Below, piece after piece: positions 1 to 64,000 of a DNA stretch of 64,000 nt. Made by a program: the position numbers and the translations under genes. Under the pieces are notes generated by a model. That model searched no databases, was not told the origin of the DNA, and worked only from the letters and a program-made list of their open reading frames with translations. This DNA comes from Ruminococcus sp. (GTDB lineage Bacteria > Bacillota > Clostridia > Oscillospirales > Ruminococcaceae). Position 1 is the first letter of the stretch; each line of letters opens with the position of its first letter. The stretch covers positions 1 to 64,000 of the forward strand of contig NZ_JAFUAG010000034.1 of the NCBI RefSeq assembly GCF_017464355.1, given 5' to 3'.

Positions 1-159
1 ATTACATCTACTTTTACAATCACCAGCGAATTCAACTCAAAACAAAACTGACTCCGCTTGAATTGCGAAGCCAGTTCGTAGCTTGATTTAATTTACCATA
101 GGGGCTTTTTTGTGCTGTACGCACAATGTGGGGCGGGTCAATGATCTCGGGGCTTTTCT

Positions 160-1680
160 TTATACTTCGTGGTGGACTTTTTTCTCCTCGTACATTCTGG
201 CATCGCTTTGCATTATGAGCTTTTCCATATCCTGCAGGGTGCCGTCGGTGTAGGCTATGCCCACGCTGAGGCCTGTATCACAGCCGAAATGGGCAAACTC
301 CCGCTTGATGGCTTTTTTCAAATGCTCGCATTTGGTCTGCACATTCTCGGCATCTTCCTCGGTAACTATCACAGCAAACTCATCTCCCCCAAGTCGGGCG
401 GCGGTGCTGTCAGGAAAATGCTCGGTTATCATCTCGGCGGTCTTCACCAGCACCTCGTCACCTGTGCTGTGGCCGTAGCCGTCATTTATCTCCTTGAAAT
501 TGTCAAGGTCGAGATAAAGCAGGTGGAAGGAACTGCCCACCGAACGGGTGATATATCCGTAGAAATACCTGCGGTTGTACATACCTGTGAGCATATCCGT
601 ATTGGCGGACATGAGTATGCGCCTTTCGTAGGAACGCTGATATGTGACGTCCTGCATAGTGCAGAAATAGCCTGTTATGTTATCGAAGAAATCTCTTATC
701 TCCAGCTCTGATATGACGAAAATCTTCTCCTCGCCGTGGACGTTCAGCTGGAACTCGCGGGATACAACGTGCCTGGTCTTGTCCTCCACCCGTTTGCCTA
801 TGGGTACGGGCAGGTCACGCTTCCATTGCAGGTAATCAAAATCCTTTACATTGGCCGAGCCTATGACAGCCATAAAAGCGCTGTTCATGCGGACGACTTC
901 CCATTCGGTAGTAAGTATCAGCATGGGGAACGGCAGGTTCTCCACCAGGATAGAAAGCTCTATGCCCAGATTTGAGAAATTTGTCACATCATGGCCTACA
1001 CCCACAGTTCCGTATACCTCACCGAAGGGGTCATACAAGGGGGTCTTGTAGGTGGTCAGCTGCTTCATGCCATCTCTGGTCTTGACTGGTTCATCACAGA
1101 CGTACATCTTTCCAGAACTGATAGCAACTGCCTCTGACTCAGCACAGGCAAAATCGTTGCCGTCAGCGGGACGGGGTGCGTCCCAGATATAGAAATGGTC
1201 CTTGCCAACTATATCTTCCCTGTCCTTATGGACTATGCCTGTGAAAGCCTCATTGACCATGGTGTGTATGCCGTCGGCACGCTTGAACCACAGCATATCG
1301 GGGACGGTATCAATGGTGGTCATAAGGGTATCCCTGTAGAACTTATGGGCAAGTTCATCAGCCATGGCGCAGAGCATTCTGCCGCAGCGCTTTTTCAGCA
1401 GGGCGCTGTCCTCATCGGGGCGCCACACATCGCAAGCCGCAGGAACATCTTCCCTGCCAAGACAGACCGCCCTGACAGCGCAGCCATAGTCCTTTACAAG
1501 CTCCTTACTGTCGGTAACTAAAAGGGTGAACACGCCCTTTTGGGGAATTTCCTCTGCTTTCTTTACAATGCGTATTTCCCCCGCTGTACCCTCGGGAAAG
1601 GGTACAGCCTCGAAAACCGCTGACAGCTTTTCATCACTTATACACAAGGCGAGTGACAATTTCAGTTCGATCATGTCCAT
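160..1680 (-). CDS. PAS-domain diguanylate cyclase (GGDEF)
   Basis: This 506-residue soluble protein probably makes c-di-GMP from two GTP. The N-terminal ~100 residues are unassigned. Two PAS-like regions follow (about 115-230 and 240-345), the first containing WFKRADG and a GVGHDVT end typical of PAS domains. A full GGDEF domain fills about 355-505, with the intact catalytic signature RLGGDEF and the upstream DLDNFKEIND metal and nucleotide segment. The RxxD product-inhibition site expected five residues before GGDEF is absent, so feedback inhibition is unlikely. The start is supported by GGAG eight bases upstream. It lies 57 bp downstream of an HD-GYP gene on the same strand, so synthesis and breakdown of c-di-GMP may be co-transcribed. 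The signal sensed by the PAS domains is unknown. Confidence 0.9.
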   Translation of the reverse strand: MDMIELKLSLALCISDEKLSAVFEAVPFPEGTAGEIRIVKKAEEIPQKGVFTLLVTDSKELVKDYGCAVRAVCLGREDVPAACDVWRPDEDSALLKKRCGRMLCAMADELAHKFYRDTLMTTIDTVPDMLWFKRADGIHTMVNEAFTGIVHKDREDIVGKDHFYIWDAPRPADGNDFACAESEAVAISSGKMYVCDEPVKTRDGMKQLTTYKTPLYDPFGEVYGTVGVGHDVTNFSNLGIELSILVENLPFPMLILTTEWEVVRMNSAFMAVIGSANVKDFDYLQWKRDLPVPIGKRVEDKTRHVVSREFQLNVHGEEKIFVISELEIRDFFDNITGYFCTMQDVTYQRSYERRILMSANTDMLTGMYNRRYFYGYITRSVGSSFHLLYLDLDNFKEINDGYGHSTGDEVLVKTAEMITEHFPDSTAARLGGDEFAVIVTEEDAENVQTKCEHLKKAIKREFAHFGCDTGLSVGIAYTDGTLQDMEKLIMQSDARMYEEKKVHHEV

Positions 1681-1736
1681 ATCTTTACTCCTCTGCCTTT
1701 ACGGCACCCATCCTGCTGACCGCTTGAACGGCCGGC

Positions 1737-4700
1737 TCATTTCTCACTCTTACTCACACTCTTTACTTTGCTTTCCTTATCGAACTTTCTGTGTATATTG
1801 TCGATATCCTCGGTAGAACCTCCCCCGTGGTCATCGGGCGAACGGAACTCACCTTTATCCACCAGCCGCAGGAACGCATCTACAACGTCACCTGTAAGCT
1901 GGGTACCCCTTACTTCTTTCATTATGCTTACCACCTTATCGAAGTTCATTCGCTTACGGTAAGGTCTGTCTGAATACATGGCATCGAAAGTATCTGCCAC
2001 TGCAATAATTTGTGCTACACGGGGTATATCCTCCCCTTTGAGCCCCTTGGGATAGCCCTTGCCGTCAGGACGTTCGTGATGAGCGCCTGCACCTATGGCA
2101 AGCTCGGGCATTATGCTGATATCCTTAAGGGCATTATACCCCAGTGCAGAATGGGACTTGATTATATTGAACTCGGTGTCCGTAAGCTTGCCCGGCTTGT
2201 TCAGCACCTCGGGGGGAACGCCTACCTTGCCTATATCATGCAGCAGGGCGATGTTATAGTATTTCTCCACCGTTTCATCGTCATAGCCAAGCTCCTTAGT
2301 CAGCATGGAGGTATACTCTGCCACCCTTGAGGAGTGACCGTTGGTATACTTATCCTTCATATCTATGACCTTTGCGAAGGCTTCAACTATCTCACGGATC
2401 AGCTGTTTCTGCTCTTTTTCCTTTTTGAGGAAACGTCTTGTCCTGCTGTCGATATAAAGCTTCACCAGTGTGCCTACGATGACCGCCAGCAGCAGCACCA
2501 TCAGGAGCATGAACCACCACTGTTCAAAGAAAGCCTTCTGCTTTATGATGACCACATCAAGCTCGTTGCTGCTGACACCCTGCTGGTCCTTTATCTGCAT
2601 GACGAAGTGGTAGGTACCGCCACGCAGATTTGTGTAGTCAACAGGCACCAGCTCGCTGCGCCTGAGGGTGTTGTTCTTGTTCTCGAAGCCTTCCAGCCTG
2701 TAGATGACATCGGGGTTCACCAGCGAATAGTTGTACACAAAGGAGAACACCGTCACCTTGCTGACATCAGAGGATATGACGAACTCGCCATTGTCATTTG
2801 GGTATACCCTTACGTCGTCCGCCTCGATATAGGGCACTGCCATGCGGACGTTATCTACCTTTTCAAAGACCTCCTCGATATTCACCTTGGCCACACCTGT
2901 AGTGCCTGCGATGTAGAGGTCGCCCTCATCAGTGAGCTCACTGTATGAATTGGAAGTAGCTATGGAGGGCAGGCCGTTATCCATGCCGTAGTATATGGGT
3001 TCCATCTCCCCGTTCTCCATGAGTTCTTCCACAGTCTCCACATAAATGCCGTTGCTGGAAAGCACCCACATCTCTCCCCTGCTGTTTTCGTAGAGGTCAA
3101 AGTTATTTGAGTAGGGAAATTTATTCACCATGGTTATCTTATGGTCAGGTGTCATGTAGCCTATGGCATTGCTGGTGACCAGCCAGATGATATCTCTTGA
3201 TATATCGTTTTTAAGTCTCAGCACCACATCTGAGCTAAGACCGTCATCGGTGCCTATGTGGGTTATCTTGTGTCCGTTGATGACGTAAATACCGCCGCCG
3301 TCGGTGCCGAGGAGCATTTCGCCGTTATCGCATTCAACTGCGGTAAGTATCTCGGTATCGGTAAGACCGTCAGCTTCGTCAAAGACCTCGGTTATCTTGT
3401 CGTCTTCGATGATGACAAGTCCCCCCGTACAGCACACCATAAAAGAGCCGTCCTTTTTTTCGTAAACAGCCCTTACCCTGTCCGAGGGCAGGCCGTCTTC
3501 GGGGGTGAATTTTAAAAGCTTGCCGTTATCGTATCTCAGCAGTGCCTGTTCACCAAAGGTTGAGAACCACACCCTGTTTCGGCTGTCACGGAATATGGAG
3601 CGTATCTTGCAGCCCTCCAGGGTCAGCACAAGGTCGGTATCATCAAGCACCTTGCCCGAAGCAGTTACAGCCTCGGTAACAGGCACCTTTGTGATATTGC
3701 GGCCGTGGTCCATAACACGCAGGCCGCTGTTTTTTGTGCCGACAAAAAGTCTGTCATTATACATACAGGTAGAGTACACTACCTCGTCCTCCAACCCGTA
3801 CTGGGCGAACACATCGGTAAAGCGGTTAGGCACTATTTTCATGACACCCTGCTGGGAAGACACGAACCAGAGGTTCCCCTGATAGTCCACCAGCATTTCT
3901 TCAACCGAGGTATTCATGGGCACGTTGCCCACCACACGGAACTTGCCGTCCTCCACAAAGCCTATGCCCTGGTCGGTGCAGACCCAGATCATATCCCCTA
4001 TCTTGCCGATGTTGTTGATATATTCAAGAGGCGAGATATCGACAGTAACAGGGTCTTTCAGCCCCCTGGAAAGGTCGCCGTAAAAAAGCTGATTGCCCTT
4101 GTTGCCCACATAGACATATCCTGCCCTGTCGGGGTCGGGGAGAATGGAGTGTATATCGTTTATACCCAGCTTATCTGCACCGTAGAAGCCTGTTAGCCTC
4201 TTGTTCTTTATGGTGAACACTGCCCCGCCCATGGTGACACCGTAAATGGTATCGCCGCATTTTTCCAGCGTGCGGACATATTCATCATTTATCTGGGGTT
4301 CGTCCAGGGGGGACATCTCCAGCTTGTCATTGACCACAGCTATGCCGTGGGTGGTCGCCAGGAAGATATTGCCCTCATCGTCCTCTGCCACCGAACGCAC
4401 TGACAGCGAGCGCAGGCCGTCGGCGGTGCCGTACATTTTTATCTCGCCTTTTTCTATGACAGCTGCGCCGCTGTCGTTGGTGCCGACCCACAGCCTGTTC
4501 TCAGAGTCTGCATAAAGGCTCACCACGCTGGCTATGCCTGTGGTGGAATCTATTCTCTCAAAAGTATTGCCGTCATATCTGATAAGTCCGCTGTAGCTGC
4601 CTATCCAGATGAAGCCCTCTTCCGTTTCGACTATGGCATTGGCCTCAGAGGTGGGCAGACCGCTGACGTTATCGTAAAGCACCGCAGAATAGCCCTCCAC

Positions 4701-4862
4701 CTGTCCTGTGGGATCAACGGAAAGTTCCTCCGTTTCCGCTTCTTCCGCTGCTGCTTCATCGGCAAAGCAGGTAAGCTGACAGCCTGCCCCTGCCATGAGA
4801 ACTGCCAGCACCACCATAAGACAAACCAGTGTCTGCGGCAGTTTTTTTATATCTATGGTCAT
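1737..4862 (-). CDS. Membrane HD-GYP phosphodiesterase with beta-propeller sensor
   Basis: This ~1041-residue protein probably degrades c-di-GMP in response to an extracellular cue. A signal peptide ending near AGAGC is followed by about 600 residues of two-component-regulator-propeller repeats, with recurring WVGTNDSG and IWIGSYSG-like motifs. A Y_Y_Y-type Ig domain precedes one transmembrane helix (QWWFMLLMVLLLAVIVG). The cytoplasmic end is an HD-GYP domain with LLHDIGK and HHERPDGKGYPKG. The sensor half is that of hybrid sugar-sensing histidine kinases, but the output is a phosphodiesterase. The open frame extends 20 codons further upstream. I chose ATG 4862 because AAGGAG precedes it and the signal peptide then begins MTIDIKK. 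It lies upstream of the GGDEF gene on the same strand. Confidence 0.88.
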   Translation of the reverse strand: MTIDIKKLPQTLVCLMVVLAVLMAGAGCQLTCFADEAAAEEAETEELSVDPTGQVEGYSAVLYDNVSGLPTSEANAIVETEEGFIWIGSYSGLIRYDGNTFERIDSTTGIASVVSLYADSENRLWVGTNDSGAAVIEKGEIKMYGTADGLRSLSVRSVAEDDEGNIFLATTHGIAVVNDKLEMSPLDEPQINDEYVRTLEKCGDTIYGVTMGGAVFTIKNKRLTGFYGADKLGINDIHSILPDPDRAGYVYVGNKGNQLFYGDLSRGLKDPVTVDISPLEYINNIGKIGDMIWVCTDQGIGFVEDGKFRVVGNVPMNTSVEEMLVDYQGNLWFVSSQQGVMKIVPNRFTDVFAQYGLEDEVVYSTCMYNDRLFVGTKNSGLRVMDHGRNITKVPVTEAVTASGKVLDDTDLVLTLEGCKIRSIFRDSRNRVWFSTFGEQALLRYDNGKLLKFTPEDGLPSDRVRAVYEKKDGSFMVCCTGGLVIIEDDKITEVFDEADGLTDTEILTAVECDNGEMLLGTDGGGIYVINGHKITHIGTDDGLSSDVVLRLKNDISRDIIWLVTSNAIGYMTPDHKITMVNKFPYSNNFDLYENSRGEMWVLSSNGIYVETVEELMENGEMEPIYYGMDNGLPSIATSNSYSELTDEGDLYIAGTTGVAKVNIEEVFEKVDNVRMAVPYIEADDVRVYPNDNGEFVISSDVSKVTVFSFVYNYSLVNPDVIYRLEGFENKNNTLRRSELVPVDYTNLRGGTYHFVMQIKDQQGVSSNELDVVIIKQKAFFEQWWFMLLMVLLLAVIVGTLVKLYIDSRTRRFLKKEKEQKQLIREIVEAFAKVIDMKDKYTNGHSSRVAEYTSMLTKELGYDDETVEKYYNIALLHDIGKVGVPPEVLNKPGKLTDTEFNIIKSHSALGYNALKDISIMPELAIGAGAHHERPDGKGYPKGLKGEDIPRVAQIIAVADTFDAMYSDRPYRKRMNFDKVVSIMKEVRGTQLTGDVVDAFLRLVDKGEFRSPDDHGGGSTEDIDNIHRKFDKESKVKSVSKSEK

Positions 4863-4863
4863 T

Positions 4864-4905
4864 CTATCACGCTCTCCTTGATACCTACAAGCATTGCCGT
4901 GATAG
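4864..4905 (-). promoter_or_regulatory. Hairpin around the ribosome binding site of the HD-GYP gene
   Basis: In the transcript CTATCACG and CGTGATAG form a perfect 8-bp stem that ends just before the start codon. The AAGGAG ribosome binding site lies in the 26-nt loop. This could modulate translation; no known riboswitch class was recognised. Confidence 0.35.
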
Positions 4906-4978
4906 GCAATTTGCTTAAACATTTAGCTTAATTATATTATAATGAAGTATATAATTACCTTTTTGTTATCACAGCACA

Positions 4979-5008
4979 ATTATAACATCATATTCACACA
5001 GTTGTCAA
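4979..5008 (-). promoter_or_regulatory. Sigma-A promoter of the HD-GYP/GGDEF genes
   Basis: TTGACA (5003-5008) and TATAAT (4979-4984) are both perfect matches, with an 18-bp spacer. The leader before the start codon is about 110 nt. Confidence 0.8.
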
Positions 5009-5124
5009 TATGAAAGTTAAACAAATATCAACAACAACCTGGATTTTGGCAATTATTACAATTGCAGCTGCAAACAGGCGTTATCCGTTCATCTTTTTGA
5101 CCACAGTACATTTTCCCTTCGGCC

Positions 5125-5162
5125 GAAAAAAGCTGCTGTCCATAAAACGGAGCAGCAGCTTT
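5125..5162 (-). terminator. Intrinsic terminator after nagA
   Basis: AAGCTGCTG and CAGCAGCTT form a 9-bp stem, followed by a U-run on the minus strand, 10 bp beyond the nagA stop codon. Confidence 0.75.
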
Positions 5163-5171
5163 GCAGTTTTT

Positions 5172-6299
5172 TCAGATGACCCTTACTATATCAAGGGTAT
5201 TTTTATCCACCAGCAGGAAGCTTGCACGCTTGCCAACGGCTATGCTTCCGTAATCATCATCGATCCCTATGGAAACGGCGGGGTTCAGTGCGGCGGCCTT
5301 GACGGCGCTTTCAAGAGGGATACCCATATCCACCGCAGTTCGCAGGCAGCCGTACAGGTCGGTAACGCTGCCTGCAAGGGTGCCGTTATCCAGCAGTGCC
5401 CTGTTCCCGCGGACGTTCACCGCCTGTCCCCCCAGCTGATATCTGCCGTCAGGCATACCTGTGGCCTCCATGCTGTCGCTGATAAGAACGATACGGTCAT
5501 CACCGAAAAGCCTGAAAGCCGCCCGCACCGCCGTGGGCGAAAGGTGAACACCGTCGGCTATTATCTCGGCAAAGCAATGCGGGTCATCAAAGGCGGCGCC
5601 TATGACCCCTGTTTCACGGTGGGCAAAGGGTGGCATGGCATTGAACATATGGGTGATGTGGTCAGCCCCCGCAGACAGAGCTTTTCGGGCGGTATCGTAG
5701 TCAGCGGCGGTATGCCCCAGCGAAAACCTGAACTCGCCCCTGCACTCGCTGATACATTCTATGGCGCCCTCGGTCTCGGGTGCAAGGGTGACAAGCTTTA
5801 CCATACCGTTTGCTGCCTTCTGCCATCGGCGCAGCTTTTCGGGTGAGGCCTGCTGTATATAAGCTTCGTTCTGGGCGCCCCGCTTTTCTTTGTTCACAAA
5901 GGGACCCTCCATATGTATGCCCACAAGCTTCGCCTGCCCCTGCTTTGTTCCCTGTTTGCTGAAAACTGCGGCGCTTTCAAGGATAGCTGCAAGTCTTTCC
6001 TCCGGCAAGGTCATGGTGGCAGGGCACACCGCTGTCACCCCGCGGGAAAATTCATATTCCGCAATGGCAGCAAAAGCTTCTGCCGTACCCTCACAGAAGT
6101 CATGACCTGCACAGCCGTGAAAATGTATATCCACCAGGGCGGGCAGCACATAGCAGCCCTCGGCATCGACGACCTCTCCCCCGTATTTTATCATGGCGCC
6201 GCGGGGCAGCAGCATGGTTATGCGCTCATCATCGGTCAGCACGCTGAGGTCTTCAAAGCCGCCGTTTTCGGTGAATACAGTTCCGTTCTTTATAAGCAT
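5172..6299 (-). CDS. nagA: N-acetylglucosamine-6-phosphate deacetylase
   Basis: The enzyme removes acetate from GlcNAc-6-phosphate, feeding amino-sugar catabolism and wall recycling. The ~375-residue length is normal for NagA. The amidohydrolase features are visible: the metal-binding DIHFHGCAG, HMEGPFVN, SLGHTAADYD, HITHMFNAM and the catalytic ISDSMEATG. The reading frame is open for 42 more codons upstream, but that stretch crosses a repeat element. ATG 6299 has a good AAGGAG seven bases before it and starts the conserved MLIKNGTVF, so I place the start there. It is probably monocistronic. It follows the cation-efflux gene, from which a terminator and the repeat separate it. No nagB is seen in the window. 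Confidence 0.93.
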   Translation of the reverse strand: MLIKNGTVFTENGGFEDLSVLTDDERITMLLPRGAMIKYGGEVVDAEGCYVLPALVDIHFHGCAGHDFCEGTAEAFAAIAEYEFSRGVTAVCPATMTLPEERLAAILESAAVFSKQGTKQGQAKLVGIHMEGPFVNKEKRGAQNEAYIQQASPEKLRRWQKAANGMVKLVTLAPETEGAIECISECRGEFRFSLGHTAADYDTARKALSAGADHITHMFNAMPPFAHRETGVIGAAFDDPHCFAEIIADGVHLSPTAVRAAFRLFGDDRIVLISDSMEATGMPDGRYQLGGQAVNVRGNRALLDNGTLAGSVTDLYGCLRTAVDMGIPLESAVKAAALNPAVSIGIDDDYGSIAVGKRASFLLVDKNTLDIVRVI

Positions 6300-6333
6300 G
6301 GTGTTCTCCTTACGCAAAGTTTTTTCTAAGAAC

Positions 6334-6432
6334 TCCCAATTTTGAAGTGTATTGCTGATGATACAGAATGGCTTTTTTTCGTATTGTTTCCCCCGCCTTC
6401 GGCGGGGGAAACAATACACAACCAAATTGGGA
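6334..6432. repeat. 99-bp palindromic intergenic repeat, copy 1
   Basis: The outer arms TCCCAATTTTGAAGTGTATTG-like and its near inverted complement enclose an inner hairpin TTTCCCCCGCC-TTCG-GGCGGGGGAAA. A perfect 9-bp direct repeat, TTCTAAGAA, flanks it (6324-6332 and 6433-6441), as expected of a target-site duplication. A second copy lies at 9917-10014 in the same orientation. There is no coding capacity, so this is a MITE- or REP-like element. Confidence 0.75.
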
Positions 6433-6473
6433 TTCTAAGAAAGAATTATAGCACAGCAGCACTTTTATGTCAA

Positions 6474-6515
6474 CAAAAAGCCGCAGCGGACTCTTCTGCA
6501 AGGGTCACTGCGGTT
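6474..6515 (-). terminator. Intrinsic terminator after the cation-efflux gene
   Basis: AACCGCAG pairs with CTGCGGCTT on the minus strand and a short U-run follows. Confidence 0.6.
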
Positions 6516-6537
6516 ATGCATTTTTCTGGAATTCAGC

Positions 6538-7443
6538 TTATTCTGCGGCGGGGTTTACATGGACCATGCAGTGCTTTACATCGGGGAACTCCCTTTCGAT
6601 AGTGTCATGTACTTCCTCGGCGGTGTCGTGGGCTTCGACCAGAGTCTTTGTGCGCTCCATAGCTATCTCAACCTCAACGTATATCTTCGCACCGAAAAGT
6701 CGGGTCTTGAGTTCGTCCACTGCAAGAACACCCTCCACACCCATTATGACATCGTGCATCTGCGCCACATATTCATCGGGGCAGGAACGGTCTATCATCT
6801 TGTCTATGGCGTCACGAAAGATATCATAGGCAGCCTTTTCGATAAACAGGCATATGACCACGCTTGCCACAGGGTCAAGGACAGGCGCACCCAGCCTTGC
6901 CCCGAGTATGCCCGCAAAGGAACCCACCGAAGACAGCGCATCTGAACGGTGGTGCCAGGCATCGGCCATAAGCGCCCCCGAGTTTATCTTTTTGGCGACG
7001 CGCCTGGTGTAGTGGTACATAGCTTCCTTTATAAATATAGACACCACCGCTGCCGCCAGGGCCATTGCCCCGGGAACGACCAGCTTTTCTCCTGAGGTAT
7101 CGCTTATCTTTTTTACACCCTCATACCCTATGCCAAGACCTGTGGCTGCCAGCACCGCCGCCAGCAGCAGCGAGGCCACACATTCCAGCCTTTCATGACC
7201 GTAGGGGTGTTCCTTATCGGGCTGCTTGCCTGCCAGGGTGACACCTATCATGACGATGAGGGTGCTGAAAACGTCCGATGCAGAGTGGACAGCGTCCGAT
7301 ATCATGGCCCCGGAGTGGGCGAAGATACCTGCCAGCAGCTTTATCAGCGAAAGCAGCAGATTGACAGCTATGCTCACCACCGACACCCGCATGGCTGCGG
7401 AGGTAAAGGCATTGTTCTTATCGGAAGTGTTTTCACTTTTCAT
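6538..7443 (-). CDS. Cation diffusion facilitator (Ni/Co/Zn-type) efflux protein
   Basis: This 301-residue membrane protein exports divalent metal in exchange for protons and works as a dimer. Six transmembrane segments occupy roughly residues 15-210 and a cytoplasmic ferredoxin-like domain follows. The metal site is readable: HSASD in TM2 and HHRSD in TM5, the HxxxD/HxxxD pattern of Zn, Co and Ni exporters rather than the DxxxD of Mn exporters. The start has TAAGGAG upstream. A NiCo riboswitch with a terminator sits in its leader, so expression should rise when cobalt or nickel is high. That makes cobalt/nickel efflux the most likely role. Confidence 0.9.
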   Translation of the reverse strand: MKSENTSDKNNAFTSAAMRVSVVSIAVNLLLSLIKLLAGIFAHSGAMISDAVHSASDVFSTLIVMIGVTLAGKQPDKEHPYGHERLECVASLLLAAVLAATGLGIGYEGVKKISDTSGEKLVVPGAMALAAAVVSIFIKEAMYHYTRRVAKKINSGALMADAWHHRSDALSSVGSFAGILGARLGAPVLDPVASVVICLFIEKAAYDIFRDAIDKMIDRSCPDEYVAQMHDVIMGVEGVLAVDELKTRLFGAKIYVEVEIAMERTKTLVEAHDTAEEVHDTIEREFPDVKHCMVHVNPAAE

Positions 7444-7460
7444 ATACTCATCTCCTTACG

Positions 7461-7500
7461 AAAAAAACTGCGGGCAGCAAAGTTTTCGCTGTCCCGCAGT
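7461..7500 (-). terminator. Riboswitch expression platform (terminator)
   Basis: CTGCGGGACAGC and GCTGCCCGCAG form a strong hairpin followed by seven U residues, 10 nt before the ribosome binding site. Its 5' arm includes the GGGACAG of the riboswitch core, so ligand binding and termination are mutually exclusive. Confidence 0.8.
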
Positions 7501-7567
7501 TGTAAACTGCTGCTGTGAAGCCCGGCCTCCTGATGCTCAAAACATCATCGCCTGTTCAGACTTTGGG
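7479..7567 (-). promoter_or_regulatory. NiCo (czcD) cobalt/nickel riboswitch
   Basis: Reading the minus strand, the leader contains CUGAACAGGCGAUGAUG, CAUCAGGAGGCCGGGCU and GCGGGACAG, in the order and spacing of the NiCo aptamer (CUGAGCAGGCAAUGA, GCAGCCGGGCU, GUGGGACAG in the crystallised example, as I recall it). The P2 stem GAUGAUG/CAUCA and a GCAGU/ACUGC stem can be drawn. P1 is AAAGU with ACUUU plus CUG with CAG. Its position before a CDF exporter matches the known distribution of the class. I could not run a covariance model. Confidence 0.85.
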
Positions 7568-7602
7568 TATTCCCCTCAGGGTCTTGCCCGAGGTTTTCTG
7601 TT

Positions 7603-7631
7603 ATTATATCATATGCGTGATGGCTTGTCAA
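7603..7631 (-). promoter_or_regulatory. Sigma-A promoter of the riboswitch-controlled exporter
   Basis: TTGACA (7626-7631) and TATAAT (7603-7608) are perfect, with a 17-bp spacer. The rest of the leader up to 7567 contains a small hairpin, CCUCGGG/CCCUGAGG. Confidence 0.85.
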
Positions 7632-7775
7632 GTATACACCTGTTTGGTTTCTCTCATTAAAATCTGTTTGTTGCGCTAACGGAGTTTTTTCCTGGTTCCT
7701 CCGCAGAATGCACAGATATCGCCCGACATCACACCAAGCCGCATTTTCCCGGGAAAAGCTGCTTTTACACGCTGT

Positions 7776-9728
7776 TTACTCACTCAATGTCTTCTCGCAG
7801 TAGTCTATCTGCTTGCTGATATTATCGCTGCGCTTTTCCAGGAAATCCCGTATGCACTGTATGCTTGCATAGCCGCCGTTCACAGCATTGTCGGTGCTGC
7901 CTGTGCCGGGGTAACGCTCGAAGAATTGGTCGTACAAAGGCGAATACTCATCTTCAAAGGCCCGGAGCTTTTCCAGCGCCGCAGACTTTTCAAACTCCCC
8001 TGCGCTGAGGCCGTTCAGCCTGTCATAGAAATCGTTCCTGAAACCCTCGTTGGTCATGAGGTATGCAAAGCACAGCACGGCGGGATTGTTGGTATCCATG
8101 TCCAGCAGACCCTTTGGCTTGTAGTTGTCTTCCTTTATGGTGTTGGTGGAGGCATCGCTCTTTCCGCTGACACCGCCGAACTCCACATCGTAGATCATAT
8201 AGCGGAAGCGTCCGTCGGCATAGGGGTTTTCAGGATCGACCTCGGCGGTGCGCCACATGGACCAGTTCTTGCCAGGCCAGTCCCACTTGTTGTTTATCCA
8301 GCATTCAATGGCGAAATAGTCCCTGACAGACTCGGGATCGACCAGCGCAGTAAGGGCTGCATAGTCCTCATCTGAGGAAGCGTCCTTGTGGCTTGCAAAG
8401 AAGTCGGTAAGCTCTTTGAAATAATAGTCTTCCTTTTCACCCTCGGGAACATCGCCCTCGTCCAGCTTGTAGCCCGAACGGTAGGTCTCGGCATCGCCCT
8501 TGTAAACTATGACCTGAGATTTATCTACCCCGTGAACGTCCTCAAAAAAGTCGTTGGAATAATCTTCCTCCAGCACATAAAGTCCCCAGTATTCGCCGTT
8601 GAGATATACCACACAGGGGCGGGAATGCTTGGTATCACAGGCAGACTCATGCACCAGGGACTGCCAGTAAGTGTCGTTGAATTTAGCGGTGAAGGCACAG
8701 TTCCCCCCTGCCCTCAGCACAAGGGTGTCGAATTTGTCCATGACCTCGCCGCTGTCGTTGGTGTAGTCTTCACCGAAAACTGCATAGCGGAAATTGTTGT
8801 CGCCGTAATCACTTCTTGCATACAGGCGGAAGCCCTTCTGCAGATCGGAACGGGAGTAGTTGCCCTGAATACGCACACCACAGTCCTGAGAGAATTTTTC
8901 TTCGGCGCCGTCGGTGCTAAATTCCATAAAGCTGACAGATGCCCGCCTTTCCCATTCCTTGCCCCGCTGCTTGTAGTTAGCGTCCATGGACCTTGCCTGT
9001 TCGGGGTCGTTTATCTTGTTGCGCTTGACGCTCAGGAATTTTTCCATTTCTGCCTCGAAGATATCACCCTTGACATAAATGCCCTTTGTGCTGTCAAAGA
9101 GGTCATCATACTCCATGGAAAGGCTGATGACGGCCAGGTCATGGCCTGCGGCCTTGCAGCTTTCCGCCAGCCCTTGGATATGTTCCTCGGCAGTGCCTAT
9201 GAAGTAGCTTGCATTTGCTATTGCCCCGAAGCTGCCGTCAGGGCGCTTTACCGCTGCCCTTATGGCGGTACACTTATCCACGGCGCTGTCCTCGGGGGCT
9301 GAAACGGTGCTTACAAAGCCGTTCTTGTCGTTGTTGGGTTCATTGAATGTTCCCGCTATCAGCAGGGGGTCTACTGCCGATACCACATTTTTGTCACCCT
9401 TGCGGTCGGTGACGGCTATGGGGCTTTCGTACTTTACAGCGGTCTCACTGGTGGTGGGGTCGCTGCCGTCTAGTGTGTAATAGACCTCCCCCTCCTCTGC
9501 GGGGCTGAGGGTGACTTCAAGCCCTGCGGGGTAAATGCCGCTGGGGGAAGAAAATCCCACAGAGGCAGGGGCACCCTTTCCCTCCTCGGCCTCATTTTCA
9601 GCGGAAGTCTCCGCTGCCGTCTTGCTTTCCGAAGAAGCAGTTCCCTTATCCGTACCGCCTGAGGCACTGCACGAAGCCAGTGTCAGCACCGCCAGCATAA
9701 ATGCTATGAGCCGTGTTTTGTTTTTCAT
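7776..9728 (-). CDS. CotH-family secreted lipoprotein with chitobiase-type domain
   Basis: This 650-residue lipoprotein (LTLASCSAS lipobox) carries a chitobiase/beta-hexosaminidase C-terminal-type fold at about 55-110 (YYTLDGSDPTTS). A CotH kinase-like domain follows at about 230-600. CotH signatures visible include FRLYARSDYG, VLRAGGNC, YLNGEYWGLYVLEEDY and YDVEFGG. CotH proteins are kinase-fold phosphotransferases of spore coats and, in ruminococci and other cellulolytic clostridia, are often linked to cell-surface and cellulosome proteins. The substrate here is not evident. The start has GGGAGGT upstream and the gene has its own promoter. Confidence 0.85.
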   Translation of the reverse strand: MKNKTRLIAFMLAVLTLASCSASGGTDKGTASSESKTAAETSAENEAEEGKGAPASVGFSSPSGIYPAGLEVTLSPAEEGEVYYTLDGSDPTTSETAVKYESPIAVTDRKGDKNVVSAVDPLLIAGTFNEPNNDKNGFVSTVSAPEDSAVDKCTAIRAAVKRPDGSFGAIANASYFIGTAEEHIQGLAESCKAAGHDLAVISLSMEYDDLFDSTKGIYVKGDIFEAEMEKFLSVKRNKINDPEQARSMDANYKQRGKEWERRASVSFMEFSTDGAEEKFSQDCGVRIQGNYSRSDLQKGFRLYARSDYGDNNFRYAVFGEDYTNDSGEVMDKFDTLVLRAGGNCAFTAKFNDTYWQSLVHESACDTKHSRPCVVYLNGEYWGLYVLEEDYSNDFFEDVHGVDKSQVIVYKGDAETYRSGYKLDEGDVPEGEKEDYYFKELTDFFASHKDASSDEDYAALTALVDPESVRDYFAIECWINNKWDWPGKNWSMWRTAEVDPENPYADGRFRYMIYDVEFGGVSGKSDASTNTIKEDNYKPKGLLDMDTNNPAVLCFAYLMTNEGFRNDFYDRLNGLSAGEFEKSAALEKLRAFEDEYSPLYDQFFERYPGTGSTDNAVNGGYASIQCIRDFLEKRSDNISKQIDYCEKTLSE

Positions 9729-9835
9729 CTCGATATACCTCCCGATGACAGAACGTTAATATGTTTTTACACATAAATATTTTCGCATTAATTTTAACTG
9801 CCGCTATCAAAATATGAAAGCCGCTGTTTTATTGA

Positions 9836-9864
9836 AGTATACCAGAATTAATCACATCTGTCAA
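9836..9864 (-). promoter_or_regulatory. Sigma-A promoter of the CotH gene
   Basis: TTGACA (9859-9864) and TATACT (9836-9841) with a 17-bp spacer, about 105 nt before the start codon. Confidence 0.8.
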
Positions 9865-9916
9865 TAACTTATGACAACATTATCTATTCTTATCTTACAA
9901 TTTTGCACATATTTCC

Positions 9917-10014
9917 TCCCAATTTTGATGTGTATTGCTGATGATACAGAATGGCTTTTTTTCGTATTGTTTCCCCCGCCTTCGGCAAGGAAACGATACA
10001 CAGCCAAATTGGGA
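9917..10014. repeat. 98-bp palindromic intergenic repeat, copy 2
   Basis: The first ~60 bp are almost identical to copy 1 (6334-6432). The inner hairpin is damaged (CCTTCGGCAAGG instead of CCTTCGGCGGGG), while the outer arms TCCCAATTT and AAATTGGGA are kept. The flanks share only ATATTT, so no clear target duplication remains. Confidence 0.75.
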
Positions 10015-10027
10015 TATATTTTTTCGA

Positions 10028-10061
10028 CAAAAAAGCTGCACACCTCTAAGATGTGCAGCTT
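10028..10061 (-). terminator. Terminator of the pilus locus
   Basis: AAGCTGCACA and TGTGCAGCTT form a perfect 10-bp stem, followed by a U-run on the minus strand, 22 bp past the reconstructed adhesin stop codon. Confidence 0.8.
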
Positions 10062-10082
10062 AGTTATTTGTTTTGCAGAAAA

Positions 10083-13000
10083 CTATGCGGCTTCGTCCTC
10101 ATATTTGCGCTTTCTGTAGTAGAAAATGAACAGCCAGCCAACAGCCACAGGGAAAGTATGGCAGGACCTGCTATCATCGGCTCGACACCTGTTGGTATCT
10201 CGCCCTGCAGTGTATTCACAAATACAGAGTCCTTGTTACCGTCCATTTCGCCTGACTGTGTGTTGTCACCCAGTTCATCAGAGGTCTGCTTCTCATAGGA
10301 AGTGATATCGTAGAACTCCGCTTCCGCGGCGGTCTCGGTTATGGTGTACTGTGTACCATTGGGGATATTCAGGAACTTGATAACTGTATCGTCGGGGAGA
10401 GCGTCGTTATAGATACCGTTCTCTACGGTAACAGTTCCGGGGTATGCAGGACATTGCCCTGAGCGTCCATATCAACTCGTATAAAGCCTGTGGAGTTTAT
10501 CGGCACGCCGTTTTCGTCCTTGAATTCAATGTTGAGATCGAACTTTGTGGCCTTGCTGCCGAAGTTACCCCTGACCTGCTTTTCCGGTGACAGCGAGCAG
10601 GTGGGTATCTGTTGGTTGATGAAAGTGATTTCTCTGACACCGTTCTTATAATTTTCGTCCTCCAGCACGAATGATGCCTCATCTCTCATTCTGTCGCTGT
10701 GATCGTTGTGTGCATAGCTATAGTCAGGGTACTCATCATTCATATTTTTGAAGCCAGTTACTTCAAACTCGGTGATGTAGTACTTATACTCAACTGTCTG
10801 ATCTTCGGTGCCCACCTTTAAAGTGCCGTACTTCGGCAGGTCTTCAAAGGTAACGGACCAGTCGTTTTTATAATTGAGGGTCGCGGACAAATCCTCGGGG
10901 TCATCGGGAATGATATCTGTGAAAGCTTCCGCCTCGGTAACAGTGTACGATGCACCAACGGGAAGTCCGCTGAATATGACATTATCGGTGCTTTTCAGCT
11001 TTATGGGAAGTATGGAGCCTGTGAATCCCACAGCAGGCTCACTGTTTTGCTGTAGGTATATCTTTCGCCGCTGATGAGGTCTGAGAAAGTCACCACAAAG
11101 CTGAACTCCCTGTTCCTCTACTGGATAAAGTCTTCGTCCGCCGCATCGGGGACTTCGTACTTATCCTCAGCCTCCGACTCTCAGGTGTACTTGGTCATCT
11201 CGGCTGTCTTTGAAAGGGACAGTACTGTTCTGTCTATCCTGTTGACTATCAGGTGTTCGGTGGTGGTATTCATAGGCACTAGGGGCTTGGCAGTTACCTC
11301 GCCGCTGGTGATATCCCTTGTGTATGAATACTGATTATCCGTGCCGTCTGCCTTCTCCATAGTCACGGTGATCTCGAACTCGTCTTCCAGCTGTTTTTCC
11401 AGATTCGAGCCCTGCTCAAAACCTATAACTGTCTTGTCAATGGATATTGCGCCAAGCTCCACATTGCCCTGCTTATTGTAGATTATAGCATTGGGGTCCT
11501 CAGCGTCCTTTTCTGTCTTCACTACTGAAAGCACGACAGTTTCAAGGCACTTGTAGTCGCTGCCCTCCTCGACAGCTGTAGGTGAAGTCGAATAGTTGTA
11601 AACGTACTTTGTGCCGATATCCCGGTCAGTGCCGTCTTCCAGCACCTTGTCTTCAACGCCGTCCATGGAGTTGAAGCCGTATGCGCTCAGGTCGGGCGGG
11701 AATGCGTTTGCCTCACCTACTGCCATAGGTGCTTTGACCTTTGTCATGTAGCCGTTATCCTCAGGGACAACAGCGTTTCTTGCAACAGACATCGCCCTGT
11801 TGGCCTTTGGATCAGTGTTGTCAGCACCTGTATCCTTGTAAGGCTGGAGCAGTTATTGAAGACCCGGTTAGCCGCTGTGGCAGTAGTAGTATCAAGATTT
11901 GGCAGCAGTATCTCATAAGCACCGCAGTTATGGAACATATTGGTGATGTTGCTTGCTTTCTGATCGAGCCCGCTAAGATCAAGGACAAGTGTATTGTTGG
12001 TTACACTATAGCCTGTATATTCAAACATATTGCAGAGTTCGGATATCTTATCCAGAGAAAGATATTGGCTTCCGTTAAGTTCTTTTAACCTTATGAGACC
12101 ATAGAATGGCTGCTTGAAACTACCTGTTCTTGATTTTGTAACAGTATTGAAGCCGCACTTTTCGCCAAGCTTAAGCTTTTCAAGATAAGTACAGTCACCG
12201 AACATGAGTATCATGTTATCAACTTTTGCAGAATCAAAACCCCTCAGGTCAAGTTCAGTAAGTGATGAGCAGCCCATGAACATACGATAGGTAGATGTGA
12301 CATTACCCGAATCCATATTTTTCGGGAAAGAAATTTTTGCAAGTTTTGAACCTGTATTCAGACTGCCATAGTTTATGTTTATGCCATTTTTATTATTATC
12401 GCAGTTGTCATTACCATTATCACTGGTGATATTATGACCTGTCATATCAAACATAAGTGACATGGTGGTAGTATGGGTAAAGCTGAAACTGCTCAGGTCA
12501 AGGGAAGTGAAGTTTTCGTTCACGCAGGCTGCGAAAAGCTGTGAGCAGTCCACAGGCATATTGATCATCTTTGCATCGGTGTAATATTCCACCTCGCCTG
12601 TTACACTGTTGAACCTTATCTTCATCATAGCGTCTGCATCGGAAAGGTCTGCTTCCTTGGCATCTATCCAGGACTTGATGAGTATCTTCTTCTCCCTGAA
12701 ATCGGGGTCGTTGTCGATGTCGATGAATTCTGCGTCCTCAGCGGAAGCAGCTTCGTACTTATGCTCATCATTGTTGAACTTTACATAGCCAAGGCGCTTG
12801 CTGTCTTCTTCATCATCTGTGGAGTAAACTGCCTTGCCGTCAGCAAAGGCGATCAGCACGTTTTCATTCAGTGCCTTGTGACCCTCTGCATTATCCTCGG
12901 TGAGGATATGATCTGCTGTGCCGTCACTTGAAACGGGCAGGCCTTTGAAAATGTATTCGCCGTCAGAAGCTGTATTTCCGCTTATCGGCTTTACATATTC

Positions 13001-14242
13001 TCCGCCGACCTTGCGGAAGCCTGCTTCCTCAAAGATCAGTGCTGTCATATCAGCACCGTACTCAGCTTCAAGGGGGCTTACAAGGCCGCTTTGCGCCTTA
13101 AGGGTGAAGTCAGCTCCGTTGAAAGGGTTGCCTGTTACGGAGTCGGTCCTGAGTATTTTCAGCTCGCCCGGAGGTACATTGTCAATGCACTGTCTGCCGT
13201 AGCCCTCAATGGTAGCTACAAGCACATCGCCCTGATGATCCACTACTACCTTTCTTTCCGTCCTGTCTATGATATGGTCGATGTCAGCAGCGGTCTCGAC
13301 CAGGGTGTATACACTTCTTTCAAGGTTCTTGAAAAGCACAGTGCCCTTGCCGTTGGAAACAAGAGTTTCGTCATAGTCAGTGCCGTAGTCAGATGTACCG
13401 AAAAGTTCATACTTTACACCCGCTACCGCCAAGCCGTTTTCCGAGTCAGCCTTTGAATATTCAAGTCTGCCCACAGAAGCAAATTTCAGCTGGGTGTAGT
13501 CATAGTGGGTGTAGAAATAAGTTTCGATGTTTTCCTGCAAGGGCTGACCGTCATCGTCAAGCCTGTCAGTCTGGTTAGTGAAAGACCTGTAGATGTTGTT
13601 GTAGGTCATGGGGTGATCCTGGCGGGTACCAGTTTCTGAATAATGCTCCTTGTCTCCCTCAGTTTCAAGACCTTCCTTGGGAAACCTGGGAGCTTTTATG
13701 ATAACTCAGCTCCTTCACCTTGTTCTGCAGGGTGGTGCTGGGCTTTATGGTAACAGATGGCTTGGTATCAAGATCCACATAGAAGAACTTGTTGGAAGTT
13801 CCTATCCTGTAGCCTGTAACCACGCTGTCATCGGTATTCTTGAAAACTATCCTGCTGCCGTTTTCCACATTATATGTACCTACCTCGATGGGGTCTTACG
13901 TAACGCCGTTCAGGTACACATAGAAATGCAGTGTGTTCTCGTCAGCCTCCTCGGAGAAGCCTTCGTTCAGTTCACCCTCGTCGAACTCCATGTTCACGGG
14001 GTCATAGGTGAAATTTCTGAAATTGTAAGTATAGCCCACTGAGTCGATCAGATAGTCTGCTTTGCCAAACAGTACAGGGTCAACGTTCGGGATAATGATA
14101 TCGGTCAGTTCCAGCCTGTTATCATCAAGGTGATAGTACACGCTGTTCTGGCTGTAGTAGTTCTCGCTGATGTCAGCATCATCGCCGTTGCCGAAGCGCC
14201 GCTTACAAGTCTTACGGATAACTTGCTTTTACCTAATACCAC
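10083..14242 (-). pseudogene. Broken giant sortase-anchored adhesin (LRR plus Cna/SpaA domains)
   Basis: Six reading-frame pieces on the minus strand join into one ~1,380-residue surface protein. They run from GTG 14242 (preceded by AGGAGG) to a C-terminus with IPTGVEPMIAG, a membrane helix and the basic tail YYRKRKYEDEAA. The middle carries SpaA/Cna-B repeats (GVKYELFGTSDYG, VYTLVETAAD) and DUF285/BspA-like leucine-rich repeats (MFMGCSSLTELDLRGF). Frameshifts lie near 14204, 13680, 11840, 11050, 10450 and 10155. In-frame stops are TAA 13896-13898, TGA 11181-11183 and TAG 11118-11120. It sits downstream of the sortase and pilin, where a pilus tip adhesin would be. Either it is decaying or the assembly is poor here; the adjacent pilin and sortase frames are clean, which favours decay. 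Confidence 0.85.
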
Positions 14243-14385
14243 GCTGCCTCCTTTCATTAAAATGGTCGTCTTTCTGACGGTATATAAAATCCCGACATTG
14301 CCGCTTTACCGAAAACAACAAGGGTATGCACGATACGTCCCTTATAGCGAAATATCTCATCTGCATACCCTCCTTTCGGTAAATA

Positions 14386-15087
14386 TCATTCTTCGATATA
14401 ACAAAATACTAATATCCTGGAGACCGAGCCGCTGTTGGCGCAGGTGGACAGTGCCACTATCCTGCCCCTCGGTCCTTCGGTCATGACTTCTGCTTTCGTT
14501 CTTATGAAGTCAAGGGTGCCGCTTTCGCCCACATTGAAGACCTCTTTATCATGGGCACCCGCCCTCATACTCGCAAAGATGTGCAGGTCGTATCTCACGC
14601 TGCCGTCCCTGCCCACCAGCAGTTCGCCTTTGCTGTGGCTTTTAAGGTATTCTTCGTCCAGAAAATCGTCCAGCGCACCGAACATCTTGCCGTACTCCAT
14701 ATGGTGGCCGTAGATGAGGGAATATCTGTCCGAAAAATCGGACGAATTTCTGTTGTCAAGAAAAATGCTCCCCGACAGTGAATAGGCGCCGAACGGGTCG
14801 GTGTTCAGGTATTTTACGTTATCTTCCCCCTGCATTACAGGGTAGTCGATATTCGTATCATCTATAGTGAGCCAGCCCACCATGTCTTCCGTGATGGGCG
14901 ACTCATCGGGGTCGTAGCCCTCAGCCGTCGGCTTGAACCTCAGCACGCGGTCGTCCAGCGTATGGCTGTAGACCCAGTAGTTATCGTACATACAGTACCC
15001 GACTATCAGCAGTATCAGCACCAATATCACGGTGAGGATACGGTCATAGGCATAGCTGGCGCCTTTCCAGAACTTAAGTGAAGTCAC
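14386..15087 (-). CDS. Class B sortase
   Basis: This membrane transpeptidase cleaves sorting signals and joins pilin subunits or anchors them to the wall. It has 233 residues: an N-terminal membrane anchor (ILTVILVLILLIVGYCMY), then the sortase fold. The catalytic residues are His in YGHHMEYG, Cys in ALSTCANSG and the Arg in SRILVF. NIDYPVMQGEDN and SIFLDNRN are typical of class B. It starts with GTG three bases after the pilin stop, and its GAGGAG ribosome binding site lies inside the end of the pilin gene, so translation is coupled. Its substrates are presumably the pilin at 15091 and, when intact, the adhesin at 10083, both ending in IPTGV-type signals. Confidence 0.92.
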   Translation of the reverse strand: MTSLKFWKGASYAYDRILTVILVLILLIVGYCMYDNYWVYSHTLDDRVLRFKPTAEGYDPDESPITEDMVGWLTIDDTNIDYPVMQGEDNVKYLNTDPFGAYSLSGSIFLDNRNSSDFSDRYSLIYGHHMEYGKMFGALDDFLDEEYLKSHSKGELLVGRDGSVRYDLHIFASMRAGAHDKEVFNVGESGTLDFIRTKAEVMTEGPRGRIVALSTCANSGSVSRILVFCYIEE

Positions 15088-15090
15088 AAA

Positions 15091-16461
15091 TTACTCCTCA
15101 GCGTCCTCGCGCTTTTTCCTGAGATTGAGGGCAGCTATCAGGCTGATAACGCCCACACCTACCGCTGCGGGGGCAGCCACTGAAAGGATAACACCCGTGG
15201 GTATGACACCTGTGCGGTTATTGGTGAAGCCAGTGTAGATATCCTTGTCAACTATATTGCCATCAGTATCATCATCATGGAGCTTTGCGGCTACATAGTC
15301 AGCTTCGCCCTCAGTGCCCTGAGCGTCAACAGCGACCTTGTCGGTACCCTCAGAAGATACATATTCCTCTGCTGCCTCGGTTATCTCATAGCTTACCTTA
15401 TCATCGCCTGCTACAGCTTCAAGGCCGAGTATCTTCACATACTCACCGTCTCTGAGGTAGAAGGTATAGCCTGCATTCAGCTGTGCGCCGGTAAGGCTTT
15501 CGATATTGTTGGCAGTTTTCATCGCAACTGCTTCATACACCGTTGCCGAGGTCTGGGCGGGTTCTTTGGTCCAGTTGCCTTCAAGCTGATATACTGTTGC
15601 TTCATTGGCATTTTCTGTCTTTACAGTGAAAGCAAAGCGCTTATCCTTTGAGCCCTGATTGCCTGTAACTTCCTTGCCGAATTCGAGGTTGTAGGTCTCA
15701 TAAGCGTTAGTAAAGCCTGTGCTCTTCTGGTCTGCCGTTTCATCGGGGTCTTCATCACCAAGGCTGGCTGCGTCCTTGTAGCTGCCTGATTCCAGGATAT
15801 TCCTGCCTGCGGCCTCATCGGTGGTGTGGATAACAAAGCTGTTGAACTCAAGCACACCGTTGTTGTCAACTATATAAACATCGAGATAACGCTCTTCGGT
15901 TCCCTTGCCGACATCATTGGTAACACCGGGTATGTTGCATTCTTCGGTTATCACCCAGCGGTAGATACCGGGTTCATCGAACGAGCATTCTGAGATATCT
16001 ATCCCGACGGACTTGACAGCAGCCTTTTCGTCGGAAGTATCTTCCGTTGACCAGATGATAGTGTCATCTGCATCTGCAGCAGCCTCTGCTACAGCGGTAT
16101 CAGAAGATGCAAAGGTAAGTGTGGCGACCTTGTTCTCGCCTGATATCGCTACTGTATCCGCTGAGTTTTGCTTTACGAACTTGATACCGTTAACACCTGC
16201 GAGTATGGGCATTTTGCCGTCAGTAGCGTCAACATCCTCGTCTGCAGCTATGGTGTAAGTTACGGTGCCCGCAGGAACAGAAGCGTCCTTCTTCATTACA
16301 AGGTACTTGTCAAAGGTGGTGGTATCTGAAACACCTGTCAGCGCGGTGTAATCATTGCCTGCGCCCGCAGGTGTGATCGGTGTTGCAACTGCTGATATGC
16401 TCATAAAACTTGCTGCTATGGCAGCTGCGGCAAAGCCTGCAAAAATTCTTCTCTTTTTCAT
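15091..16461 (-). CDS. Major pilin backbone protein (FctA-like, isopeptide-forming)
   Basis: This 456-residue secreted subunit has a signal peptide (1-26), a Spy0128/FctA-like N-terminal pilin domain (TTFDKYLVMKKDASVP, then YRWVITEE as the E-box) and a second Ig-like domain from about 245. It ends with the sorting signal IPTGV, a hydrophobic segment and LRKKREDAEE. In this family Lys-Asn isopeptide bonds stiffen the shaft. NNRTGVIPTGV just before the membrane segment matches the signal of the broken adhesin, which points to one shared sortase. The start has GGAGGG upstream. It lies between the signal-peptidase remnant and the sortase. Confidence 0.9.
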   Translation of the reverse strand: MKKRRIFAGFAAAAIAASFMSISAVATPITPAGAGNDYTALTGVSDTTTFDKYLVMKKDASVPAGTVTYTIAADEDVDATDGKMPILAGVNGIKFVKQNSADTVAISGENKVATLTFASSDTAVAEAAADADDTIIWSTEDTSDEKAAVKSVGIDISECSFDEPGIYRWVITEECNIPGVTNDVGKGTEERYLDVYIVDNNGVLEFNSFVIHTTDEAAGRNILESGSYKDAASLGDEDPDETADQKSTGFTNAYETYNLEFGKEVTGNQGSKDKRFAFTVKTENANEATVYQLEGNWTKEPAQTSATVYEAVAMKTANNIESLTGAQLNAGYTFYLRDGEYVKILGLEAVAGDDKVSYEITEAAEEYVSSEGTDKVAVDAQGTEGEADYVAAKLHDDDTDGNIVDKDIYTGFTNNRTGVIPTGVILSVAAPAAVGVGVISLIAALNLRKKREDAEE

Positions 16462-16484
16462 TAAGATCCCTCCATTATTATTTA

Positions 16485-16812
16485 TCAGATATTACTTGTT
16501 CTCATTATCAGGAAAACTTTTCCTCTCAGATCCTCCAGCGGTATAGCGCCTGCTGTTCTGCTGTCGGAAAGGTCTTCTCTGTAGTCGTTCATGACGAACA
16601 CGCTGTTCTCGGGCACTGTGTAGGGGTAGCTTATACCCTGACCCTCTGCCGTAGTGTGGTAAACTGTCTGTTCATAAATGCCCATTCCGTTTACCGGAAC
16701 GCTTTCGCCTGTTATCTCAACAGTGTCGCCCGCAAAGGCCGTAACCCTGCCGAATTTTATCTTGCCCCGATGAATATGCTGTCAGGTCGCCCTGTTCGGG
16801 TATGCCCCCTTT
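16485..16812 (-). pseudogene. Signal peptidase I remnant of the pilus locus
   Basis: The C-terminal half of a type I signal peptidase is readable: FGRVTAFAGDTVEI, then VPENSVFVMNDYREDLSDSR and a closing GKVFLIMR. A frameshift near 16765 separates this from a short upstream piece (GGIPEQGDLTAYSSG). No catalytic SMxP segment or membrane anchor is found before it, and upstream frames are closed by stops. Dedicated signal peptidases normally accompany FctA-type pilins, so this was probably part of the operon and has decayed. Confidence 0.75.
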
Positions 16813-16820
16813 TCAGCAAG

Positions 16821-17263
16821 AGATATATCACTTCCCTTTCGGGATATCCTGCTGTATAACATTATTGTGCGGCCTTTGTCATTCGCACGAAAATGAATAT
16901 TCCGTTAACGAAGAAAACCGCTTTCATTTCTATCCCGAAAGATGTATCATCGGCATTAAGAACCATTTAGTAAAAAAATATGACTACATTAACATATCCA
17001 GCCAAGCGACATATATTTGTAACAAAATGGTCTTTTTGGTAAACTTTTGAATACTCAGCCCGATTTTACACTTCCAGAGAAATATTTTATAATCGTATTA
17101 TTACATAAATTGTTAAAAAAATCAAGTGTTTCGCCTGTTTTTATTGCAATATTACCATTGCCAAACTGGCAAATTCTGCTTATAGGCAATTCTTCGGGCA
17201 GCACGACTTTATTAAGCTAATGTTAACCTGTTCATATTTTGATACTTAACTTGCTTTTTTCCG
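16821..17263. other. AT-rich intergenic stretch, no gene seen
   Basis: About 440 bp without a supportable gene. The only minus-strand frame with a hydrophobic start near 16900 is 21 codons long and may be residue of the lost signal-peptidase N-terminus. No clear promoter for the pilus operon was identified here. Confidence 0.5.
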
Positions 17264-17300
17264 AAAAATGAAAAGCGCAGACGAAAAGAGCGCTGCGCTT
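17264..17300 (-). terminator. Terminator after tcdA
   Basis: AAGCGCAG and CTGCGCTT form a stem downstream of the stop codon and a U-rich stretch follows on the minus strand. Confidence 0.6.
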
Positions 17301-17315
17301 CACGCTGTATCCTGT

Positions 17316-18050
17316 TTACTTCGGCACGCTTCTCTTGTTATAAAAGCCTGCCAGTTCTTTAATGACCTCACCCGCGATGATAAGCCCTGCCACCGAGGGT
17401 GCAAAGGCCGTTGACCCCGGCACGGAACGTCTGTGAGGGTCATTCTCTGCTTTCCCTTTGGGAACAACAGGGGGCTCCTCAGAGTATACCACCTTAAGGT
17501 TTCTGACCCCCCGCTTGCGCAGTTCGTATCTCATCACCCTTGCCAGAGGGCACACGCTGGTCTTGTAAATATCAGCCACACGGAAAGCTGTGGGGTCAAG
17601 CTTGTTTCCTGCGCCCATGCAGGAAATTATGGGAGTGCCCGCTTCCTTCGCCTGCATTACCAGCTGTATCTTACCGCTGACGGTGTCAATGGCGTCAACG
17701 ACAAAATCGTATTCTGTAAGATCAAACTGCCCTGCGTTCTCGGGCAGGTAGAAGCACCTGTGTACATTCACTTTTGTTTCGGGGCTGATATCATGCACCC
17801 TTTCCGCGGCGACTTCGACTTTGTACCTGCCCAGGGTGCTTTCAAGGGCGATCATCTGTCGGTTGATGTTTGACAAACATACGGTATCGTTGTCGATGAG
17901 GTCAAGGGTACCCACACCGCTGCGGGCAAGGGCTTCAACCACATAGCCGCCCACACCTCCCACTCCGAAAACGGCAACGCGGGAGTTTCTCAGTTTTTCC
18001 ATAGCCTCCGCCCCGAAAAGCAGCTCGGTGCGGGAAAATCTTTCTGACAT
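17316..18050 (-). CDS. tcdA: tRNA threonylcarbamoyladenosine dehydratase
   Basis: This ThiF/E1-like enzyme uses ATP to cyclise t6A at position 37 of ANN-decoding tRNAs to ct6A. The protein of ~244 residues has the Rossmann nucleotide loop FGVGGVGGYVVEALARSG, NINRQMIALESTLG, DAIDTVSGK and the CMGAGNKLDP segment of TcdA/CsdL. It lacks the CxxC zinc site typical of ThiF and MoeB. Three in-frame ATGs exist. AAGGA lies nine bases before ATG 18050, so MSERFSRTELLFG is the likely start. It reads away from the divergent MATE gene. Confidence 0.9.
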   Translation of the reverse strand: MSERFSRTELLFGAEAMEKLRNSRVAVFGVGGVGGYVVEALARSGVGTLDLIDNDTVCLSNINRQMIALESTLGRYKVEVAAERVHDISPETKVNVHRCFYLPENAGQFDLTEYDFVVDAIDTVSGKIQLVMQAKEAGTPIISCMGAGNKLDPTAFRVADIYKTSVCPLARVMRYELRKRGVRNLKVVYSEEPPVVPKGKAENDPHRRSVPGSTAFAPSVAGLIIAGEVIKELAGFYNKRSVPK

Positions 18051-18130
18051 ATCGTTCATTCCTTTATACATCTTATTTCATACTATAATTATAGATTATA
18101 ACCCCTCTTCCAACGAATGTCAAGCCTTTG

Positions 18131-18159
18131 TTGACTATCGGTCAGCATTGTGATATAAT
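18131..18159 (+). promoter_or_regulatory. Sigma-A promoter of the MATE gene
   Basis: TTGACT (18131-18136) and TATAAT (18154-18159) with a 17-bp spacer, 49 bp before the start codon. Confidence 0.8.
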
Positions 18160-18207
18160 TATAGCGCTGGATAACAGCAAAATTTTCTACACAAACAGGT
18201 GCTGCAT

Positions 18208-19578
18208 ATGTCTCAGAAAATATCCGACAAACGCATTTATACCCTCAGCGAGGAAAAGCCCGCCAAGGCTGTGGTGAAAATGGGCGTTCCCCTCATAGCA
18301 GGTATGTTCATAATGGTATTGTACAATTTAGTGGACACATATTTCATCGGCCTGACCAAAGATGACTACCAGCTGGCCGCTGTCAATCTGGCCTATCCTG
18401 TCATGATGGTCATGGTAGCCCTCTCGAACATGGTGGGCACAGGGGCTTCCTCCCTTATTGCCCGATGTTTAGGGGCAGATGACAAGGACAAAGCCGCCCG
18501 CACCCTGACCGCAGGCTTCACTCTTACGGTGCTGAACAGCCTTATCACTGCAGCGGCAGGGCTTCTGTTCCTGCACAGGATAGTTAAAGGTCTTGGTGCA
18601 GGGGACAACACCTTTGTTTACACCGAACAGTATGTCCGCATAATACTCATCGGCAGTATCTTCACCATGGGAAACTACTCTTTCGGGCAGTTTCTGCGCA
18701 GTGAAGGCTCAGTCAATCACTCCATAGTGGGCATGGTGGTGGGAACGATAGTCAACATGATCCTCGACCCCATTTTTATCTTCACTTTAGGTATGCAGAT
18801 AAGGGGCGCGGCGCTGGCTACCGTCATAGGCAACGCAGCGGGCATGGGTGCTTCACTGCTTTTCTACCTCAGCGGAAAGACCATGCTGCGGCCTTGCGGC
18901 AGATATCTTATCCCCTGCAGTGATGTGCTGGGTGAGATATACCGTGTGGGCTTGCCCGCTTCACTGGAAACGCTGCTGTCCTCGGCGGCCTATGTGGTCA
19001 ACAACAATCTGGCAGTAAACTACGGCGAGCTTACCGTGGCCGCCATGGGCGTGGCACAGAAGCTTTTGTCCCTGGGCAACTACATCTACCAGGGCTTTGC
19101 CGCAGGCACCCAGCCCCTCATGGGATACAATTACGGAGCCAAAAACTACCCCCGCATGAAAGCCATACTCCGCTGCGGAGTATGCATAGTCACCTGCACC
19201 GAGCTTGCGCTTATGCTGATATACGGCATATTTGCCCCGCAGCTCATCGGGCAGTTCACCGAATCAGCAAAGGTCATCGCCACAGGCGCCCGTGTGCTGC
19301 GCAGGCTGATGTTCATTCTGCCCTTTGTGGGTTCGGTCTCCATGTGCCGTATGTCCTTCCAGGCCATGGGCAAGCCTGTTTACGCATTCTTCATAACGCT
19401 GATGCGTCAGCTGTTTTTGTATATCCCCCTGCTGCTCATTCTGAACAGGCTGTTCGGCCTCAGCGGAATGCTCACCGCCCAGCCTGTAACAGAGGCCCTG
19501 ATGATGACAGCGTCTATCACGCTGCTGTACAGCTTCATCACCCGCGCCGAATTTGACAGCACCGTCCCCCAAAAATAA
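18208..19578 (+). CDS. MATE-family multidrug/cation antiporter
   Basis: This ~456-residue inner-membrane exporter has 12 predicted helices in two homologous halves. MGVPLIAGMFIMVLYNLVDT and the QAMGKP motif are typical of the Firmicutes MATE (NorM/DinF-like) group. Substrates are usually cationic drugs or metabolites driven by Na+ or H+; nothing in the neighbourhood identifies the substrate. ATG 18208 is favoured over GTG 18199 because AGGTG lies six bases before it. It has its own promoter and a terminator, so it is monocistronic. Confidence 0.9.
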   Translation: MSQKISDKRIYTLSEEKPAKAVVKMGVPLIAGMFIMVLYNLVDTYFIGLTKDDYQLAAVNLAYPVMMVMVALSNMVGTGASSLIARCLGADDKDKAARTLTAGFTLTVLNSLITAAAGLLFLHRIVKGLGAGDNTFVYTEQYVRIILIGSIFTMGNYSFGQFLRSEGSVNHSIVGMVVGTIVNMILDPIFIFTLGMQIRGAALATVIGNAAGMGASLLFYLSGKTMLRPCGRYLIPCSDVLGEIYRVGLPASLETLLSSAAYVVNNNLAVNYGELTVAAMGVAQKLLSLGNYIYQGFAAGTQPLMGYNYGAKNYPRMKAILRCGVCIVTCTELALMLIYGIFAPQLIGQFTESAKVIATGARVLRRLMFILPFVGSVSMCRMSFQAMGKPVYAFFITLMRQLFLYIPLLLILNRLFGLSGMLTAQPVTEALMMTASITLLYSFITRAEFDSTVPQK

Positions 19579-19585
19579 TAACAGC

Positions 19586-19623
19586 ACAGGACCATGTGAC
19601 ATTTTCACAGGTCCTGTTTTTTC
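19586..19623 (+). terminator. Terminator of the MATE gene
   Basis: ACAGGACC and GGTCCTGT form a perfect stem followed by six T residues. Confidence 0.85.
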
Positions 19624-19627
19624 TCGC

Positions 19628-19776
19628 AAAAAATCAGGCAGCCGAAGCTGCCTGATTTCAGGATACATCAAATTGAGATATTACCTTTTGAATGTAAGTT
19701 CTCACTTAAAGTAATTGACCGCATTCTCAGAGAAGTAGTACTGAGCCTCGTTCATCTTCTGGAGGATCTGGGTCTT
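19628..19776. repeat. 149-bp near-identical 3'-end repeat, copy A (with minus-strand terminator)
   Basis: This stretch matches 28285-28433 with about one difference by eye. It covers a terminator hairpin (AAATCAGGCAGC/GCTGCCTGATTT, 19631-19658, U-run on the minus strand), the spacer, and the last ~25 codons of the surface protein (ILQKMNEAQYYFSENAVNYF). It joins the ends of two paralogous genes. Confidence 0.85.
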
Positions 19777-20924
19777 CTCACTTGTAGAGGTATTCAGACT
19801 AGTGCTCTTGAAGTAGTCATAAACTGAATAGCTGCTAAGTACGGTGGTATAGCCTATCTGTACTCCGTAAGCGTCTTTCCTGTCTGTATAAGCTGCAGGG
19901 ATAGACTCGGATTCAACGTAGATATAGCCACTCTTGCTGTCAATACCTACCTTAGAATTGCCATTCCGGAGTTGTTTAATTGTCAATGCCTGTTTACTAT
20001 GGTGTATTCCATTACCTCATAATAGTTAGCGGGAGTTATGCGCTGCTCATAGTCAATGCCCTCGGTAAGGGTCTTGTCGTCGTCCTTCACTTCAACGGTA
20101 TACTTGGGAAGCTCACTGTCGTATTCCTTTGAAACAGGCGAGGCTGTCACGGTCATGTCCTCGGCATTTATATCCTTTGCGGAAATGCTGAGAGCCTTTT
20201 CAAGAGTATAGTCATTGCCGCCCACATTTACTTTGGAGGTCGCAGTATAGTACCACACGGGCAGCATGAACGCACCTGCGGTATCGGCGGTGTAGCTGTT
20301 GCTGTCCTTGTCCTTGATGATGACAGCTTCGGGCTCGCCAACTGCTATGCCGAAGACCTCATCTTCATCGATAAGCTTGCTTACGGCAGCCCCTGAATAT
20401 CCGTCTTTTGAAAAGACCGCGTCAGAAGCTGTTATCTCAGCCACTTTGGTTATGCCGCCTGCCTCTTAACCACAGCCTGCATTTACATAGGTCTTGTCAT
20501 CGCTCTGTTTTACTACCGTCCTGTGTTAATGGCTTACCACTACATCATTATCAGGCATGGGGAATTCATACTTGTATGAACCGTCACCCTGAGATGTTTC
20601 CATACTGTTCTGCAATTTTTCAGAGCCTACTTTCAAAGAGAGCCTTCCCTCTGACAATATGGCCACATCAAGCCCTGGGGCAACATCAATGCTGTCAGCA
20701 ACATCAACGGAAGCATTGTCTACCTTGATCTCGGTGACAAGACCGCCTGCTACACCAAGCTCAAGTTTTCTGACCTGAGTTTCCGAAGTACCCTCAGCAT
20801 TAGCTGTTACAGCAGCGGAAGCAAACTCGGCTATGGGCTGTACGGGCACAGTACCGCTGACGACCAGCACCGCACAAAGTCATGCGACTACCCTTTTAAG
20901 ATCATTTGAAAGAGCACGAGCCAT
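19702..20924 (-). pseudogene. Decayed paralogue of the giant MBG-type surface protein
   Basis: From ATG 20924 one frame runs through the signal peptide (MARALSNDLKRVVA, then CAVLVVSGTVPVQPI). It is cut by in-frame TGA 20880-20882, TAA 20526-20528 and TAA 20466-20468. An Ig/MBG-like segment follows (ITASDAVFSKDGYSGA), then a frameshift near 19985 into the conserved C-terminal domain (GYIYVESESIPAAY, then SENAVNYF). The intact paralogue at 28359-35276 has 2,305 residues, so about 1,900 internal residues are missing. Its upstream leader ORF and 3' terminator are both conserved. The three nonsense codons share one frame, which looks like genuine decay. Confidence 0.85.
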
Positions 20925-21007
20925 TACATAACAGCTAACCTTTCTAAACCATACGCAACGTTTGCAGTGCAAGGCACAGCTACATTCGATAAGATAATAC
21001 TTTTCAT
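20924..21007 (-). CDS. 27-residue leader peptide overlapping the pseudogene start
   Basis: A small ORF starts at ATG 21007 with GGAGG eight bases upstream. It ends in TAA that overlaps the next ATG (TAATG). It shares MxSxILSNVA, then ANVAYGLER, with the identically sized ORF at 35276-35359. Same length, same overlap and conserved sequence argue for translation and translational coupling. Its function is unknown. Confidence 0.65.
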   Translation of the reverse strand: MKSIILSNVAVPCTANVAYGLERLAVM

Positions 21008-21138
21008 ACCGATTTCCTCCATCATTCAGTTTTTATAGATATTATGACAGCAAACAAAATTTTCTTTTTACACATCTGCCCGCTGATACGGTGATGCTTT
21101 CAGCTTTCAGCAAAGTGCCGGAAGACCATGCGGTTTAC

Positions 21139-21178
21139 AATAAAACGCTCTGCGGGCGCGGTCAGCCCACAAAGCGTT
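21139..21178 (-). terminator. Terminator or attenuator hairpin after the 34-codon ORF
   Basis: AACGCTTTGTGGGC and GCCCGCAGAGCGTT pair with small mismatches and a short UUUUAUU follows. The stop codon of the 34-codon ORF lies in the loop, so translation could influence folding. Confidence 0.55.
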
Positions 21179-21266
21179 CTGCAAACATATTTATACCCAG
21201 GGGATAAGAACACATAGTATGTCCATGCTGTTCATACCCAACATCAGAAAGATAATACTTCAGCAT
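21162..21266 (-). CDS. 34-residue small ORF in the leader of the decayed paralogue
   Basis: ATG 21266 is preceded by GGGAGG at seven bases and a perfect promoter 60 bp upstream. The product begins MLKYYLSDVGYEQHG and ends FAERFVG. It has no recognised family, signal peptide or double-glycine motif. The tight promoter-ORF-hairpin arrangement supports expression, either as a peptide or as a regulatory RNA. Confidence 0.45.
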   Translation of the reverse strand: MLKYYLSDVGYEQHGHTMCSYPLGINMFAERFVG

Positions 21267-21325
21267 AGCAATGCCTCCCCTGCATCGTACTTCTTCCACA
21301 ACATATATTGCCCCATTTATTTAGA

Positions 21326-21354
21326 ATTATATCACTTTCAGGCTCAGTTGTCAA
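21326..21354 (-). promoter_or_regulatory. Sigma-A promoter of the small ORF/decayed surface gene
   Basis: TTGACA (21349-21354) and TATAAT (21326-21331) are perfect, with a 17-bp spacer. Confidence 0.8.
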
Positions 21355-21429
21355 ACCTTACAAAGGATGTACAGCGGCGCCGCGGGGCATTTTTTTCGGC
21401 AGCCGCTGACAATTATTTCATCAAAAAGC

Positions 21430-23175
21430 TCAGCCTTCCAGCTGTTTTACCGCCCAGTCAAGCTCGTAGTCTTCCTTGTCTCTGAACAGCTTCATAGCTG
21501 CATCGCGGTCAAGGGGTATGCGCTTTTCAACGGGGTCTCTGCTGATACGGTCGGCCTTGATATCGATGTTCACCTCGTTCTTTTCATTCAGCACCAGGCC
21601 AGTGGGATAATGAACGACTATATCGCCGCCGCTGAGAACTACCATGCCGCCCACTTCCTGGTTGCAGCCGGCGGGGTCGGTGATACCTGCCAGGGTCACA
21701 TTAGGCAGCTTGCCCAGGGCTTCTGCCAGGCTGTCGCCTGCACTGCCGCAGTTGAAGTTCGTCAAAGCAATTACTTTAAGATCCTTGAACTCGCCGTCGC
21801 CCTTAATGCCGTGGTCGGAAAGGGGCTTGTATTCCTTGCCGCTGCGTATGCCGATGTTAAGGCCGAACATGGGTTCATCTGTCAGCAAGTCTACCAGTGC
21901 AAAGCCTACCTCATCATTGCCGCCCATATTGTTTCTCAGGTCGATGACCAGATACTCCATGCCATCGTCCTTAAGGCCGCGCAGTTTTTTGCGGAACATC
22001 TCCCTCGCCCACTTGTGGTCGCCGTTCAGGTAGCCTGCAATATCGTGGATATTGCTTTCAGTTCCCTCAGCCAGCACCTGTATATAGCCGCACTTCTTAT
22101 CCAGCATTTTTGTGCTGAAATTGAGCTTCTCTATATCCTCGTTTTCATCTATAAAGGTGATCCCGCTGAAAGCATCAAGGGTATCCTTGAAAGCATGGTG
22201 TTCTTTCAGGTCCTCTGCCTTGTCTATCAGGTTGTAAATAGAAACTGTCTGCTCCTCGCCGTTGTCATCAAGGAAAGATACATCTACCATGATCCTGTCA
22301 GCACAGGCAAGCTTCATCACAGCCATTTTATCAAAGTTTGACTTGACAGGTATGCCCATATCCTCTACCTCTTCGGCTGCTTCAAGTATGGGTTTGCCAT
22401 CCCACTTGGTCATGACAGTGCCGTCCTTTATGCCCAGGTCGTTGGCCTCTTTGGCAGTGCATACAGCTATGACAGTATCATCGTCCAGCTTTACCATGCC
22501 GAAGCCGTAGTCACCGATAGTGACCGCACCCTTTTCGTCACTGGACTCAACTTCCACATGGCCGTCATGCAGTTCATTGCAGAAGCCTTCAACAGCCGAA
22601 GCGAACTTGGCTTTATCGCCTGTTTTATCTGCTTCCTCCACCAGCGGGAGATATTTCTTCTCCAGTTCCTTGAAGTCCGCTTCTTTCCAGTCCTTCAGCA
22701 CATAGGTCTTATCCATGGTGTCCACGAAAGCATGGTAGGACTCAACAAAGCTTTTGTCCGTATAATTGTACAAATGCGGTGAGGAAAGCGTGAAATACGA
22801 CAGTGAAAGCACGCTCAGCAGACCTGTCAGGAAACATACGAAACCGAAGCCCCGTTGAACTTTTGCAAAGGGCACGGGTATCAGCGCGAAAACTGCCGCC
22901 GCGTAAAGGGGTGCGAACATCATAATAGCCTCCGCGGGCAGCCCCCTCAGGTACAGATAATAGTGCGCCCCAGCAGCAGCCGCAGGCAGCAGGCACAGAA
23001 GCCTCCATATGAGCATCTGCCTGCCGTAGCTGTCCCGCCACCTGTGGTGCAGTATGGCAAGTATGAGCATGAGCAGCAGTATGCCCCCCGCCCACAGCAT
23101 ATGTATTTTATTACCAGATAGGAAAATATGGCACAGAGAGCCCCATATAGTTTTAAAATGTATACCATCAAACAT
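21430..23175 (-). CDS. Membrane-anchored S41-family (C-terminal processing) peptidase
   Basis: This ~581-residue protein has three or four N-terminal membrane helices (about 15-135) and an extracytoplasmic peptidase region. A GIKDGTVMTKWDGKPI segment resembles the PDZ region. The S41 core has LVIDLRNNMGGN and the nucleophile loop FNCGSAGDSLAEALG with the catalytic Ser. The membrane-bound N-terminus is longer than in classic CtpA/B. The substrate is unknown; surface protein or cell-wall enzyme processing is plausible. ATG 23175 is preferred to ATG 23181 because AGGAGG is eight bases from the former and only two from the latter. The gene is probably monocistronic. Confidence 0.85.
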   Translation of the reverse strand: MFDGIHFKTIWGSLCHIFLSGNKIHMLWAGGILLLMLILAILHHRWRDSYGRQMLIWRLLCLLPAAAAGAHYYLYLRGLPAEAIMMFAPLYAAAVFALIPVPFAKVQRGFGFVCFLTGLLSVLSLSYFTLSSPHLYNYTDKSFVESYHAFVDTMDKTYVLKDWKEADFKELEKKYLPLVEEADKTGDKAKFASAVEGFCNELHDGHVEVESSDEKGAVTIGDYGFGMVKLDDDTVIAVCTAKEANDLGIKDGTVMTKWDGKPILEAAEEVEDMGIPVKSNFDKMAVMKLACADRIMVDVSFLDDNGEEQTVSIYNLIDKAEDLKEHHAFKDTLDAFSGITFIDENEDIEKLNFSTKMLDKKCGYIQVLAEGTESNIHDIAGYLNGDHKWAREMFRKKLRGLKDDGMEYLVIDLRNNMGGNDEVGFALVDLLTDEPMFGLNIGIRSGKEYKPLSDHGIKGDGEFKDLKVIALTNFNCGSAGDSLAEALGKLPNVTLAGITDPAGCNQEVGGMVVLSGGDIVVHYPTGLVLNEKNEVNIDIKADRISRDPVEKRIPLDRDAAMKLFRDKEDYELDWAVKQLEG

Positions 23176-23215
23176 GACCATGACCTCCTCGGCTGTTACT
23201 TAATAAATTATTAAT

Positions 23216-23244
23216 ATTATATCATATTTATAAACATATGTCAA
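23216..23244 (-). promoter_or_regulatory. Sigma-A promoter of the S41 peptidase gene
   Basis: TTGACA (23239-23244) and TATAAT (23216-23221) with a 17-bp spacer. Confidence 0.85.
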
Positions 23245-23365
23245 CATACGGCTGCAACTAAATTGTAATGTCATGCCCGAATATCAACCAATTCTGAGAA
23301 GTATGTTCTGCCTGCGGCTCAAAAAGGTCAGCAGCAAAAAAAATTATAATAATTGTGTGAATTAC

Positions 23366-23394
23366 TTGACAAAGCGTTTTATATGTGGTATAAT
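23366..23394 (+). promoter_or_regulatory. Sigma-A promoter of the RiPP precursor
   Basis: TTGACA (23366-23371) and TATAAT (23389-23394) are perfect, with a 17-bp spacer. The 5' leader is about 150 nt. Confidence 0.88.
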
Positions 23395-23548
23395 AACATT
23401 GTTTAAAAAGGGTCAATGTCAAACTTTGTGATCTCGCCGCAGTTCATGCGCCCGATGTATAATCGCGGAAATTAACAGGTTTGTATGTTTTCTCTTGAAA
23501 TTCCAACATTGTGTTGGTCAAAAAATTTATAAAAGGAGGAAAAGATCA

Positions 23549-23644
23549 ATGAAAGAAATTTACGAAGAGCTGAATATGGAAGTTATCGCTTTCACAGCTG
23601 AAGACGTTATCGAGGAGAGCTCAAACGAGACTGAGAGAACTTAA
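23549..23644 (+). CDS. Probable RiPP precursor peptide (31 residues)
   Basis: ATG 23549 follows AGGAGGA at eight bases. The product contains NMEVIAFTAEDVIEESS and ends NETERT. It is acidic, without Cys, and carries a hydrophobic-acidic patch (EVIAF, then EDVI) like the leader part of short clostridial precursors, followed by a Ser/Thr/Asn-rich tail. It has its own consensus promoter and a strong terminator, the normal way to over-express a substrate relative to its enzymes. PqqD, kinase-like, protease-like and ABC genes start 700 bp downstream. The core, the modification and the cleavage site are not known. The precursor assignment is inference from context and size. Confidence 0.7.
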   Translation: MKEIYEELNMEVIAFTAEDVIEESSNETERT

Positions 23645-23655
23645 TAGGTTTTTAC

Positions 23656-23684
23656 GCAGGCAGCTTAGGCTGCCTGTTTTTTTT
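23656..23684 (+). terminator. Terminator of the precursor gene
   Basis: CAGGCAGC-TTAG-GCTGCCTG followed by eight T residues, 12 bp after the precursor stop codon. Confidence 0.9.
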
Positions 23685-23799
23685 GAAAAATCTTTTCATA
23701 TGAGGAATATTATTACCCCTTTATCGCCAGTCATCGTCAAGTGCTGCTGTGAGATAGAACAACGGGCTCAGCATACGGAAAAGGAGAATTATGACCATG

Positions 23800-24171
23800 A
23801 TGAATAAGTACTTTGGTGAGTTATCATATTCTATGGGGTGGAAGACCAAGCGAGATATTAAATTGTTTGGGAATGATTACACGATTACAATTAAAATTCA
23901 AGCATATGAACCAACAGATTCCATACCGGAAGTTCAAGAACAGGCGTGTCGGGAATATACGGAGAATGAAAAGGAGTATCTCAAAAGCATTGAAAATATG
24001 ATGTTAGAATTTTGTGATTATGCTGAATCCCGTTTTTCTCCTCGTACACTTTTATTCAAGGTTAATGGAAAATGTGCATTGCTTTGCGATGATGCAGAAG
24101 ACCTTGATGACGGCATCGCTGTGGAGATCATTCCTGAGAAGAATGTTACTTATCAAAACTTATACCTTTGA
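23800..24171 (+). CDS. Hypothetical protein, possibly immunity-like (DUF6985/DUF2004 type)
   Basis: This ~123-residue soluble protein begins MNKYFGELSY, with an open frame from 23791. It has alternating beta strands (DIKLFGNDYTITIKIQAY) followed by a helix rich in Glu and Lys. The pattern recalls small domains found beside polymorphic toxins, but I cannot place it firmly. AAGGAG lies 4, 10 and 13 bases before three possible ATGs; the middle one (23797) is also possible. The codons are distinctly AT-rich compared with all neighbours (for example acgattacaattaaaattc), suggesting recent transfer. It lies between the precursor and the RiPP enzyme operon on the same strand, so it could be an immunity gene or a chance insertion. 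Confidence 0.5.
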   Translation: MNKYFGELSYSMGWKTKRDIKLFGNDYTITIKIQAYEPTDSIPEVQEQACREYTENEKEYLKSIENMMLEFCDYAESRFSPRTLLFKVNGKCALLCDDAEDLDDGIAVEIIPEKNVTYQNLYL

Positions 24172-24275
24172 AAGTGCTCAATCCGGATACCCATTCTTTT
24201 TCGTTTGCGTTCTTGACAAAGCCCGTCAATGCGCTGTTTGACGGAAGGAAAAGCGGATTTGTTCAAATAATTTCA

Positions 24276-24304
24276 TTGACTAAATCAGCAGTATATGATA
24301 TAAT
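24276..24304 (+). promoter_or_regulatory. Sigma-A promoter of the RiPP enzyme/export operon
   Basis: TTGACT (24276-24281) and TATAAT (24299-24304) with a 17-bp spacer, 39 bp before the pqqD-like start. Confidence 0.85.
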
Positions 24305-24343
24305 GTATATTATGTAAATTTTTGTTTATGAAAGGAAAAAAAC

Positions 24344-24607
24344 ATGAAACTGAAAAAAGACTTCATCGTACATGAAACTAACAAGGAGACCATGCTGGTC
24401 GCTACAGGAAAAGCCAATTTTTCAGGAATGGTCAAGGGAAACAAGATACTTGGCGAAATACTGACACTGCTGAAAAATGACACCACTGAGGCAGAGATAG
24501 TCAGCAAGATGCGTGCAAAGTTCGATGCACCCGAAGGCAAGATAGAGGCTGATGTACACAAGGTCATAACCGAACTGAAAAAGATCGGTGCCATTGAGGG
24601 CAAGTGA
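24344..24607 (+). CDS. PqqD-family peptide chaperone (RiPP recognition element)
   Basis: This 87-residue protein has the length and pattern of PqqD: FIVHETNKETMLVATG forming the first strands, then GNKILGEILTLLKN and EADVHKVITELKKIGAI helices. PqqD-like proteins bind leader peptides and present them to modifying enzymes. Its stop codon overlaps the ATG of the kinase-like gene (TGATG), so translation is coupled. AAAGGA precedes the start. It is the first gene of a five-gene operon that ends with an ABC exporter, and the strongest evidence that this locus processes a ribosomal peptide. Confidence 0.88.
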   Translation: MKLKKDFIVHETNKETMLVATGKANFSGMVKGNKILGEILTLLKNDTTEAEIVSKMRAKFDAPEGKIEADVHKVITELKKIGAIEGK

Positions 24608-25353
24608 TGACAGGGACTTATAAGATAGCAGGCAAGATCATCGGGATAAATTCTCTCTACGAAGACGTCCATGACTATTGCAAAGACTACCGCTGTGAGG
24701 GCACACCTGACTTTACTGTAACTATCACTGAGGAAGATATCAGGCAGGAACGTCTTAAGAGCCTTAGGCTGGCTGAACGTGAGGGCAGAGCGCCCTATAA
24801 GTCCCCTGACGGGTATATGGAGGAACTGGCAGTATACCGCAGGATAGCAGCTGAAATGTTGGAACATGACACTTTCCTGTTCCACGGTTCATGCGTGGCT
24901 GTTGACGGTGTGGGCTACCTGTTCACTGCAAAGTCAGGTACGGGAAAATCCACCCACACCCGTCTGTGGAGGGAGCTGCTGGGGGACAAAGCAGTAATGG
25001 TCAATGATGACAAGCCCCTTATCCATGTGGAGGACGGAAGCGTTACCATATACGGCACACCATATAACGGCAAGCATCATCTGGGGAGCAACATCGCAGT
25101 TCCGCTGAAAGCTGTCTGCCTGCTGGAAAGGGCTGAGCAGAACAGCATAGCCGAAGTTGACGCCTCAGTCATATACCCTAAGCTCGTACAGCAGACCTAT
25201 CGTCCCGATGACCCGCTGAAAATGGCGCAGACACTTGCTCTGCTGGATAAGATGACAGGTAATGTCAGGCTATACCGCCTGGGCTGCAATATGGACATAA
25301 GCGCAGCAAAGGTGTCTTATGAAGGTATGAGACAGGAGGGGGACCATGGGTAA
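24607..25353 (+). CDS. HPr-kinase-like protein of the RiPP cluster
   Basis: This ~248-residue protein resembles the C-terminal catalytic half of HPr Ser kinase. It has FHGSCVAVDG, the P-loop TAKSGTGKSTHT (about 108-118), VNDDKPLI and IYGTPYNGKHHLG. Related stand-alone kinases in lasso-peptide clusters (paeninodin type) phosphorylate a Ser of the precursor. The Ser/Thr-rich tail of the 31-residue peptide could be the target, but that is inference. The N-terminal ~85 residues are not HPr kinase-like. ATG 24607 is chosen over GTG 24604. It overlaps both neighbours. Confidence 0.82.
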   Translation: MTGTYKIAGKIIGINSLYEDVHDYCKDYRCEGTPDFTVTITEEDIRQERLKSLRLAEREGRAPYKSPDGYMEELAVYRRIAAEMLEHDTFLFHGSCVAVDGVGYLFTAKSGTGKSTHTRLWRELLGDKAVMVNDDKPLIHVEDGSVTIYGTPYNGKHHLGSNIAVPLKAVCLLERAEQNSIAEVDASVIYPKLVQQTYRPDDPLKMAQTLALLDKMTGNVRLYRLGCNMDISAAKVSYEGMRQEGDHG

Positions 25354-25783
25354 AGCACAGTTTGAGGAACTGGAGAAAAACGGTGTTTATCTGAGTGTGC
25401 CGCGAGGTATCAGTATGTGGCCGATGATAATAAACAAGGAAGGCATTGTGGAGATACACAAGCTGACCGAACCTGCAAAGCGCTATGACCTGGTAGTATA
25501 TGTCAGGGGCGAAGAACAGGGTGTGATACACAGGGTGGTATACGTTTTCAAAAACCACTATGCTATAATCGGCGACAACTGCTGGCGATTTGAATTTGTA
25601 AAGAAGAGCCAGGTAAAAGGCATAGTTACTAAATTCTACCGCAAGGGAAAATGGTATGATGTAGACAACAAATGGTACAAGCTTTACGTGCATATCTGGG
25701 TAGATCTGCTTTTTATCAAGCGGCCGCTTTTCTTCCTGCGGGAGAAATTCTTTAAGCTTATCGGGAAAAAGAGAAATGTGTGA
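25346..25783 (+). CDS. S26-like peptidase with Ser/His dyad
   Basis: This 145-residue protein has the compact signal-peptidase-like fold. GISMWPM holds the nucleophile Ser23. GVIHRVVYV puts a His where bacterial signal peptidase I has Lys, so the dyad is Ser-His, as in SipW and ER-type enzymes. IIGDNCWR matches the conserved GDN box. No N-terminal membrane anchor is visible; a weak hydrophobic patch lies near the C-terminus. Proteins of this type accompany PqqD and HPr-kinase-like genes in several Firmicutes peptide clusters, where leader removal has been suggested. The start has GGAGG upstream and overlaps the kinase gene by 8 bp. Confidence 0.78.
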   Translation: MGKAQFEELEKNGVYLSVPRGISMWPMIINKEGIVEIHKLTEPAKRYDLVVYVRGEEQGVIHRVVYVFKNHYAIIGDNCWRFEFVKKSQVKGIVTKFYRKGKWYDVDNKWYKLYVHIWVDLLFIKRPLFFLREKFFKLIGKKRNV

Positions 25784-26501
25784 CAGAGTTCTGCCTGAAA
25801 AATACCGCGTCATCTCGGGCAGCGGCCTGAAGATCATCGCGCTGACAACCATGATCATCGACCACACTGCTGCTTTTATACTGCGCGGAAACGACTTTGC
25901 GGTCAGGCCTGTATTCACCTTGGGTCCCTTATCGGTATCCATATATCTTCTTATGCGCATTACAGGCAGGATAGCTTTCCCGATATACTGTTTTCTTATA
26001 ACAGAAGGCTATGCGCATACCCATGATAAAAAGAAGTACGGCACAAATCTGCTGGTATTCGCATTGATCTCCGAGATACCCTGGGATCTTGTGCATACAG
26101 GCAGACTGTTCTACCAGAAGCAGAATGTTTTTTTCACGCTGTTCCTGGGTTTTCTGGCGATCTATATTTACGAACGCTTCAAGGAGGACAAAGGCAGGCT
26201 GGCTTTAAGTCTGCTGGGGCTGCTGGCAGCAGCATTCCTTATCAAGGCTGACTACGGCTGCCGCGGTGTGGGATTTATACTGTTTCTGTATATCATGCGT
26301 GAAAAGAATATACTGCAGGCGATCATAGGCAGCTGCTTTTTCGACAAAGTTTATGCTGTAATGGCATCTTTTGTCATTATAAATATGTACAGCGGACAGC
26401 GGGGCTTCATTCGCAGCAAGCCTGCAAAATACGCTTTTTACGCGGCCTATCCCCTGCACATACTGTTGCTTTATTTTTTGAAGACTAAATATTCAGGTTA
26501 A
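25776..26501 (+). CDS. TraX-family membrane protein
   Basis: This 241-residue polytopic protein has eight or so helices. The TraX-family motifs are present: TTMIIDHTAAFI, FLITEGYAHTHDKKKY, LISEIPWDLVHTGR and QNVFFTLFLG. TraX acetylates F-pilin N-termini; chromosomal Firmicutes members are often called acyltransferase-like and sit with varied genes. In this operon, N-acylation of the exported peptide or an envelope function is conceivable but unproven. It overlaps the S26 gene by 8 bp and ends 7 bp before the ABC gene. Confidence 0.85.
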   Translation: MCDRVLPEKYRVISGSGLKIIALTTMIIDHTAAFILRGNDFAVRPVFTLGPLSVSIYLLMRITGRIAFPIYCFLITEGYAHTHDKKKYGTNLLVFALISEIPWDLVHTGRLFYQKQNVFFTLFLGFLAIYIYERFKEDKGRLALSLLGLLAAAFLIKADYGCRGVGFILFLYIMREKNILQAIIGSCFFDKVYAVMASFVIINMYSGQRGFIRSKPAKYAFYAAYPLHILLLYFLKTKYSG

Positions 26502-26508
26502 TTATATT

Positions 26509-28221
26509 ATGAATAAAACGATCAAATGGCTCAGCGATGTGCCCGGCAGGAAGAAGGGGTATATCGCTGCACTTATGCTTGTACAGGCACTTAACGGCGC
26601 AAGCGGCGTGCTTTATGCGCTTTTTCTGCGCAATATCGTGGACAGCGCTGTATCTCATGACAGTACAAAATTCTGGATAGATGTGATACTGATAGTGCTG
26701 CTGGTATCAGCACAGATAGCCATGCGTGCTGTTATACGCTGGCTGAACGAGTTATCAAGAGCAGAATTTGAAAATATTTTCAAAAAACGGCTCATGCAGA
26801 ACATACTGCATAAGGACTTTTCCACTGTAAACGCAGTACATTCGGGCGAATGGCTGAACAGGCTGACCAACGACACGACTGTCGTGGCAAACAGCTACGT
26901 GGATATCCTGCCGGGCATGGCGGGAATGGTGGTCAAACTGATAAGTGCGCTGGTGATGATAATCGCCCTTGACCCCCGTTTTGCCATGCTGATCATTCCC
27001 GGAGGGATAATTCTCGGGATACTGACCTACGCCTTTCGGAAAAAGCTGAAAAGACTCCACAAGAACGTTCAGGAAAAGGACGGCAAGCTCAGGATATTCC
27101 TTCAGGAACGTATTGCCAGCCTTATGATAATACGAGCCTTTGCCACTGAGGAACAGACCGAGAGCGAAGCTTGTGAAAAAATGAGTGACCACAAAAAGGC
27201 CCGCATGAAAAGGCTGCGTTTTTCAAACCTGTGCAACATAGGTTTTGCGGTGGCCATGGACGGTATGTACATTTTCGGTGCAGTCTACTGCGGGTACAGC
27301 ATTCTTCATGACGCTATCTCCTTTGGTACACTGACTGCCATAACCCAGCTTATCTCGCAGATACAATCACCCTTTGCGAACATCAGCGGCTATCTGCCTA
27401 AGTTTTATGCTATGACGGCCAGTGCTGAACGACTTATGGAGATCGAACGGTTCGAGGACGAAGGTAAAACTCCCCTGCCCCTTGGCGAGGTAAAGTCTTT
27501 CTACGAAGACAGCCTGCAAAGTTTCGGGCTCAGGAATGCTGAGTTCACCTATTATCCCAATGTGGAGAACATCGATGCACTCACCAAAGACGACCAGCCT
27601 ACTGTGCTTGACAACATCAGCGTTGAGATACGCAAAGGTGAATTTGTGGCATTCACAGGGCACAGCGGCTGCGGCAAATCCACCGTGCTGAAACTTATGA
27701 TGAGCATATACAAGCTTGACAAGGGCGAACGATACATAACTAACCATTCCGATGAGTCCCAAAAATTAGACAGCAAATGGCACAGGCTGTTTGCATATGT
27801 ACCTCAGGGAAATCAGCTTATGTCGGGAACGATACGCGAAGTTATCACCTTTGCGGATAAGTCCCGTTCAGGGGATGATGAAAGCATCAGGCAGGCATTG
27901 AAAATAGCCTGCGCCGATGATTTTGTTTTTGAGCTTGATAACGGTGTTGACACCCTGCTGGGTGAAAGGGGCACAGGCCTTTCGGAGGGACAGATGCAGC
28001 GAATTGCAGTGGCCAGGGCAGTTTTCTCGGAGAACCCTGTGCTTCTGCTGGACGAAGCTACCTCCGCCCTGGACGAAAAGACAGAGAAAAAACTGCTTGA
28101 AAATCTCCGCAGCATGACCGACAAGACAGTGCTTATAGTAACCCACCGCCCTGCTGCCCTCGATATCTGTGACAGGATACTTATGTTCAGCGAGGACGGC
28201 ATCAACGAGGTCAAACGATAA
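26509..28221 (+). CDS. ABC exporter (permease-ATPase half transporter) of the RiPP cluster
   Basis: This 570-residue half-transporter has six helices (about 15-310) followed by one ATPase domain: Walker A GHSGCGKST, signature LSEGQMQRIA and Walker B VLLLDEATS. It has no N-terminal C39 peptidase, so a leader would have to be removed by another protein, for which the S26-like neighbour is a candidate. It is the last gene of the operon and is followed by a terminator. It probably works as a homodimer to export the matured peptide. Confidence 0.9.
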   Translation: MNKTIKWLSDVPGRKKGYIAALMLVQALNGASGVLYALFLRNIVDSAVSHDSTKFWIDVILIVLLVSAQIAMRAVIRWLNELSRAEFENIFKKRLMQNILHKDFSTVNAVHSGEWLNRLTNDTTVVANSYVDILPGMAGMVVKLISALVMIIALDPRFAMLIIPGGIILGILTYAFRKKLKRLHKNVQEKDGKLRIFLQERIASLMIIRAFATEEQTESEACEKMSDHKKARMKRLRFSNLCNIGFAVAMDGMYIFGAVYCGYSILHDAISFGTLTAITQLISQIQSPFANISGYLPKFYAMTASAERLMEIERFEDEGKTPLPLGEVKSFYEDSLQSFGLRNAEFTYYPNVENIDALTKDDQPTVLDNISVEIRKGEFVAFTGHSGCGKSTVLKLMMSIYKLDKGERYITNHSDESQKLDSKWHRLFAYVPQGNQLMSGTIREVITFADKSRSGDDESIRQALKIACADDFVFELDNGVDTLLGERGTGLSEGQMQRIAVARAVFSENPVLLLDEATSALDEKTEKKLLENLRSMTDKTVLIVTHRPAALDICDRILMFSEDGINEVKR

Positions 28222-28236
28222 GGTCTATAAAACAAG

Positions 28237-28266
28237 ACAGCCTGCTGTTTAAACAGCAGGCTGTTT
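28237..28266 (+). terminator. Terminator of the RiPP operon
   Basis: ACAGCCTGCTGTTT and AAACAGCAGGCTGT form a perfect 14-bp stem followed by TTTATT. Confidence 0.85.
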
Positions 28267-28284
28267 TATTATGCCTCGCCACGA

Positions 28285-28433
28285 AAAAAATCAGGCAGCC
28301 GAAGCTGCCTGATTTCAGGATATATCAAATTGAGATATTACCTTTTGAATGTAAGTTCTCACTTAAAGTAATTGACCGCATTCTCAGAGAAGTAGTACTG
28401 AGCCTCGTTCATCTTCTGGAGGATCTGGGTCTT
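28285..28433. repeat. 149-bp near-identical 3'-end repeat, copy B (with minus-strand terminator)
   Basis: This is the counterpart of 19628-19776. The hairpin AAATCAGGCAGC/GCTGCCTGATTT (28288-28315) with a minus-strand U-run terminates the giant surface gene. The remainder is spacer plus the last ~25 codons. Confidence 0.85.
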
Positions 28434-31400
28434 AGCACTGGGATTAGCCTTCTCGCTGATAGACTTGAAGTAGTCGTTCAGCTGATACCCGCCAATAACA
28501 GTTGCATCGCCGATCACAACACCGTAAGCATTCGCCTTGTTGACGTACTTTGCGGCGATAGATGCAGACTCGATATAAATCTCGCTTCCACTCTTTGCTA
28601 CGGTAAATTTACCACTCTGCATCTTCATGGTGGAACCGTACTTTTCGAGCGCTTCATCAACTGTCATGTCAACGGGCTTGAAGTAATGACGTATCTTTGT
28701 TCCCGAAGTCTGTATCAGCGATGAACCTGTATACTTGAGTTCAATGTTTGCAGCTTCAAGCTGAGCATTTACTGCATCGTAAGTGATCAGTTCTCTGTCA
28801 GCCAGCATTTCATTGTAGTCTGTCAGGTTTTCTCTTGCGTATGCTCTCTGAGCTTCAGTCAGGAACTCGTCAGCATATTCGCTTTCGATGTTGTTGTAGT
28901 TGAAGTACTTCTGCGCCTGTGTGCCGAACTCTACCATATTGATAAGCATCTTCCTGAGGTCTTCATTCTTGGTCTTATCAATGGTGGTCTTTGCGTATTC
29001 GACTATCGAATATTCTTCTTCTATAACAGGCTCTTCCTCGCCTTCAACGTATACTTCCAGTTTGACATTATCGCTCATCTGATATGCATACATTTCCAGC
29101 TGGAACTTGAATTCGTCATATCCCACATTGTACTGGCACGCACCTGCGCTTGCAGGAGCAACGTTCTCAATAACTTCGGTCACAACCTCGCCCTTCTTGT
29201 TGTCATAGTGCTTCGTAGTGAACTTAGCTGTTACCGCCTTATCACCGTAGTCCTTCATATCTACGTAGAAGTTCAGTTTGATAGGGCCGTCAAGTGTCAG
29301 GGAATGTCCATCCACCTTCGCCTCAACAGCATTCTCCTCAACTGTCCAGGTGAGCATTACTTCACCGGTGTAGTTGCCGTCTTCCTTAGCCTTCAGGAAT
29401 ATCTTGTACTCGCCGGGCTTTTCAGCAACGTCCTCAGACTTATCGGTGTCGATCTCGTAGTCAACGTCCTTGGTAAGCTCGGTAACTATGTCGGGAGTGA
29501 TCTCAGCAGTTGAACCTGCTGTGATCTTTGAAACGGGTATGCTGAACATATCCTCTGTGAGAGTTATCTTGCCTACTGACAGTGTACCTGTGAGGTCATT
29601 CTCAAGCTTGTAGTTGGGGTTGCTTATCTCGACATCAGCCACTGCTGCTGTCATGTCATAATTGCCTACAGCTCTGTGCTCTGCGCCGTCTTCAAGTTCG
29701 GGAAGTTTCAGTTTCTTTACAGTTACTTCCACTTCGTCGCCTTCGATAGCGCCTGTTACGTTCTCGACCTCTGCAGTGGTGGGATCCTCTGCGCCGTAGT
29801 CGATAGTTATATCCTTAAGCTGAGCTGTCAGGGTCTTCTGCCCAATGGTGAACTCTGCTTCAAAGGTCTTGCTCTCGTAGCCTTCAGCTTCAAGTGTAGC
29901 CTTGACAGTATAGCTGCCTGCGTTTACAGGAGCCTCGCTGCCTATGGACTCGCCTGCTTCGTTGAAGAACTCGTAAGAAACTGCGGTATCTGCGGGGTCG
30001 CTGTCCTTAGTTACAAGCTCATAATCAAGGGTGTCGCCATAGGTCACTTCGTCAACTTCGTAATCTCTGTCAGCAAAAGCGTTGTCAACTATGCTCCAGT
30101 CGATGTAAGCTGTGCCTACAAAGTTATTCTGGCCTCTGAGCTGAGTATTGTAGGTGCCGACATTGGAAGCGCTCTTGTTGCCACTCTTGTGAGCGTAATC
30201 AATTGCATATGTCAGGGTGCCGTCCGCGTCTTCCTTCCAGACATTACCTGCATAGGTCAGGGTAAGCAGACCTGCGTCCTTCTCTATCCAGTATTCTTCG
30301 CCTGTGTAGATGAACTTGCCGTCGTCCTTGACGGTTATGGTAACAAGCTGCTCGTCGCTGATGTCAACGGGATCAACGATAAACTTAGCATCTTCCGCAA
30401 GTGTTACGTTGTAGTTATTGTATGCTTCGTTAGTCGTGGGGATAACCAGCTTGTAGCCGTACCTACCTACAACACCCTTATCCGCTGCATAAGCGTCATC
30501 TGCGTCGAGCAGATCCTCGCCATTGAAGATACCGTCCTTTTCGGCTGCTGCGGTAGCCCCTGTTACGGTATACTCATGATCAAAGTCGGTTTTACCATCG
30601 GTAGAACCGTAGGTTACCTTGGTCATCTTAGGTGTGATGATCACGTTTGCCTTGTTGATCTCAAACTGAGCAACAGAGCTTGCAGCCTCAAAGTTAGCGG
30701 TAGCAGCTGTGCTTACCTCTACCCAGTACTTGCCTGCGTTCTTGGGAGCAGCTTCAAGAGCAGCACCCTTTGCGTCGTTATTGTCAGCGTAGAACTTAAG
30801 TGTAAACTCCTCAGAGTCGGTATTGCCGTTAGTAACATTGAAATCAGTCTTGTCAACTGCTTCGCCGTCATAGGTGATAGTTCCATTGACTGCTATTTCC
30901 AGAGCAGGAACGACCGATGTGATCTTATAGGTCTTAGTAACAGTGCCTGTGTAGTTGCCCTGACCTGTTACAGTTACTGTATATTCGCCTGCATTGGTGC
31001 TATCGGGGATATCCAGGCTGTAGGTCTTATCGCCTGCTTCAATAACCGAACCATTATAGCCCTTAACTGTTACTTCGGGCTGCTGAACTGAGCCATTGAA
31101 ATCAAATGCAGCCTTGTTAAGACTTACATCATCATCTTTGAGCCGACGTGCTTCAACTGTAAGCTGATACTTTCCTTCTTCGATATCGGAGATCTTAGGC
31201 TGAACAGCGATAGTGTAGTTGTTAGCTGCAGCATTGTAAGCCTCTATAGCCTCTGCATCTGCTTCGATGTCATAAGTACCTACATCGTCGCCTGCTTCGT
31301 AGTCTACTGTGAAGATATCGCCGAAATCATCCGAATCGCCGTATGCAACTTCGTCATCTACAATATTGTAATCAAGAACAAAGTCTTCACCGAATTCAAT

Positions 31401-34400
31401 TGTTTCCTCGATGGGCTTAACATTCAGTGCCTTCTTGTTGATGACAAGCTTACCTGTAACAGATGTTATGTTGTAGTTTTTGTTGGTAGTGCTTGCTGTA
31501 ACAGTATAGCCTTCCTCATTTGCTTTCAGACAACGGTTTTCTGTACTGTAGTATTCCTGGCTAAGACTACCTATTTCTATTTCGACTACATCTTCTCCTA
31601 CAGCACCTACAACAGTAGGTTCAAGATTTCTCTTAAGATCATCATACTCACTTATGTCGCCGTAGGTGAATTCCTTGTTTGTCAGGGAAACGGTCACGTC
31701 CTTAGGTGTGATCTTGAAGGTGCCTTCAAGGTCCTTAGCAAGGTAGTTCTTGGTAGCGGGTATGTGTGCTACTACCTTGTAGCTGCCTGCATCAACAGGT
31801 GCTGTATTAAGAGGAACCTGCTCATTGTCACCGATCTTATAGTAATCATAAGTGATCTGTGTGCCTTCGTTCAGGGTCTCGGGGGCAGTTGCATCGACAG
31901 AGATAGCCTGTCCGTCATAGGTCTTGGTGTCGTCGGTGGTCTCTTCGGTGCCGTTGATCTTCAGCTTGCTGATATCATTTTCAATATTGCCGATAGACCA
32001 GTTCAGTTCTGCAGAGCCCTTATAGTTGCCCTGACCTGTTACCTTAACGGTATAGTCGCCTGTATCGGTAGCCTTGGAAGTGCTGTTCTCGGTATCGATA
32101 ACGAAATCGGTATCCTTCACAAGTGCCTTATTATCCAGCTTGGGCTCAGTGCCTTCGACCTTTACCTCATGCTCATTCTTGTCATAGGTGATCTTGTTGT
32201 CGGCGCTCAGACCTTCGCCTGTCAGTTTCAGTTCAGCCTTAGAGATATCCTTGGGTTCGATAGTGAAGGACTGCCTAAATGCCAGGGTCGATCCGTCCAT
32301 AGGAAGTTCTGCCTTGACAATATAGTTGCCTGCGTTAACGGGCTTTTCACTCGTCCAGTTGATGACAGTGCTGTCCGATGTGCCTTCATTATCGGTAACA
32401 TTCTGGTAGAGTTTTTCTGCAAGGCCTGCAACATCAATGTCATCGACCATGTTAACTATCTCGGGTTCAAACTGATCGCCATAGGTCAGCTTTCCTTCTT
32501 CAACAGGGTCAACAGGTACTATCTCAAGTTTAGCTACTTCCTCAGGCTCAGAGTTAATTATATTCAGATCCTGACGATACAGAATGTTCTCGGTGTTAGT
32601 GTACCTGTAGTTGACATCGTGGTCTACCTTTATCTCGTTGACAGGCTGATCCAGAACGGACAGATCAAGAGTGTATACCTTAAGCCCGTTCTTAGTGCCC
32701 GAGGTAACAGCGTCCTCAGGTATACCCTCAAAGGTAAGAGTACCCTTGGTCATTATCTTGCACTGGCCTGCAGGGTCGATACCTACAACATAGTTGTCGG
32801 GAACATCAGTGCCGTTCACCTGGAGTTCCAGACCGAGATCCTTAACTTCGGTCAGGTCGAGCCTGGTGTTTATAGTTGCAGTTACAGAACCTATTTCGGA
32901 GTCAATATAGTCATCACTGCTCCATTCAGCGGTTCCTGCCTTGTAGTTAATGGTGTACTTGCCTGCGTTACAAACCTCAAAGTCGGAAGAATACTCGTAC
33001 CATTCATCACCTGTGCTGGGCTTGTACAGCATAACACCGGGGGAAGCGGAACCCAAGCTTTCAAGGAGGTCATGATATCCACCGTCGTATATAATGCCTT
33101 CTGCTGCTGTAGGTGCTTCACTGACCTTTGCCTTTATGCAAACCTTGTATAAAGTCTCACCGTTTTCTTTGATCTCCTTTATGCCGCGGTCATATCCGTC
33201 ATAACTTTCATCAGCTAAAAAGCGATCTTCAGGTATATATTTGAAAATACCTTCATAGATACAGAACTCGCCATCATCTGAAGTAAACAAACGTTCATTG
33301 ACACGGATCTTACTTCCACGAATCTTAATAATACCGTTATTCTTCGAGGTCAAATAACCATCTATGGTGCAGTCTTTGATATTCAGTTTAGTATGGCTTT
33401 CGATATTGGCTTCAACATTACCACCGCTTATAGTGATCTCATCTTGTGAGTTGATAATGATTTCCCCGGTATATGAAGCGCTCTCATCAACATCTATAGT
33501 ATTACCATTAAGGTCGATCACAGCACCCTTGGTGAGTTCAACGTTATCTTCACCAATAGTAAAAGTACCGTTTTCATCAAACTTAAGGTAGCTGCCCGAA
33601 GCATAATCACCGTCGTTGAACAGTTTCAGGTCATCAAGCGAGGTTATCAGGTAGGGGCTTTCTTCTGTGCCTTCGCCTTCAAGGGTGGCTTCGGCTACAA
33701 CATCATTGCCGTCATCGTCAGTGGTACGCTCATACCCGTCAGCGATGTACTTATCATATTCAGGATCAATGCCGTCCTCAAACGTACCGCCTTTTATGAT
33801 CACATCATCATCACTAACATTTTCTTCATTGATATTGAGTGCAGTGAAATATCCACCGTTAATAGTTGCCGTACCATCGTCAATATCAGGTGCGTCGAAA
33901 TAACCACCGTTTATAGTAACATCACCGGTATTTGTAAGACCCTGTATCGCACCTTTATTGATAATGAGCGTACCGGAGTTTTCTATATGGATAAGACTGC
34001 CAAGACTGTCAGAGTAAGAATCGTCCGTGCCTTCAGGGACGCTGCTGTCGTTGACAGTAAGTGATACACCCTCAGGAACAACGATATGCTCACCGCCTGA
34101 ACCTGTCTCGCAAACCTCTATCCAGGAACCGTTAAGGTCGAGGACAGTATCTTTATTGAATACAAAGTCTTCGGGTTCGGGAAGATTTATTCCCGTTTTA
34201 TTATTCCCTTCATCATAAGGGGGATCAAGCTTTATATAGATATCACCGTTTTCGCCGTAGTCGCTGTCGGGGTCGTTGTACAGCGCCAGGTCATCAAAAG
34301 AGGTTATGATGTAGGGGTTTTCTTCTGTGCCTTCGCCTTCAAGGGTGGTCTGCTGCTGGCTGTCAGCAACAACATTAAATACATAAGGGTCTTCACTTGT

Positions 34401-35276
34401 GCCGCTGCCTGATACTACGAATTCGGAAGCTTCGAGAGTAGAGTCAGTATTACCTGTGTTTATTACATTACAGTTGCTCAGTGAAGGCATGATAACAAAA
34501 AGCCAACCCCAACCATAATCTTCCGTGTAATCCTTTCCCGTAAGATAAACAAAGCTATTGGCAGGCAGGGTCAATTTATCCTTATTTGCCATACCATAAA
34601 CGGCAATATACACATCATTGTCAGTATTGTTCTTAAGAACATCACCGACCTTGTATCTTGCGCCGTCGGCAATATTCACGGTATCGGCGGCAACGACAGT
34701 ATAGATGTGATCTTCGTTGTTAAAAACAATACCACAGCCTTCGGCTAACGTAAAGCCGCTGTATTCCGATAAGTATCCATACTGACCGCCGGATATGTTC
34801 CAAGTACCACCATTATTAGACACATCATAAAATGTGCCGCCAGCAGTGTTAACTGTTCCGCTTCTGATATTTAACCTTCCATAAAGTATACCGGTTTTCT
34901 CAGCACTGTTATCTGTTATCGTTAGGGTATTACCGCTTTCGATATAACCATCTTCCACTCTAAACCTTTCAACAGTAAGTGTATGCCCATTCAGGTCGAT
35001 AGTTATATCACCTGCACATTCAGATAAATACAGATCGACACTGTCAGATATGGAAATATCATTCTCGAGCCTATAGGTTTTGTCTGATTGTGCTGAAGCA
35101 TTTTGAATAGCAGCAACAAAATCAGATTCTGACATTTCGGTCGAATCCGCATTAGCCACAATATTCGTTCTGAACACATCTACCACAGGCTGTACGGGCA
35201 CAGCACCGCCAACAACAAGCACTGCACATACACCTGCTACCAATCTCTTGAGATCATGGGATAAATTTCTAGCCAT
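28359..35276 (-). CDS. Giant secreted protein with pectate-lyase-like and MBG/Ig-like repeats
   Basis: This 2,305-residue protein has an atypical long signal peptide (MARNLSHDLKRLVAGVCAVL, then VVGGAVPVQP). A repeat-rich beta-helix-like region fills about 45-700, with GEGTEENPYIITSFDDL- and GEGTEESPYLITSLDDL-like modules and runs of WNISGGQYG and ITINGGYF. From about 900 to 2,000 lie MBG/YDG-type Ig repeats (TYDKNEHEV, GDYTVKVTGQGNYKG, GEYTVTVTGQGNYTG). The last ~100 residues form a domain shared with the decayed paralogue, ending SENAVNYFK. There is no dockerin, LPXTG or SLH motif, so the attachment mode is unknown; the C-terminal domain is a candidate. It probably acts outside the cell as an adhesin. 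A 27-codon leader ORF overlaps its ATG, and one terminator follows. Confidence 0.88.
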   Translation of the reverse strand: MARNLSHDLKRLVAGVCAVLVVGGAVPVQPVVDVFRTNIVANADSTEMSESDFVAAIQNASAQSDKTYRLENDISISDSVDLYLSECAGDITIDLNGHTLTVERFRVEDGYIESGNTLTITDNSAEKTGILYGRLNIRSGTVNTAGGTFYDVSNNGGTWNISGGQYGYLSEYSGFTLAEGCGIVFNNEDHIYTVVAADTVNIADGARYKVGDVLKNNTDNDVYIAVYGMANKDKLTLPANSFVYLTGKDYTEDYGWGWLFVIMPSLSNCNVINTGNTDSTLEASEFVVSGSGTSEDPYVFNVVADSQQQTTLEGEGTEENPYIITSFDDLALYNDPDSDYGENGDIYIKLDPPYDEGNNKTGINLPEPEDFVFNKDTVLDLNGSWIEVCETGSGGEHIVVPEGVSLTVNDSSVPEGTDDSYSDSLGSLIHIENSGTLIINKGAIQGLTNTGDVTINGGYFDAPDIDDGTATINGGYFTALNINEENVSDDDVIIKGGTFEDGIDPEYDKYIADGYERTTDDDGNDVVAEATLEGEGTEESPYLITSLDDLKLFNDGDYASGSYLKFDENGTFTIGEDNVELTKGAVIDLNGNTIDVDESASYTGEIIINSQDEITISGGNVEANIESHTKLNIKDCTIDGYLTSKNNGIIKIRGSKIRVNERLFTSDDGEFCIYEGIFKYIPEDRFLADESYDGYDRGIKEIKENGETLYKVCIKAKVSEAPTAAEGIIYDGGYHDLLESLGSASPGVMLYKPSTGDEWYEYSSDFEVCNAGKYTINYKAGTAEWSSDDYIDSEIGSVTATINTRLDLTEVKDLGLELQVNGTDVPDNYVVGIDPAGQCKIMTKGTLTFEGIPEDAVTSGTKNGLKVYTLDLSVLDQPVNEIKVDHDVNYRYTNTENILYRQDLNIINSEPEEVAKLEIVPVDPVEEGKLTYGDQFEPEIVNMVDDIDVAGLAEKLYQNVTDNEGTSDSTVINWTSEKPVNAGNYIVKAELPMDGSTLAFRQSFTIEPKDISKAELKLTGEGLSADNKITYDKNEHEVKVEGTEPKLDNKALVKDTDFVIDTENSTSKATDTGDYTVKVTGQGNYKGSAELNWSIGNIENDISKLKINGTEETTDDTKTYDGQAISVDATAPETLNEGTQITYDYYKIGDNEQVPLNTAPVDAGSYKVVAHIPATKNYLAKDLEGTFKITPKDVTVSLTNKEFTYGDISEYDDLKRNLEPTVVGAVGEDVVEIEIGSLSQEYYSTENRCLKANEEGYTVTASTTNKNYNITSVTGKLVINKKALNVKPIEETIEFGEDFVLDYNIVDDEVAYGDSDDFGDIFTVDYEAGDDVGTYDIEADAEAIEAYNAAANNYTIAVQPKISDIEEGKYQLTVEARRLKDDDVSLNKAAFDFNGSVQQPEVTVKGYNGSVIEAGDKTYSLDIPDSTNAGEYTVTVTGQGNYTGTVTKTYKITSVVPALEIAVNGTITYDGEAVDKTDFNVTNGNTDSEEFTLKFYADNNDAKGAALEAAPKNAGKYWVEVSTAATANFEAASSVAQFEINKANVIITPKMTKVTYGSTDGKTDFDHEYTVTGATAAAEKDGIFNGEDLLDADDAYAADKGVVGRYGYKLVIPTTNEAYNNYNVTLAEDAKFIVDPVDISDEQLVTITVKDDGKFIYTGEEYWIEKDAGLLTLTYAGNVWKEDADGTLTYAIDYAHKSGNKSASNVGTYNTQLRGQNNFVGTAYIDWSIVDNAFADRDYEVDEVTYGDTLDYELVTKDSDPADTAVSYEFFNEAGESIGSEAPVNAGSYTVKATLEAEGYESKTFEAEFTIGQKTLTAQLKDITIDYGAEDPTTAEVENVTGAIEGDEVEVTVKKLKLPELEDGAEHRAVGNYDMTAAVADVEISNPNYKLENDLTGTLSVGKITLTEDMFSIPVSKITAGSTAEITPDIVTELTKDVDYEIDTDKSEDVAEKPGEYKIFLKAKEDGNYTGEVMLTWTVEENAVEAKVDGHSLTLDGPIKLNFYVDMKDYGDKAVTAKFTTKHYDNKKGEVVTEVIENVAPASAGACQYNVGYDEFKFQLEMYAYQMSDNVKLEVYVEGEEEPVIEEEYSIVEYAKTTIDKTKNEDLRKMLINMVEFGTQAQKYFNYNNIESEYADEFLTEAQRAYARENLTDYNEMLADRELITYDAVNAQLEAANIELKYTGSSLIQTSGTKIRHYFKPVDMTVDEALEKYGSTMKMQSGKFTVAKSGSEIYIESASIAAKYVNKANAYGVVIGDATVIGGYQLNDYFKSISEKANPSAKTQILQKMNEAQYYFSENAVNYFK

Positions 35277-35359
35277 TAAAGATCACCATTCCTTTCTAAA
35301 CCATACGCTACGTTTGCCACGAAACACGCAGCTACATTCGATAAGATCTTACTATTCAT
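35276..35359 (-). CDS. 27-residue leader peptide overlapping the giant gene
   Basis: ATG 35359 follows a perfect AGGAGG. The ORF ends in TAA overlapping the giant gene's ATG (TAATG). The product has ILSNVAACFVANVAYGLER, matching the leader ORF at 20924-21007 at about 17 of 27 positions with identical length. The giant gene has no strong ribosome binding site of its own beyond AAAGGA inside this ORF, so it is likely translated by termination-reinitiation. Confidence 0.65.
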   Translation of the reverse strand: MNSKILSNVAACFVANVAYGLERNGDL

Positions 35360-35406
35360 ATCGATTTCCTCCTGTTTTAAAAATTTAACAAAAAAGTGTC
35401 CCGCAG

Positions 35407-35496
35407 TTATACACCGCATGACGCCAGATCAACATTTTTCTCACAAAAGGCAGAACCGGATATAATAATTAACCAATTGTTGTGTATATTGCACAT
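35407..35496 (-). CDS. 29-residue small ORF in the giant gene's leader
   Basis: ATG 35496 follows AAAGGAGG at nine bases. The product begins MCNIHNNWLIIISGSAF and has three Cys. No homologue is recognised, and it does not match the 34-codon ORF of the paralogue's leader, although the position is equivalent. It may be a regulatory leader peptide. Confidence 0.4.
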   Translation of the reverse strand: MCNIHNNWLIIISGSAFCEKNVDLASCGV

Positions 35497-35557
35497 ATCA
35501 GGGATCCTCCTTTTGTTAGCTTTTACAGAATGTTCACACACTCTTCTTATATGATTT

Positions 35558-35586
35558 ATTATATCACAGAACTGTCACACTGTCAA
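35558..35586 (-). promoter_or_regulatory. Sigma-A promoter of the giant surface gene
   Basis: TTGACA (35581-35586) and TATAAT (35558-35563) are perfect, with a 17-bp spacer, giving a ~275-nt leader. Confidence 0.85.
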
Positions 35587-35950
35587 GGGCGGGTCAATTT
35601 ATTTGTGAATATTTACCAAGAGTTTTATGTAATATGCATAACACAAACCTCCGACACCCCGCCAAAGCCGCCAAAATACGGCTTTTCAGCAAAACAGGTA
35701 TGCAACTGAACAATTGTATTTTAGCACATTTGTCATACCATTTCAAGAATTTGTGCCAATATGGCAAGTCATTCACAGTTTAGTAAAGTGTTTTAATATT
35801 TAATTCATTTAAATAATTGCACTGCCCCGCTGAAACTTCCCGATTTTATATAGTATAGCATAATATGGCTTGAAATCAGGTAAACAATGTGTTATAATAC
35901 TTGCAAACAAAGTCAGGATAAAAATTTCGGAAAATTTTTTTGAAAACTTT

Positions 35951-35979
35951 AAAACCTTTTTTCACCCTGCGACATCTAA
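35951..35979 (+). promoter_or_regulatory. ECF-type promoter of the sigma-factor operon
   Basis: AAAACCTTTT (35951-35960) and GCGACATCTAA (ATCTAA at 35974-35979) have the same 23-nt phase as the two sites before the dockerin gene at 38081 and 38194. It resembles ECF promoters (AAC in the -35 region, CGTC/ATCTA in the -10 region) and probably marks autoregulation. Confidence 0.7.
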
Positions 35980-36028
35980 TTAGCAGAACACTCAAGAGAA
36001 AGTGTTTCGCAAAGGAGATGAGTTCGCT

Positions 36029-36166
36029 GTGACATTCAAGCAGTTGCTGAAAGCTATCTTCGAGCATATGGCCGCTAAAGGTATGCTTGAAGACCTTGAA
36101 AAGAAATATCCGCAGGAAGATGAACAGGAGAACACAGTAAGGAGTGAGATAAGTGGAGCGCAGTAA
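36029..36166 (+). CDS. 45-residue small protein upstream of the sigma factor
   Basis: GTG 36029 follows AAGGAGA at ten bases. The product begins with a helix (TFKQLLKAIFEHMAAKGMLE) and continues acidic (KYPQEDEQENT). It overlaps the sigma gene by 14 bp. It has no membrane helix and no recognised family. It could modulate the sigma factor or simply couple translation. Confidence 0.55.
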   Translation: MTFKQLLKAIFEHMAAKGMLEDLEKKYPQEDEQENTVRSEISGAQ

Positions 36167-38003
36167 TACTGTGGACAACGAAGTGATAAAGCTTGCTGCA
36201 AACGGCGATGCTGCGGCTTTTGACACTATCTACCGTGCTTACAGAGATAAGATATACTATTTTGTTGTGAAGCTGGGCGCCAAGCCCCAGGACGCTGAGG
36301 ACATAGTTTCGGAAACTTTCCTTGAAGCCATGAAGCATATGCAGGAGCTTAAAAATGAAAGCGGGCTGTCCTCGTGGCTGCACACCATAGCCAAGAACAA
36401 GTTTTTCGCCCTCGGCCGAAAAGAGAGCCGCCACCAGCGCGTTGACCTGCTGGCCGATGACGAGGAGGGCAATGTCAACGAGGGTCTTGAACTGGCTATG
36501 CAGCATTCGGCCGAGCTGAATGACGACACTATCATGCTGCCCGAGGACTACGCCGAAAGCGAGGAGACCAAGGATATTCTGGCGGGCATGATAAATTCCC
36601 TCAACGAGAACCAGCGTGAGGCCATATACCTTTTTTATCACAGGGACAAGTCACTGGAGCAGATATCTCAGCTGACAGGGGCTTCGGTGAACACGGTGAA
36701 ATCCAGGATACACCAGGCCAAGAACCACCTGCGCAAAATGATAAAAGAGCTGCAGGACAAGGGCGTGGTGCTTTGTGCAGCGCCTGTTTCCTCGCTGTTC
36801 AAGGCCTGTGAGGGTAAGGTCACTGTTAAGACAGGCGGCTTCATTCCCAAGGCACTGGGCAGCCTTTCCACAAAGATAGTGGCTGCTGCCTGCGCCGTAG
36901 CTATCGGCGGAACAGGCATAGCTCTCGCCTGCGGGCTGAAAGGCGACAACACCATGGTGGACAGGGAGTCCATGAACATTCGCCCCGATCTGCCTGACAG
37001 CATGGTCAACAACTACATCAAAGACGATGACGGCAGGACAGAGGTCATTGATATACTTGACGATGACAGTCTTCCCGAACAGACCGTGGCTGAGCGCAAG
37101 GACGAAGCCCTTGTCTTCGCTGATGACGAAAACGCTGACGAGGTCTTGAATGTGAACAGTGCTGATTATCGCGGGAACACTTCGGGCACGGGCACAGCAC
37201 GTTCGTCGGAAAGCACCTATTACGAGCCCGCAGGCGGTGAGGAGGGAGAAGCTTTCGAGGAAGCACCCGGGCTGCTGACTTTCACAAGCAGCAAGGGCAG
37301 CACTTTCACGGCGCAGGCAGGCGACGTTATAAAGTACGATCTGTACTTCAGCAGTGAAGAAACTGTCGTAGGGCTGGATCTGGGGTTTGATATTCCCGAG
37401 GGTTATGAGCTTGTCGGGTTCGTTCCCGCAGATGATACTCTGCAGGACCGTCTGGGCTTTGATGATTATTCCTTTAGACATTATAATACTGTTGAAGAGA
37501 AAGAAAAGTTTAACTTCGATTCGGATTACAGGTTCGTTGCCTATCCCAATTTCGATACCGTTCATGATTTCAGCAGCATAGACAGATCAGTTGTGGGTTC
37601 GCTGCTCGTTAGGCTGAAAGATAATGCCTCGGCTGACAACACTGCTATAGCTCTGGAGAATATCGTGGTATCTTCCAAAGATAATGATGTTATCGATGAT
37701 ACAGAGAATTATATAATGGAGATACTGCCCGAAAACAAAGCTGCTACTGCCGATATCAAAGCTGCCGAGAATGCGGCGAAAAAAGCCACTGAGGATATCG
37801 ATGATATTACGGACGAGAAGTACGATGCTTTTGAAAACAGCAGCGATGAGACCACCACTGACGCAGAAGATATCCTTGACACAGCCGCTGAGGACGATGA
37901 CTTCCCGAAATATCTTGATGACAATGAACTTCTGGAATTTCTGGATAGCTTAGGCCTTTCAGAACTCTACGATGAACTCTTCGGCCAGTCCGTTGCCGAC
38001 TAA
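36153..38003 (+). CDS. Membrane-tethered ECF sigma factor with cohesin-like outer domain
   Basis: This 616-residue fusion starts at GTG 36153 (AAGGAG eight bases upstream). Residues 1-200 are a complete ECF sigma factor: region 2 (AAFDTIYRAYRDKIYYFV, then DAEDIVSETFLEA) and region 4 (LNENQREAIYLFYHRDKS, then ASVNTVKSRIHQAK). A membrane helix follows at about 241-262. The outer part has an acidic linker, a cohesin/carbohydrate-binding-like beta domain at about 372-530 (FTAQAGDVIKYDLYFSSEE, VVGLDLGFDIPEGY) and an acidic tail. Normally a separate anti-sigma factor carries the membrane helix and sensor domain (compare RsgI of cellulolytic clostridia). Here sigma and sensor are one chain, so activation would need proteolysis or signalling in place. 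Its promoter motif recurs before the next gene. Confidence 0.85.
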   Translation: MERSNTVDNEVIKLAANGDAAAFDTIYRAYRDKIYYFVVKLGAKPQDAEDIVSETFLEAMKHMQELKNESGLSSWLHTIAKNKFFALGRKESRHQRVDLLADDEEGNVNEGLELAMQHSAELNDDTIMLPEDYAESEETKDILAGMINSLNENQREAIYLFYHRDKSLEQISQLTGASVNTVKSRIHQAKNHLRKMIKELQDKGVVLCAAPVSSLFKACEGKVTVKTGGFIPKALGSLSTKIVAAACAVAIGGTGIALACGLKGDNTMVDRESMNIRPDLPDSMVNNYIKDDDGRTEVIDILDDDSLPEQTVAERKDEALVFADDENADEVLNVNSADYRGNTSGTGTARSSESTYYEPAGGEEGEAFEEAPGLLTFTSSKGSTFTAQAGDVIKYDLYFSSEETVVGLDLGFDIPEGYELVGFVPADDTLQDRLGFDDYSFRHYNTVEEKEKFNFDSDYRFVAYPNFDTVHDFSSIDRSVVGSLLVRLKDNASADNTAIALENIVVSSKDNDVIDDTENYIMEILPENKAATADIKAAENAAKKATEDIDDITDEKYDAFENSSDETTTDAEDILDTAAEDDDFPKYLDDNELLEFLDSLGLSELYDELFGQSVAD

Positions 38004-38017
38004 GAGAATATAAATAG

Positions 38018-38055
38018 TATCCCGAATGCCTGACAAGTGTTCGGGATATTTTGTT
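38018..38055 (+). terminator. Terminator of the sigma-factor operon
   Basis: TATCCCGAA and TTCGGGATA form a 9-bp stem followed by TTTTGTT, 15 bp after the stop codon. Confidence 0.7.
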
Positions 38056-38080
38056 CATTTTTTGTTTACAAAGATATTTA

Positions 38081-38109
38081 AAACCTTTTCGCTTTATGTG
38101 GTATCTAAG
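38081..38109 (+). promoter_or_regulatory. ECF-type promoter, distal site of the dockerin gene
   Basis: AAAACCTTTT (38081-38090) and GTGGTATCTAA (ATCTAA 38104-38109), 23 nt start to start, as in the sigma operon. Confidence 0.7.
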
Positions 38110-38193
38110 TAATGTAAGTTCGGGGACAGCAAAAATATTTCCGCAGACAGCTTAAAACGCTTCATCGTTAATATTTTGTTTACAAAATAATTT

Positions 38194-38222
38194 AAAACCT
38201 TTTTGCTGTATGCGGTATCTAA
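38194..38222 (+). promoter_or_regulatory. ECF-type promoter, proximal site of the dockerin gene
   Basis: AAAACCTTTTT (from 38194) and GCGGTATCTAA (ATCTAA 38217-38222). The surrounding ~55 bp (TTTTGTTTACAAA to TAATGTAAGTTC) is a near-copy of the distal site, so the promoter was tandemly duplicated. Confidence 0.72.
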
Positions 38223-38356
38223 GTAATGTAAGTTCCCGAGTTGAGCATAGAGTTCATCATTTATAACGATGCTGTCATCATTGACCGCATCTTTATATAG
38301 ACGGAAACTAAGGCAAAAAAACTTCATACCAAAACTAGAAAACGGAGGAAATGAAA

Positions 38357-39658
38357 ATGTGTGATTTCAAAAGAATTGCAGCTGCAGCAGCTGCAATGAC
38401 AATGGCATTCGGTACATTCGTTACCGCAAACGCTGATGAGGCGCAGGCACCTGCTAAGGTACCTACTGTTGAACTGGTCAGCAGAGATGATACTGTAAGG
38501 GGCGGCGATTACAAGAAGTACGACATCATGTACACTCAGGAAGGCGCTGCTACAGGCATTAAGTTCAGACTTGATATGCCCAAGGGCATGGAAATGGTAG
38601 ATATGACCCTCAACGAGAGCGATATCCGTGATGAGCTGGACTTTGAGATGGTATCTGTTAGCAAGAAGATGGTCATTTCAGCATTCGACGGTGACGGCCA
38701 GCTGTGCGATGAAGCCAAGACAGTAAAGATCGGTACTGTAGTTGTAAAGACCAACGGCGTTGACGGCGACCTCAGCATAAAGGGTACCGAGAACAGAAGA
38801 GCTTATTCTGAAGACCTCAAGGAAATGGAAGAAAAGCTTAATGAGCTGGACACAGATGAATTCACTGACCTGTACGCCGAAGATGAAGACCTTATATATG
38901 ACTGCATCGATGATTACATGGAGTTCGCTGACCTGAAGCTCACCTTCACACCTGATGTGGCTTCTGCCAAGGCAGGCGACACCGTTACATACAAGGTAGA
39001 CCTGACTACTGATAAGGATATAGCTATATTCCAGACATCTGTACTGTTCTCTGACGTACTGGAATATGACCACTATGTAGGTGAGGACGAGTTCGATATC
39101 CCCAACGACTTCAACTATGACCTGGTATTTCCCGGTGACATAGATAACGAAGTATTCGATAACCCCGATTACACCTTTGTAGGCATGAACAAGTCCTATT
39201 TCTCTTTAGAAGTGGAAGACGGTCACAAGTATACCAACGCAGAGGTAAACTCCCTTACAGCAGGTACCCACTATCTGTGCGACCTGGCATTCAAGGCTGT
39301 AACTGATATCGACGATACAAACGGTCTGTTCGACAATTACTACACCATCGCCATCAACAACGATGTAGAGGGCGATTTTGATACAGACTCTTCTCCCATG
39401 ACCTTCACCCAGAAGCTGAACAGCGCTCTGACAGACATGAATGCTGTAAACGACAGCAAGTCCGAGGTAAAGGGCGATGTTAACGGCAGCAGCGAGGTCG
39501 ATGTATCTGACCTGACAGGTGTTGCTGCACACGTAAAGGGCATCAGAAACGTTGATGAGTACTACTTCGACAACGCTGATGTTGACGGCGACGGCGAACT
39601 GACCGTTACTGACCTGACCAAGATCGCTGCTCACGTTAAGGGCATCAGAGCTCTGTGA
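38357..39658 (+). CDS. Secreted protein with cohesin-like domains and C-terminal dockerin
   Basis: This ~433-residue secreted protein has a signal peptide ending near TANADEA. Two cohesin/carbohydrate-binding-like beta domains follow (about 30-155 and 200-350; GGDYKKYDIMYTQEG, then AKAGDTVTYKVDLTTDKDIA). The C-terminal type I dockerin has two Ca-binding repeats: DVNGSSEVDVSDLTGVAAHV and DVDGDGELTVTDLTKIAAHV, each followed by KGIR. The dockerin implies assembly on a cohesin-bearing scaffold. The first domain shares layout with the outer domain of the sigma factor upstream. ATG 38357 is favoured over 38351, since GGAGG is eight bases before it. Two ECF-type promoters precede it and a strong terminator follows. 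Confidence 0.87.
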   Translation: MCDFKRIAAAAAAMTMAFGTFVTANADEAQAPAKVPTVELVSRDDTVRGGDYKKYDIMYTQEGAATGIKFRLDMPKGMEMVDMTLNESDIRDELDFEMVSVSKKMVISAFDGDGQLCDEAKTVKIGTVVVKTNGVDGDLSIKGTENRRAYSEDLKEMEEKLNELDTDEFTDLYAEDEDLIYDCIDDYMEFADLKLTFTPDVASAKAGDTVTYKVDLTTDKDIAIFQTSVLFSDVLEYDHYVGEDEFDIPNDFNYDLVFPGDIDNEVFDNPDYTFVGMNKSYFSLEVEDGHKYTNAEVNSLTAGTHYLCDLAFKAVTDIDDTNGLFDNYYTIAINNDVEGDFDTDSSPMTFTQKLNSALTDMNAVNDSKSEVKGDVNGSSEVDVSDLTGVAAHVKGIRNVDEYYFDNADVDGDGELTVTDLTKIAAHVKGIRAL

Positions 39659-39735
39659 TAACAGCTTCTTCATCAATTACCTGAACTATTTTCTCACTAT
39701 TCTCCAAATCGTTATAGGAATATAAATGTTCCGCA

Positions 39736-39770
39736 CACCTCACGGCTACATCGCCGTGAGGTGTTTTTTT
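39736..39770 (+). terminator. Terminator of the dockerin gene
   Basis: CACCTCACGGC and GCCGTGAGGTG form a perfect 11-bp stem followed by seven T residues. Confidence 0.92.
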
Positions 39771-39819
39771 ATGCCTGATATCTTTCTGCCCGTTTGGTGC
39801 ATTTATGTCTTTTCGGAAC

Positions 39820-39848
39820 TTGAAATACCTGAGCAAATGCTGTATAAT
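39820..39848 (+). promoter_or_regulatory. Sigma-A promoter of the AraC/ABC operon
   Basis: TTGAAA (39820-39825) and TATAAT (39843-39848) with a 17-bp spacer. A second TATAAT lies at 39851. Confidence 0.82.
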
Positions 39849-39907
39849 GTATAATGTAGTTAGATGATACTAACGCATAAATAGCTATTTATCACAGGAG
39901 GAACGAT

Positions 39908-40894
39908 ATGTCCAGGGAACTAGATAAAATGGATTTCGGCTCGGACGTTTCTGAGGTATTTGAAAAGGAAGACTGCAAACTCATGCGGCTGTCAAACGAG
40001 AACGGCGAGGGCATTATGACGGTATACCGGGTTTTTGACGGGGTGTACTTTATGTACAACAATTTCCATATGAAATACTGCCGCTCGGATTTTGCAGAGG
40101 GTGAGGGCATAATCTGCATAGACCACTGCAAGGAGGGCTGCATTGAAACAGGCATAGATGACAAAAGCTGCTGCTGCCTTTCAGCGGGAGAGCTGCGCAT
40201 CGACAACGGCAGGCATAACCATGGCACCTCACGCTTCCCCCTTGACCACTATTACGGGCTGACCATTGCCTTTGAGATAGACAAAGCAGGTGCGGCGCTG
40301 GAAAAATACATCAGCGAATTTTCCGTGAGCCTGAAAGATATATCGGATAAATACTGCGGACAGCCCGAGCCCTATGTCATATCATCTTCAAAGGAGATGA
40401 CCCACATTTTTTCGGAGCTTTACAATGTCCCGAAAAAGATAAGCCGTGACTACAGGCGCATAAAAGTGCTGGAGCTGCTTTTGTACCTTGATGCCCTGGA
40501 AACAGACCTCTACAAAACGGTGAAGCCCTATTTCTACAAGGGTCAGGTGGAAAAGATACACGCGGTACACGAGCTTATGATATCAGACCTGAGCAAAAGC
40601 TACACTATCGAAGAGCTGTCACGCAAATTCGATATTGCGCCCACTGCCCTGAAAAAGTGTTTCAGCAGCATTTACGGCAGCCCCGTTTTTACCTACATGA
40701 AGCTTTACAGGCTAAACCGCGCAGCGGCGCTTTTAAAGAGCGAACCTGCCATGAAGATATCCGACATAGCCCTGGCGGTGGGCTATGAGAGCGCAAGCAA
40801 GTTTTCAAATGCGTTCCGCAAGGAAATGGGGAGAAATCCCCTGGATTACCGCAAATATTCTAGTCAGACAGAGGTGGATACCAATGAAGGATAA
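39908..40894 (+). CDS. AraC-family transcriptional regulator
   Basis: This 328-residue protein has an unassigned N-terminal ligand or dimer region with a Cys cluster (CIDHCKEGCIETG, DDKSCCCLSAGE). A C-terminal AraC double helix-turn-helix fills about 218-318 (YTIEELSRKFDIAPTALKKC and ISDIALAVGYESASKFSNAF). The closest general type is the PchR/YbtA-like group that controls siderophore-linked ABC genes, which fits the two ABC genes that follow. It overlaps the next gene by 11 bp, so it is likely co-transcribed and a local regulator. The AGGAGG ribosome binding site is good. Confidence 0.88.
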   Translation: MSRELDKMDFGSDVSEVFEKEDCKLMRLSNENGEGIMTVYRVFDGVYFMYNNFHMKYCRSDFAEGEGIICIDHCKEGCIETGIDDKSCCCLSAGELRIDNGRHNHGTSRFPLDHYYGLTIAFEIDKAGAALEKYISEFSVSLKDISDKYCGQPEPYVISSSKEMTHIFSELYNVPKKISRDYRRIKVLELLLYLDALETDLYKTVKPYFYKGQVEKIHAVHELMISDLSKSYTIEELSRKFDIAPTALKKCFSSIYGSPVFTYMKLYRLNRAAALLKSEPAMKISDIALAVGYESASKFSNAFRKEMGRNPLDYRKYSSQTEVDTNEG

Positions 40895-42680
40895 AAAGGA
40901 AAAAAGCTGGTTCGGCATACTGCTGGGCTATGCCGAGGGCAGCGGTGCAAAGCTGGCGGGCTCGGTGGCGCTTTCGGTCATAAGCATCACATGCGGCATA
41001 CTGCCCTTTTACTGTATGTACAAAATAATAGACAGTTTTGTTGATAACAGGATAACGAATGCCTATGCCGTGAAGTGGTGCCTGCTGGCACTGCTGGCCT
41101 TTGCTGTCAAGGTGCTTTGCTTCGGCTTGTCAACAGGCTTATCTCATCTTGCGGCCTTTGACATACTGGCAGCCCTGCGTAGGCGGGCAGCAGACAGATT
41201 TCTGCACGCGCCCCTTGGCACAGTGCAGGAGCATTCCATAGGCGAGATAAAGAACATCATAGTTGACAAGATAGACAGCATGGAGCCTCCCCTTGCCCAT
41301 ATGGTGCCTGAGGGTGCGGGACATATACTGCTGCCTGTCATCAGCATAATATCACTGTTCATCATCGACTGGCGGCTGGCACTGGCCTCGCTGGTGACTT
41401 TCCCTGTGGCTATCATCTGCATGGGGCTTACCTTTAAAATAAGCGGCGAGAATTTCGATATCTACAACCAGTCAAACGCCGAGATGAACAGCACCATCGT
41501 TGAGTACATCGAGGGAATAGAAGTCATCAAGGCCTTTGGCAGAACGGGTGTTTCCTACGAAAAATACGCAGGTGCCATAACCAAATACAAGACCTTTGTC
41601 ATCAAGTGGCTGCGCTCCACCTGGGTGACTATGAAGCTGGCTTTCGTGCTTTTCCCCTCCACCATGATAGGCATACTGCCCACAGCGCTGTGGCTTTGCA
41701 GCAGAGGTGACATCAATGCGGCGCAGGCATCCCTGGCTGTCATGCTGTCGGTATCTATGGTAGGCTCTCTGGCTATACTGGAGGTCTTCTCGGAGAATAT
41801 GAGACAGCTGAAAAACAACGTCCTTGAACTGCAGACCTACCTTGAAATGGAAGAACTTCCCGAACCCACAGCAAGGGCTGAGATAAAGAGCTTCGATGTA
41901 AGCCTTAAGAACGTGCATTTCTCCTACACAGGCGATAAAAAGGACGAGGTCCTCCACGGCATTGACCTTGAACTCCCCCAGGGCAGCTTTACTGCTGTTG
42001 TCGGCCCCTCGGGCGGAGGAAAATCCACGGTGGCAAAGCTTATCTCCCGTTTCTGGGACGTTACTGAGGGCAGTATAAGCATAGGCGGAGTGAATGTAAA
42101 GGATATCCCCCTTTCACAGCTGGCAGACCTTGTAAGCTTTGTTACTCAGGACAACTTTCTGTTCAGGACTTCCCTGCTGGAAAACATACGTCTTGGAAAC
42201 CCCTTGGCTACTGATGAAGAGGTCATCGCCGCTGCAAGGGCTGCTCAGTGCGAGGACTTCATAAAGAAGCTGCCACAGGGCTATGACACCCCTGCAGGTG
42301 AAGCAGGCAAGCGGCTCTCCGGCGGCGAGAAACAGCGCATAGCCATTGCCAGAATGATACTGAAAAATGCGCCCATAGTTATCCTTGACGAAGCAACTGC
42401 TTTCACCGACCCCGAAAATGAAGACAAGATACAGCAGAGCATAGCAGCCCTCACCAAAGGCAAGACCCTGCTGGTTATCGCCCACAGGCTTTCGACCATT
42501 AAAAGTGCAGACAACATAGTGCTGCTGAAAAACGGCGAGATAAACGCATCGGGCACCCAGCATGAGCTGCTGGAAAAGAGCCCCCTGTACAGGTCCATGT
42601 GGCAGGCACATATCGGTGCAAAGAACTGGTCGGTATCATCGGCTGACAAGGAGGGTATTTTAAATGTTCAGAACGCTTAA
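40884..42680 (+). CDS. ABC transporter half (IrtA/YbtP-like), permease-ATPase
   Basis: This ~598-residue half-transporter starts at ATG 40884 inside the end of the AraC gene (AGGTGG upstream). It has six helices and then an ATPase with GPSGGGKST, LSGGEKQRIAIA and DEATAFTDPENE. The DPENE ending of the D-loop is typical of the IrtAB/YbtPQ group, which despite exporter folds often imports metal-siderophores. The AraC neighbour supports that group, but no siderophore genes are seen. It overlaps the next gene by 17 bp and presumably pairs with it. Confidence 0.88.
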   Translation: MKDKKEKSWFGILLGYAEGSGAKLAGSVALSVISITCGILPFYCMYKIIDSFVDNRITNAYAVKWCLLALLAFAVKVLCFGLSTGLSHLAAFDILAALRRRAADRFLHAPLGTVQEHSIGEIKNIIVDKIDSMEPPLAHMVPEGAGHILLPVISIISLFIIDWRLALASLVTFPVAIICMGLTFKISGENFDIYNQSNAEMNSTIVEYIEGIEVIKAFGRTGVSYEKYAGAITKYKTFVIKWLRSTWVTMKLAFVLFPSTMIGILPTALWLCSRGDINAAQASLAVMLSVSMVGSLAILEVFSENMRQLKNNVLELQTYLEMEELPEPTARAEIKSFDVSLKNVHFSYTGDKKDEVLHGIDLELPQGSFTAVVGPSGGGKSTVAKLISRFWDVTEGSISIGGVNVKDIPLSQLADLVSFVTQDNFLFRTSLLENIRLGNPLATDEEVIAAARAAQCEDFIKKLPQGYDTPAGEAGKRLSGGEKQRIAIARMILKNAPIVILDEATAFTDPENEDKIQQSIAALTKGKTLLVIAHRLSTIKSADNIVLLKNGEINASGTQHELLEKSPLYRSMWQAHIGAKNWSVSSADKEGILNVQNA

Positions 42681-44412
42681 AAAGATAATCGACTGGTGCG
42701 GCAGCTTCAGGAGAGACCTGTACATCGGTTTTGCATTTTCCTTTTTCTCCCACTGGGTAGCCGCCATGCCCGTAATGCTGGCAGCCTATACTATTAATAT
42801 GTTAGTTGAGCATGAAAAGAACGGCAAAGCCTTCGATACAAAATGGATAGGCATAAGCACAGCCGCCCTTATCGCCATGGCGCTGGTGAGATTTGTGTTT
42901 GACTATCTCAGGGCGAGGTTCCAGGAAACTATCAGCTACGAGCTTGTGGCCCGTGACAGGATAGCAGTGGGCGATGCCCTGAAAAGAGTATCTCTCGGGT
43001 ACTTTCAGCAGAAGAACACGGGCAGCATACTTTCCTCGATCACCACAGGGCTGAACACCCTTGAAAACATGGGCATACGCATGACAGATACTTTCATAGG
43101 CGGATATCTCAATTTTCTGGTCATACTGCTGTGTCTGCTTTTCGTGAAGCCTGCCATAGCCCTTATAGCTGTGGCGGCGGCGGCAGTGTCTTTCCTGTTC
43201 CTCTGCCTTATCTCACGGTACAGTACGAAGAATTCCCCTGTGGAAGCCAATGCCAACAAGGAGCTTACCGCGGCCGCCCTTGAATATGCAAGAGGTCTTT
43301 CGGTGGTAAAATCCTTCGGCCAGGGTGGTGCTTCCTTTTCTGCCATGGACAAGGCTATATCTGACAGCCGTGCCATTCACCTTAAGATAGAGTGGGGCTT
43401 TATCCCCTCAAACTGCCTGCACCTTATGGCGCTCAAATGCGGTACTGTGGCCATAGCGCTGGCTTCCTGCCTGTTTTGTCTTTCGGGCGGACTTGACTTC
43501 TTCTACTGCCTGATGTTCATTTTCTTCTCCTTCGGCATTTTCGCCAGCGTTGAACCTATCAGCGACAGCGCCCATGTTCTCGGGGTAATAGCTGATGCCT
43601 TTGAACAGCTGGACGCTCTCAAGGAGAGCAACATGATAGACAAGGACGGCATAGACTTCCGCCTTGAACACTTTGACATCAGCTTTGACAACGTGGACTT
43701 CGGTTATGACGAAAGAAAGATACTTAAAGATGTAAGCTTCCGTATCCCCGAAAAGACCAGCACTGCCATAGTAGGCCCCTCGGGTTCGGGCAAGACCACC
43801 ATATGCAGCCTGCTGGCAAGGTTCTACGATGTGAACAGCGGCAGCATAACCGTAGGCGGAACTGACATCAGGAAAATGACCTGTGACAGCCTGCTGAAAA
43901 ATATCTCTATGGTCTTCCAGAACGTTTACCTGTTCAACGATACTATCCGCAATAACATCATGTTCGGCAACCCCTCTGCCACTGAGGAGGACATGATAAA
44001 GGCCGCAAAGAAAGCCTGCTGCCACGATTTCATCATGGCGCTGCCCGAGGGCTACGACACCGTCATCGGTGAGGGAGGCGGCACCCTTTCGGGGGGCGAG
44101 AAGCAGAGGATATCCATAGCAAGGGCCATGCTGAAAGATGCGCCTATAATAATCCTCGATGAGGCCACTGCCAGCATCGACCCCGAGAACGAACATCTTA
44201 TACAGAACGCTATCACCGAGCTTACCAGGGGCAAGACCATAATCACCATTGCCCACAGGCTGGCAACTATCGAAAATGCCGACCAGATACTGGTCATCGA
44301 CGACGGCAGAGTGGTGCAAAGAGGAACCCACTCTGAGCTGATGAAGCAGAAAGGTGTTTACCAGAGGTTCATCGGCATAAGGCAGCACGCCGAGAACTGG
44401 AGCATAAGCTAG
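42664..44412 (+). CDS. ABC transporter half (IrtB/YbtQ-like), permease-ATPase
   Basis: This 582-residue partner of the preceding half-transporter has six helices followed by GPSGSGKTT, LSGGEKQRISIA and DEATASIDPENE. Both halves have intact Walker motifs and signatures, so both nucleotide sites may be active. The start at ATG 42664 overlaps the previous gene, and GGAGGG lies just upstream. It closes the operon before a terminator. Confidence 0.88.
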   Translation: MFRTLKKIIDWCGSFRRDLYIGFAFSFFSHWVAAMPVMLAAYTINMLVEHEKNGKAFDTKWIGISTAALIAMALVRFVFDYLRARFQETISYELVARDRIAVGDALKRVSLGYFQQKNTGSILSSITTGLNTLENMGIRMTDTFIGGYLNFLVILLCLLFVKPAIALIAVAAAAVSFLFLCLISRYSTKNSPVEANANKELTAAALEYARGLSVVKSFGQGGASFSAMDKAISDSRAIHLKIEWGFIPSNCLHLMALKCGTVAIALASCLFCLSGGLDFFYCLMFIFFSFGIFASVEPISDSAHVLGVIADAFEQLDALKESNMIDKDGIDFRLEHFDISFDNVDFGYDERKILKDVSFRIPEKTSTAIVGPSGSGKTTICSLLARFYDVNSGSITVGGTDIRKMTCDSLLKNISMVFQNVYLFNDTIRNNIMFGNPSATEEDMIKAAKKACCHDFIMALPEGYDTVIGEGGGTLSGGEKQRISIARAMLKDAPIIILDEATASIDPENEHLIQNAITELTRGKTIITIAHRLATIENADQILVIDDGRVVQRGTHSELMKQKGVYQRFIGIRQHAENWSIS

Positions 44413-44419
44413 ATACTTT

Positions 44420-44458
44420 CCCCGCAGCAGAAGGATCATCTGCCGCGGGGCTTTTTGT
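44420..44458 (+). terminator. Terminator of the AraC/ABC operon
   Basis: CCCCGCAGCAGA and TCTGCCGCGGGG form a long stem followed by CTTTTTG. Confidence 0.85.
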
Positions 44459-44605
44459 TTTACGGGAGTTTTTCTGGCTTTTGCGAGGAGCCTGACCTGC
44501 ACAGGGTACTATCTTCTTGAAGGCTCATTAGCAAAATGTGTACAATTTTGACTTTTGTTTACTTAAAGTTCACGATTTAGCAATTATTCGACATTATGTG
44601 AATGC

Positions 44606-44753
44606 TATAATATACGTGCTGAGTTTACAGAAAACACTATGAAACGATCAAAGGCACAGCGAAACCCGTGAAGGATAAGCAAAACAACTCAGCCCGACTT
44701 ATTTGCAGCTGTGGTCTTTGGCACGACACCGAAAGGTATGTCGTGTCTTTTTG
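44606..44753 (+). promoter_or_regulatory. Structured leader with terminator, candidate riboswitch
   Basis: TATAAT (44606-44611) places transcription start near 44618, exactly where GCTGAGTT (44618-44625) begins. That pairs perfectly with AACTCAGC (44686-44693). Inside it CAAAGGCACAGC (44649-44660) can pair with GCTGTGGTCTTTG (44708-44720), giving a pseudoknot or an alternative fold. A terminator follows at once: CACGACA/TGTCGTG capped by CCGAAAGG (44722-44745) and a U-run. This is the layout of a transcriptional riboswitch. GCACAGCGAAACC faintly recalls the c-di-GMP-I aptamer, but the GACGCAAA core is missing, so I do not assign a class. Confidence 0.55.
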
Positions 44754-44795
44754 TTTATGGGGTAATATACATATTTTGCCAAGGGAGCTGATAGG

Positions 44796-45965
44796 ATGAT
44801 TTTCGGGATCATACCCGCATACATACTCGGACAGACAGGTGTAAGCCTGCTGACAGAGCGTACACTGGCAAAGGGCGGCTTAGGCAAGGAACTGTTCAGA
44901 AAGACCAGGGTCTTAAGGCTGATAGTTTACATCGCCCTGGCGCTGCTGCCCTGCATGGGAACTTTTCTGCCTGACAGCAAAGCAAAATTTTTCTGCATGA
45001 AGACAGGCAACCTGTGGCTGGGATTTTTCTTATACTATACAGGACTTCTCCTGCTGTTTTCGGCAGTGGCTGCCATCATCAGCAAGGTGCGAAAGGATAC
45101 GGAGAAGAAAGCATTCAAAGTGGTAGTCCATGGGGCAGCGGTCTTCGCGGCAGTGATAACTGTATACGGCATGATACACGCCCAGAACACCAAGGTTGTC
45201 ACCTACGATATCGAAGCCCGTCAGGGGGGCGGAAGTCAGCTTAAAGTCGTACTGCTGGCTGACCTGCATCTGAGTGTGAACTCACTTCCAGAAACTACCG
45301 AGAAAATGGTGGAAAAGGTAAATGCCTGCGATGCAGATGTTATACTTGTGGCAGGCGATATATTCACCAGCACTTACGGCGGCCTTGAAGACCCAGACAG
45401 ATATTCAGCGGCACTTTCAAAGCTGGAAGCTAAGTACGGGGTATATGCGGTGGCAGGCAACCATGATGTGGAGGAAGCCCTTTTCGGAGGATTTGCTGTA
45501 GCTCCCGTCAGCAAGGCTTTCCGCACCAAGGAAATGGACGATTTCTTTGAAGCCTGTGATTTTAAAATGCTGTATGATGAGAGCATAGAACTTGACGACA
45601 CCGATGTCATCATCGTCGGCAGAAAGGACGGCGAGAAGGCGGGGGACGGCACCAAGAAACGTCTGAGCGCCAAAAAGCTGCTTAAAGACTGTGACCCCGA
45701 CAAGCTTAAGATAGTGCTGGAGCATGAGCCCAAGGATTACGAGAAGCTTGCTAAAAACGGCGCTGATATGGTACTTTCGGGACACACCCACAACGGACAG
45801 CTTTTCCCGGGAAATCTGGTGGTGCCTTTCTTCAACGAGAATGCCTACGGCTGCAAAACGCTTTTCGGTATGCCCACAGTGGTAACAGCAGGCACAGGTT
45901 ATTACGGCCCGCCCATGAGGGTCGGTACAGACAGCGAGATAACAGTTATAAACATAACCTACTGA
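44796..45965 (+). CDS. Membrane metallophosphoesterase (YkuE-like)
   Basis: This 389-residue protein has three or four N-terminal helices (about 1-125), then a calcineurin-type phosphoesterase. The metal ligands are visible: LLADLHLS, LVAGDIF, VAGNHDVE, VLEHEP and SGHTHNGQ. Family members hydrolyse phosphodiesters or lipid phosphates at the membrane; the substrate cannot be told here. AAGGGAG precedes the start. The gene lies behind a terminator-bearing leader that may control it, and 19 bp before a polytopic membrane gene likely in the same operon. Confidence 0.87.
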   Translation: MIFGIIPAYILGQTGVSLLTERTLAKGGLGKELFRKTRVLRLIVYIALALLPCMGTFLPDSKAKFFCMKTGNLWLGFFLYYTGLLLLFSAVAAIISKVRKDTEKKAFKVVVHGAAVFAAVITVYGMIHAQNTKVVTYDIEARQGGGSQLKVVLLADLHLSVNSLPETTEKMVEKVNACDADVILVAGDIFTSTYGGLEDPDRYSAALSKLEAKYGVYAVAGNHDVEEALFGGFAVAPVSKAFRTKEMDDFFEACDFKMLYDESIELDDTDVIIVGRKDGEKAGDGTKKRLSAKKLLKDCDPDKLKIVLEHEPKDYEKLAKNGADMVLSGHTHNGQLFPGNLVVPFFNENAYGCKTLFGMPTVVTAGTGYYGPPMRVGTDSEITVINITY

Positions 45966-45984
45966 ACAAAGGAGGGATGACCCT

Positions 45985-47526
45985 ATGCAATGGCAATACA
46001 AAAAGCTGCTGAAATCATCGTTTGATACAGTTTTCTGTAAGGGTTTCCGTGCATGGTGCATAATCGCAGCGGCGGCGCTGTTCTTTGCGCTGCTGGGTTC
46101 GATAAAGAGCAACCAGAGCAACCAGGACGAAGTCTTCCGGATGATAGACCGCGCTTTCGGCCTTGAAAGCTTTATGTCCCCCGATAATATGGAGGTGCTG
46201 GAGGATTACGCAGCCGAAAGTTCATTCGGCAAGGCGGTGAACACCGAAGATGTCAGGCTGACCGACGACCTGCTGAAGCTGCTGGCTGACAAGAACACAA
46301 TGCTGGTACGGCTGCTTGGTGTCAACATGGATTACGTCAAGCGCAACTCGGGTGAAGTCATCGGGATAATGGTGGTGGCCATGGTGCTGCTGACCTTGCT
46401 GAACCAGTTCATTTCCAGCATAATGGAGATAGGCAAGGCCAGGTTCGCACTGGAGAACCGTTTCCAGAAAAACGGCAGGTTCCGCAGGATATTCGCACCC
46501 TTCGGCAGCGGACATTTCTGGCATCTGGCCTGGGTATATGTGCAGTACAATCTGGTCATGTATCTGTGGGCGCTTACTATCATCGGGTACTTCTACAAGG
46601 TCATACAGTACAGCATGGTGCCCTCCATACTGGCGGAGAACCCCTCCCTTTCCTGGAAGCAGGCAAGAGATCTCTCCAAGGAGATGACTAAGGGCTACAA
46701 AAGAAAGATACTGCTGACCTACATCATCTGCATTCCTCTTTACCTTGTTGAGGCTTTGCCTGTGGTGGGACTTATCACTGTGACCCCCATGATGATGCAG
46801 CTCGATACGGAGATGTACCTTACCCTTCGCCGCCGCAGAGATATCGACCGTTCTGCTTTTATCGAGCCTGTTTTCGACGGCAAGGCTTATGTTTACGCCG
46901 CACGCAAGAAAGGCGCCAAGCTTCCCGAAGTGCCTGATTACAAACTGCCCAACGTACTCAGCAAGGTAACAGACTTCGACAAGGCCGACAAGTACAGGCT
47001 GACTGACTATATAATCATGTTCTTCACCTTTGCACTGGTGGGCTATCTCTGGGAGGTCAGCATTTACATCGTGGAGGAGCACAAGTTTGTCAACCGCGGC
47101 ATGATGCACGGCCCATGGGTACCTATTTACGGCTTCGGAGGAGTGTTCATAATCTTCTTCCTCAACCGTTTCAAGAACAACAAGCCAAAGCTGATAGCCC
47201 TGACCATGCTGCTTTGCGGCATTCTGGAATACCTGACAAGTCTGGTGCTTGACATAGCCATGAATGCCACCTATTGGGATTACACCACCATGAGTTTCAA
47301 CCTGAACGGCCGTGTGTGCCTGGCAGGGCTGTGCGCCTTTGCCATAGGCGGATTTGCAGGCATTTACCTCATAGGCCCCGCTATAAGCGGCGCACTGACA
47401 AAGTTCGGTACCAAGCGAACGCGGATAGTTTGTGCTATCCTTGTAGCTGCCTTCGCGGCAGACCTTATCTGGTGTGCTGTAGTCGGGCCTAACTCAGGCC
47501 GCGGCATAGATACGGACTTCTGCTGA
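45985..47526 (+). CDS. DUF975-CmpB fusion membrane protein
   Basis: This 513-residue polytopic protein joins two membrane modules. The first ~300 residues resemble DUF975 integral membrane proteins (WKQARDLSKEMTKGYKRK). The C-terminal ~175 match the CmpB/type IV ABC-transporter-like family (GYLWEVSIYIVEEHKFVNRG, then GPWVPIYGFGG). Both modules usually occur as separate proteins of unknown function in Firmicutes. The start has GGAGGG upstream. It is probably co-transcribed with the phosphoesterase. Confidence 0.75.
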   Translation: MQWQYKKLLKSSFDTVFCKGFRAWCIIAAAALFFALLGSIKSNQSNQDEVFRMIDRAFGLESFMSPDNMEVLEDYAAESSFGKAVNTEDVRLTDDLLKLLADKNTMLVRLLGVNMDYVKRNSGEVIGIMVVAMVLLTLLNQFISSIMEIGKARFALENRFQKNGRFRRIFAPFGSGHFWHLAWVYVQYNLVMYLWALTIIGYFYKVIQYSMVPSILAENPSLSWKQARDLSKEMTKGYKRKILLTYIICIPLYLVEALPVVGLITVTPMMMQLDTEMYLTLRRRRDIDRSAFIEPVFDGKAYVYAARKKGAKLPEVPDYKLPNVLSKVTDFDKADKYRLTDYIIMFFTFALVGYLWEVSIYIVEEHKFVNRGMMHGPWVPIYGFGGVFIIFFLNRFKNNKPKLIALTMLLCGILEYLTSLVLDIAMNATYWDYTTMSFNLNGRVCLAGLCAFAIGGFAGIYLIGPAISGALTKFGTKRTRIVCAILVAAFAADLIWCAVVGPNSGRGIDTDFC

Positions 47527-47540
47527 TATATGGCCTCAAA

Positions 47541-47572
47541 GCCATGGCAGCCCTGCTGCTGTGGCTTTTTAT
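47541..47572 (+). terminator. Probable terminator after the DUF975-CmpB gene
   Basis: GCCATGGCAG and CTGCTGTGGC form an imperfect stem followed by TTTTTATT. Confidence 0.6.
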
Positions 47573-47587
47573 TGTCTGAAAAAGCTA

Positions 47588-47616
47588 TTGTATTTTTTAA
47601 AAAAATATGTTATGAT
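47588..47616 (+). promoter_or_regulatory. Sigma-A-like promoter of the lipoprotein gene
   Basis: TTGTAT (47588-47593) and TATGAT (47611-47616) with a 17-bp spacer. Confidence 0.6.
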
Positions 47617-47673
47617 ATACTTTCGGGGAGATAAGTCCCCGAAGGTAAGGATAAATGTTTAAGGAGGAGTAAA

Positions 47674-48477
47674 ATGAAATTTACCAAGACCATGCTGGCT
47701 GCAGCGGCCATTGCTGCCCTGCTGTGCAGCTGCGGAAACACTGCTGAGAATGACAGCTCTGCATCTTCTGCCGCAGAAACAACAACAACCACCACAGCCG
47801 CCGAGGCTGAAAGCACCGAAGAGGTATCTGAGGTCACTGAGGAAACAGAGAGCGAAACTGAGTCCGAGGACGAAGCTGATCACACCATAGTGATGGACGC
47901 TTCAATGGATCAGGAGGTACCTGTTACCTACAAGGGCGACTTTGAGTACAACGGTGTGACCATCAAGACCGTTGGCGATGTGATGTCAGCCGATGAGAAC
48001 GTAAGGACAGCCTCTATGGGCAACCAGCTTTTCATGGTCATCGACAACGATGATGTCTGCGCACGCTTTATAGCCAATATGCCCGAAGACATCAAGGAGC
48101 AGTATTACGATGTGGATATATTTGCTGATGACTATGAGGAGCAGCAGAATGCTCTGGTAAAGGATCTGGAGATAGCAAGGCTCGATGATTACAAGGATGG
48201 TATCCCCGCCCAGGAAGAGCTGGACAAATTCGTAGGCGGCCCTGCAAGCGATCTTTTTGACGCCGGCTACTCAGCAAGCGGCTGGGCCATCTCAGGCGGC
48301 GAGGGTCAATTCAGCTTTGACGACGGTGTCTATGAATACACTGTGATCTTCAACGAGCCTTTATCTGAAGACGCTGACTACAACTCTGAAAGCGCCTTTG
48401 ATGGTCTGACCGTAAAGAGCATTGTCTGCAAGGGTCTTGGCTACAATGCTTTCTCAAACATAGGCATCTATGAGTGA
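47674..48477 (+). CDS. Lipoprotein of unknown function
   Basis: This 267-residue protein has a lipoprotein signal (AALLCSCGN), a Thr/Glu-rich linker at about 28-68 and a folded domain from about 75 to the end. I recognise no family. The domain is acidic with alternating beta segments (YNGVTIKTVGDVMSA, GGEGQFSFDDGVYEYTV). It should be displayed on the outer face of the membrane. AAGGAGGAG precedes the start. It is a single-gene unit with its own promoter and a bidirectional terminator shared with the convergent VanY gene. Confidence 0.75.
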   Translation: MKFTKTMLAAAAIAALLCSCGNTAENDSSASSAAETTTTTTAAEAESTEEVSEVTEETESETESEDEADHTIVMDASMDQEVPVTYKGDFEYNGVTIKTVGDVMSADENVRTASMGNQLFMVIDNDDVCARFIANMPEDIKEQYYDVDIFADDYEEQQNALVKDLEIARLDDYKDGIPAQEELDKFVGGPASDLFDAGYSASGWAISGGEGQFSFDDGVYEYTVIFNEPLSEDADYNSESAFDGLTVKSIVCKGLGYNAFSNIGIYE

Positions 48478-48497
48478 TATTTAACGGCACAGAAAAA

Positions 48498-48532
48498 GCC
48501 AATGCATTTTTCACAATGCATTGGCTTTTTTT
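48498..48532. terminator. Bidirectional terminator
   Basis: GCCAATGCAT and ATGCATTGGC form a perfect 10-bp stem with a T-run on the plus strand and an A-run before it, serving both convergent genes. Confidence 0.85.
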
Positions 48533-48636
48533 ATCGCAATACGAAAGTACAGTCATTATGTTTCATCAGCGATACACTTCAAGTTCGGGAATTTTTTATC
48601 CTCTCCCGAAGCAGCTGCTTCACTGACGGAGAAAGC

Positions 48637-49752
48637 TTACTTCTCCCAGATGATTATCTGCCAGCCGCCGTCCTTTTCGCGGCCCAGCCACCACCTGTAA
48701 TCCTTCATCTCGGTGTCGGGGTCGAATACCTGGCTGCCCTCCTTGGGGGTGTGGAAATCTGTCAGGAACTCAACTACCTCCGCATAGTTGGTGGTGTTGT
48801 CGAATTCTTTCATTATAGCCAGGTTCTCCTTGGTGGTGAACTCATCACCTGCATAGCGCAGGCTGTGCAGCTCGCAGCCCTCAAAGGTGGCAAACTTGCA
48901 CTTTACCTGTACAGCTGCTTCCTCCAGCTCCTCCTCGGAGAACAGCTTGGAGGTGCCGAGATCTTCCTTAAGCTCCGCAGAATTAACTGCACCCAGGTAT
49001 TCTTCAAGGGTCAGCCCCTCAGACATGATCTTCTCGGCAGCGTCAGCATCGTCGATATAACGGATATGCCAGGGCTCATAGCCGTAGCCCGTGATATGCT
49101 CCTTTCCCTCCGGGTAGCGGAGTATGAAGCCGTGCTCAGCCAGCTTTTCATGGATAGCTGACCAGATCTCAGGGTACTGCACCATGTCCTCGTTGAGGTA
49201 TATATCCTCGCCGTAAACGTTCAGGTACAGGTCAAGGGCAAGACCTGTGTGGTGCTCGGAGAAACCGGGGGTAGCCACGGTCTTTATTGCATAGTCCTCG
49301 CCGTACTGCTCGGTGAAGTCTGCCATTATCCTCTCCTGGTCGGCAACACTTCTTCTGGCAGAGTCAAGGTCAACATAAATGCCCTCTTCTTCAAGCTCGG
49401 CTTTCAGTTCAAGGTAAGCGTCGTAAGCCTTCTTCTCCACCTCAACATCATCGCCCAGAGAATTTGTGCAGTGAACGGTCTCCAGCTCATTCTCCCAGTT
49501 TTCGGGCAGAGGGTTCAGCTTGTTTACCAGAGCCATGTAGTCTATGCTGTGAGTTTCATCCTCAGTGGTGGTCTCATCATCAGAGGTAGTCAGCATATCC
49601 TCGTCTGCGGTAGCAAATGCGTCCCCCGCTTCTGTCTGAGTGGTCTGCTGTGTATCAGCCTTGTTTTCAGTGTTCTTGTTTTTATCACCGCAGCCGGCAA
49701 GCAGCAGACAAATAGCTGTGCAGGCAGCCGCAAATCTCATTGATCTTCTCAT
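48637..49752 (-). CDS. VanY-like D-alanyl-D-alanine carboxypeptidase lipoprotein
   Basis: This 371-residue lipoprotein (LLLAGCGD) trims the terminal D-Ala of peptidoglycan stem peptides. A Thr-rich linker precedes an M15B domain at about 105-265. The zinc ligands are SEHHTGLALDLY and EPWHIRY; VDLDSARRS is the family's substrate segment. About 100 extra C-terminal residues (KFATFEGCELHSLRYAGDEF) are not part of M15B and are unassigned. Vancomycin resistance is not implied, as no vanHAX genes are present. AGGAG precedes the start. Confidence 0.87.
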   Translation of the reverse strand: MRRSMRFAAACTAICLLLAGCGDKNKNTENKADTQQTTQTEAGDAFATADEDMLTTSDDETTTEDETHSIDYMALVNKLNPLPENWENELETVHCTNSLGDDVEVEKKAYDAYLELKAELEEEGIYVDLDSARRSVADQERIMADFTEQYGEDYAIKTVATPGFSEHHTGLALDLYLNVYGEDIYLNEDMVQYPEIWSAIHEKLAEHGFILRYPEGKEHITGYGYEPWHIRYIDDADAAEKIMSEGLTLEEYLGAVNSAELKEDLGTSKLFSEEELEEAAVQVKCKFATFEGCELHSLRYAGDEFTTKENLAIMKEFDNTTNYAEVVEFLTDFHTPKEGSQVFDPDTEMKDYRWWLGREKDGGWQIIIWEK

Positions 49753-49826
49753 AAATATCTCTCCTGTTAAATTATATAAATATTTTTATTACCCTGAAAT
49801 ATTCTTCCTGTCCATATACCCCGCTG

Positions 49827-50420
49827 TCATTTCAGCAGTTCATCAAGCCTTACCCCAAGAGCCTTTGCTATGCTCATAAGGGTAGGCAGGTCGGGCACCC
49901 GTGAGCCGTTTTCCCACCTGGCCACCGTAGAAAGCACACAGCCGAGAGCCTCAGCCAGCCCCGCCCTGGAAATTCCTCTTTCCTCACGGCATTTGCGAAT
50001 CTTCATACCGATGAACGTTCCCGAAAGGTTCTGGGCTGCCAGCATACTGTCGGTTATATCCGATACGGGATAGCGCAGGTCGTCAAGGGCATCTTTCAGC
50101 AGTGCCTTGTCCACAGGCTTAAGCAGATACCCGCTGGCATGGGTGCTGTAGCTTTCAAAAGCGTGATCCTTGCTATCCGTTATGTAGATGATATTCGTCC
50201 TGGGAAATTTCTTCTGAACCTTTTTGGCAAGGGCAATGCCGTTGAAGACCTCAGGCTCAATATCCATCAGTATGACATCAAAGCCATGCTCTCTGCAAAG
50301 GGGCAGTACCTCGGAGGGGCTGCAGGTGCTGAAAAGCTCAGCCTCGGGAAGCAGCTCTTCTGTCATCGCTTTCATTTCTTCAACGACCGCAGGGCGATCA
50401 TCAGCTATCAGTATCTTCAT
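49827..50420 (-). CDS. Response regulator with XRE-type output
   Basis: This 197-residue protein has a receiver domain at about 1-118, with acidic pocket DD near residue 7, phospho-acceptor in VILMDIEPE, and conserved Lys in YLLKPVDKA. A helix-turn-helix XRE domain follows at about 135-195 (ISRAGLAEALGCVLSTVARW). The receiver is close to LytTR/AgrA-type regulators, but the usual LytTR output is replaced by an XRE repressor-type domain. No histidine kinase gene lies nearby, so it is an orphan here. AGGAG precedes the start. Confidence 0.85.
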   Translation of the reverse strand: MKILIADDRPAVVEEMKAMTEELLPEAELFSTCSPSEVLPLCREHGFDVILMDIEPEVFNGIALAKKVQKKFPRTNIIYITDSKDHAFESYSTHASGYLLKPVDKALLKDALDDLRYPVSDITDSMLAAQNLSGTFIGMKIRKCREERGISRAGLAEALGCVLSTVARWENGSRVPDLPTLMSIAKALGVRLDELLK

Positions 50421-50780
50421 TCCGAATTCTCCTGTCAGGTGACACCACGCATCTGCATAAGCATAAAAAGCTGATCGAAATATGTTCGGTGAGCATATGG
50501 TCTTTTCTTACTGTTCTGCATTACTTTTATACGAAACTATAACACATTTTATTATAGCATTTTTATTTCGTTTTGAAAATCACTTGTAGAAAATTTCAGC
50601 GTTTTAATGTAACTGCACAATTCCAACCACGAAATTTTGTCACTCTTAACAAATAATTAATTGTGCCAACGCGGCAATAGCAGAGCATCTATATTAATGG
50701 TATAATATATTGTGGAAATGTGTAATTACTGTTAATTTTAGTCATAATTTATAATCAAATTTAGGAACGGAGGTTTTTAT
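50421..50780. other. Divergent intergenic region
   Basis: AT-rich DNA between the regulator and the STAS gene. TATAAT at 50701-50706 is a good -10 box for the STAS gene, but no matching -35 box is visible. No gene was found. Confidence 0.45.
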
Positions 50781-51077
50781 ATGGATATCAACATCACCAG
50801 AGAAGACACTACCCTGACAGTTGCCCTTGACGGCAGACTTGACACCCTCACCGCCCCCCAGCTGGAGGACAAGCAGGAAGACTCCATCGAAGGGGTGGAA
50901 AAGCTGGTATTTGACCTGGAAAAGCTGCAGTACATATCCAGTGCGGGACTCAGAGTATTACTTTCCGCCATGCAGATAATGGAGGAACAGGGAGAGCTAA
51001 AGGTGCGCAATGCCCGCCCGGAGGTAATGGACGTTTTTGAAGTCACGGGATTTATCGACTACCTGAGCTTTGAATAA
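50781..51077 (+). CDS. STAS-domain anti-anti-sigma-like protein
   Basis: This 98-residue single STAS domain resembles SpoIIAA/RsbV. The phosphorylatable Ser lies in LQYISSAGLRVLLSAM. Such proteins bind anti-sigma kinases when unphosphorylated. No partner kinase or phosphatase occurs in the window. It is followed by a hairpin without a clear T-run and then by the NHLM export genes 88 bp later, so it may lead that operon. GGAGG precedes the start. Confidence 0.87.
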   Translation: MDINITREDTTLTVALDGRLDTLTAPQLEDKQEDSIEGVEKLVFDLEKLQYISSAGLRVLLSAMQIMEEQGELKVRNARPEVMDVFEVTGFIDYLSFE

Positions 51078-51096
51078 TATTTAACGCCGAAGATCA

Positions 51097-51129
51097 AAAC
51101 TGCCTGATATCCTGCGGGACAGGCAGTTT
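51097..51129 (+). terminator. Weak hairpin between STAS and NHLM genes
   Basis: AAACTGCCT and AGGCAGTTT form a 9-bp stem, but the following sequence has no U-run. It is perhaps a partial terminator or RNA-processing site. Confidence 0.35.
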
Positions 51130-51164
51130 ATCCGTAAAAATATAAGATGATAAGGTGAAAGATC

Positions 51165-51578
51165 ATGGAAGAGAACAAATCAAATGTATTCAGACAAAGG
51201 TCTATCGACCGCATATCCTCTCCCGAACAGCTGACGGATTATCTCAGGGTGACAAACCCGGGGATATGGGCGCTGCTGGCCGCAGTTATCTTCCTGCTGG
51301 GAGGGCTTTTCGCATGGAGCATGGCAGGCAGCCTGGATACCCTGGCTGAGGGTGTGGCTGTGGTGGAGGACGGACAGGCCTCTATAGTAACTGCTGACAG
51401 CAGCGTAAGATCGGGAATGACAGTGCGCTTCGGCAACAAAGAGTATGACATCTCCGCAGTTGAAACTGACGACCCGAGCATGGTGGTGGCTTATGCACCT
51501 GTGGACGAAGCAGACGGCAGATACGATGTTAAAATAGTCACAGAGAGCATACACCCCATAAAATTCCTGTTCAGTTAA
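51165..51578 (+). CDS. Short NHLM-type HlyD-like secretion protein
   Basis: This 137-residue membrane protein has a cytoplasmic N-terminus (SIDRISSPEQLTDYLRVTNP), one membrane helix at about 34-57, and a small beta domain outside. The N-terminal segment matches NHLM bacteriocin-system HlyD-like proteins, but the long coiled coil and lipoyl domain are missing, so it is about half the usual length. In a Gram-positive cell no periplasm-spanning adaptor is needed. It ends 9 bp before the peptidase-ABC gene. Confidence 0.75.
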   Translation: MEENKSNVFRQRSIDRISSPEQLTDYLRVTNPGIWALLAAVIFLLGGLFAWSMAGSLDTLAEGVAVVEDGQASIVTADSSVRSGMTVRFGNKEYDISAVETDDPSMVVAYAPVDEADGRYDVKIVTESIHPIKFLFS

Positions 51579-51587
51579 GAGGTCATC

Positions 51588-53765
51588 ATGAAAGAAAAAA
51601 AGATAAAACCTACCATCACAAAGGGCGCTGCAAAGGTGCCTGTGATAATGCAGCTGGAGGCTCTTGAATGCGGTGCCGCCAGCCTTGCCATGGTCATGGC
51701 CTACTACGATAAATGGGTGCCTCTGGAACAGGTCAGGGCGGATTGCGGTGTCAGCCGTGATGGCTCCAATGCGAAAAATATTTTCAAGGCGGCGCAGTCC
51801 TACGGCTTCAAGGTCAGTGCCTTCAAGCGCACCCCCGAGAGCATTCGTGAGAAAGGGCAGTTCCCCTGTATCATACACTGGAACTTCAACCACTTTGTGG
51901 TGCTTGACGGCTTCAAGGGGAAGTATGCCTGCATCAACGACCCCGCCAGAGGTTTCGTTAAAGTGAGCCCCGAGGAATTCGACAAGTCATTCACGGGGGT
52001 TACTATCACCCCTGTCCCCGCAGAAGATTTCAAGCCTGAGGGCAAGCGCAAAAGCACCATTGAATTTGCCAGGAAGCGGCTGGTAGGTGCAGGGGCGGCA
52101 GTGGTCTTCGTTATGCTGACCACGGTGATAACCTCCATATTCGGCATGATCAACCCCATAATGTCAAAGATATTCATGGACAGGCTGCTGACAGGGCGCA
52201 ACAGCGAATGGCTCATGCCCTTTATCGGCCTGATGACAGCCCTTGCGGCTTTGCAGATAATAGTCGCCTGGGCCCAGGCCATATACAACCTGAAGCTCGG
52301 GGGAAAAATGGCCATGGTCGGGTCAACTGCCTATATGTGGAAGGTGCTGCATATGCCCATGGAATTTTTCAGCCAGCGCATGGCAGGCGATATTCAGTCA
52401 AGGCAGGACACCAATTCTACCATAGCGGGAACGCTGGTGAACACCTTTGCTCCCCTGCTGCTCAACACCGCCATGATGTTCTTCTACCTTGTGCTAATGC
52501 TCAGGCAAAGCCTGCTGCTGACGGCCATTGGCATAGGCACCATGGTGCTGAACATTTTCCTGTCCCGCCTGATATCCGAGAAAAGGGTGAACATTACCCG
52601 TGTCATGCAGCGTGACAGTGCCAAGCTGGGTTCCACAACCGTTGCAGGGATCAAAATGATAGAAACTATAAAATCCAGCGGTGCCGAGGACGGGTTCTTC
52701 CAGAAATGGTCGGGCTATCAGGCCTCGGTCAATGCACAGCAGGTCAAGGCGGAAAAGGTCAACGGCTACCTGGGCATGGTGCCTGCTTTTATGGCGACCC
52801 TGGCAAACTATGCGGTAATGGTCATGGGTGTGTGGTTCGTGATGAACGGACAGTTCACCCTGGGCGCCCTGCAGATGTTCCAGGGCTTTCTCGGGTCATT
52901 CATGTCCCCTGCCATGATGCTTGTAAATGCAGGGCAGACCCTGCAGGAGATGCGCACCCAGATGGAGCGCGTTGAGGACGTTATGCAGTATCCCCTTGAC
53001 CCCAACACCGCCGACAGGGATGAGGCTGACGAAAAGCGGAGAAAGCTCGGGGGTAATGTGGAGCTTAGGAACATATCCTTCGGCTATTCAAAGCTGGAAC
53101 AGCCTTTGATAGAAGATTTTTCCATGTCCATAAAACCCGGAGGACGGGTGGCTTTCGTGGGAAGCTCGGGCTGCGGCAAATCTACTCTTTCAAAACTCAT
53201 TTCTGGACTTTACGAGCCCTGGAACGGCGAGATACTCTTTGACGGCAAGCCCAGGAACGAACACAGCCGTGCGGTCATGACAGGTTCCATTGCCGTGGTC
53301 GATCAAGATATAACCCTGTTTGAGGGCACCATAGCTGACAACATAAAAATGTGGGACGAGTCAGTAAAGGACTTTGAGATGATACTTGCCGCCAGAGATG
53401 CACAGCTCCATGAAGACATAATGGCCCGTGAGGGCGGCTACCAGTACAAGCTTACCTCGGGAGGGCGCGATCTTTCGGGCGGACAGCGGCAGCGCATGGA
53501 GATAGCCCGTGTGCTGGCACAGGACCCCTCCATAATCATACTGGACGAAGCTACCTCAGCCCTTGATGCAAAGACAGAATACGAGGTCGTGAATGCTATC
53601 AAGGACAGAGGCATAACCTGCATAGTCATCGCCCACAGGCTTTCCACCATACGTGACTGCGATGAGATAATCGTGCTGGAACAGGGCAAGGTGGTCGAGA
53701 GGGGCACCCATGACGAGCTTATGGCCAAGGGCGGCGCTTACACCGAACTTGTCACTAACGAATAG
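51588..53765 (+). CDS. NHLM peptidase/permease/ATPase (C39-ABC)
   Basis: This 725-residue exporter removes double-glycine leaders during transport. A C39 peptidase occupies about 1-140, with the catalytic Cys28 in LEALECGAAS and His in NFNHFVVLDG. Six helices follow (about 160-430), then an ATPase with GSSGCGKST, LSGGQRQRME and ILDEATSALD. The length and order match NHLM ABC1. A candidate substrate with a GG leader is encoded at 56548. The start has AGAGG upstream. Confidence 0.92.
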   Translation: MKEKKIKPTITKGAAKVPVIMQLEALECGAASLAMVMAYYDKWVPLEQVRADCGVSRDGSNAKNIFKAAQSYGFKVSAFKRTPESIREKGQFPCIIHWNFNHFVVLDGFKGKYACINDPARGFVKVSPEEFDKSFTGVTITPVPAEDFKPEGKRKSTIEFARKRLVGAGAAVVFVMLTTVITSIFGMINPIMSKIFMDRLLTGRNSEWLMPFIGLMTALAALQIIVAWAQAIYNLKLGGKMAMVGSTAYMWKVLHMPMEFFSQRMAGDIQSRQDTNSTIAGTLVNTFAPLLLNTAMMFFYLVLMLRQSLLLTAIGIGTMVLNIFLSRLISEKRVNITRVMQRDSAKLGSTTVAGIKMIETIKSSGAEDGFFQKWSGYQASVNAQQVKAEKVNGYLGMVPAFMATLANYAVMVMGVWFVMNGQFTLGALQMFQGFLGSFMSPAMMLVNAGQTLQEMRTQMERVEDVMQYPLDPNTADRDEADEKRRKLGGNVELRNISFGYSKLEQPLIEDFSMSIKPGGRVAFVGSSGCGKSTLSKLISGLYEPWNGEILFDGKPRNEHSRAVMTGSIAVVDQDITLFEGTIADNIKMWDESVKDFEMILAARDAQLHEDIMAREGGYQYKLTSGGRDLSGGQRQRMEIARVLAQDPSIIILDEATSALDAKTEYEVVNAIKDRGITCIVIAHRLSTIRDCDEIIVLEQGKVVERGTHDELMAKGGAYTELVTNE

Positions 53766-53777
53766 GAGGTGCAGATC

Positions 53778-55967
53778 TTGGGTTGGTTTGAAAAACAAAT
53801 TAAACAGCGCAGCGATCTGGACCAGCAGCTGTTTGAAGAATCCTTCTTCCGTGCGGCGGGGGTAGTTCTTGGGGAACGCACCGCCACGAAGATAAGCGAT
53901 GACCACATAATAACAAAGCAGGCCGTTGATGATATACTGAAATACTACCATTTCAAGCCTGTCGATGTTCCCAAAAGCATAAAGGAACACGAGGCGCAGC
54001 TGGATCACTGTCTGCGCCACTACGGGCTGATGAAGAGGCTGATAATACTTGAAGAAGGCTGGTGGAAAGACGCTTACGGCGCCATACTGGCTTACAGAAA
54101 AGACAGCGGTGAGCCTGTGGCTATCATACCGCGGACTATTGGCGGGTACAGTTTTCTGGACAGAACTACAGGCAAGCAGGTAAAGCTTGACCGCAGCAAG
54201 GCTGAACTATTTGAAACTGAGGCTTACTGCTTCTACAAGCCCCTGCCCCAGAGAAAGCTGGGCATACCCGATCTTCTGCTGTATATGAAAAACTGCCTGA
54301 CCATGAGAGATTCGGTGTTGATAGTGGGTGCGGCACTGGCGGTAACGCTGGTGGGTATGCTGATGCCCCGCCTTACCAAGGCGCTGACAGGGCCTGTAAT
54401 ATCCTCGGGCAGCGGCAGGATGCTTACGGGCACAGCCATATGTATGCTGTGTACTGCCATTGCTTCACAGCTGATGACCTCCATAAACACACTGCTCAGC
54501 GGGCGAATAATGGCCAAGACGAGCCTTGGGGTACAAGCCGCCATGATGATGAGGGTGATGAGCCTGCCTGCCAACTTCTTCCGAAAATACAGTGCAGGTG
54601 AGCTTACCAACCGTTCGCTGTCGGTGAACCAGCTTTGCGAGCTGATAGTCAGCATGGTCATCGGCACGAGTCTTAGCTCCCTGACTTCCCTGCTGTATAT
54701 CACCCAGATATTCAGCTTTGCGCCAACGCTGGTGGTGCCCTCACTGCTCATCATACTGATCACAGTGGTGTTCACCACCATATCCTCCATTGTGCAGGTA
54801 CGCATAAGCAAACAGCAGATGGAACTCGGCGCCAAGGAAGCGGGCACCACCTATGCCATGATAAGCGGTGTGCAGAAGATAAAGCTGGCAGGTGCAGAAA
54901 AGCGATTTTTCGCCCGCTGGCTGAATGAGTATTCCGACTGCGCCGAGCTTACCTATGCGCCGCCCACTTTCATTAAGATAAACAGCGTCATCACCACGGC
55001 CATAGGCCTGTTTTCAAATATTATACTGTTTTTCCTGGCCGTTAAGGGCGGGGTGGATCAGTCAAGCTATTTCGCCTTTACAGCGGCTTACGGGGCGGTC
55101 ATGGGAGCCTTTGCTGCACTGGCAGCCATGGCGCTTTCGGCGGGCAGGATAAAGCCCATACTTGAAATGGCAGAGCCTTTCCTGAAAGCAGAGCCTGAAA
55201 CTGCTGACAACAAGGAGATAGTCACCAAGCTGACAGGGGGCGTTGAACTCAACAATGTCTATTTCAGGTACGGCGAGAATTCGCCCTATATAGTAAAGGA
55301 TCTTTCGCTGAAAATTAAGGCTGGGGAATATGTGGCCATTGTCGGCAGGACAGGCTGCGGAAAATCAACTCTGATGAGGCTGCTGCTGGGATTTGAAAAG
55401 CCCGAGAAGGGCGCAGTTTTCTATGACGGCAAGGATCTAAGCCGCCTGGACACAGGTTCGCTGAGAAGAAACATAGGCTCTGTCATGCAGAACGGCGGGC
55501 TTTTCCAGGGAGATATCTATTCAAACATAGTTATCTCGGCACCCCACCTTACCCTTGAAGATGCCTGGGCTGCCGCAGAGGTGGCGAGCATAGCGGAGGA
55601 TATCAGAGCTATGCCCATGGGTATGCAGACCCTTATCTCCGAGGGACAGGGGGGCATCTCAGGGGGACAGAAACAGCGCCTGATGATAGCCAGAGCCGTG
55701 GCACCCAAGCCTAAGATACTCATTCTGGACGAAGCGACCTCAGCCCTGGACAACAAGACCCAGAAGCAGGTCAGCGAGGCGCTGGACAAAATGGGCTGCA
55801 CCAGGATAGTCATAGCACACAGGCTATCCACCATAAGGCACTGCGACAGGATACTTGTGCTTGAGGGCGGCAGTATCATCGAGGACGGCAGCTATGAAGA
55901 GCTTATAGCGAAAAACGGTTATTTTGCCGAGCTGGTCGAACGGCAGCGGCTGGACATCGGCCAGTGA
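53778..55967 (+). CDS. NHLM partner permease/ATPase
   Basis: This ~729-residue protein is the second half of the NHLM exporter. An N-terminal ~200-residue region lacks peptidase residues and has the family's (MGWFEKQIKQR) beginning. Membrane helices and an ATPase follow (GRTGCGKST, ISGGQKQRLM, ILDEATSALD). The frame is open from GTG 53769, but AGGAGG overlaps that codon. TTG 53778 is eight bases after AGGAGG and gives the family-typical N-terminus, so I place the start there. It overlaps none of its neighbours and follows the C39-ABC gene by 12 bp. Confidence 0.88.
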   Translation: MGWFEKQIKQRSDLDQQLFEESFFRAAGVVLGERTATKISDDHIITKQAVDDILKYYHFKPVDVPKSIKEHEAQLDHCLRHYGLMKRLIILEEGWWKDAYGAILAYRKDSGEPVAIIPRTIGGYSFLDRTTGKQVKLDRSKAELFETEAYCFYKPLPQRKLGIPDLLLYMKNCLTMRDSVLIVGAALAVTLVGMLMPRLTKALTGPVISSGSGRMLTGTAICMLCTAIASQLMTSINTLLSGRIMAKTSLGVQAAMMMRVMSLPANFFRKYSAGELTNRSLSVNQLCELIVSMVIGTSLSSLTSLLYITQIFSFAPTLVVPSLLIILITVVFTTISSIVQVRISKQQMELGAKEAGTTYAMISGVQKIKLAGAEKRFFARWLNEYSDCAELTYAPPTFIKINSVITTAIGLFSNIILFFLAVKGGVDQSSYFAFTAAYGAVMGAFAALAAMALSAGRIKPILEMAEPFLKAEPETADNKEIVTKLTGGVELNNVYFRYGENSPYIVKDLSLKIKAGEYVAIVGRTGCGKSTLMRLLLGFEKPEKGAVFYDGKDLSRLDTGSLRRNIGSVMQNGGLFQGDIYSNIVISAPHLTLEDAWAAAEVASIAEDIRAMPMGMQTLISEGQGGISGGQKQRLMIARAVAPKPKILILDEATSALDNKTQKQVSEALDKMGCTRIVIAHRLSTIRHCDRILVLEGGSIIEDGSYEELIAKNGYFAELVERQRLDIGQ

Positions 55968-55981
55968 CGGAGGGCCTTGCA

Positions 55982-56392
55982 ATGACAGAACTTGAAAGAT
56001 CACAAAAAACCCTGCAAACCAGCCCTGAGCTGAAAGCTGAATATCTTAAGATACTTGACAGCCTTATGACCGACGGTGAGATAACGGCGGAAATGAAATC
56101 AGTGGCGGCCAAAAAGCTGGGATTTTCCATTACAGCCGCTGAATTTGCGAAACTAAGTGCCCCCACGGGCTGCGACACTGCCCCTGACGGTAAAACAGTG
56201 GGCTGTCCCTGCGGGGAATACCTCACCTGGACAGACTACTGGATACGCAACAAAGATGACCTCTGCCCCAAAGGGGGAAAGCACGAGCCCGAGGACGGCA
56301 GCGGCGGAAAGGTCTGCAAAAAGTGCAGGTTGGGGCTCTGCGAAAGAGGTGTGCTGGAGCTTTACGACAGGTACGGAAATGAGCTTGCATGA
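55982..56392 (+). CDS. Cys-rich protein with Nif11-like leader, candidate NHLM substrate
   Basis: This ~136-residue protein has an N-terminal ~58-residue helical part (SPELKAEYLKILDSLM, AAKKLGFSITAAEFAKL). It resembles Nif11-type leaders, which are known NHLM substrates. The C-terminal part holds seven Cys (GCPCGEYL, KVCKKCRLGLC), a pattern that could bind zinc or form disulfides. There is no canonical GG cut site at the expected place. ATG 55982 has GGAGG eight bases upstream. It sits 14 bp after the ABC gene. It may instead be an accessory protein. No modification enzyme is encoded nearby. Confidence 0.6.
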   Translation: MTELERSQKTLQTSPELKAEYLKILDSLMTDGEITAEMKSVAAKKLGFSITAAEFAKLSAPTGCDTAPDGKTVGCPCGEYLTWTDYWIRNKDDLCPKGGKHEPEDGSGGKVCKKCRLGLCERGVLELYDRYGNELA

Positions 56393-56454
56393 GCATAAAC
56401 TACATTAGCTCAAAGGTCTGTAGCTTATGCAGCAGTATAATTAAAAACTGACTA

Positions 56455-56483
56455 TTGAAATCACACTGAAAATGTGTTATCAT
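56455..56483 (+). promoter_or_regulatory. Promoter of the double-glycine precursor
   Basis: TTGAAA (56455-56460) and TATCAT (56478-56483) with a 17-bp spacer, 64 bp before the start codon. Confidence 0.65.
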
Positions 56484-56547
56484 ATAGTCACAGAAGAGAA
56501 TAAACCAAAGCGGCAGCAGCCGAAGACTACAGAAGGAGGAAAATATC

Positions 56548-56832
56548 ATGGCTGAAAATTTAAATAACATCGACACTGAGCTTGACCTGAATGAACTTGA
56601 GGGAGTATCAGGGGGCGTTACGGGCAGCTCAGCAGGCACGGAGAATAACAGGTTCGCTGATATCGTGGCTTACTGTCTTATCTGCAAAAGACAGCTGCAA
56701 TGCCTCGGCACCATGCGTGTACCGGGACAGGGTGCTACTACCAACATTTTCATCTGCACCAACAAGACCTGCCCCGAATTCAGCAAAAGGAAGGACAACC
56801 TTCAAGTACAGTGGCCCGCTGCCAACGGCTAA
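56548..56832 (+). CDS. Double-glycine leader precursor with zinc-ribbon-like core
   Basis: This 94-residue protein has the leader ELDLNELEGVSGG (cut expected after residue 23), a textbook C39 substrate. The 71-residue mature part has Cys 43, 46, 52, 70 and 75 (YCLICKRQLQC and FICTNKTC), spaced like a zinc ribbon. It is longer than most class II bacteriocins and has no Ser/Thr-Cys pattern demanding lanthionines. It has its own promoter and terminator and an AAGGAGG site. It is probably the secreted product of the NHLM locus. Whether it is an antimicrobial, a signal or an effector is unknown. Confidence 0.78.
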   Translation: MAENLNNIDTELDLNELEGVSGGVTGSSAGTENNRFADIVAYCLICKRQLQCLGTMRVPGQGATTNIFICTNKTCPEFSKRKDNLQVQWPAANG

Positions 56833-56860
56833 AGTATCCGAGGACCCTAACAGTATTTAA

Positions 56861-56895
56861 AACGGGACAGTCCGCAGACTGTCCCGTTGTTTTTA
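56861..56895 (+). terminator. Terminator of the double-glycine precursor
   Basis: AACGGGACAGTC-CGCA-GACTGTCCCGTT, a perfect 12-bp stem, then GTTTTT. Confidence 0.9.
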
Positions 56896-57021
56896 TGTAT
56901 ATATCCGCCGTACCCTTTACAGTGCGGCAAAAACATCACAGATCAAATTTTTCCATCTGCTTAATGAACAGGGCTGCTTCGGGATAGCTGTCTGCCATTT
57001 CTGAGAATAATGTGATCTGCT

Positions 57022-57058
57022 AAAAAAGTCCGCTGACCAAACGAACTGTCAGCGGACT
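57022..57058 (-). terminator. Terminator of the kinase operon
   Basis: AGTCCGCTGAC and GTCAGCGGACT form an 11-bp stem followed by six U residues on the minus strand. Confidence 0.88.
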
Positions 57059-57065
57059 TTTGCTA

Positions 57066-58280
57066 TTATTTCTTTGCGTTCATTCTTGCGATACGCTTTT
57101 TCTCAGCTGCGGCTTTCATTGCGTCGCTCTTGGAGTCGCCGCTGTTTTCCTTTTCGTACTCGTCTATGATATCGTTGGTATCATCGTCGTCATCATCAAG
57201 GAAATTGCCCAGACGTTTCTTGAAAGCGTTACCGGAACTGCCGTTCTTGTTCAGGTACTCGCTCTTGAGGAACTCGCTGGCCTGAGGTGTCATGACGCTC
57301 TGTGTATTGGCGCCTGTGTAAGAAGATGTAACACCTGCAGCAGCGTTTATGCTGGTCGATGCGGGAGGCATCTGCATCTGCTGGTAGGGGTTGGGATCAT
57401 TTACATCAGGCTGAACCCCCGGCATACCGTAGCCCTGCTGAGGGAAGCCCTGATTCATACCATAGCCCTGCTGGGTGAAGCCCTGATTCATGCCGTAGCC
57501 CTGCTGGGGGAAAGCCTGTCCCATGCCATAGCCCTGCTGAGGAAAGCCCTGGTTCATGCCGTAGCCCTGCTGGGGGAAAACCTGGTTCATGCCGTAGCCC
57601 TGCTGGGGGAAACCCTGGTTCATACCGTAGCCGCCCTGCTGGGGGAAGCCCTGGTTCATGCCATAGCCGCCCTGCTGCGGCATACCCTGTCCCATAATAG
57701 GCTGACCCATACCTGCGGGCTGCTGCGGCTGAGCGCTGTGCGCTGCTTTATCGGTATTGACCGAGGTACCGTTGTCATCAAACAGGAAGGAAGACGCTGC
57801 CACAGGTTCAGCGGGGGCAGCCTCCTCATAGAAGGGATTGCTCTTGTCAACGCTGAAGCCGTCAACGAATTCCGAGGGTGCAAGACCCTCGCTGCTGCTG
57901 CCTGCCAGTTCACCCAGAGAAGCTTCCCTGTTGCCGTCGCAGGCTGCCATACAGCGGCTGTTTGAGCCGTTAAGGTCGAGAAACAGCTTTGCTGTATCAG
58001 CATCAGGGGTCACGACCATTTCGCTGCCGATATCCATTATCAGCAGTGATGAAGCGACAGTTCTGCCGTTGGCCTTCATGGCAGTAAGTGCAAATTCAGC
58101 CGCTTTACGGACAACTACATCATCACCCGAAACAGCAAGCCCTGTAACACCGCTGTATACGGTGCCGTCTTCTGCTGCTGCAAGGCAAAGCTCACTGCCC
58201 ATAGGCGCATAGCTGCCCTTTTCAGAACGGATCTTTCCTGCCAGCGCCGTTGCCTTGTTTTTCAAAGTACCAATATCCAT
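57066..58280 (-). CDS. Deaminase-like protein with Q/G/Y tandem repeats
   Basis: This ~404-residue protein has three parts. Residues about 1-110 look like a degenerate cytidine-deaminase fold ([20 protein letters not shown]) without the full zinc motif. Residues about 185-285 are eight or nine tandem copies of a 10-11-residue unit ([11 protein letters not shown]), low in complexity and prion-like. The tail has an acidic run (DDDDDD) and ends in basic residues. Such a chain is likely flexible and may phase-separate or act as a scaffold. It has no signal peptide. ATG 58280 and GTG 58289 are both possible starts. It is the last gene of an operon with a protein kinase, which might phosphorylate it. 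Confidence 0.6.
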
Positions 58281-58343
58281 TTTTTCCACCGTGATCCTTT
58301 CGTTTTATCGGTATCACCCGAAATACAGCCCTCACGAGAGCTG

Positions 58344-59714
58344 TCATAATTTTTCCTTCTGTGCAGGGGGCTGCAAAGCCCTTGCACGTATATTCCCTAT
58401 TTCCATGCGCAGACCGCCCCAGACAGGCACACCCTTGCCTTCCCTGACATTATACACCTTACCGTCGGGAAGCACTGCCCGCCACACCAGCGGTGTGCAG
58501 TTTTTTATACCCGGCATACTGCGGTCAAGCCTGTTTTCCACCACCTCGCCAAGGACAGTATCCGTGTCGGCATACAGTGGGTCAAGCTCACACACACGTA
58601 TCTTATAGCCGCAGTACATAGGGGCTTTTATGCTGTTTTTGTTATATTCCAGCACTGCATATTCTCTTGCGCAGGCAGGACATCTGCAGGTGTTCCGTGG
58701 GGTCATATCATTGACACAGAAAGTTTCTGCCCCGCACACACAGCTGAGTATCTCTGCCCTTAGTCTTATGAAAAGCTGTTTCCACTCACTCTCGATGAGG
58801 CGCTTTGAGGGGTCTCCCATTCCAAGAGTGAAGGACCTTATGAAAGCGTCCCTGATATATTGCGGGAAGAACTCCCACAGGCTAACAGTACGGTCGTGAA
58901 TGCCTGCCACAGGACGGTTTGAAGTATCCTCGGGGTCGAAGATGAACACCCCGTTATTGCCGTAGGCCATTCGCCTGGCATTATCTGTCAGCGCACCTGC
59001 ACCCAGCACCCTTTCGCCCTCAAGAGGGTCAGCACGGAACAGCATACGAAACAGCAGCACTGCCAGCGAATACTTATCCGTCTGAACATCGGGCACAGCC
59101 ATGCCCCTGACTATCTCGGGAGCCATGTAGCCCTGCTTGCCGCTTATGCCGAAATTGCTCCCCTCAGGGGCAATGTTGTCACAGTCGCACACGAGGACAT
59201 CTCCTGTTTCGGTATCGATGAAAAATCCGCCGTCATTGAGATCCTGGTAGCTTTTGCCAACGCGGTGAAGCTCACCCATGGCACTGACGATATTTATAGC
59301 CGCCGTAAGGTTGGCAAAAAGCCCCGAGAACAGCACAGGTCTGCTTGCCAGCCTGCCTGTCAGCGGGTCGCTCACCTGCCTGAAGCTTGTTATCACATCT
59401 GTCAGCTGCACATAGTTTTCAGGCATTATCTCCATAAGATAGCCGAACTCGCCGTCAGCGTTCACCTCTGTCATGAACTGAGGCCAGACGAACCGCTTGT
59501 CAGGCGCACCATCGTCGATATTGTTCTCGATGTTCCGCCTGAATTCCTCAGGGGAAGATATCTTGCTTATATCATACCATTTGAGCGCCATGGGCTTCCC
59601 GTGGAAGTCTACCCTGTAAACAGTACCCTGTCCGCCGCTGCCAAGAATGCCCAGCACCCTGGCGCTGCCGCCGTACTGTATGCTTATATCCTGTCCGATA
59701 CTAAGTCCCACCAT
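58344..59714 (-). CDS. Ser/Thr protein kinase-like protein with zinc ribbon
   Basis: This 456-residue cytosolic protein has a kinase fold at about 8-300: glycine loop LGSGGQGTVYRV, ATP-anchoring Lys in MALKWYD, catalytic loop YQDLNDGGFFID, DCDN in place of DFG, and GYMAPEIV. HRD is altered to YQD but its Asp remains, so activity is plausible. A Cys-rich ribbon follows (CVCGAETFC, CRCPACAREY). It resembles kinases of TerY-type phosphorylation modules, but no vWA or PP2C partner is present in the window. It has no membrane segment, unlike PrkC. It lies 5 bp after the LRR gene in one operon. Confidence 0.82.
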   Translation of the reverse strand: MVGLSIGQDISIQYGGSARVLGILGSGGQGTVYRVDFHGKPMALKWYDISKISSPEEFRRNIENNIDDGAPDKRFVWPQFMTEVNADGEFGYLMEIMPENYVQLTDVITSFRQVSDPLTGRLASRPVLFSGLFANLTAAINIVSAMGELHRVGKSYQDLNDGGFFIDTETGDVLVCDCDNIAPEGSNFGISGKQGYMAPEIVRGMAVPDVQTDKYSLAVLLFRMLFRADPLEGERVLGAGALTDNARRMAYGNNGVFIFDPEDTSNRPVAGIHDRTVSLWEFFPQYIRDAFIRSFTLGMGDPSKRLIESEWKQLFIRLRAEILSCVCGAETFCVNDMTPRNTCRCPACAREYAVLEYNKNSIKAPMYCGYKIRVCELDPLYADTDTVLGEVVENRLDRSMPGIKNCTPLVWRAVLPDGKVYNVREGKGVPVWGGLRMEIGNIRARALQPPAQKEKL

Positions 59715-59719
59715 GGCTG

Positions 59720-60742
59720 TTACCTCACAATATCATGCCTGATGTCATGCTCTTCACAGAACCGACGGGCATAGCTGCCCGCTTCGCAGCTGACCGTAAG
59801 CATACCGCAGTAGGAGAATGCCGTAGGGTCGATATACCTTATCCCCCGCGGAAGATTTACTCTTTCCAGCTTTTCGCAGCCCGAAAAAGCCCCCGCACCT
59901 ATCATGCAGACAGATGAGGGAATATCCACCTCGCTCAGGGAAACACAGCCGCCGAACAGTTCATCGTCTATCTCGCAAAGTCTGCGGGGCAGCCTGACAG
60001 TTTTAAGCCTTTCACAGCCTGAGAACGCACCCTGCTTTATAACGCACACCGAATCAGGCAGCTCAATGCTGACAAGGTGTACACATTCCGCAAAAGCATA
60101 TCTGCCGATGACAAGCATTGTTGAAGGCAGCTTGACAGTCTTGAGGCGCACATAGCCGTGATAGACAAAGTCGTTGATCCTGACATAGCCCTCGGGCACA
60201 GCAATATTGCGGGAAAGCTTTGAACGCACTGCATCTGCCGCAGTAAGTGCCGCAGCACCCGACGCAGAAAAAGCAGCCTCTCCCGCTGTGTCTTCTTCAG
60301 TTCTAACCTGTCTAATTTCCTGCTCCCCGACCCTGTAAGCCGACTGATACGGCAAGTCAAGCAGATATGTAAAGCAAGCCAATACGAAATCGCTTGCATT
60401 CTCAGCCAGAAAAGCTTCGCCCATAAGGCTACGCTTAGCCTTTAAAATAGCTATCTCAGGTTCATGCCTGCCCTTTATCAGCGTGGCAAGCACCCCTGCT
60501 TTAACAGCACGCACCAGCAGCCTGCGCTCCTTATCGAACTCAGGCAGATGATCCATAAGCAGCGAAACAAAGCGTTTGCTGCCGCCCTCGCCTATGCCGT
60601 AAAGCTCGGCCATGCTGCGCAGCCTGCGCTGTATCACCGAAGTATCAGCAAAACCCTTTATATTCTGTAAAACGGGAGCCCCGCATTCATCACACGCGAT
60701 GCTGCCCTCCCTTATCTCACTCCGACAACGTTCGCAGCGCAC
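59720..60742 (-). CDS. Zinc-ribbon protein with BspA-type leucine-rich repeats
   Basis: This 340-residue protein starts with a CxxC...CxxC zinc ribbon (MRCERCRSEI, ACDECGAPV). A helical region follows at about 35-150, then LRR_5 repeats at about 180-320 (LVSIELPDSVCVIKQGAFSG, LKTVRLPRRLCEIDDELFGG). LRR_5 repeats are common in secreted proteins, but there is no signal peptide, so this is cytosolic. It is the first gene of the three-gene kinase operon and may be an adaptor for the kinase. Confidence 0.78.
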   Translation of the reverse strand: MRCERCRSEIREGSIACDECGAPVLQNIKGFADTSVIQRRLRSMAELYGIGEGGSKRFVSLLMDHLPEFDKERRLLVRAVKAGVLATLIKGRHEPEIAILKAKRSLMGEAFLAENASDFVLACFTYLLDLPYQSAYRVGEQEIRQVRTEEDTAGEAAFSASGAAALTAADAVRSKLSRNIAVPEGYVRINDFVYHGYVRLKTVKLPSTMLVIGRYAFAECVHLVSIELPDSVCVIKQGAFSGCERLKTVRLPRRLCEIDDELFGGCVSLSEVDIPSSVCMIGAGAFSGCEKLERVNLPRGIRYIDPTAFSYCGMLTVSCEAGSYARRFCEEHDIRHDIVR

Positions 60743-60851
60743 AACACACCCTCCTGTCGGATCCGATACAGCCCCAAAATGCGCCGTATCAAAACTTCTA
60801 TGATAAATTATACTCTAAGTTCAAATTTTCAAGCTATAGTTCCACGTTCAT

Positions 60852-60880
60852 ATTTTAACACCATTCAACAGATTTGTCAA
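60852..60880 (-). promoter_or_regulatory. Sigma-A promoter of the kinase operon
   Basis: TTGACA (60875-60880) and TAAAAT (60852-60857) with a 17-bp spacer, 110 bp before the start codon. Confidence 0.78.
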
Positions 60881-61050
60881 GGGATAAATTGGATTTTTTG
60901 TTTTTATTTCCATATATTAATTTTAAACTCTACTAAAATAATAAACTTTTTAGGCGCTTTCAATTGTATACGTTTACACTTGTACAGACAACTAGTCATA
61001 TTGCCTAAAGAATATGTAAAAAAATTGTTATTTGTCATACACTTACAAAC

Positions 61051-61079
61051 TTGAATTTTACGACAAAATGTGTTAAAAT
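61051..61079 (+). promoter_or_regulatory. Sigma-A promoter of the binding-protein/GGDEF operon
   Basis: TTGAAT (61051-61056) and TAAAAT (61074-61079) with a 17-bp spacer. The region between this and the divergent promoter at 60880 is AT-rich and holds no gene. Confidence 0.7.
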
Positions 61080-61183
61080 AGTATTGCTCGAAATTTCATA
61101 TTTTAAAAGTGACGGAGGTATAGTCTGTAAGCACGGCCGTGGTGCCTGCAGCTATCCTATCATCAGAGGAGGTCAAAGAGCAG

Positions 61184-62239
61184 ATGAAATGGAATAAAAG
61201 GATAGTTGACCGCGCTGCCATAGGCGCGTTGGCATTCGCAATGGTGATGACATCAGGCTGCGGTGCCAAGAAGGAGGAATCCCACGGACAGATAACCGTT
61301 ATCGTAAAGTCACAGGACCCTTACTGGGATTCGGTGAAGAAGGGTGCTGATGAGGCTGCTGATGAGCTTGGCTACACTATCGACTGGCAGGCGCCCGAAA
61401 ACGAGAACATTGCACAGAATTCATACGTTGAGACCGCCGTACACAACGGCACTAAGGCTATACTGGTAGCACCCTCAGTGGCTGACGGCCTGGACGACAG
61501 CTTCAAAATGGCCGCTGACAGCGAGATACCCATACTGGCCATTGATACGGATATAGACTCGGAATACAAGGAGAGCTGCCTTGCTACCAATCAGGACGCA
61601 GCAGGCGGTATTGCAGCCAGAGAAACTCTGCAGCTGCTGCCCCAGGGCGGTCAGATAGCTGTTATGGGACATATGCAGGATTCACCTACTGCCATAGGCA
61701 GATTTGGGGGTTATTTTGCAAACCTTCCCCACACCAACACCACAGGCTTCAGCTTACCTGCAGGCTATGATGACAGCACCGTGCTGGACGAGGAAACGGG
61801 TGCAGGTCTTGCAAGGACAGGCACACCTGTTTTTGACCTTGTAGACATCAGGTTCTGCGACAACAACGCTGATGTGGCAGTTGATGAGACCAAGGCAATG
61901 CTTGAGGCTCACCCTGATATCAAGGTCATTTACTGCACAAACCAGACCTCTACTGTAGGTGTGGGCAGAGCTATCAACGAGCTGGGATACAAGGAGCAGG
62001 TACAGGTGGTAGGCTTTGACTCCTCCGACGAAGAGATAGATTTCGTTCAGAAGGGCGTGCTTGACGGCATAGTTGTACAGAACCCTTACAACATGGGCTA
62101 CCTGGGTGTAAGGTACGCTGTAAAGAGCATAAACGGTTACTCGATACCTTCAGGTATTGATACAGGTGCGACATTCGTTACAAAGGATAATCTGGAAAAT
62201 CCCGAAGTCCAGATGCTCCTGCACCCTGAGAATTACTAA
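61184..62239 (+). CDS. Sugar-binding-type lipoprotein (Peripla_BP_4)
   Basis: This ~351-residue lipoprotein (MVMTSGCGAK) has the fold of ribose/galactose-type ABC binding proteins: VIVKSQDPYWDSVKKGADEA, ILVAPSVADGLDD, AIDTDIDSE, then IKVIYCTNQT and VQVVGFDSSDE. No ABC permease or ATPase gene follows. Instead a membrane GGDEF-like protein starts 14 bp later, so this protein more likely senses a ligand for a signalling receptor than feeds a transporter. The frame is open from 61139, but ATG 61184, with GAGGAGG upstream, starts the signal peptide. Confidence 0.85.
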   Translation: MKWNKRIVDRAAIGALAFAMVMTSGCGAKKEESHGQITVIVKSQDPYWDSVKKGADEAADELGYTIDWQAPENENIAQNSYVETAVHNGTKAILVAPSVADGLDDSFKMAADSEIPILAIDTDIDSEYKESCLATNQDAAGGIAARETLQLLPQGGQIAVMGHMQDSPTAIGRFGGYFANLPHTNTTGFSLPAGYDDSTVLDEETGAGLARTGTPVFDLVDIRFCDNNADVAVDETKAMLEAHPDIKVIYCTNQTSTVGVGRAINELGYKEQVQVVGFDSSDEEIDFVQKGVLDGIVVQNPYNMGYLGVRYAVKSINGYSIPSGIDTGATFVTKDNLENPEVQMLLHPENY

Positions 62240-62253
62240 GGAGGTACTGGATA

Positions 62254-63480
62254 ATGGCTACTACTAACAAAAAAGAAAATGGCAGCTCTTCAAGAGTTTT
62301 CATCATTGCAGCAACTGCACTGCTGGTATTCGTGGCATACAGTATGTTCCTGGGCTACAGGCTCTACGATCAGCTGACCAGCACATATAACAACGTTCAG
62401 CGTTCAATTGTGGACGTTTCTACTATCAAGGACAACCTGCTCATGGTAAACCGTGATGTGCTTATGATAATCTCAGGTACAGGTTCGATAGAAGACAATG
62501 TTCACGAGATATCAAACTGCTTCGATGACATTGACAGATGCATGGAGGACTACGAAGAAGTTGAAGACCGTGATGAAAAGGAATACAGACGTTACAACCA
62601 GGCAAAGACCTTCATCAACGCTTATCACACGAAGATACAGTCCTTCCAGGCACAGTTCATGGAAGGCGCCCAGATGAACGAGGGTCTGAACCTTGACCTT
62701 GCCACTGCGAGAGTCCTGTACATACAGGAGCTGCAGCCCCTGCAGATAACTGCGGTAGAAATGTTCGATGCGGCTAAGGATATCGGACAGACCAACTCTG
62801 AAAAGCAGCTTTCTGAAGTCTACAGAACACTATACATCTTCATCGGCCTGATGCTTGTTGCACTGGTAGGCGGTGAGATAGCTATCATCGTTATTGCAAG
62901 GATAGCCAAGACACAGAGCGCTAAGCTGGACAAGCGTGAGAAGGAGCTGGAAGCTTTCGATTCAAAGCTGAAGGTATCCAAGAGAAAGATGAACGAGATG
63001 GCGGTAATGAACATACTGACAGGTATGAAGAACCGTTATGCCATGGACGAAGACATCGGCGGCAGGTTGGAATCGGACAATATGTGCGTTACTCTGCTGG
63101 ATATCGATAACTTCCGTCAGATAAACGACATATACGGCTACGATTTCGGCGACGAGTTCCTGGGAATGGTATCTGACAAGCTGAAAGAAGAATTCGGCAA
63201 TGATGCTGAGCTTTACAACATTCAGGGCAACCAGTTCTGCATGGTATTCCATGACGGTGTTGCAACTTCTCAGGCTATGAGGCTTTCCGAGAAGGCTATA
63301 CAGGTCATGAACAATGTTTATACAATATCCAACATAGGCCTGCAGCTGAGCGCCACAGGCAGCTTCTACAACTATCATGCCCGTGAGTGCGCAAACCTCA
63401 GCGCACTGCTGGTAAAGATGATATCAGGCATACGTCAGGGCAAATCCCGAGGCGGAAACGTGCTGATAACCGTAATGTAA
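62254..63480 (+). CDS. Membrane receptor with degenerate GGDEF domain
   Basis: This 408-residue protein has two membrane helices (about 14-32 and 190-212). The ~155-residue extracellular helical bundle between them resembles the four-helix ligand domains of chemoreceptors. A short coiled coil (REKELEAFDSKLKVSKRKMN) leads to a GGDEF-fold domain at about 250-405. The fold is evident (NILTGMKNRYAMDED, LLDIDNFRQINDIYGYDFGD), but the active loop reads QGNQF instead of GGDEF, so cyclase activity is very unlikely. It may bind GTP or c-di-GMP, or a partner. It is coupled with the binding lipoprotein upstream, a likely ligand presenter. Confidence 0.85.
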   Translation: MATTNKKENGSSSRVFIIAATALLVFVAYSMFLGYRLYDQLTSTYNNVQRSIVDVSTIKDNLLMVNRDVLMIISGTGSIEDNVHEISNCFDDIDRCMEDYEEVEDRDEKEYRRYNQAKTFINAYHTKIQSFQAQFMEGAQMNEGLNLDLATARVLYIQELQPLQITAVEMFDAAKDIGQTNSEKQLSEVYRTLYIFIGLMLVALVGGEIAIIVIARIAKTQSAKLDKREKELEAFDSKLKVSKRKMNEMAVMNILTGMKNRYAMDEDIGGRLESDNMCVTLLDIDNFRQINDIYGYDFGDEFLGMVSDKLKEEFGNDAELYNIQGNQFCMVFHDGVATSQAMRLSEKAIQVMNNVYTISNIGLQLSATGSFYNYHARECANLSALLVKMISGIRQGKSRGGNVLITVM

Positions 63481-63492
63481 AATAATAATTTT

Positions 63493-63532
63493 CCCCCGCT
63501 GACGAGCAGGTGCTGTCAGCGGGGGATTTTTT
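63493..63532 (+). terminator. Terminator of the receptor operon
   Basis: CCCCCGCTGAC and GTCAGCGGGGG form a perfect 11-bp stem followed by ATTTTTT. Confidence 0.92.
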
Positions 63533-63581
63533 ATAATAAATAGAACAGATATATGATCTTATTCCTAAATCAATTCGGAGG

Positions 63582-64000
63582 TTATGGAACTTCGTGCAAG
63601 TCTTTAAGATCTGCAAGCAGTTCAGGGCTTAATTTCAGCTTAATTTTCTTCGGGTCATATTTTGAACTATCATTGATTTTTTTTAAAACTAAGAATGAAT
63701 TCATCGAAAGAGTCTGCAACCAAACAAATCGTCTCATCTTCATTCATGCCTTCATGATAGAGATGATATATTTTACCGTAATTTTTCGCTTGAACACCAA
63801 TGCATATATAGTCACCCGCAGCGCGGCCTATTGGCAGCACGCTGTTTCCCCACAAAGAAATGAAATTATCAACGTCACTGATAAACTCCGTATTATAGAA
63901 ATAATCTATTACCTCCATGCCGTTTTCGGGAGTCAGTGATGCTCTCTCTTTCATCGGGTAATAGTATCCTTCTCTCACATAGCAAGAATAAAATGAGGTC
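63582..64000 (-). CDS. SUKH (SMI1/KNR4) family protein, 5'-partial, frameshifted at a poly-A tract
   Basis: The frame enters from beyond the window edge and shows SUKH-type sequence: NFISLWGNSVLPIGRAAGDY, KIYHLYHEG and ETICLVADSFDEF. SUKH proteins are common immunity proteins of contact-dependent toxins. The frame stops at 63670-63672, just after a run of eight A (63677-63684 on the plus strand as T). A one-base shift there continues coding for ~32 residues (SSKYDPKKIKLKLSPELLAD) to a stop at 63582-63584. The extension looks like real protein, so either the run has slipped or the shorter form is genuine. No start is assigned because upstream sequence is missing. Confidence 0.65.

Follow-up and report, generated by a model that had tools for sequence, protein, structure and literature searches.

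How is the production of cohesin- and dockerin-bearing parts controlled in fibre-degrading bacteria such as Ruminococcus? One account of these organisms states that this regulation is not yet understood (PMC4081043), and a second paper limits the dedicated set of RsgI sensors to bacteria that make Acetivibrio-type cellulosomes (PMC11557425). The question is raised anew by a locus in a stretch of 64,000 nucleotides from Ruminococcus sp. (here called the window), where an ECF sigma factor, a membrane helix and an outer domain are encoded in a single frame. For this tethered sigma factor a promoter, a target and a lock protein can be predicted, which makes cohesin/dockerin regulation testable with one operon; the clade to which it belongs, whose outer sensors look swappable, would also be a source of ready-made sensor-to-promoter parts. 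It is likely that the protein is a one-piece transmembrane ECF receptor that regulates its own operon, controls the adjacent cellulosome-type dockerin protein, and is probably set free by proteolysis.

Sigma factor, membrane helix and outer part on one chain

Two overlapping plus-strand open reading frames, of 45 and 616 amino acids, occupy positions 36,029 to 38,003 (Table 1). The longer product scores 93.8 bits against the TIGR02937 (sigma70-ECF) model, for which the cut-off is 42.9, and no region-3 family is among its Pfam matches at E values up to 1. Its composition, with regions 2 and 4 above the family cut-off and no region 3, is that of an ECF sigma factor. A membrane helix, called by hydropathy alone, follows in frame, and the outer part extends from there to residue 616. 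The initial annotation had proposed exactly this order of parts, and Pfam, TIGR02937 and hydropathy bear it out. The sigma factor itself is tethered, because sigma domains and helix lie on one chain, which is the arrangement of a fused, membrane-bound ECF protein.

Near full-length orthologues are present in two other genomes of the genus, G026 (53% identity, 592-aa frame) and G023 (51%, 564 aa). The fusion at 36153-38003 is therefore not an assembly error, and the search for homologues that keep it, which had been suggested with the initial annotation, shows that it is not unique to this assembly.

Table 1 Features of the tethered sigma/dockerin locus in the window
Feature	Position	Strand	Basis
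Promoter-like bipartite motif before small gene and sigma gene	35952..35979	+	Exact match; predicted self-regulation
Small upstream gene, 45 aa	36029..36166	+	GTG start, AAAGGAG ribosome site
Membrane-tethered ECF sigma factor	36153..38003	+	GTG start, 616 aa
Sigma region 2, residues 26-93	36228..36431	+	Sigma70_r2 PF04542, E 7.2e-13
Sigma region 4, residues 142-195	36576..36737	+	PF08281 (Sigma70_r4_2), E 4.7e-12 at 142-193; PF04545, E 2.2e-9 at 147-195
Juxtamembrane motif VVLCAAPVSSLF, residues 205-216	36765..36800	+	Pro211 in 38/38 subfamily-A members
Single membrane helix, residues 242-260	36876..36932	+	Kyte-Doolittle 19-residue mean 2.18
Sigma outer domain, residues 372-525	37266..37727	+	hhalign E 8.9e-14 and 1.2e-15
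Promoter-like motif, first copy before dockerin gene	38081..38108	+	Exact match
Promoter-like motif, second copy before dockerin gene	38195..38222	+	Exact match
Predicted target: secreted-looking protein, two modules and C-terminal dockerin	38351..39658	+	Dockerin_1, E 5.9e-8, residues 374-427
Module 1 of the predicted target, homologous to sigma outer domain	38459..38782	+	Profile comparison

No zinc-finger anti-sigma domain follows the sigma part in Pfam matches at E values up to 1; residues 196-238 consist of a short motif and a variable linker. The outer anti-sigma domain of IutY, a tethered sigma factor considered below, is FecR-like, and Pfam finds no FecR domain in the 616-aa protein or either orthologue.

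The clade and its small partner gene

Matches to the 616-aa protein occur in all 29 genus genomes searched, many of them ordinary ECF sigma factors. From about 60 listed matches with frames of at least 350 aa, 44 long tethered members were drawn, four from the window's own genome and 40 from 20 others (21 of the 29 genomes). Their starts were set by a ribosome-site rule and may be off, and one member, L082, has no start in its row. A hydrophobic segment follows region 4 in all 44. The four members of the own genome lie on contigs C15 (36153-38003), C12, C22 and C19. The same genome has a 562-aa reading frame on another contig (L012; C25:75246-75440) in which sigma region 2, close to the N-terminus, is followed by a long C-terminal part; hydropathy finds no membrane helix in it.

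Thirty-eight members form subfamily A, which carries an LCAVPV..ML-like (CAVP-type) motif between region 4 and the helix. The six members of subfamily B have a related VPVLTKIL-type stretch after a short insert. In a tree with 24 ordinary sigma sequences, support is 0.956 for the A clade, 1.0 for the B clade and 0.241 for A and B together, and these values are unchanged when the tree is read without re-rooting. The tree thus does not support the idea that the tether arose once for both subfamilies.

At the family level, 108 of 148 genomes match at E 1e-20, again often through plain ECFs, and long frames stand out in four of them (G140, G098, G029 and G173). In G173, which belongs to another genus, the tethered-sigma profile has 15 matches, and the frames of 13 measure 367-578 aa. 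In the phylum-wide search of 398 genomes, matches at E 1e-35 that run past the helix come only from the four own proteins, G234 (a stop-containing frame of 303 aa), G412 and G420; all remaining matches in the list stop at model positions 184-206. Rarer or weaker members can be missed in both searches, which scored at most 18 candidates per genome for the family and at most six for the phylum.

Five relatives combine an ECF sigma factor and an FtsX/MacB-like permease in a single chain of about 1100-1180 aa: L096 (1315-4839, minus strand), L097 (3404-6934, plus), L098 (1417-4686, minus), L100 (448-3966, minus) and L109 (1180-4722, minus). The permease is recognized by Pfam in four and by length and helices only in L098. 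Each has seven or eight hydrophobic windows, the juxtamembrane motif being one. An ABC ATPase gene directly follows in L096 and L109, the next reading frame after L098 is on the opposite strand, and the sequence examined for L097 and L100 ends shortly after the fusion.

Conservation along the chain is uneven. Mean pairwise identity in subfamily A is 0.462 in region 2 and 0.474 in region 4, remains at 0.405 in the motif at residues 205-216, drops to 0.193 in the linker after it, rises to 0.397 in the membrane helix and falls to 0.197 in the outer stalk. Pro211 is invariant in all 33 rows of alignment A1. Such a conserved patch between the DNA-binding domain and the membrane helix suggests a regulatory contact.

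The same segment bears on how the sigma part might reach RNA polymerase. Membrane-bound regulators of the ToxR/CadC kind act while attached to the membrane, and the sigma factor could likewise work in place, its outer domain acting by conformation or clustering. The single helix with its inner linker of about 22-25 residues would allow this, no protease gene is recognized among the neighbouring genes scanned, and the FtsX-permease fusions make shedding by a simple cut seem less natural. However, IutY, a fused ECF studied in detail, is reported to be cut free (PMC5411451), and the helix considered here is Ala/Gly-rich and about as conserved as the motif, which is expected, if not proven, of a protease substrate. 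We regard action in the attached state as unlikely, and release as the better account. A full-length M50 protease gene is present in the own genome, but matches also occur in all 14 control genomes, so its presence adds little to the case for release.

The small gene ends within the start of the sigma gene, the overlap being 14 nt in all three orthologous loci and 8-14 nt in most of the other automatically found pairs. Among the three orthologues, pS is 0.66-0.87 versus a pN of 0.18-0.23, and differences are distributed over the three codon positions as 12:3:22, 10:3:24 and 9:3:22 in the three pairs. This pattern is that of a protein gene. A family HMM built from 21 automatically found small ORFs matches upstream of 35 of the 44 tethered sigmas, 14 of these loci lying outside the building set, versus none of 20 other sigma genes. 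The controls comprise 16 sigma genes of the own genome (about five of them sporulation-/SigH-type by eye, and one the long C25 frame) and four ordinary ECFs, L028-L031; in a looser scan carried out earlier, two controls, C26:184151 and C28:40028, did have small ORFs flagged next to them, but these are unrelated. The nine loci missed by the HMM are the six of subfamily B, L083a, L086 and L097. A similar small ORF is visible by eye at L097 and a fragment at L086, and no such gene is seen at the other seven.

Judged by this conservation, the 45-codon ORF is a real gene and a conserved partner of the tethered sigma family. The initial annotation had seen no separate anti-sigma factor except this overlapping ORF. 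That view stands for the two flanking genes, neither of which matches an anti-sigma factor in Pfam, but the ORF itself is not incidental. The window's 45-aa protein matches no family in Pfam or NCBIfam at E values up to 1. By eye, its pattern is a helix with DELIxxILxxM followed by a second, charged helix. The likeliest role, which we put forward tentatively, is that of a mini anti-sigma factor or co-regulator. The overlap with the sigma start would also suit a translational coupling device whose product has no function. Against this, the small protein is under strong purifying selection, and the DELIxxILxxM pattern, which the HMM recovered outside its building set, is family-wide; a role in coupling only seems improbable.

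A promoter-like motif, a dockerin protein and a shared module

A 28-bp motif, AAACCTTTT-N12-N-ATCTAA, has three exact copies in the window (mean in window shuffles 0.00). They are the only exact sites in the own genome, all at the sigma/dockerin locus. There are none with one mismatch and seven with two, and a reversed control gives four at up to two mismatches. Two of the seven precede other sigma genes on contig C12. One, at C12:63090, lies about 360 bp before the C12 tethered sigma; the other, at C12:67896, lies about 200 bp before the region-2 match of an ECF at C12:68097. Neighbouring sigmas may therefore read similar sequences.

Six exact sites are found in the 29 genomes, three in the own genome, one in G023 and two in G026, every one at the orthologous loci; in G023 the copy ahead of the sigma operon departs from the motif at one position. 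Another eight one-mismatch sites, located elsewhere in six genomes, are background, since the reversed control yields 17 at up to one mismatch. When the own genome, from which the motif was taken, is left out, exact sites occur in both genomes with an orthologue and in none of the 26 without one, a split with a chance of 1/378 (0.0026) if genomes are taken as independent. The order motif, small gene, sigma, motif, dockerin protein is common to the three loci, with two motif copies before the dockerin gene in the window and one in each of the others. Three elements do not vary across the seven sites of three species: TTAAAACC, the (T/A)TTT that follows it, and ATCTAA. The four sites before the target genes also have in common TTTACAA upstream and GGTATCTAAGTA around the -10 part, among further shared bases.

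Related patterns precede other tethered sigmas. AACC...CGTC is found upstream of 14 of the 44 (shuffle mean 0.39, maximum 3; opposite strand 1), AAC...TCTAA upstream of 16 (mean 2.23, maximum 8; opposite strand 0) and AACC...TCTA upstream of 17 (mean 1.04, maximum 5; opposite strand 0). The three patterns were selected once these same regions had been inspected, and the members share ancestry, so the contrast is indicative. These upstream motifs fit a scheme in which each tethered sigma reads its own operon. At some loci the candidate autoregulatory promoter is arranged in tandem arrays with a period of about 66 bp, with five copies at L079 (-488 to -224), four at L081 and three at L090.

By co-occurrence, the motif is paired with the tethered sigma. 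Another regulator or sigma factor might nevertheless be its reader, so that its position would reflect co-regulation of the locus and not self-regulation. The two-mismatch copies before other C12 sigma genes point that way. Exact copies, however, are restricted to genomes with an orthologue and to its locus, the spacing of -35 AAC and -10 TCTAA is one that we take to be ECF-like, and other tethered sigmas carry their own versions upstream. A foreign reader is accordingly quite improbable, and recognition by the tethered sigma itself is the preferred reading.

The predicted target downstream has a signal-peptide-like start (by eye), and its build resembles that of R. flavefaciens FD-1 proteins reported to have two cohesins and a C-terminal dockerin (PMC4081043). 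In the three species, its module 1 aligns to the sigma outer domain with identities of 31 and 38% over 52 aa and 29% over 66 aa, at E values of 1.7e-7, 6.4e-9 and 8.0e-7 obtained against a tiny database. Profile-profile comparisons (hhalign) with no shared rows give a probability of 98.1% for the outer domain and module 1 (E 8.9e-14) and 98.6% for the outer domain and a group of sorting-tailed surface proteins (E 1.2e-15). A comparison of profiles A7 and A8 is inflated by the presence of L106 and L107 in both, and the row-disjoint comparisons were used instead. By these profile comparisons, the sigma outer domain is homologous both to module 1 and to the sorting-tailed proteins. The connection to dockerins, which the initial annotation had drawn from the organism at large, is thus closer than it supposed: the predicted target is itself a dockerin protein with a module homologous to the sensor.

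A profile of the domain matches 12 of the 29 genus genomes. The family includes single-module proteins of about 280-300 aa in several genomes, the own one among them (contig C23), with a conserved C-terminal tail that ends in SKKRK and looks like a sorting signal by eye. Near-identical signal regions and tails are seen in L189:2768-3673 (own C23), L106, L107 and L192-L197. Identification of the proteins of about 280 aa as ScaE was dropped; neither L106 nor A8 matched a scaffoldin, and only a ScaE-like build is claimed for them. Repeats of the domain occur in a 717-aa protein of G025 and in a dockerin protein of 886 aa encoded in the own genome (L190:1904-4561, contig C26). The latter is built like a scaffoldin, with three profile-detected sensor-type modules and, at its C-terminus, a dockerin (E 1.6e-9). 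On the other side of the sigma operon, and divergent from it, a 2305-aa protein with MBG repeats (Pfam MBG_3, four stretches) is encoded on the minus strand at 28359-35276.

The initial annotation had called the outer domain cohesin-like. The domain is there, but the likeness to cohesins is less clear. Among the proteins scanned, namely the sigma factor and its orthologues, dockerin proteins and related surface proteins, none matches Pfam cohesin PF00963. Against 177,635 PDB sequences, the broad domain profile ranks two scaffoldin entries highest, 5m2o (E 0.053) and 5aoz (E 0.081), neither of them significant. The narrower profiles A7 and A8 find no cohesin there (the four matches of A8 are unrelated), nor do single-sequence PDB searches. 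Compared with 12 Pfam cohesins, the broad profile gives E 0.0014 and the narrower ones E 0.012 and 0.023, with probabilities of 17.5, 3.6 and 2.1%. A cohesin identity for the outer domain is no more than plausible on this profile evidence.

A model of control and its known relatives

With regions 2 and 4 well over the cut-off and identities of 77 and 73% to the two orthologues between residue 1 and the membrane helix, it is hardly credible that the sigma part is a degenerate decoy or structural anchor, a reading for which no supporting point was found. The model that we consider likely is as follows. In the resting state, the sigma part would be held by the membrane helix, the juxtamembrane motif and the small protein, the last being the likeliest lock: a two-helix mini anti-sigma factor or co-regulator acting with the motif. 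The outer module would serve as sensor, and the signal would be the meeting or loss of a partner at the cell surface, which would make the sigma part available to RNA polymerase. Release would most likely be a two-step proteolysis, with an outer cut followed by cleavage by an M50 site-2 protease. The freed sigma would then transcribe from AAACCTTTT-N12-NATCTAA, amplifying its own operon and switching on the adjacent dockerin gene. The module common to sensor and product could allow the secreted product to compete with the sensor for its partner, which would close the loop.

The regulon predicted in this way is tiny. Counted against the model are the presence of candidate autoregulatory motifs upstream of only a minority of members by any of the three patterns, the lack of the small gene in subfamily B and L083a, and the two-mismatch motifs before other sigma genes on C12.

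A wider reading is possible, though we think it doubtful. It holds that these bacteria sense their surface through a whole clade of one-protein ECF receptors and use neither sigma/anti-sigma pairs nor RsgI for the purpose. The fixed core, comprising the small two-helix lock protein, the ECF sigma, the CAVP motif and one helix, would be fitted with swapped sensors: a cohesin-like module, other domains, or even an FtsX transporter permease. The window's cell would then measure its own cellulosome-type surface assembly, since the sensor copies the target's module, and the tethered and the secreted copy would be rivals for a single surface partner.

Among known systems, SigI/RsgI of Clostridium (Acetivibrio) thermocellum is similar in that the sigma factor for cellulosome-type genes answers to an outer module of a membrane protein, but two proteins are described there, and the tethered sigma here is of ECF type (PMC11557425). 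The difference from this split arrangement that the initial annotation had emphasized is real: the RsgI_N domain is found in none of the 29 genus genomes, the control in B. subtilis is positive, and a SigI/RsgI reading of the locus was rejected. As a departure from other systems, however, tethering has precedents in other phyla.

Fused ECFs already described include IutY, ECF48, ECF52 and ECF53, and some ECF36 proteins have N-terminal helices (PMC8999054; PMC5826349). In the actinobacterial groups ECF52 (SCO4117), ECF48 and ECF53, an ECF sigma is likewise followed by a membrane helix and a long outer extension, which in ECF52 includes a carbohydrate-binding domain, and proteolysis has been proposed for the three (PMC5826349; PMC8999054). 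ECF52 is reported to be exclusive to Actinobacteria (PMC5826349; PMC8999054). The ECF48/52/53 proteins are described with a zinc finger between sigma and helix, whereas the clade considered here has the short CAVP motif and a separate small protein. In a literature search, neither the tethered clade nor its small gene was found described, nor was any sigma factor bearing a cohesin-like or FtsX sensor; the 2021 ECF re-classification, where the clade may already be listed, lies outside that search. Within the literature searched, then, tethering of sigma factors is known elsewhere, and the clade and its small gene appear to be undescribed.

For the small protein, an analogue by pattern is CnrY of Cupriavidus metallidurans, a cytoplasmic anti-sigma domain whose two helices embrace regions 2 and 4 of the ECF sigma factor CnrH and hold it closed, thereby inhibiting it (PMC4598750). 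CnrY differs in belonging to a membrane-linked sensor system (PMC4598750).

The closest working model for the tethered sigma appears to be IutY of Pseudomonas putida (ECF243), in which sigma and anti-sigma share one polypeptide (PMC8999054). It too has an N-terminal ECF sigma, one membrane segment and an outer C-terminal domain that takes the signal. IutY is reported to be trimmed outside by Prc and then cut by the site-2 protease RseP, freeing a sigma part of about 23 kDa (PMC5411451), a step that we infer for the 616-aa protein. The outer part of IutY is a cell-surface-signalling anti-sigma domain that works with an outer-membrane receptor, whereas the clade described here carries a cohesin-like or variable module, its window member resides in a presumably Gram-positive cell, and a small partner gene stands beside it.
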